Positions 1 to 20,246 of a stretch of DNA of 20,246 bases are shown piece after piece (positions within the stretch are counted from its first letter, which is position 1; every line of letters begins with the position of its first letter). Under the pieces are notes generated by a model that did no database searches, was not told where the DNA came from, and saw only the letters and a program-made list of their open reading frames with translations. Both the position numbers and the translations under genes were made by a program. Origin of the DNA: a virus; the IMG/VR virus record IMGVR_UViG_3300028548_003932, positions 1 to 20,246 of that record; one strand, 5' to 3'.

Positions 1-2
1 TG

Positions 3-230
3 ACGTATGACAAAGGATTGGACCGATACTATGGCTTGTTGGAACTAGCAGAGAAGTATGATGTGTTTAAGAAGACATCTACACGATATGAAATGCCTGA
101 CGGGTCTAAGCAGTTTGGTAAGGCAATACTAAATGACCCAGAGACTTTCTTTACAGAAGACATCATGCACAAGTTAGACCTTGCAGCTGAAATTGAATTT
201 AAATATGGAACGAAAGAAAACGAAGAATGA
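3..230 (+). CDS. uvsX: C-terminal fragment of UvsX/RecA-like recombinase (cut by window start)
   Basis: The reading frame is open to the left edge (codons from position 3 read TYDKGLDRYYGLLELAEKYD), so this is the end of a longer protein; the TTG at 18 is internal. The visible ~75 residues resemble the C-terminal part of RecA-type strand-exchange proteins: a 'YGLLELAEKYDVFKK' segment, then a short Tyr/Gly-containing strand (TRYEMPDGSKQFGK) and an 'LNDPETFFTEDIMHKLD' helix, the same order as RecA's 'GEILDLGVE...SGAWYSY...GQG...FLKENP'. UvsX coats single-stranded DNA and drives strand exchange in T4-type recombination-dependent replication. The ATPase core lies outside the window, so the assignment rests on the C-terminal pattern only. 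The stop codon overlaps the next start (ATGA at 227-230). Confidence 0.6.
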   Translation, partial: TYDKGLDRYYGLLELAEKYDVFKKTSTRYEMPDGSKQFGKAILNDPETFFTEDIMHKLDLAAEIEFKYGTKENEE

Positions 231-475
231 ATATTGGTGATAAGATTTCGTATACCAACATATACGATGAGCCCGCAAATGGTGTAATTGCATCTATCGA
301 GTCTGATATGGATTCGTATGATAACGTAAAATTAGAAGATGGTGTTGCATACTACTACTCTAAAAAGATGGGGCGATATACTCCTGTCAAAGAGAAGAAT
401 GCTGACTCTATGTTTCTATCTATAACAGGAGCTCGTGGTGAAACTAACTACATAACGATGAATGATGTTATATGA
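227..475 (+). CDS. Small hypothetical protein (82 aa)
   Basis: I do not recognise this gene. It encodes 82 residues beginning MNIGDKISYTNIYDEPANGV, with an early Gly/Asp turn and several predicted short beta strands (VIASIES, VKLEDGVAYYYS, MFLSITG), which suggests a small beta-barrel-like fold; there is no signal peptide, membrane segment or cysteine. It is translationally coupled to the recombinase end through ATGA and overlaps the following oxygenase gene by 14 bases. Its coding status is supported by the tight overlaps on both sides rather than by homology. Confidence 0.6.
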   Translation: MNIGDKISYTNIYDEPANGVIASIESDMDSYDNVKLEDGVAYYYSKKMGRYTPVKEKNADSMFLSITGARGETNYITMNDVI

Positions 476-1091
476 TTTTATTGAAATATATGACAATGAA
501 AAAATAGATGATTGTGCGAAGATAGTCAACTATTTTGATTCTGTCTATGATGAATCTTCAAGTAAGAGTTCAGGCCTGGCGTTCTTTAATAGAGGACGCC
601 AAAAGGTCTGTGCAACGAAGACTTTTAACTTTGGTGATGATGTTCTTATTAATGGCCAAGTGTATGGGTTTATTCAAGATGCATTGAAACAGTATACAAA
701 GAAATATGATTATCTGAACACACTCAACAAGTCTAGTTACTGGCGTCTATGTCCTCTGTATAATATTCAACGCTACAATGAGGGAGAAGGATTCTTCTCG
801 TTGCATAATGAGCAGTCTGGTTCGTATCCTTATCGACTCCTTGCATGGATGGTGTATCTTAATGATGCAACCTCTGGAACGGAGTTTCCCTATCAGGATA
901 TAGTTGTAACTCCCTCAGCGGGACGTACAGTCATATGGCCTGCTGGTTGGACACATCCACATAAAGGTGTAACTCCAAACGTAGGAGTCAAGTATATTGC
1001 TACAGGTTGGTTTTATACTCTTCCAAAAGGGAAACCTAAATTTGATGGCCATCATCCTGACGAAACAAATATACAGGAGATAGTAATATGA
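462..1091 (+). CDS. 2-oxoglutarate/Fe(II) oxygenase, prolyl-4-hydroxylase-like (type A, copy 1)
   Basis: This 209-residue protein matches the small phage/bacterial prolyl-4-hydroxylase-like 2OG-Fe(II) dioxygenases, which use O2 and 2-oxoglutarate to hydroxylate a substrate. The jelly-roll core spans roughly residues 95-187. It has the strand YNIQRYNEGEGFFSLHNE with H115 and E117 as first metal ligands (an HxE rather than the usual HxD), then 'LLAWMVYLND', 'GTEFPY', 'GRTVIWPAGWTHPHKG' with H167 as the probable distal ligand, and K177 in 'GVKYIATGW' as the probable 2OG carboxylate anchor. A second ATG at 465 (MLYDF) is an equally good start. The start lies inside the previous gene and has no clear Shine-Dalgarno, consistent with coupling. 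It is the first of four linked oxygenase-like genes. The substrate is unknown. Confidence 0.8.
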   Translation: MMLYDFIEIYDNEKIDDCAKIVNYFDSVYDESSSKSSGLAFFNRGRQKVCATKTFNFGDDVLINGQVYGFIQDALKQYTKKYDYLNTLNKSSYWRLCPLYNIQRYNEGEGFFSLHNEQSGSYPYRLLAWMVYLNDATSGTEFPYQDIVVTPSAGRTVIWPAGWTHPHKGVTPNVGVKYIATGWFYTLPKGKPKFDGHHPDETNIQEIVI

Positions 1092-1711
1092 GTGCATTAT
1101 CTAGACTAGTTGGCAATCCAAATCCATGGCCAAGTTTCACTGACAAATTTCCAGTGAAGGTTAAAGATTTAAGTGTTTCTAATGATGGACCTAGCTTGCC
1201 ACTTACTGCTGGATTTTTGCAACATATAACCAATGACATTAAAGAAGCGGGCGATCATTTGCAAGGTAGGACTGCGGCAAAGTGTTTGATGACTCGTTGG
1301 GATATGCACAATGAGTATACAACATTTCGGGTTATCGGTTCAGCTGCATCTGAAGTAGCACATCGATGCCCTGTAGCTACAAAGACAGATACAGAAGGTA
1401 ATGCATTATCAGTTCCATTATTCATTAAGGATAGTTGGGGATTAGTTTATGTTAAGGGTAATGAAACTAAAGAACATAATCATTGGCCCTCTTTATGGTC
1501 ATATACATTCTGTGTTAATGCGTGTGAGAATTGTGCGCCTCTGGTGTTTCCAACATGTGTAAATGGATATGAAGTAAAACCTAAAACAGCTCAACTTATT
1601 GTTTTTCCTGCGTGGATAAAACATGAGGTTCCAGTTCATAAATGCAATCATGAGCGTATTATGGTAGCAGGAAATCTTAATGTAGGACAGGACAAAAAAG
1701 ATGCTTCGTAA
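1088..1711 (+). CDS. Putative 2OG-Fe(II) oxygenase / cupin-like protein (type B, copy 1)
   Basis: This 207-residue protein resembles the second phage 2OG-Fe(II) family (TIGR02466/PF13759-like). That family's landmarks are an HxH strand, a 'FPSWLxHxV' strand and a final RISxxFN strand. Here they are 'HNHWPSLWSYTF' (H130, H132), 'LIVFPAWIKHEV' (H179) and 'HERIMVAGNL' (R190, N196). Two cysteines sit between them (VNACENCAPLVF), shared with its paralogue downstream. The N-terminal ~110 residues lack a motif I can place. The start overlaps the previous stop (ATGA) and is preceded by AGGAGA at 1075-1080, seven bases away. The family match is from pattern memory; catalytic activity is inferred, and a non-enzymatic cupin is possible. 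Confidence 0.7.
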   Translation: MSALSRLVGNPNPWPSFTDKFPVKVKDLSVSNDGPSLPLTAGFLQHITNDIKEAGDHLQGRTAAKCLMTRWDMHNEYTTFRVIGSAASEVAHRCPVATKTDTEGNALSVPLFIKDSWGLVYVKGNETKEHNHWPSLWSYTFCVNACENCAPLVFPTCVNGYEVKPKTAQLIVFPAWIKHEVPVHKCNHERIMVAGNLNVGQDKKDAS

Positions 1712-2270
1712 TTTTATTAGGGGTTTTGATAACGCATTATCTAATGATGAATGTGACAAACTGATTGAATGGTTTGAACAGGATGATCATGATGGTAAAA
1801 TCATAGAAGCAAATCGTATATCTCGTAAAGACAAACAAATTTGGATGGATGATAAAGAACCGCTCTACTCAATATTACAGAAATCAAAAATTGATATGTT
1901 GTATGAATATACAAATGAGTTTTCTGTTGTATACCGTGGTGCAAAGAATTCGCTTGTATCACCAGAGAGTAAAATACAAAAAACAAATCCAATGGGTGGC
2001 GGCTTTCATAATTTTCATGCAGAGAACTCTCACTATGCAGATGCAACAAGAGCTTTGGTCTGGACGATATATCTTAACGATGTTCCAGATGGAGAAGGAG
2101 AGACAGAGTTTCTCTATGAGAAAATAAGAGTGCAACCCCGTAAGGGTATGGGTTGTATCTTTCCTGCTGCATGGATGTATCAACATAGAGGCAATCCTAT
2201 TCATACTCATTCCAAATATATTGCAACAGGTTGGTATTGGTATCCACAAGAGAAACCTATTGTATCATGA
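1701..2270 (+). CDS. 2-oxoglutarate/Fe(II) oxygenase, prolyl-4-hydroxylase-like (type A, copy 2)
   Basis: This is a 189-residue paralogue of the oxygenase at 462-1091. The core is intact: 'QKTNPMGGGFHNFHAEN' supplies H106 and E108, followed by 'LVWTIYLNDVPDGEGETEF', 'GCIFPAAWMYQHRGNP' with H162 as the probable distal ligand, and K172 in 'SKYIATGWYW' as the probable 2OG-binding lysine. The two type A proteins share the HxE choice and the 'KYIATGW' strand but differ greatly in the N-terminal half, so the duplication is old or the copies were acquired separately. The start overlaps the previous gene by 11 bases and the stop overlaps the next start (ATGA). The family hydroxylates protein or small-molecule substrates; the target here is unknown. 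Confidence 0.8.
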   Translation: MLRNFIRGFDNALSNDECDKLIEWFEQDDHDGKIIEANRISRKDKQIWMDDKEPLYSILQKSKIDMLYEYTNEFSVVYRGAKNSLVSPESKIQKTNPMGGGFHNFHAENSHYADATRALVWTIYLNDVPDGEGETEFLYEKIRVQPRKGMGCIFPAAWMYQHRGNPIHTHSKYIATGWYWYPQEKPIVS

Positions 2271-2974
2271 GTTTATTAAAGTCACTTGCTGCCAGTTTAG
2301 GTAATGAAAATGATATGGCCGAAAAGAAACTTCGGCAACTAAAAACGAACCCAGCTTCTATTCCTTTCAATGTTAACTTTCCTGTAATACAAAAAAGAGT
2401 TCCTGTTGAATATATAACTGACAGTTTAGTTGCAACCTGTCAAAACTTTCATGATGTGCAGAATAAAGAAACCAATGTGAGAGCTAGTATGACGGATTGG
2501 TATATGCATGAACATGATATTGATTTTGCAAACCTGGCAGAGTTTGCAGTGAGTGTTGGAAATGATAACTCTCCCAGCAAAGTTTTTTTAATGCCCTATG
2601 ATTGCTGGTCTGCTAGTTATTCTAAAGGTGACTATACTATTCCTCATGAACATTGGCCTTCTATATGGAGTTGGGTTTATAATTTAGAATGTTGTGACCA
2701 GTGTTCACCTTTGACATTTGACGATGCATCACAGAGTATTTCTCCTTTAAGGGGAACAATGATTATGTTTCCAGGCTGGGTTAAACATTCTGTAGCAAAA
2801 CAACAATGTGATCATAAAAGAATTATCATTGCAGGAAACCTTGGTCTAAATCCATATTGGGTGGAGAGAAATCTTACTCTTAAAAAATCTAGTACATCTA
2901 GTCGATATAAAGATATTGTTAATCATGATTTTGACTACTATCACACTTCTATGAAAAACTGTAGGACTAAATAA
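2267..2974 (+). CDS. Putative 2OG-Fe(II) oxygenase / cupin-like protein (type B, copy 2)
   Basis: This 235-residue protein is a paralogue of the gene at 1088-1711. The matching landmarks are 'PHEHWPSIWSWVYNL' (H127, H129), the cysteine cluster 'ECCDQCSPLTF', 'TMIMFPGWVKHSV' (H174) and 'DHKRIIIAGNLGLN' (R185, N191). I start it at the ATG at 2267 because this gives an ATGA overlap with the preceding stop and begins a plausible N-terminus (MSLLKSLAASLG); the frame is open further upstream to 2231 but that part lies inside the previous gene. Compared with copy 1 it carries an extra basic/Tyr-rich C-terminal tail of about 40 residues. The catalytic role is inferred from ligand spacing only. Confidence 0.7.
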   Translation: MSLLKSLAASLGNENDMAEKKLRQLKTNPASIPFNVNFPVIQKRVPVEYITDSLVATCQNFHDVQNKETNVRASMTDWYMHEHDIDFANLAEFAVSVGNDNSPSKVFLMPYDCWSASYSKGDYTIPHEHWPSIWSWVYNLECCDQCSPLTFDDASQSISPLRGTMIMFPGWVKHSVAKQQCDHKRIIIAGNLGLNPYWVERNLTLKKSSTSSRYKDIVNHDFDYYHTSMKNCRTK

Positions 2975-2982
2975 ACTTTACT

Positions 2983-3162
2983 ATGAAAAAATACAGAATT
3001 ATTCTTAAAAATACAGTAGCTGATTATATGGATGAATCTCAGGCAAAAGAAATGTTGCAGATGTTCATTGATATTGAACCTAATAAAAATTATGATATAG
3101 AACCCTACGATTTTACTACATCAGAATCTAAACGCTACGGCCGCAATCCAGACCTACATTAA
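2983..3162 (+). CDS. Small conserved-type protein (59 aa) ending GRNPDLH
   Basis: A short gene runs from an ATG at 2983 to TAA at 3160-3162 and encodes 59 residues: a basic beta-like N-terminus (MKKYRIILKNTVADYM), an acidic helix (DESQAKEMLQMFIDIEP) and a C-terminus KRYGRNPDLH. Small proteins ending in a G-R-(N/D)-P-D-L-H pattern are, to my recollection, found beside baseplate genes in marine T4-like phages, which supports coding. It follows the oxygenase cluster after 8 bases and precedes the tandem late promoters, so it is probably the last gene of the upstream unit. Function unknown. Confidence 0.65.
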   Translation: MKKYRIILKNTVADYMDESQAKEMLQMFIDIEPNKNYDIEPYDFTTSESKRYGRNPDLH

Positions 3163-3166
3163 TACT

Positions 3167-3183
3167 TATAAATAGTATAAATA
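3167..3183 (+). promoter_or_regulatory. Two tandem T4-type late promoter motifs
   Basis: Two exact copies of TATAAATA, the T4 late promoter core recognised by the gp55-type sigma factor, lie at 3167-3174 and 3176-3183, nine bases start to start. They sit in the 38-base gap just upstream of the gp5-like hub gene, 18-34 bases before its ATG. They would drive the hub/spike gene group late in infection. Motif identity is direct; activity is inferred. Confidence 0.75.
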
Positions 3184-3200
3184 ATGTTTAGAGGATTAAT

Positions 3201-4643
3201 ATGGTTGAAAAAAGTTTCTTTATGGGCCAAGATGGTTTTATTTGGTTCGTTGGAGTTGTAGAAGACCGCAATGACCCAGAACGCCTTGGGCGTGTTCGTG
3301 TGCGAGCTTTAGGTTTTCATACAGATGTATTAGAAGACCTACCATCAGATGATTTGCCATGGGCACATGTTATGCATCCTGTCACAGACCCATCGATGCA
3401 GGGAATGGGAAACACACCTTCATTTTTAGTTGAAGGTAGTTGGGTTATAGGATTCTTTAGAGATACGGAAAGACAACAACCTGTAATACTTGGTTCTTTG
3501 CCCGGAACACCAAGGAGGCCTGCTGATCATCGTTATGGTTTTAATGATCCAAGAAGTCCATTTTCTAAACAAATTGAATATACAGGGACTCCATCATATG
3601 GTCCTTATCCTGTTGATGGTGAAGAATATTCTTTGACATCTGGGCATGAATTAGATGAACCAGATACAAATAGATTAGCTCAAGGACAAAGTTCAGAAAC
3701 ACATGATTCTTTAATGAACAGAAGATTGAAACGTCTTAGGGGCGATCCAACAAAACTTGATACAACTGTTGGAGTTGATGATACTGGCACCCATCCAAAT
3801 ACAACACAGTTTGGAACAGGTGTTCCTATTGCAACGCAACCATTTATAAAATCCGTATCAGATGTTGCTGTTGAAGAAACTCGTACATTTTGGGAAGAGC
3901 CGGACCCCAAGTCAACTAAGAAATATGTAAATCCATATTTGTCATCCCAGTATCCTTACAATCATGTGTTTGAATCTGAGTCTGGCCATATAACAGAAAT
4001 TGATGACAGTCCCAATAATGAGAGACTCTTTCGTCAACACATGTCTGGAACCTTTGAAGAGATTCATCCTATAGGAGATAAAGTTGTCAAGGTTATCGGT
4101 GACAACTATGAGATTATTGCTGGAAAATCAAGTGTATCAATTACTGGCGATGTTAATCTTACTGTCGAGGGAAATGTTCGGGAACTCATTAAGGGAAATT
4201 ATCACTTAGAAGTTGAAGGTGACTACACGCAAAAGATTCATAAGAATCTTCGGCGTAAGGTTGGTGCAGGAGTTAGTGGTGGTAATGTTGAAGAAGAAAT
4301 AGTTGGAAATCACTCCTTCAATATTAAACAGAATGTTAAGGGTCGAATTGGGGAGAAGGTCAACGTCACTACAGAAGGTGATGAGGTTAGATTAAATAAT
4401 GGTAATTATGGCCAAATTGTTAAACTTGACATGAACATATTTGCTGGAGTAAAAGCTGGTAACATGAATCTGAATACAGAAGGTAATATGAATATTTCAA
4501 CCACATCAGGTATTGTATCTTTAAAATCTGGTAGCACTCTTAATTTGAAGTCTGCTGGAGTTATGCAGATTCAATCAGAGACAGAGATTGATTTGGATGC
4601 TGCTGATATTGCTGGTAATGCAAAACCAATTAATTTGAACTAA
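3201..4643 (+). CDS. 5: Baseplate hub / cell-puncturing spike, gp5-like, without lysozyme domain
   Basis: The 480-residue protein forms the central spike under the tail tube. Residues ~10-105 look like the gp5 OB-fold (DGFIWFVGVVEDRNDPERLG then RVRVRALGFH, ending 'PVILGSLPGTP'). A linker rich in polar residues follows (~110-255). From ~280 the chain becomes short repeating VxG/xEG/GN segments (e.g. 'SITGDVNLTVEGNVREL', 'GNYHLEVEGDYT', 'NLNTEGNMNIST'), typical of the triple-stranded beta-helix of gp5/VgrG spikes. T4 gp5 is about 575 residues because a lysozyme lies between these parts; no such domain is present, as is usual in marine T4-like phages. AGAGGA upstream gives a good ribosome site. 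The stop overlaps the next ATG (TAATG), and a PAAR tip protein is encoded soon after. Confidence 0.88.
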   Translation: MVEKSFFMGQDGFIWFVGVVEDRNDPERLGRVRVRALGFHTDVLEDLPSDDLPWAHVMHPVTDPSMQGMGNTPSFLVEGSWVIGFFRDTERQQPVILGSLPGTPRRPADHRYGFNDPRSPFSKQIEYTGTPSYGPYPVDGEEYSLTSGHELDEPDTNRLAQGQSSETHDSLMNRRLKRLRGDPTKLDTTVGVDDTGTHPNTTQFGTGVPIATQPFIKSVSDVAVEETRTFWEEPDPKSTKKYVNPYLSSQYPYNHVFESESGHITEIDDSPNNERLFRQHMSGTFEEIHPIGDKVVKVIGDNYEIIAGKSSVSITGDVNLTVEGNVRELIKGNYHLEVEGDYTQKIHKNLRRKVGAGVSGGNVEEEIVGNHSFNIKQNVKGRIGEKVNVTTEGDEVRLNNGNYGQIVKLDMNIFAGVKAGNMNLNTEGNMNISTTSGIVSLKSGSTLNLKSAGVMQIQSETEIDLDAADIAGNAKPINLN

Positions 4644-4846
4644 TGGCTGAATTTCAATTTATAGTAAATGGTGAATTGATTACTTATGATAAATATGAGG
4701 ATATACCCGAAAAGTTTGAACATGTAATTAAATTTATACCTGACATTCCAAAAGAACCTCATACTGAGGAAGAACATGATGAGTTATCTCTTTGGAATGA
4801 AAGGTTACAAAAACTAATGGAGAAAGAACGTGCCCGCAGCAACTAG
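4643..4846 (+). CDS. Small acidic protein between spike and PAAR genes (67 aa)
   Basis: This 67-residue protein begins with a short beta hairpin (FQFIVNGELITYDKYEDIP) and continues as a charged helical half (HTEEEHDELSLWNERLQKLMEKERARSN). Its start is fused to the hub stop as TAATG, and its 3' end overlaps the PAAR gene by 17 bases, so the three are probably translated together. I recall small proteins of this kind at the same place in other marine T4-like phages, but cannot name a function. It may be a minor baseplate component or an assembly factor. Confidence 0.65.
   Translation: MAEFQFIVNGELITYDKYEDIPEKFEHVIKFIPDIPKEPHTEEEHDELSLWNERLQKLMEKERARSN
4819..4826 (+). promoter_or_regulatory. 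Ribosome binding site fixing the GTG start of the PAAR gene
   Basis: GGAGAAAG at 4819-4826 lies three bases upstream of the GTG at 4830. No ATG exists in frame before the conserved PAAR strand (TRIGDADVTHC), so the GTG is the start. Confidence 0.6.
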
Positions 4847-5120
4847 AATTGGAGATGCAGATGTTACACATTGTTCAGCGCCTGCAAGAGCCCAAGGATC
4901 ACCTAATGTTTTTGTAAATAGTATTAAATGGAGCAGACAGGGTGATAACAATACATCACATCAATTACCCGGCGATCCTTGTCCATCTCATGCAGCACCA
5001 ATTACTACAGGATCAACAACTGTTTTTGTTAACGGTAAGGGTGCGGGTAGAATTGGAGATGGTATAACTGGATGTACTTCTGTTGCTGCTGGAAGTTCTA
5101 ACGTGTTTGCTGGAGGATAA
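4830..5120 (+). CDS. 5.4: PAAR-domain spike-tip protein, gp5.4-like
   Basis: The 96-residue protein is a stand-alone PAAR repeat protein, which caps the beta-helical spike as a sharp metal-bound cone. The N-terminus 'ATRIGDADVTHC', the central 'SPNVFVNSIKWSRQGD' and the repeated 'STTVFVNGKGAGRIGDGI' and 'SSNVFAGG' are the typical PAAR strands. The four expected metal-site residues are visible as H14, H44, H54 and C82 (3 His + 1 Cys). The length matches T4 gp5.4 (~97 residues). It starts with GTG and overlaps the upstream gene. Its position next to the gp5-like hub fits its role at the tip of the same spike. Confidence 0.88.
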   Translation: MPAATRIGDADVTHCSAPARAQGSPNVFVNSIKWSRQGDNNTSHQLPGDPCPSHAAPITTGSTTVFVNGKGAGRIGDGITGCTSVAAGSSNVFAGG

Positions 5121-5123
5121 AGA

Positions 5124-6374
5124 ATGCCTACGATACCAAATTTATGTGGCGCAAGCCTAGAACTTGATGATGCTCTAACAAAATTAGAAGACTTAGAAAG
5201 TTCATTAACTTCTCAAATAGATTCGCCCGCATCAACCGCCGCTGCAGCTGCTGCATCATCTGTAACACAACTGAAATCTTCCTTTGATAGTCTTTCGACT
5301 GATCTTCCAGAAATTCCCCCTCTTAATTTACAAGCAGAAATTACAGGACTTTTACAATTACCTCTCACAACTCTAGGAGAAGTTCTTGCATATACTAACA
5401 AGTTAGCAGAAATTGATACTAATTTCGGTAGTGAACTGACTACTGCTGGAAAAGATTTAACCACATTAGTATCTGATGCCACTACTGCGTTGGCCGGCGG
5501 TGGAGATTTATGCAAAGCTGTTCCCAATTTTGAGAAGGCAGCCGATGGTAGTGGTGAAGCTCTAGAGAAATCTGCAGCAGTATTGCAAGCATCAACTGCT
5601 CCTTTGGCAGAGGAGTTGTCTGTAATCGTTCAAAATCCAAACATTAATGCTTCGCGGGATGCTCTTAAAACAAAATCTGAAAAGTTTGCAACTGTCGCAA
5701 ATACTGAAGGTTTTGAAAATCTTGGTAAATCAGCAGCTGATTTTAATGTTCCAGAGGCATATGAGGAAACAATAAAATCTAGAGAATTTACAGTTACAAA
5801 AAATGGTAAATCAATTAAAACGGAAATTGTTACTGCTAGAGAATCTGTGATAAAAACTACTTCAACAGATATTACCAGCTCATCTGAAAAGACTGTAGTT
5901 AGTGGTGGCGGCGTAACAGTAACACGTTATGAAAGAGCCAATGTTTCTAAAAATGGTCAAACATGTCAACCAGTACTCGTAGAGGAATTAATCAATGCCG
6001 ATGGGCCAGATGCATTTGGAAATGGATTGGATGACCCAGTTGGCGACTCTCTTGAGATAATTCGGTTAAAACACAATATAGCTGAAATTGTTTGGGTCAA
6101 AGGTTGGAGGCCCTTGGCTGGGCCACGGGGGAGGTGGACACGCATCCGTGCCGGCGATAATCCCAACAACCGAGACCTTGGCGGGCCCGGAAGCTTCCGC
6201 TACGATGATTATCAGATTGAAGATGAAAGGTATATTGCTATTACTGCTGACCATAACATATATGCAGGGTATACAGGAAAAGAAAATCGGTTTCTTGGTA
6301 TAGCTTATAGAGTTAAATATAAATATAATGCTACATATAATCCAAATGTTAAAAAGATAGAAGAATTTTTCTAA
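5124..6374 (+). CDS. Probable virion structural protein (416 aa) with GC-rich insert
   Basis: I do not recognise a named family. Residues 1-215 are Ala/Ser/Thr/Leu-rich and probably helical, with possible coiled coil (SSVTQLKSSFDSL, LAYTNKLAEIDTNFG). Residues ~235-300 are a beta-rich Lys/Thr/Ser segment. Residues ~310-416 form a different, aromatic C-terminal part (HNIAEIVWVKGW, GSFRYDDYQIEDERYIAIT, YRVKYKYNATYN). The gene sits between the PAAR and gp25 genes, so a baseplate or tail role is likely. A strong ribosome site (GGAGG at 5112-5116) precedes the ATG. Oddity: codons for residues ~326-359 (about 6101-6200) are 68% G+C by hand count while the flank at 6241-6300 is 37%. The stop forms TAATG with the next gene. 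Confidence 0.7.
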   Translation: MPTIPNLCGASLELDDALTKLEDLESSLTSQIDSPASTAAAAAASSVTQLKSSFDSLSTDLPEIPPLNLQAEITGLLQLPLTTLGEVLAYTNKLAEIDTNFGSELTTAGKDLTTLVSDATTALAGGGDLCKAVPNFEKAADGSGEALEKSAAVLQASTAPLAEELSVIVQNPNINASRDALKTKSEKFATVANTEGFENLGKSAADFNVPEAYEETIKSREFTVTKNGKSIKTEIVTARESVIKTTSTDITSSSEKTVVSGGGVTVTRYERANVSKNGQTCQPVLVEELINADGPDAFGNGLDDPVGDSLEIIRLKHNIAEIVWVKGWRPLAGPRGRWTRIRAGDNPNNRDLGGPGSFRYDDYQIEDERYIAITADHNIYAGYTGKENRFLGIAYRVKYKYNATYNPNVKKIEEFF

Positions 6375-6610
6375 TGATTATAAAAAGGAAAAGTATAGTC
6401 ACCCTAAATATATTATATTGGATGCCAGACTACACTAACATTCTACAGGAGTTTATTTGGCAGACAGATGATATTAATCCAGAATATCCAAGAGTTCATA
6501 AATTTTTGAGTTTTTGGCATGACAATATTGAAGCAGTAATATCAGAAGTTAGAATTGCAGATAGCTACGAAACAGGTTATAGGCCAGTGAAAGGTATATT
6601 TGATGTGTAA
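6374..6610 (+). CDS. Small hypothetical protein (78 aa)
   Basis: The 78-residue protein contains 'LNILYWMPDYTNILQEFIW' followed by 'YPRVHKFLSFWHDNIEAVISEV', an aromatic beta strand plus helices, and no cysteine. Proteins with a 'YWMPDY...LQ.F.W.T....P.YPR..KFL.FW' layout are, as I recall, conserved at this position in marine T4-like phages, though without known function. It is coupled to the upstream structural gene by TAATG and overlaps the next gene by 8 bases. There is no signal peptide. Confidence 0.65.
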   Translation: MIIKRKSIVTLNILYWMPDYTNILQEFIWQTDDINPEYPRVHKFLSFWHDNIEAVISEVRIADSYETGYRPVKGIFDV

Positions 6611-6782
6611 TAAAAATGAATATGTAGAAAAACTTAGAAATAAACAAAAGGCATTTAGGTCAGGTAAGAATGTTATATTGACAATTCCCAACCCAAATAC
6701 CAATGAGACAAATAAAAGATTCATCCGTATTAATGCAAAGGATGTTTGGAAAAATGAAGTATATATGATGAAACAGACGTAA
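6603..6782 (+). CDS. Small basic hypothetical protein (59 aa)
   Basis: The ATG at 6603 starts a 59-residue basic protein (MCNKNEYVEKLRNKQKAF..., '..NVILTIPNPNTNETNKRFIRINAKDVW'). A TTG one codon earlier (6600) is less likely. It overlaps the previous gene by 8 bases. The high Lys/Arg content and a central beta segment could suit nucleic acid or protein binding, but no known motif is visible. It is the last gene before the late promoter at 6791. Confidence 0.6.
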   Translation: MCNKNEYVEKLRNKQKAFRSGKNVILTIPNPNTNETNKRFIRINAKDVWKNEVYMMKQT

Positions 6783-6790
6783 AGACTTCT

Positions 6791-6798
6791 TATAAATA
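6791..6798 (+). promoter_or_regulatory. Late promoter motif inside a perfect inverted repeat
   Basis: An exact TATAAATA lies at 6791-6798, in the 35-base gap before the gp25-like gene. It is embedded in a perfect 7-bp inverted repeat, CTTCTTA (6786-6792), seven-base spacer, TAAGAAG (6800-6806). A good ribosome site AGGAG follows at 6807-6811, six bases before the ATG. Motif and repeat are seen directly; function is inferred. Confidence 0.7.
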
Positions 6799-6817
6799 AT
6801 AAGAAGAGGAGTCCATA

Positions 6818-7258
6818 ATGGCAGCACCAACAGCTTTTACTGATGCACAAGGTCAGAATAATATTGACCGCAATAGTAAACAGTACAAAGATTTAGACCT
6901 TTTCTTTTCAAAGAAGTCTGTGTCTAATGATGTGAATACGGTAACAGATATAACGGCGGTCAAGCGTTCTGTTCGTAATCTGGTGTTAACAAATCACTAT
7001 GAAAAACCCTTTCATCCAGAGATTGGTTCTGGTGTTAGGGATATTTTATTTGAACCTATGACTCCGTTTATTGCTCACATCTTGACTGTGAAGGTACAAG
7101 ATGTTATTGAAAATTTTGAACCAAGGGCTAGAGTAATAGGTGTTTCTGCTAGACCAGATATAGATCGTAATGAATATGAACTAACGATACAATTTTTTGT
7201 TGTAAATGCGCCAACAGAATTGGTTGACTTAACAGTAATGCTAGAGAGATTACGATAA
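6818..7258 (+). CDS. 25: Baseplate wedge protein gp25-like
   Basis: The 146-residue protein belongs to the gp25/GPW family of tail-sheath-nucleating wedge proteins (T4 gp25 is 132 residues). The typical order is present: 'DITAVKRSVRNLVLTNHYEKPFHPEIG' with the 'RNL..T...E.P..P..G' pattern, 'GVRDILFEPMTP', then the family's EPR motif at residues 101-103 (ENFEPRARV), and a final beta hairpin (YELTIQFFVV). gp25 links the wedge to the first sheath ring. The N-terminal ~45 residues are a longer extension than in T4. The stop overlaps the gp6-like start (TAATG), as expected for partners in the same wedge. Confidence 0.9.
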   Translation: MAAPTAFTDAQGQNNIDRNSKQYKDLDLFFSKKSVSNDVNTVTDITAVKRSVRNLVLTNHYEKPFHPEIGSGVRDILFEPMTPFIAHILTVKVQDVIENFEPRARVIGVSARPDIDRNEYELTIQFFVVNAPTELVDLTVMLERLR

Positions 7259-9165
7259 TGGCTGTAAATAATACAAGACTAAATGTAACAGAATTTGACT
7301 TTGATGAGGTTAAAAACAACCTTAAAATATTTCTAAAAGGTCAAACAGATTTTACTGATTATGATTTTGAGGGTTCTGGTATGAGTGCATTGTTAGATGT
7401 GCTTGCATATAACACACATTATCTTGGCTTTAATGCGAACATGCTTGCAAATGAAATGTTTCTTGATAGTTCAAGTATACGTTCAAGTGTGGTATCACAT
7501 GCTAAAACTCTTGGGTATGTACCAATTTCTTCTAGATGTCCAGTTGCAACAGTTGATATTTCATTGAACACAAGTTCACTTGCTAATGCAACAATGCCAG
7601 CTGGAACTATTTTTAATTCTTCTGTAGGTGGAACCTCTTATCAATTTGTAACTGCTACTGATAGAACATCTTCAAATATAGGTGCGACTATTCCATATCG
7701 CAATACTAAAATATATGAAGGAACATTTGTATCAACCAGATACACAGTTGATACTTCAGCTGCTGATCAAAGATTTATTATAACTGATAATAGGGCTGAT
7801 ACATCCACACTAACAGTTAAAGTTCAAACTTCCTCTGGTAATACAACAGTTACTTCATTCACAGAAGCAACTGATATAACTCAACTTACATCAACAAGTA
7901 ATGTATACTTTCTTCAAGAGGTTGAGTCTGCTAAGTTTGAGGTATATTTTGGTGATGGAATAATTGGTACTGCATTATCCGATGACAATATTGTAATTCT
8001 TACTTATGTTGTTGGTAATAGGGAGGCCGCTAATGGAGCATCGATATTTACTAATTCGTCTAGTATTGCAGGAGTTAATGATGTAGCAGTTGCAACTGTA
8101 GATGTTGCAAATGGTGGTGGTAATCCTGAGTCAATTCAATCAATAAAATATAATGCACCACTTGATTATGCTGCTCAAGGAAGATGCGTTACGGCAGAAG
8201 ATTTTAAAGTTTATACCAAACAACTTTATCCAAACGCACAATCTATTCAAGTGTTTGGTGGTGAGAGTGGTTCATTTGATTCAAGTCTTGGAGTAGTTAG
8301 CACACCAGAATACGGTAAAGTTTTTATTGCGATTAAAACAACTACAGGTCTAGCACTTACCGCAACAGAGAAATCTCAATTGGTAGCTGACTTTGGAAGA
8401 TATAAAGTTATGTCTATAACACCTGTCATTGTTGATGCAGAGACAGTATTCCTTATTTTAAATACAACATTCAAATATGATTCTAGTGTAACAACCCTAG
8501 CAGTTGATGAGTTAGAAACTGTTGTCACAAATTCTCTTGCGTCCTACAATGATTCAAACCTTGAACAGTTTGATGGATTGTTTAGATACTCAAAAGTTTT
8601 GGGTATTATTGATTCCTCTGACACTTCAATACTAAGTAATTCAACAAATATTACGATGGCAAAATTCTTTACGCCGATTTTAACTGCATCTACCGCATAC
8701 TATGTTTATTTTAACAATGCACTTTATTATCCACACTCTGGTCATAATGCTGCATCTGGTGGTGTTGTTGCGTCTACTGGTTTTTATATTAGTGGTGATG
8801 CAACTAACTTGAGGTATTTTGATGATGATGGTATAGGTAATTTAAGAACATATTATCTTTCCACTGGAGTTAGAGTTTATGATTCTGCCGCTGCGGGTAC
8901 AGTTGCATATGCAACTGGTACAATATCAATAACTGGAATTCATATAACTTCAGTTGCTAATGTTGATGGCGCTGCATCAGCTTCAATTAGAATAACAGTT
9001 ATCCCTGATTCTAGGGACATAGTTTCTGTTCGTAATCAAACATTAGAAATTGATTTTGTTAATTCAACAATTAAAGGAGAGTCAGATAGTATTGCAATAA
9101 GTAACAGCGGTGCTGGGTCATCTTATACAACTACATCTGCTTACACACCAACGTCGGGTTATTAA
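7258..9165 (+). CDS. 6: Baseplate wedge protein gp6-like (baseplate J-like)
   Basis: The 635-residue protein is near the size of T4 gp6 (660). Its N-terminus (FDFDEVKNNLKIFLKGQTDF, 'GSGMSALLDVLAYNTHYLGFNANMLANEMFLDSS', 'SVVSHAKTLGYVP') is the conserved start of T4-type gp6. The J-like core follows around Y298-NAPLDYAAQGRCVTAEDFKVYTKQLYP. gp6 dimers join neighbouring wedges into the inner baseplate ring. The last ~150 residues are a beta-rich, Ser/Thr/Gly-rich segment ending TSAYTPTSGY, with little charge. The gene is coupled to gp25 upstream and followed after three bases by the large structural gene. Confidence 0.88.
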   Translation: MAVNNTRLNVTEFDFDEVKNNLKIFLKGQTDFTDYDFEGSGMSALLDVLAYNTHYLGFNANMLANEMFLDSSSIRSSVVSHAKTLGYVPISSRCPVATVDISLNTSSLANATMPAGTIFNSSVGGTSYQFVTATDRTSSNIGATIPYRNTKIYEGTFVSTRYTVDTSAADQRFIITDNRADTSTLTVKVQTSSGNTTVTSFTEATDITQLTSTSNVYFLQEVESAKFEVYFGDGIIGTALSDDNIVILTYVVGNREAANGASIFTNSSSIAGVNDVAVATVDVANGGGNPESIQSIKYNAPLDYAAQGRCVTAEDFKVYTKQLYPNAQSIQVFGGESGSFDSSLGVVSTPEYGKVFIAIKTTTGLALTATEKSQLVADFGRYKVMSITPVIVDAETVFLILNTTFKYDSSVTTLAVDELETVVTNSLASYNDSNLEQFDGLFRYSKVLGIIDSSDTSILSNSTNITMAKFFTPILTASTAYYVYFNNALYYPHSGHNAASGGVVASTGFYISGDATNLRYFDDDGIGNLRTYYLSTGVRVYDSAAAGTVAYATGTISITGIHITSVANVDGAASASIRITVIPDSRDIVSVRNQTLEIDFVNSTIKGESDSIAISNSGAGSSYTTTSAYTPTSGY

Positions 9166-9168
9166 AAA

Positions 9169-12100
9169 ATGGCACCTTTTGATAATCCACCTTCTGGAGA
9201 TTTAACTACAAAAATTAGTACCCAAGTTGATGGGCAATTACCTGATTTTATTCAGTCTGATCATCCTGTATTTTCTAAATTTCTTAAACACTATTATGAG
9301 TATCTAGAATCTGGTGAACTTCGTGTTAAGGTAACTATTGATAATCTAATTTTAGAATTAGAAACTGAATCTCATGTACTGGGCCCAGATGGTAATAAGA
9401 TAGTTCTTGAATCAGGAGCTGGAACTGATGGACAGTTTAATGTTGGTGAAACTATAACTGGTGCAACCTCAAAGGCTACTGCTAAAATTTTGGTTGATGA
9501 TTTAGGTAATACTACCCCAAGACTCTTTATAACATCTCAACAAAAATTTATTACTGGTGAAACTATAACTGGTGGAACCTCTAATGCAAGTGCGGTTGTT
9601 ACTCGTTATCGGGCAAACCCCGTACAGAATATTCAACAGTTATTGTCTTATGCTGACACTGATAATACTATCTATGACTTCCTAGATAATTTCCGCGATG
9701 AGTTTATGAATGCTATTCCAAAAACTCTTGCATCTGGAATAAACCAAAGAAACTTAATTAAAAATATTCGTGAACTATATCGTGCTAAAGGAACATCTGA
9801 AGGTCATAAGATTTTCATGCGTATGCTTCTTGGTGAAGACCCAGAGTTATTATATCCAAATCAATATATGATGAGAGCTTCTGCTGGTAACTGGAACAAC
9901 AGAACAATTATGAGAGTTGCGCCTGGGATTAATGTTGTTGCTTCAGAAATTGTTGGTCAAAAAATAACGGGACAAACTTCCCAAGCAACAGCTGTAGTTG
10001 TGAGTGCTTCTGTATTTGCCGAGGCCGCAACTGCTATAATTGAATTTGAATTAAATCCTAATTCTATATCAACACTTGAAACATTTCAGACAGGTGAAGA
10101 AATAAAAGCTGTATCTAGTGTTCAAGATGTTCCTATGACTTTCACTCTAAAGTCTATTGTATCACAGGGATTGGTATCTTCTGGTGGTGCATTATATCCG
10201 AAACAAAATCCAGTTGAATTTGATACCAATTTAAATATTGGTAACGGTTTAGCAACAGCAAAAGTTTCTGATATAAGATATGGTTCTGTTGGTGACATTG
10301 CGATAGATGCTGGTGGAACGCTTTATGAGGTTGGTGATCCTTTAGTATTTACAACCGCAGATTCAAATACCAAGGCTGCTAGTGGATTTGTATCTATTAT
10401 TGATGGTGCTTTAGTTCTTGATGGAACTGGGGCATATGGAAGTGAAGCTGGAGATTTTTTAACTACAGAAGATGGAACAACGCAATCTTTAGTAGGATTT
10501 CAAGTTGAACTTGAAAAGACAACAACTGGTAATGCTGGAGAAAGTCTTCTTCTTAATGGAACAGATGCATCTTCTACAGATGCTGGCCATAATATTGGCA
10601 TGGAAGATTCATTAATTCAAAGAACTAATGACAAATATGGAACAGGCGCAGATAGATTTGCAATAGAATCTGGAACTGATCCTTCTGGTGTAATTACTAG
10701 AGTATTTTTACAAGATGGTGGCGCTGGATATTTAACCATTCCAATAGTTACAGTAACATCACAGTCAGGTACAGGCCAAAATCTTATTGCTACTACAGAT
10801 AGTATTGGTGCAGTTGAAGAAGTAACAATAACTAATCAAGGATTTGACTATAGTAGTGCTCCTAATATGGAGTTTCGTGCAAACTTTACACTGGCAGATG
10901 TTAGTGGAACATTTGAACTTGGTAATACACTCACTACACACACAGGTACAGTTGTATCATTTGATTCATCTTCTCAATTATTATCAACTTCTTTCAAAGA
11001 TGTAATAAGATCAACACTTGAAACAAGCGATAATGAATCAATCGCACTTGAAGATTCTTTAAGAGTTGGTGGTGATGTTAAAAATACAAGAATGGTTTTT
11101 GATAATGTCCTTACTTTTGATGAACATATTTTTACTGAAGATGGAGAACGTCTTGTAACTGAAGCCACTGACACGCTTGATTTTTATGTTGTTCTTGAAA
11201 ATACAACGCCAGGATTTACTGATGGTAGTGCAATTGTTTTAGAATCCAACGATACATTCTTTAATCCCCCTATGCAATTAGAATTATCAGCAAGAGATAA
11301 TACTAATGTTGGTAATGGAATTGCGACAGAAGATGGAACAGACATAATTGTAAGTGAAGAAACATTTTCAATCGGTTCTACTTCATATCAATTGGAAAGA
11401 ATTTTAGGAGAGAATTCTAATAGAACTGTATCAGTTAAATCAGGGATTGGAGATATTCTCACAACAAATGCATCCTTTGATGTTGTAGAAAGTGGAGACT
11501 TCACTGGATTGTTTTTGCTTGATGCAACAGATAGCTCTGGTACAGATAGTGGTTCTCCAATATTAAATGAAGAGTTTGGTAGTAACAATAATATCACTAT
11601 GGATGGAACTGATTCAGATAGTACAGATGCTGGAGCAAAACTTCTGCAAGATGTTGCTGCAGCTGATGGTTCAGTATCAATTGATGGGACGGATTCAAGT
11701 GGAACCAATGTTGATGATAACATTATCAATGAAAGTCCTATAGACTTTTTTGAAGATGCCACTGGTATTAATCCCTTTCCAACTACTATCACAGATTCTT
11801 CGGGGGCCACTGCTAAGATAATTAAGTCAAATATTGCTAAAGGTTCTTCTACTATAGATGTTCTTGTTGAGACTGATAAGAGTTATGGTGTAAACATTCA
11901 GAGTTTGATTGGTGAAGACCTTAACCGTATTCAAGACTCATATTATTATCAACAATTTTCATATGAATTATCTACAGGGTTTTCTTCTTCTAGCTATCTT
12001 GATCAGTTAAAGAAGGCCGTTCACCCAGCTGGATGGGAAGTTTTCAGTAAGGTTAAGATATCATCAGCAATATCTGTTGCAATTAGGAATGCCGGTTCTG

Positions 12101-13935
12101 CTCTTGGTGGTGGTTACTACTCTAATCTTGGTGTTACTGCTCCGGGCGATACATTCTCACCAATTCTTGCATCTACGTTTGATCTTCTTTTTACTGAAAC
12201 GGTACAGTTTAGACTTGGCGTTAATGCCATGGGTAACGTGGGTCATGGTTGGCCAAATGACAAATATGGAACAGATGTTTTTGGGGATTTTGAAGAGGCA
12301 ATCATATTAGAGGAAGCTGATACTCCAACAATTACGGGTGATTCTATTGTCTTTAATGCAACTGATTCAAGTGGAACTGATGATGGTTCTAATATTGTAG
12401 AAGAACAACCATTTTTTCTTTCCTCTGAATCTATACCAATTATACATGATACAGGTGCAAATGAAAATGGCATCCTAACACTTAATGGAACGGACTCATC
12501 TTCATCTGATGCTAACGAAAGGCTTGTCTACGAGACAGCAGTATTGTTGTCTAATAATCTAGTTCTTGATAGTGGGCCAGATAGTAATCATTTAGTAAGT
12601 AGTGATGTTGGTAGTGATATTCTTTTAAATGGTGTTGATGCTAGTTCTACAGATGCAGGGTTTGCTATTGAATTAGAGATTGCATCTTCTGATCATATCA
12701 ACACGATAGGTAGAGAAACAGTTAATGCTGAATTGATGACTGTGTTAAATGAGGATGGTGGATCACAACAACTTGAATCATCATATCTTGGTGGTGGTGC
12801 AGATTATGATAATACTCTGGTATCATTTATATCGGTTCATGTTGATATTCCAGCTACAACTCCTAAAGGAAATTCTACTGGATTGGTTCGTATTGCTGAA
12901 AGTCCATTTATTGCTAGAGGTAGAATCTCAATTGAACCACAAACACCTGGCGCCGGTAGTAGTGCCTTTTTATTATTGAATGCTGATGAATTCTTTACCT
13001 CTCAAAGAATTAATTTATCAGGTAACTTTATTTTAGAAGATGCTACTGATCCAGATTATTATTCTGGATTTACCTTTGATAATATTTCAGATTATTCCAA
13101 TGACAATTTAGTATTAAATGGAACAGATGGAAGTTCTACTAATGATGGTGACAATTTAATTTTCAATGGTACTCATCCAGATGGTGATGATGCGGGGGAT
13201 GCTATTCTTGCAGAGAGTGTATATCTTTATGACCATTTCAATTTGGCTGACATTATCCGGCCCGGTCTAATACTTATAGATGAAAATCCATCAATTGCTA
13301 GTTCTGGTGATGAAGTAGGAATTTTGATAGAAGAAAGTCAGGATAGTGGTTTCTTTAGACAAGAGAATGAAACAACTGCGTCTGACCATCATGGCGATAA
13401 GATAACTCTGGAAGATAAGACAGGATTTGGATTTAATAATAAGTTAATCTTTGAGAGCGATAGAATCGAATTAGAAGATTTTGAAGGTACAGGTACAATA
13501 CCAATCCAAAATCGCACAAACTCAAACGTGCCACACTTTACACAACCTTCTAGTATTATGATAGATGAGTATGGTGGAATAGATTTAGAAGACAATGCAG
13601 AGGAAGTCACTAATATTCTTATGGAAAGTAGTGACGGGAATGAAGGATTTAATTTATTATATGATGGAACAGATAGTTCATCTACCAATGCTGGTTCAAC
13701 GATTGCACTAGAAGCATTCTTTAATACAGTTATAAATTATGGTGAAGGTGCTATAGTATTAAATGGAACGGATGGAAGCTCTACTAATGTTGGTGAAAGA
13801 ACTGTATTTGAATTGGGAACTGATGAAGTTATTAGAAATCTTGATTTTACACCCAGTGAACCAGAGCCGGGATTATTTGATTCGTCATCACTAAAATTTG
13901 ATAGTTCAGAGAAATTTTTTGATGCTACCATTTAA
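9169..13935 (+). CDS. Giant baseplate/tail structural protein downstream of gp6 (1588 aa)
   Basis: The N-terminal domain (residues ~1-60: 'TTKISTQVDGQLPDFIQSDHPVF', 'FLKHYYEYLE') and the segment at ~155-245 ('NFRDEFMNAIPKTL', 'NLIKNIRELYRAKGTSEGHKIFMRMLLGEDPE') are the landmarks of the large protein that follows gp6 in marine T4-like phages, usually annotated as baseplate wedge or virion structural protein. A further conserved piece lies near 925-970 (DSYYYQQFSYELSTGFSSSS, 'LKKAVHPAGWEVFSKV'). The remainder is Asp/Ser/Thr/Gly-rich beta sequence with eleven NGTD-type repeats. It may fill the role of T4 gp7 or gp10, but I cannot decide between them. There is no strong ribosome site; translation is probably coupled to gp6, whose stop is three bases away. 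Confidence 0.8.
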   Translation: MAPFDNPPSGDLTTKISTQVDGQLPDFIQSDHPVFSKFLKHYYEYLESGELRVKVTIDNLILELETESHVLGPDGNKIVLESGAGTDGQFNVGETITGATSKATAKILVDDLGNTTPRLFITSQQKFITGETITGGTSNASAVVTRYRANPVQNIQQLLSYADTDNTIYDFLDNFRDEFMNAIPKTLASGINQRNLIKNIRELYRAKGTSEGHKIFMRMLLGEDPELLYPNQYMMRASAGNWNNRTIMRVAPGINVVASEIVGQKITGQTSQATAVVVSASVFAEAATAIIEFELNPNSISTLETFQTGEEIKAVSSVQDVPMTFTLKSIVSQGLVSSGGALYPKQNPVEFDTNLNIGNGLATAKVSDIRYGSVGDIAIDAGGTLYEVGDPLVFTTADSNTKAASGFVSIIDGALVLDGTGAYGSEAGDFLTTEDGTTQSLVGFQVELEKTTTGNAGESLLLNGTDASSTDAGHNIGMEDSLIQRTNDKYGTGADRFAIESGTDPSGVITRVFLQDGGAGYLTIPIVTVTSQSGTGQNLIATTDSIGAVEEVTITNQGFDYSSAPNMEFRANFTLADVSGTFELGNTLTTHTGTVVSFDSSSQLLSTSFKDVIRSTLETSDNESIALEDSLRVGGDVKNTRMVFDNVLTFDEHIFTEDGERLVTEATDTLDFYVVLENTTPGFTDGSAIVLESNDTFFNPPMQLELSARDNTNVGNGIATEDGTDIIVSEETFSIGSTSYQLERILGENSNRTVSVKSGIGDILTTNASFDVVESGDFTGLFLLDATDSSGTDSGSPILNEEFGSNNNITMDGTDSDSTDAGAKLLQDVAAADGSVSIDGTDSSGTNVDDNIINESPIDFFEDATGINPFPTTITDSSGATAKIIKSNIAKGSSTIDVLVETDKSYGVNIQSLIGEDLNRIQDSYYYQQFSYELSTGFSSSSYLDQLKKAVHPAGWEVFSKVKISSAISVAIRNAGSALGGGYYSNLGVTAPGDTFSPILASTFDLLFTETVQFRLGVNAMGNVGHGWPNDKYGTDVFGDFEEAIILEEADTPTITGDSIVFNATDSSGTDDGSNIVEEQPFFLSSESIPIIHDTGANENGILTLNGTDSSSSDANERLVYETAVLLSNNLVLDSGPDSNHLVSSDVGSDILLNGVDASSTDAGFAIELEIASSDHINTIGRETVNAELMTVLNEDGGSQQLESSYLGGGADYDNTLVSFISVHVDIPATTPKGNSTGLVRIAESPFIARGRISIEPQTPGAGSSAFLLLNADEFFTSQRINLSGNFILEDATDPDYYSGFTFDNISDYSNDNLVLNGTDGSSTNDGDNLIFNGTHPDGDDAGDAILAESVYLYDHFNLADIIRPGLILIDENPSIASSGDEVGILIEESQDSGFFRQENETTASDHHGDKITLEDKTGFGFNNKLIFESDRIELEDFEGTGTIPIQNRTNSNVPHFTQPSSIMIDEYGGIDLEDNAEEVTNILMESSDGNEGFNLLYDGTDSSSTNAGSTIALEAFFNTVINYGEGAIVLNGTDGSSTNVGERTVFELGTDEVIRNLDFTPSEPEPGLFDSSSLKFDSSEKFFDATI
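10552..13818 (+). repeat. Eleven dispersed NGTDSSSTDAG-type protein repeats
   Basis: A ~20-residue motif with consensus (L)NGTDSSSTDAGxxIxxE recurs inside the large structural protein. It begins at 10552, 11518, 11599, 11680, 12352, 12481, 12625, 13114, 13162, 13660 and 13759. The three at 11518, 11599 and 11680 are exactly 81 bases (27 residues) apart; others are irregular. Variants include DATDSSGTDSG, NGVDASSTDAG and NGTHPDGDDAG. The Asp-rich turns could bind calcium, but that is inference. Confidence 0.85.
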
Positions 13936-13939
13936 ACAT

Positions 13940-13947
13940 TATAAATA
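13940..13947 (+). promoter_or_regulatory. Late promoter motif before the fibre gene
   Basis: An exact TATAAATA lies five bases after the stop of the large structural gene and 26 bases before the fibre ATG at 13973. It would allow separate late transcription of the fibre gene. Activity is inferred from the motif. Confidence 0.7.
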
Positions 13948-13972
13948 ATAAAAAGAACAGGGATACTCAATA

Positions 13973-16900
13973 ATGGCATATCAATCACTAGATTTAGGAA
14001 CCTCATCTGATGACGGCACGGGTGATTCTCTACGCCTTGGCGGTGATAAACTCAATGATAATTTTAGTGAGTTATACACCTTACTTGGAACTGGAAGCAC
14101 ACTCACAACTGGAATTAGTGCAACTGGTTCTGTAGTTACGCTAACTTCAGCAGTAGGAACATTTACAACATTAACACCCGTGTCAGCTGACGGTACTGCT
14201 TTAGGAAGTACATTATTAGAGTGGAGTGATCTATATCTTGCAGATAGTTCAGTAATTTATTTTGGTGCAGATCAAGAAATTACTCTTACCCATGTTCATA
14301 ATGTTGGACTTACTTTAACTCATGTCACTGCTGATGATAATCTTCCAATTGTTCTACAGTTAAAATCTGAAGAAGATGCTGTTGTTGCTGATGAAGTTAT
14401 TGCTTCAATTGAATTTGCTGCTGGTGACTCAGATGGTACAGATGGTGCCACCGTTGCTGCTGGTATTCACGCAATTGCAGAAGGTACATTTAGTGCCACT
14501 GCAAACGCAACCAAGTTGGTGTTCACAACTGGTGTATCTGAAACTGCTGCTTCTAGTGCTACTGCGAAGATGACATTAAGTTCTGGTGGCAATCTTGATA
14601 TTTTGGGAGTTGCCACTGCTGCTACATTTGAACCCGATGGTGACACTTCTGCTGGCGATGATGCAGCTATTGGATATACATCTGCTGAAGGTCTTATCCT
14701 AACTGGTCAAGGCAGCACATCTGACATTACATTAAAGAATGATGCTGATGCTACTGTCTTTACAGTTCCTACTGGCAGTGATGACATTTTGTTCCCCGAC
14801 TCGGCAAGAGCTCTATTTGGTGCTGGTTCTGATTTACAACTTTACCATGATGGCTCTAATAGTTATATCGATGATGCTGGCACAGGCGCCCTTAAAATTC
14901 GTGGAAATGCTAGCGTTAATATAGAAAAATATACAGGAGAAGCAATAGCTGAATTTACAGCGGATGGTGCCGTTACACTTCGATATGACGGTGCTATAAA
15001 ATTTGCAACGAGTGCTGCTGGTGTTACTGTAACAGGAGCACTTGATGTAACAACAACTATACAAGGAACCACAATAACGGCCGAGACAGCATTTGTTCCT
15101 GATGCAAGTGATGGTGCTTCTCTTGGTACTACTTCATTAGAATTTAGTGATTTATTTCTCGCCGATGGAGCCGTTATCAACTTTGGTGATGATGACGATG
15201 TTACATTGACCCACGCTAATAATTCGGGTCTAGTTTTGAAGAATGCAGTAACAGCTGATGACAACCCTGTTACCCTTACGTTGCAAACTGGTGAAACAGA
15301 CATGGCTGCAAATGATGTCATGGGTAAGATTTCTTTCCAAGCACCAGGCGAAGGCAGTGGAACAGATGCAGCATTGATTGCTGCTGCAATCCAGGCTCGT
15401 GCAGAAGGTGATTTTAGTTCGAGTTCTAATGCTACCTCAATAGACTTTATGACAGGTGTATCAGAAGCCGCTGCGACTAAGATGAGTTTAAGTTCTGGGG
15501 GTAATCTTGATGTTGTCGGAGATATTACTGGTGCTACTCTAAATGCAGATGGTGATACTGCTGCTGGTGATAATGCTGCAATCGGTTACACTGCTGCTGA
15601 AGGTTTGATTCTCACTGGACAAGGCAGCACCTCAGACATTACACTGAAGAATGATGCTGATGCTACTGTCTTTACGGTTCCTACTGGCACTGATGATATT
15701 CTGTTCCCTGATGGTGCTAAGGCAATGTTTGGTGCGGGTTCTGATTTACAGCTTTATCACGATGGTAGCAATAGCTTTATAACAGATGCTGGAACAGGAA
15801 ATCTTTATCTACAAAGTGCTGTCGGAAATATTTATCTAAGAACTAATGACAGCGAAAACGCTCTTGAAGCTGTACAAAATGGCGCAGTTACACTTTATCA
15901 CAATGCTGTTGCCAAACTTGCAACGAGTGCTGCTGGTCTTTCTCTTGGTTCATCTGGGGTAAATACTACAATTTTAACTAACTCTGCTGGAACTAACAAC
16001 CTTACTTTAGGTTCAGCAGCTGGTGACGCTATTCAATCAGGTGGAAACTATAACGTAATTCTGGGCGATAATGCAGCAACATCTCTTACTACTGGGGATA
16101 CTAACGTAGCAATAGGGTGGAGTGCATTATACACTGCTACTACCTCTAGTAATAATGTTGCGATTGGCGCAGATGCGATGTACGCCAATACTACTGGCGC
16201 AAGTAACGTCGCTATTGGCAAAGGTTCTTTGGATGCCAATACAGAAGGCGACAACAATACTGCATTAGGCCTTGCTTCTTTAAGTGCTAATACCACAGCA
16301 GATAATAACACAGCCCTTGGCCATACTGCTATGAATGTCAACACAACAGGGCATTCCAATGTTGCTGTTGGCCAAGGCGCACTTGATGCCAACACCACTG
16401 GAGCAAGTAACACAGCCCTTGGCATGAGCACTCTTAGTGCCAACACCACTGCGTCTAATAACGTAGCAGTTGGCTATGCTGCTCTGAATGCCGATACCAC
16501 TGGGACAGGTAACACAGCAGTTGGCACAAACGCTCTTAAAACAGTAACAACTTCTCATAATAACACCGCGCTTGGCCATAATGCTGGCTATGACGTAACA
16601 TCAGGTTCGCAGAATGTTTTTGCTGGCACAAACGCTGGTAGATTACAGACTACGGGAGCTAATAGTGTAGCACTCGGCTTTCATGCCCTTTATTCCAACA
16701 CAAGTGGTAACAGTAATATAGCAATAGGACAGGCATCTCTAGATGCTAATACCACTGCGTCTAATAATACAGCAGTCGGCAACAATTCCATGAGTGCCAA
16801 TACCACTGCGTCTGATAATACGGCTCTTGGTGCTAATGCTCTTGATGCCAACACCACTGGAGCAAGTAACGTAGCTATTGGCATGAGCGCTCTTAGTGCC

Positions 16901-19504
16901 AACACCACAGCGGCTAATAATACTGCTGTGGGATATGAAACATTACTTACAACCACTACGGGTGATGGACTTAATGTTGCCATTGGCTATCGGGCCTTGC
17001 GCGCTCTTACTACGGGAAGCCAAAATGTCGCAATTGGCCGAGATGCTGGAGGAGCAATCACTACAGGTACGACTAATGTAGCTATCGGTACTTTGGCTCT
17101 TGATGCCAATACTACTGGCATCACGAATACTGCTGTTGGCGCGTCGGCAGCCTCAGCAATCGTCGATACAAATTTGAATACTGCTTTAGGGTATGCGGCA
17201 CTCCTCACAGAAGCTTCTGGATCAAACAATACAGCTCTTGGCGCTCAGGCTTTAACTACTTCTAACGGAGGAAGTAACAATACAGCGGTGGGCTATTACG
17301 CTTCTGGGGGGCTGACAACAGGAGATAATAATGTTGCTGTAGGTGCTTTGGCATTGGATGCGGCTGTTACGGGAAGCCAAAATACAGCAGTGGGCATGGC
17401 TTCTCTTGGCGCTAACCTTGGTGGAGCAAATAATGTAGCGGTTGGCTATAATGCATTGACTGCAAATACTACTGCTGCTAGTAACGTAGCGGTCGGCGCA
17501 ACTGCTCTTGATGCCAATACAACAGGGGCTAGTAACGTAGCAGTGGGCACTGATGCTCTTAGTTCCAACACCACAGCGGGCACAAATACATCAGTAGGCG
17601 CATCTTCCTCTTTTTCCAATACAACAGGGGCTTCAAACACGGTTGTGGGAAAGTCTGCTTTATATACAAACATAACGGGGAATTCTAATGTAGCGGTTGG
17701 CTATGCTGCTTTAAATCTGGCAACCGGAAGCAATAATACAGCAGTTGGCAGTAGCGCAATGCAAGCCAACACCACAGGCACTAGTAACGCAGCAGTTGGG
17801 CAGGGCGCACTTGATGCCAATACGACGGGTAGTTCAAATACAGCGGTCGGCGTTAATGCTCTTGGTGTCAACACCACAGCCGCTAATAATTCTGCCTTTG
17901 GTGCGACTTCCCTAGACGCTAATACAACGGGCACTCAAAATAATGCGTTTGGTGTCAATGCACTAACTGCCAATACAACGGCCAGTTATAACTCAGCATT
18001 TGGAACCTCGGCTCTTGGTACTAACACTACAGGAGGTAGTAATACAGCAGTTGGTCAGGCGGCTCTAACTGCCAATACCACTGGCGGAAGCAACGTATCG
18101 GTGGGCTATAATGCATTGACTGCAAATACTACTGCTGCTGCTAACACCGCCGTTGGCGCAAATGCTCTTGATGCCAATACTACGGGCGCAGAAAATACTG
18201 CCGTTGGCGACAATGCTTTGGGTGCTAACGTCTCTGGTGCTGCTAACACAGCAGTTGGCAAAGGAGCATTACTCGTAAACACTGCGGGTTCCAATACAGC
18301 ATTTGGCCATACTGCGCTGACCGCTAATGTCGGTGGTACTGCTAACACAGCAGTTGGGCAGGCTTCTCTTGATGCCAACACTACGGGCGCATCCAACACG
18401 GCCGTGGGCCAAGCGGCGCTGGGTGCTAATACCACGGCAGGTAATAACACAGCAGTGGGAGCGTCCTCTCTTGTTTTAAATACCGAAGGAACACAAAATA
18501 ATGCGTTTGGCGCTTCGGCGATGGCGGCCACTACAACGGGCAGTTATAATGCAGCATTTGGAACATCGGCTCTTGGTGCTAATACTACAGGGGCTAATAA
18601 CGTAGCGGTTGGCATTGGTGCTCTTGATGCCAATACTACTGCGGCCAACAACATTGCAATAGGTCGGGATGCCCTAGGCGCTCTAACCACCGCACCCAGT
18701 ACTATTGGCATTGGCACCAACGCTGGTAAGTCTATGGTAACAGGAAGCGGCGAAAATGTTTTGATAGGTAATAATGCGGGAAAAAATTCAACTACTTTCC
18801 AGCAGACCGTTGTTATAGGCGACAATGCCATGGGTAGCGGTGTTGGTACTGGAAATGAAAACGTGGTCATTGGTGATAATGCAGGGTTGGCGCTTACTTC
18901 TGGCCACAGTAATGTTTTAATTGGCTCTGCCAACCATGACAATATGACAACGGGAAACCAATGTGTTAGCATTGGTCAAAACAATGCCCCATCTGCGGTT
19001 AACGTATCTGGCGAGATTTTGATAGGTGTCGCCACCAGTGGTGCGGGAGCTAACACCGCAAGGTTTGGGCTTGCTAGTGGTGCTGCCACGATAAGTTTAG
19101 ACGGTTCCGATACATCTTGGTCTGCGGCTTCAGATTCAAGGTTGAAAAAGGATGTTGCCAATTCTACAGCGGGTCTTTCCTTTATTAACGATTTGCGCGC
19201 AATAACCTTTAAGTGGAATTCAAAGGACGCTATCGCAAATAGCCTACCCCAGTATGATGCTGATAGTTCTGATCCTGTTTTTGGAGAAGGTAAAGCCCAT
19301 CACGGGTTTCTTGCACAGGAAATCAAAACGGTTATTGATGCCCATTCAGAAGTGGTTAATGGACATAATATTTGGAGTCAAGACCCTGATGGAACTCAAC
19401 AAGTAGCGCCCGGTTCTTTAGTCCCAATGTTGGTTAAAGCTGTTCAAGAGTTGTCTGCTCAAAACACGGCTCTTGCAGCTAGGATAACAACATTGGAAGG
19501 ATGA
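13973..19504 (+). CDS. Giant tail fibre / receptor-binding protein with YadA-head-like repeats and S74 chaperone
   Basis: The 1843-residue protein is modular. Residues 1-~60 (AYQSLDLGTSSDDGTGDSLR, 'GGDKLNDNFSELYTLLG') are the N-terminal segment common to marine phage fibre-like proteins and probably attach to the virion. Residues ~68-657 hold two copies of a ~300-residue beta-rich module. Residues 694-1680 are 58 tandem 17-residue repeats of consensus NTAVGxxALxANTTGAS, similar to the YadA-head left-handed beta-roll, so the fibre is probably trimeric. Residues 1720-1843 are a peptidase S74 intramolecular chaperone. No signal peptide or membrane segment is seen. It likely binds a host surface receptor. 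The weak ribosome site is ACAGGG, 14 bases upstream. Base composition in the array is higher in G+C (31-33 of 60 in two lines counted) than in the wedge genes (19 of 60 at 8461-8520). Confidence 0.88.
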   Translation: MAYQSLDLGTSSDDGTGDSLRLGGDKLNDNFSELYTLLGTGSTLTTGISATGSVVTLTSAVGTFTTLTPVSADGTALGSTLLEWSDLYLADSSVIYFGADQEITLTHVHNVGLTLTHVTADDNLPIVLQLKSEEDAVVADEVIASIEFAAGDSDGTDGATVAAGIHAIAEGTFSATANATKLVFTTGVSETAASSATAKMTLSSGGNLDILGVATAATFEPDGDTSAGDDAAIGYTSAEGLILTGQGSTSDITLKNDADATVFTVPTGSDDILFPDSARALFGAGSDLQLYHDGSNSYIDDAGTGALKIRGNASVNIEKYTGEAIAEFTADGAVTLRYDGAIKFATSAAGVTVTGALDVTTTIQGTTITAETAFVPDASDGASLGTTSLEFSDLFLADGAVINFGDDDDVTLTHANNSGLVLKNAVTADDNPVTLTLQTGETDMAANDVMGKISFQAPGEGSGTDAALIAAAIQARAEGDFSSSSNATSIDFMTGVSEAAATKMSLSSGGNLDVVGDITGATLNADGDTAAGDNAAIGYTAAEGLILTGQGSTSDITLKNDADATVFTVPTGTDDILFPDGAKAMFGAGSDLQLYHDGSNSFITDAGTGNLYLQSAVGNIYLRTNDSENALEAVQNGAVTLYHNAVAKLATSAAGLSLGSSGVNTTILTNSAGTNNLTLGSAAGDAIQSGGNYNVILGDNAATSLTTGDTNVAIGWSALYTATTSSNNVAIGADAMYANTTGASNVAIGKGSLDANTEGDNNTALGLASLSANTTADNNTALGHTAMNVNTTGHSNVAVGQGALDANTTGASNTALGMSTLSANTTASNNVAVGYAALNADTTGTGNTAVGTNALKTVTTSHNNTALGHNAGYDVTSGSQNVFAGTNAGRLQTTGANSVALGFHALYSNTSGNSNIAIGQASLDANTTASNNTAVGNNSMSANTTASDNTALGANALDANTTGASNVAIGMSALSANTTAANNTAVGYETLLTTTTGDGLNVAIGYRALRALTTGSQNVAIGRDAGGAITTGTTNVAIGTLALDANTTGITNTAVGASAASAIVDTNLNTALGYAALLTEASGSNNTALGAQALTTSNGGSNNTAVGYYASGGLTTGDNNVAVGALALDAAVTGSQNTAVGMASLGANLGGANNVAVGYNALTANTTAASNVAVGATALDANTTGASNVAVGTDALSSNTTAGTNTSVGASSSFSNTTGASNTVVGKSALYTNITGNSNVAVGYAALNLATGSNNTAVGSSAMQANTTGTSNAAVGQGALDANTTGSSNTAVGVNALGVNTTAANNSAFGATSLDANTTGTQNNAFGVNALTANTTASYNSAFGTSALGTNTTGGSNTAVGQAALTANTTGGSNVSVGYNALTANTTAAANTAVGANALDANTTGAENTAVGDNALGANVSGAANTAVGKGALLVNTAGSNTAFGHTALTANVGGTANTAVGQASLDANTTGASNTAVGQAALGANTTAGNNTAVGASSLVLNTEGTQNNAFGASAMAATTTGSYNAAFGTSALGANTTGANNVAVGIGALDANTTAANNIAIGRDALGALTTAPSTIGIGTNAGKSMVTGSGENVLIGNNAGKNSTTFQQTVVIGDNAMGSGVGTGNENVVIGDNAGLALTSGHSNVLIGSANHDNMTTGNQCVSIGQNNAPSAVNVSGEILIGVATSGAGANTARFGLASGAATISLDGSDTSWSAASDSRLKKDVANSTAGLSFINDLRAITFKWNSKDAIANSLPQYDADSSDPVFGEGKAHHGFLAQEIKTVIDAHSEVVNGHNIWSQDPDGTQQVAPGSLVPMLVKAVQELSAQNTALAARITTLEG
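14176..15945 (+). repeat. Tandem duplication of a ~0.9-kb fibre module
   Basis: The two copies (about 14176-15030 and 15100-15945) are offset by 912-921 bases. Shared landmarks are 'EFSDLFLADGAVINFG' / 'EWSDLYLADSSVIYFG', 'AAIGYT.AEGLILTGQGS', 'DITLKNDADATVFTVPTG', 'GAGSDLQLYHDGSNS' and a closing 'FATSAAGVTV' / 'LATSAAGLSL'. The middle is nearly identical at the DNA level, while the 'YIDDAGTGALKIRG' / 'FITDAGTGNLYLQS' ends diverge. Boundaries are approximate. Confidence 0.85.
16052..19012 (+). repeat. 58-unit array of 51-bp (17-residue) YadA-head-like repeats
   Basis: The frame divides into 58 successive units beginning N-(T/V)-A-(V/I/L)-G, consensus NTAVGxxALxANTTGAS. Fifty-three are exactly 17 residues; units 18, 53 and 55 are 18 and units 33 and 44 are 16. 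This accounts exactly for the 2961 bases. The last six units drift (TIGIG, NVLIG, TVVIG, CVSIG). Such repeats build a trimeric left-handed beta-roll in YadA-type adhesins. It is in-frame coding DNA, not a CRISPR array. Confidence 0.93.
19130..19504 (+). other. Peptidase S74 intramolecular chaperone domain of the fibre
   Basis: The C-terminal 124 residues begin at the SDSRLKKD motif. S1720 is the expected nucleophile, with cleavage just before it, and K1725 five residues on is the expected partner, matching the endosialidase-type S-D-x-R-x-K spacing. The 'HHGFLAQEI' strand-helix and a terminal coiled helix (VKAVQELSAQNTALAARITTLEG) are also typical. These domains trimerise the fibre, then cut themselves off. 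Confidence 0.9.
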
Positions 19505-19511
19505 TCATTCG

Positions 19512-19519
19512 CATAAATA
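19512..19519 (+). promoter_or_regulatory. Variant late promoter motif CATAAATA
   Basis: CATAAATA differs from the T4 late consensus only at the first base. It lies in the 54-base gap after the fibre stop, 40 bases before the next ATG, the same kind of position as the exact copies upstream. No hairpin terminator is visible in this gap. Confidence 0.5.
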
Positions 19520-19558
19520 CTATATATAACAATGAAACTAACAAAGGAGAAATAAAAA

Positions 19559-19819
19559 ATGGCCGGTGAAACAACTGAAGAAATCGCAGCACACTTTTCT
19601 GCAATGGGTGATAGTGTTACTCTAATTGCTGCAACTATTGCAGATGATACAGAAGCTCTTGCTTTGTACGGCAGTGCTGCTGAAGTTAAACTGATGGTCA
19701 CCCGTAATACAGACCATCTAGAAGTTCAAAAAACAATGGATTGGTATAAAGCTTCAAGCAAAACCAAAACACCTTATACTAATGCTATTACAACAGGCAA
19801 AACATACGTTGCTGGATAA
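19559..19819 (+). CDS. Small hypothetical protein between fibre and neck genes (86 aa)
   Basis: I do not recognise this 86-residue protein. The first half is helical and Ala-rich (ETTEEIAAHFSAMGDSVTLIAATIADDTEALALYGS). The second half has a strand (EVKLMVTRNTDHLEVQKTMD) and a polar tail ending ITTGKTYVAG. A strong ribosome site AAAGGAGA (19543-19550) precedes the ATG. No signal peptide, cysteine or membrane segment is seen. Its place in the late structural block suggests a small virion or assembly protein, or something tied to the neighbouring fibre, but this is only context. Confidence 0.65.
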   Translation: MAGETTEEIAAHFSAMGDSVTLIAATIADDTEALALYGSAAEVKLMVTRNTDHLEVQKTMDWYKASSKTKTPYTNAITTGKTYVAG

Positions 19820-19829
19820 AGGATTTTAA

Positions 19830-20246
19830 ATGGCAATACCTTCAACAAAGGCTACATTAAAGACATACTGTCTTAGAGCTCTTGGCTTTGGTGTTATAGA
19901 TATCAATGTTTCAGACGATCAGATAGATGATCGTCTGGACGAAGCCCTACAGTTTTTTGCTCAATATCATTATGATGGTATTGAAAAGATGTATCTTAAA
20001 CATTTAATCACGACTGCTGATGTTGCAAGAGCAAGAGGAAATACCTCTTCAACTGCAACTGATGTTGTTGATACAAGTGTGACTTCAACTTGGTTGGAAG
20101 GGAATAATTGGATTCCTGTTCCAAGCCCAGTTGTTTCTGTGATAAAGGTATTTCCATTTAGTGATACTGGTGGTGGAAGTAGCATGTTTGATATTCGTTA
20201 TCAACTTCGTCTAAATGACTTATTTGATTTTTCCTCAACATCTGTT
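19830..20246 (+). CDS. 13: Neck protein gp13-like, N-terminal part (cut by window end)
   Basis: The ATG at 19830 follows AAAGGA (19818-19823) and the frame stays open to the window end (139 codons). The visible sequence (MAIPSTKATLKTYCLRALGF, 'VIDINVSDDQIDDRLDEALQFFAQYHYDGIEKMYLKH', 'NNWIPVPSPVVSVIKVFPF', 'SMFDIRYQLRLNDLFDF') matches my recollection of the protein annotated as neck protein gp13 in marine T4-like phages. gp13 with gp14 closes the portal after packaging and joins head to tail. Full-length homologues run to roughly 270-310 residues, so about half is here. The assignment rests on pattern and on gene order. Confidence 0.7.
   Translation, partial: MAIPSTKATLKTYCLRALGFGVIDINVSDDQIDDRLDEALQFFAQYHYDGIEKMYLKHLITTADVARARGNTSSTATDVVDTSVTSTWLEGNNWIPVPSPVVSVIKVFPFSDTGGGSSMFDIRYQLRLNDLFDFSSTSV

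Follow-up and report, generated by a model that had tools for sequence, protein, structure and literature searches.

Neither the two oxygenase families described here nor their occurrence in multiple copies in marine phages is new. Cyanophages carry up to five 2OG oxygenases per genome (PMC3037559), and since at least 2010 there has been no explanation of what the many 2OG-type oxygenases of marine T4-like phages do. The closest described relatives of our A genes are the PF13640/PHROG 61 oxygenases of marine T4-like phages (cyanophages and OM43/SAR11 myophages), with which they share the family, the catalytic residues and the occurrence of multiple copies per genome. However, A1 and A2 are only 32–42% identical to the cultured-phage proteins, and they belong to a coupled operon of four oxygenase genes that precedes gp5. 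The B genes resemble the PF13759/TIGR02466/PHROG 81 putative oxygenases, whose members include proteins of Prochlorococcus and Synechococcus phages and the structures 2rg4 and 3bvc, in having the HxH...H...R motif and a PF13759 match above cut-off. They differ in falling below the TIGR02466 cut-off, in having cultured-phage kin that are at best ∼25–38% identical over part of the protein, and in that the two B copies here are locked to A genes. The protein prolyl hydroxylases PBCV-1 vCPH (5c5t), Pseudomonas putida PPHD (4iw3) and HIF PHD2 have the same predicted fold; their HxD/E...H...K/R site is shared with A, whereas B has HxH and not HxD, and sequence identity is 12–18%. Finally, the hypervariable islands of pelagimyophages and cyanomyophages (PMC7029224) share with our locus a plastic replication/structural junction and gene-by-gene turnover, but here almost all of the genes encode oxygenases or methyltransferases, the border genes are fixed and a coupled core is conserved. 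Within the part of the open-access literature that was covered, we found no description of a coupled four-oxygenase operon or of an island of oxygenase genes flanked by uvsX and gp5.

The window, by which we mean the whole 20,246-nucleotide stretch of viral DNA that was analysed, contains the following features at the locus, all on the + strand.

3–230, +: 3′ end of uvsX (RecA-like recombinase), left island border; weak phrog_97 match, and matched by a full-length uvsX query from a relative
227–475, +: p82, a conserved small protein of 82 aa in the gap between uvsX and the oxygenases, present in most island types; no Pfam family matched in a profile search
462–1091, +: A1, prolyl-4-hydroxylase-like oxygenase of 209 aa (PF13640, 4.7e-10); an alternative ATG at 465 is equally possible
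1088–1711, +: B1, oxygenase of 207 aa with HxH...H...R...N (PF13759, 2e-8)
1701–2270, +: A2, second PF13640 oxygenase, 189 aa (2.8e-9), from a clade other than that of A1
2267–2974, +: B2, PF13759 oxygenase, 235 aa from the ATG start (1e-9)
2983–3162, +: p59, a small protein of 59 aa between B2 and gp5, with a C-terminal GRDPDLH/GRNPDLH-type motif; kept in several island types
3201–4643, +: gp5-type baseplate hub OB protein, right island border (PF06714, 8.5e-21; phrog_430)

All four oxygenase ORFs are complete, and A1 also overlaps the upstream p82 ORF. The mechanical ORF list starts B2 at TTG 2231. We prefer ATG 2267, which gives an ATGA overlap with the A2 stop, because 28 of 32 contigs retain the ATG with its 4 nt overlap; the overlaps A1/B1, B1/A2 and A2/B2 are therefore 4, 11 and 4 nt. 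An earlier sequence-only reading, which had described four overlapping oxygenase genes in an A-B-A-B arrangement, is thus borne out. It had also put them immediately before the late structural genes. This is right in so far as gp5 begins at 3201, followed by the PAAR, gp25 and gp6 baseplate genes and then two giant structural proteins, but the 59-aa ORF intervenes.

The family assignments were checked against the curated Pfam cut-off of 27 bits, which applies to both PF13640 and PF13759. A1 and A2 score 40.7 and 38.2 bits with PF13640, and B1 and B2 score 35.0 and 39.1 bits with PF13759. TIGR02466 was matched by B1 and B2 only at 45.6 and 35.7 bits, below the NCBIfam cut-off of 62.5 bits. In PHROG, the A proteins belong to phrog_61 and the B proteins to phrog_81; each family is labelled ‘2OG-Fe(II) oxygenase’. 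The labels ‘DNA endonuclease’ and ‘ferrochelatase’ that PHROG and RefSeq attach to some A relatives were put down to annotation spill-over: the A proteins match PF13640 and none of the nuclease families. Identity between the paralogues is 32% for A1/A2 and 30% for B1/B2.

The core motifs noticed from the letters proved to be conserved well beyond the window. The A site, HxE/D...H...K, is invariant in 44 diverse homologues except for an E/D exchange at one position; numbered from the start at 465, the A1 residues are H114, E116 (E or D), H166 and K176, and the A1 metal site, HNE...H...K, is invariant within its family. In the same alignment A1 and A2 both show the HxD/E...H metal triad with the distal K/R for 2OG. 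The B motif, HxH...H...R...N, is invariant in 36 diverse homologues, with R185 kept. B1 and B2 depart from the canonical HxD/E...H triad in that no carboxylate is present as third ligand (HxH in 36/36), and a three-histidine metal site is predicted for them, with H127, H129 and H174 as the candidate ligands in B2. A reading of the four genes as pseudo-enzymes was rejected, the catalytic residues being invariant; the predicted metal sites appear intact and all four are credible enzymes, as had been proposed. PF13640 is an established family of Fe(II)/2OG hydroxylation. By homology, then, the A and B proteins would bind metal, use 2OG and hydroxylate their substrates. Use of 2OG is less certain for B than for A because HxH replaces the HxD/E of other 2OG oxygenases, and hydroxylation by Fe(II)/2OG chemistry is likewise ascribed to B on its family relationship.

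Conservation of the arrangement was surveyed by IMG/VR scans and HMM searches of the fetched loci, with contigs grouped at 95% DNA identity. The order A1-B1-A2-B2 occurs in 32 contigs, the window among them; these fall into 17 groups, so that at least 17 virus lineages share the arrangement. The four genes lie ahead of gp5, and wherever the contig extends far enough they lie behind uvsX. The overlaps are themselves retained: A1/B1 by 4 nt in 32/32 contigs, B1/A2 by 11 nt in 25/32 and A2/B2 by 4 nt in 28/32. Values of dN/dS are mostly 0.05–0.23 for each of the four genes, which indicates that all are maintained under purifying selection. Given the repetition of the order and these dN/dS values, the arrangement is not due to chance, and it is supported as a conserved, tightly coupled unit. 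In one widespread group of marine T4-like phages, the oxygenases thus form an ordered, coupled and long-conserved operon and not scattered accessory genes.

Around this unit the content of the island between uvsX and gp5 turns over. We observed the states p82-B2-p59 (B2 without any A), methyltransferase-B2, methyltransferase-A2-p82-X-B2, B1-A2-B2, A′-B1-B2 and C-A′-B-B(-clpS). Islands with the complete A1-B1-A2-B2 set can have extras, either C upstream or, between B1 and A2, a PF05118 hydroxylase (L129, L100) or a CmcI-type methyltransferase (L014, L015). B2 is the most constant member and adjoins gp5 in most island types, and one locus (L023) is without it. In L085 and L090, from two different metagenomes, A1 is precisely deleted with its first codons left behind, while B1, A2 and B2 persist; both are 95–97% identical to L017 from B1 into gp5. 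Per-gene DNA identities are also uneven. Between the window and L005 they are 96% (A1), 99% (B1), 88% (A2), 63% (B2) and 98% (gp5), and between L104 and L129 they are 68% (A1), 66% (B1), 98% (A2) and 86% (B2). Single genes have thus been exchanged separately, and recombination splits A from B inside each presumed pair. The varied island states, the A1 deletion and the single-gene exchange therefore indicate stepwise, mosaic and modular assembly and not a duplicated obligate pair. The natural single-gene deletions and exchanges also provide ready-made comparisons.

Structural comparison bears on what the enzymes may act upon. The A-family profile matched the solved structures of Bacillus P4H (8e-15) and PBCV-1 vCPH (2e-11), and the B profile matched 2rg4 (6e-11) and 3bvc (1e-9), both uncharacterised marine alphaproteobacterial proteins. 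AlphaFold2 models built with alignments had a pLDDT of 83.0 for A1 and 85.7 for B2. Using Foldseek, the best PDB match of the A1 model was the viral collagen prolyl hydroxylase vCPH, and the best matches of the B2 model were 3bvc, vCPH and 2rg4. The matches of both models were mostly protein hydroxylases (PBCV-1 vCPH, P. putida PPHD with EF-Tu, PHD2 and LH3), in a search confined to solved structures, where protein hydroxylases are over-represented; those of B also included some small-molecule enzymes (PolD, PasI, MysH). The likeness of A1 and A2 to prolyl 4-hydroxylases is accordingly a predicted one, of fold and profile.

The account that we put forward, and to which we would give an even chance, is that of an oxygenase island of modular make-up, lying between uvsX and gp5, built stepwise around B2 and encoding coupled but independent hydroxylases that likely act on protein. 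The four genes would form one translationally coupled operon. B2 would have served as the anchor to which A1, A2, B1, the PF05118 Asp/Asn-hydroxylase-type and C-type oxygenases and the methyltransferases were singly gained, lost or swapped. Each enzyme would adopt a jelly-roll fold, bind one Fe(II) and 2-oxoglutarate, and hydroxylate alone, not as part of a fixed A-B heteromer. The most likely substrates would be side chains (Pro, Asn/Asp or Lys) in a protein of the host or of the virion, and the enzymes together may mark one target, or a few, more than once. It is the modelled fold matches to vCPH, the EF-Tu prolyl hydroxylase and PHD2 that favour this substrate class; a protein substrate, like the choice of protein, is put forward tentatively. 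No stretch of at least five Gly-X-Y units, nor any proline-rich repeat, occurs in the structural proteins encoded in the window, and a collagen-like virion substrate was rejected for this reason. PF13640 folds serve small-molecule hydroxylases too, which is a point against a protein substrate. A precedent for one is found in bacteria, where PPHD, a fold relative of A and B, hydroxylates a prolyl residue in the protein EF-Tu (PMC7864055). If the target is indeed a protein, the island would amount to a multi-enzyme system for hydroxylation, encoded by a virus and working in bacteria.

The main rival, which we consider possible though somewhat unlikely, is the tailoring of a small molecule or glycan. 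Here a sugar, lipid A, peptide or nucleotide-sugar intermediate would be hydroxylated and then finished by the island methyltransferases, giving an altered host surface (superinfection exclusion) or decorated virion components. It owes its place to the methyltransferase, carbamoyltransferase and heptose genes that neighbour the oxygenases in related settings. Sister islands carry CmcI/RMNT-type (PF04989, 1.7e-12; as in L014) and PF13578-like methyltransferases, and in one relative (L134) a carbamoyltransferase lies two genes from the A2 homologue. An epimerase, a heptose kinase and a Nol-type carbamoyltransferase occur near the B genes of P-SSM2 and Sf-FS3, epimerase and heptose genes lying beside B in P-SSM2. 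Asp/Asn-hydroxylase-type enzymes, moreover, act on free amino acids as well. However, sugar-active genes are absent from the island of the window and from most of the 17 groups, and the best fold matches are to protein hydroxylases. Were the target a glycan, the island would represent a new surface-remodelling route; either way, the question can be tested with four small soluble enzymes.

A narrower form of the protein-directed account supposes a multi-site module, in which four coupled non-haem iron oxygenases (five or six with the upstream copies), two of them of the three-histidine type, would jointly put a set of hydroxyl groups on one host or virion protein, the set being reshuffled as the host target changes. 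We regard this as doubtful.

The alternating order and the overlaps had first suggested a duplicated two-gene cassette, with A and B as obligate partners, either as subunits of a heteromer or as a two-step pair. The phylogenies largely refute this for A. A1 and A2 form separate clades (support 100/100 and 100/99) that are not sisters: the environmental and cyanophage homologues that group with A1 are a different set from those that group with A2 (95/95). Forcing the two together as sisters was rejected (AU p = 0.0028, ΔlnL 40.6; p = 0.034 in an earlier, smaller set). For B, the B1 genes of all island types form one clade (96/96), separate from B2 and from the B-B pairs, and the grouping of B1 and B2 as sisters was not rejected (AU p = 0.26). 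The B1/B2 split is old, and the trees neither show nor reject a local duplication. The predicted co-duplication thus fails for the A copies and stays compatible with the B copies. Adjacency of A and B does recur in other phages, as expected by the earlier reading: one related virus carries an additional overlapping A-B pair in the uvsY–uvsW interval, where a second related virus has only B. Linkage of A and B is therefore itself recurrent, but it is not obligatory. The B2-only, B1-A2-B2 and A′-B1-B2 islands, the loss of A1 while B1 stays and the locus without B2 show that A and B are not always gained, lost or exchanged together. Nor are the gene distances of presumed partners better correlated than those of non-partners (rho 0.67 for A1-B1, 0.76 for B1-A2 and 0.75 for A1-A2). 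Taking gene content, per-gene distances and recombination within the pairs together, we rejected both the tandem cassette and the obligate partnership, and consider a combination of the two highly improbable.

A role in nucleic-acid modification or repair, of an AlkB- or TET/JBP-like kind, seems equally hard to credit. It would fit with uvsX adjoining the island and with the further A-B pair in the uvsY–uvsW interval, and DNA repair has been suggested for cyanophage 2OG oxygenases (cited in PMC3037559). Both profiles and folds, however, point to PF13640/PF13759 and to protein hydroxylases and not to AlkB or TET/JBP, and the genes of the left border are unlike those of the right border, which are structural. 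Least probable of all is metabolic signalling, as in the model of Sullivan et al. (2010) for cyanophages with many 2OG oxygenases (PMC3037559), in which 2OG drawn down or succinate made would steer host nitrogen control, since it leaves unexplained the two distinct conserved families, their fixed order and their diverged substrate-side sequences, and was built on the cyanobacterial regulator NtcA, whereas the nearest isolates here infect heterotrophs.

The carriers of the island are uncultured marine T4-like viruses whose nearest cultured kin, by uvsX, are the OM43 phage Melnitz and the pelagimyophages. A full-length uvsX in one relative (L003, 2928–3965) is 81% identical to the RecA of Melnitz and 71% to that of Pelagibacter phage HTVC008M, and gp6 identity is lower, at 50% and 47%, respectively. 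In neither isolate does uvsX adjoin gp5; a single A-type gene immediately follows recA in Melnitz. We found no cellular donor of B among 84,980 species genomes, in a scan with the B alignment that needs exact short patterns and so would miss distant kin. The scan did return two loci, one in a Rhodospirillales MAG and one in a Porticoccaceae MAG; the contig of the latter also carries a phage-type uvsX.

Across diverse viruses, the borders of the oxygenase island, the modular locus between uvsX and the baseplate hub gene gp5, are marked by two small conserved proteins, encoded in the window at 227-475 and 2983-3162. The first of these, of 82 aa, is shifted to a position between A2 and B2 in islands of the methyltransferase type. 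The same island in the related contig L155 encodes a ClpS adaptor (2865-3200; PF02617, 2e-29), which adjoins two B-type (PF13759) oxygenases and lies immediately upstream of gp5. Contigs L149-L152, L154 and L158 show this same arrangement.

Oxygenases of both types also occur outside the four-gene block. A second overlapping A-B pair, flanked by uvsY and uvsW, is present at 1847-3081 of the related contig L237, and between the same genes in L238 there is B only. In L134 (6740-11730), an A2 homologue without the cassette adjoins a ferredoxin. A carbamoyltransferase lies nearby, as does an ORF that is putatively amidinotransferase-like, and the group resembles a cluster for the tailoring of small molecules or glycans. 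Upstream of an A-type (PF13640) oxygenase and uvsX in L108 is a cytochrome-c-like ORF (591-959), with a CxxCH haem motif and a signal-like N-terminus. The database labels on oxygenase relatives include 'DNA endonuclease' and 'ferrochelatase' (phage S-RSM4, NC_013085; PHROGs 2297, 274 and 3531), which are probably annotation errors.

Elsewhere in the window are:
6374-6610, Usg-like protein (PF06233, 2e-21), between a 416-aa protein and gp25 in the phage baseplate region
13973-19504, tail fibre-like protein of 1843 aa, with N-T-x-V-G type repeats by the dozen and a C-terminal S74 chaperone domain

The Usg-like protein is also present in the related contig L104 (14739-14951).
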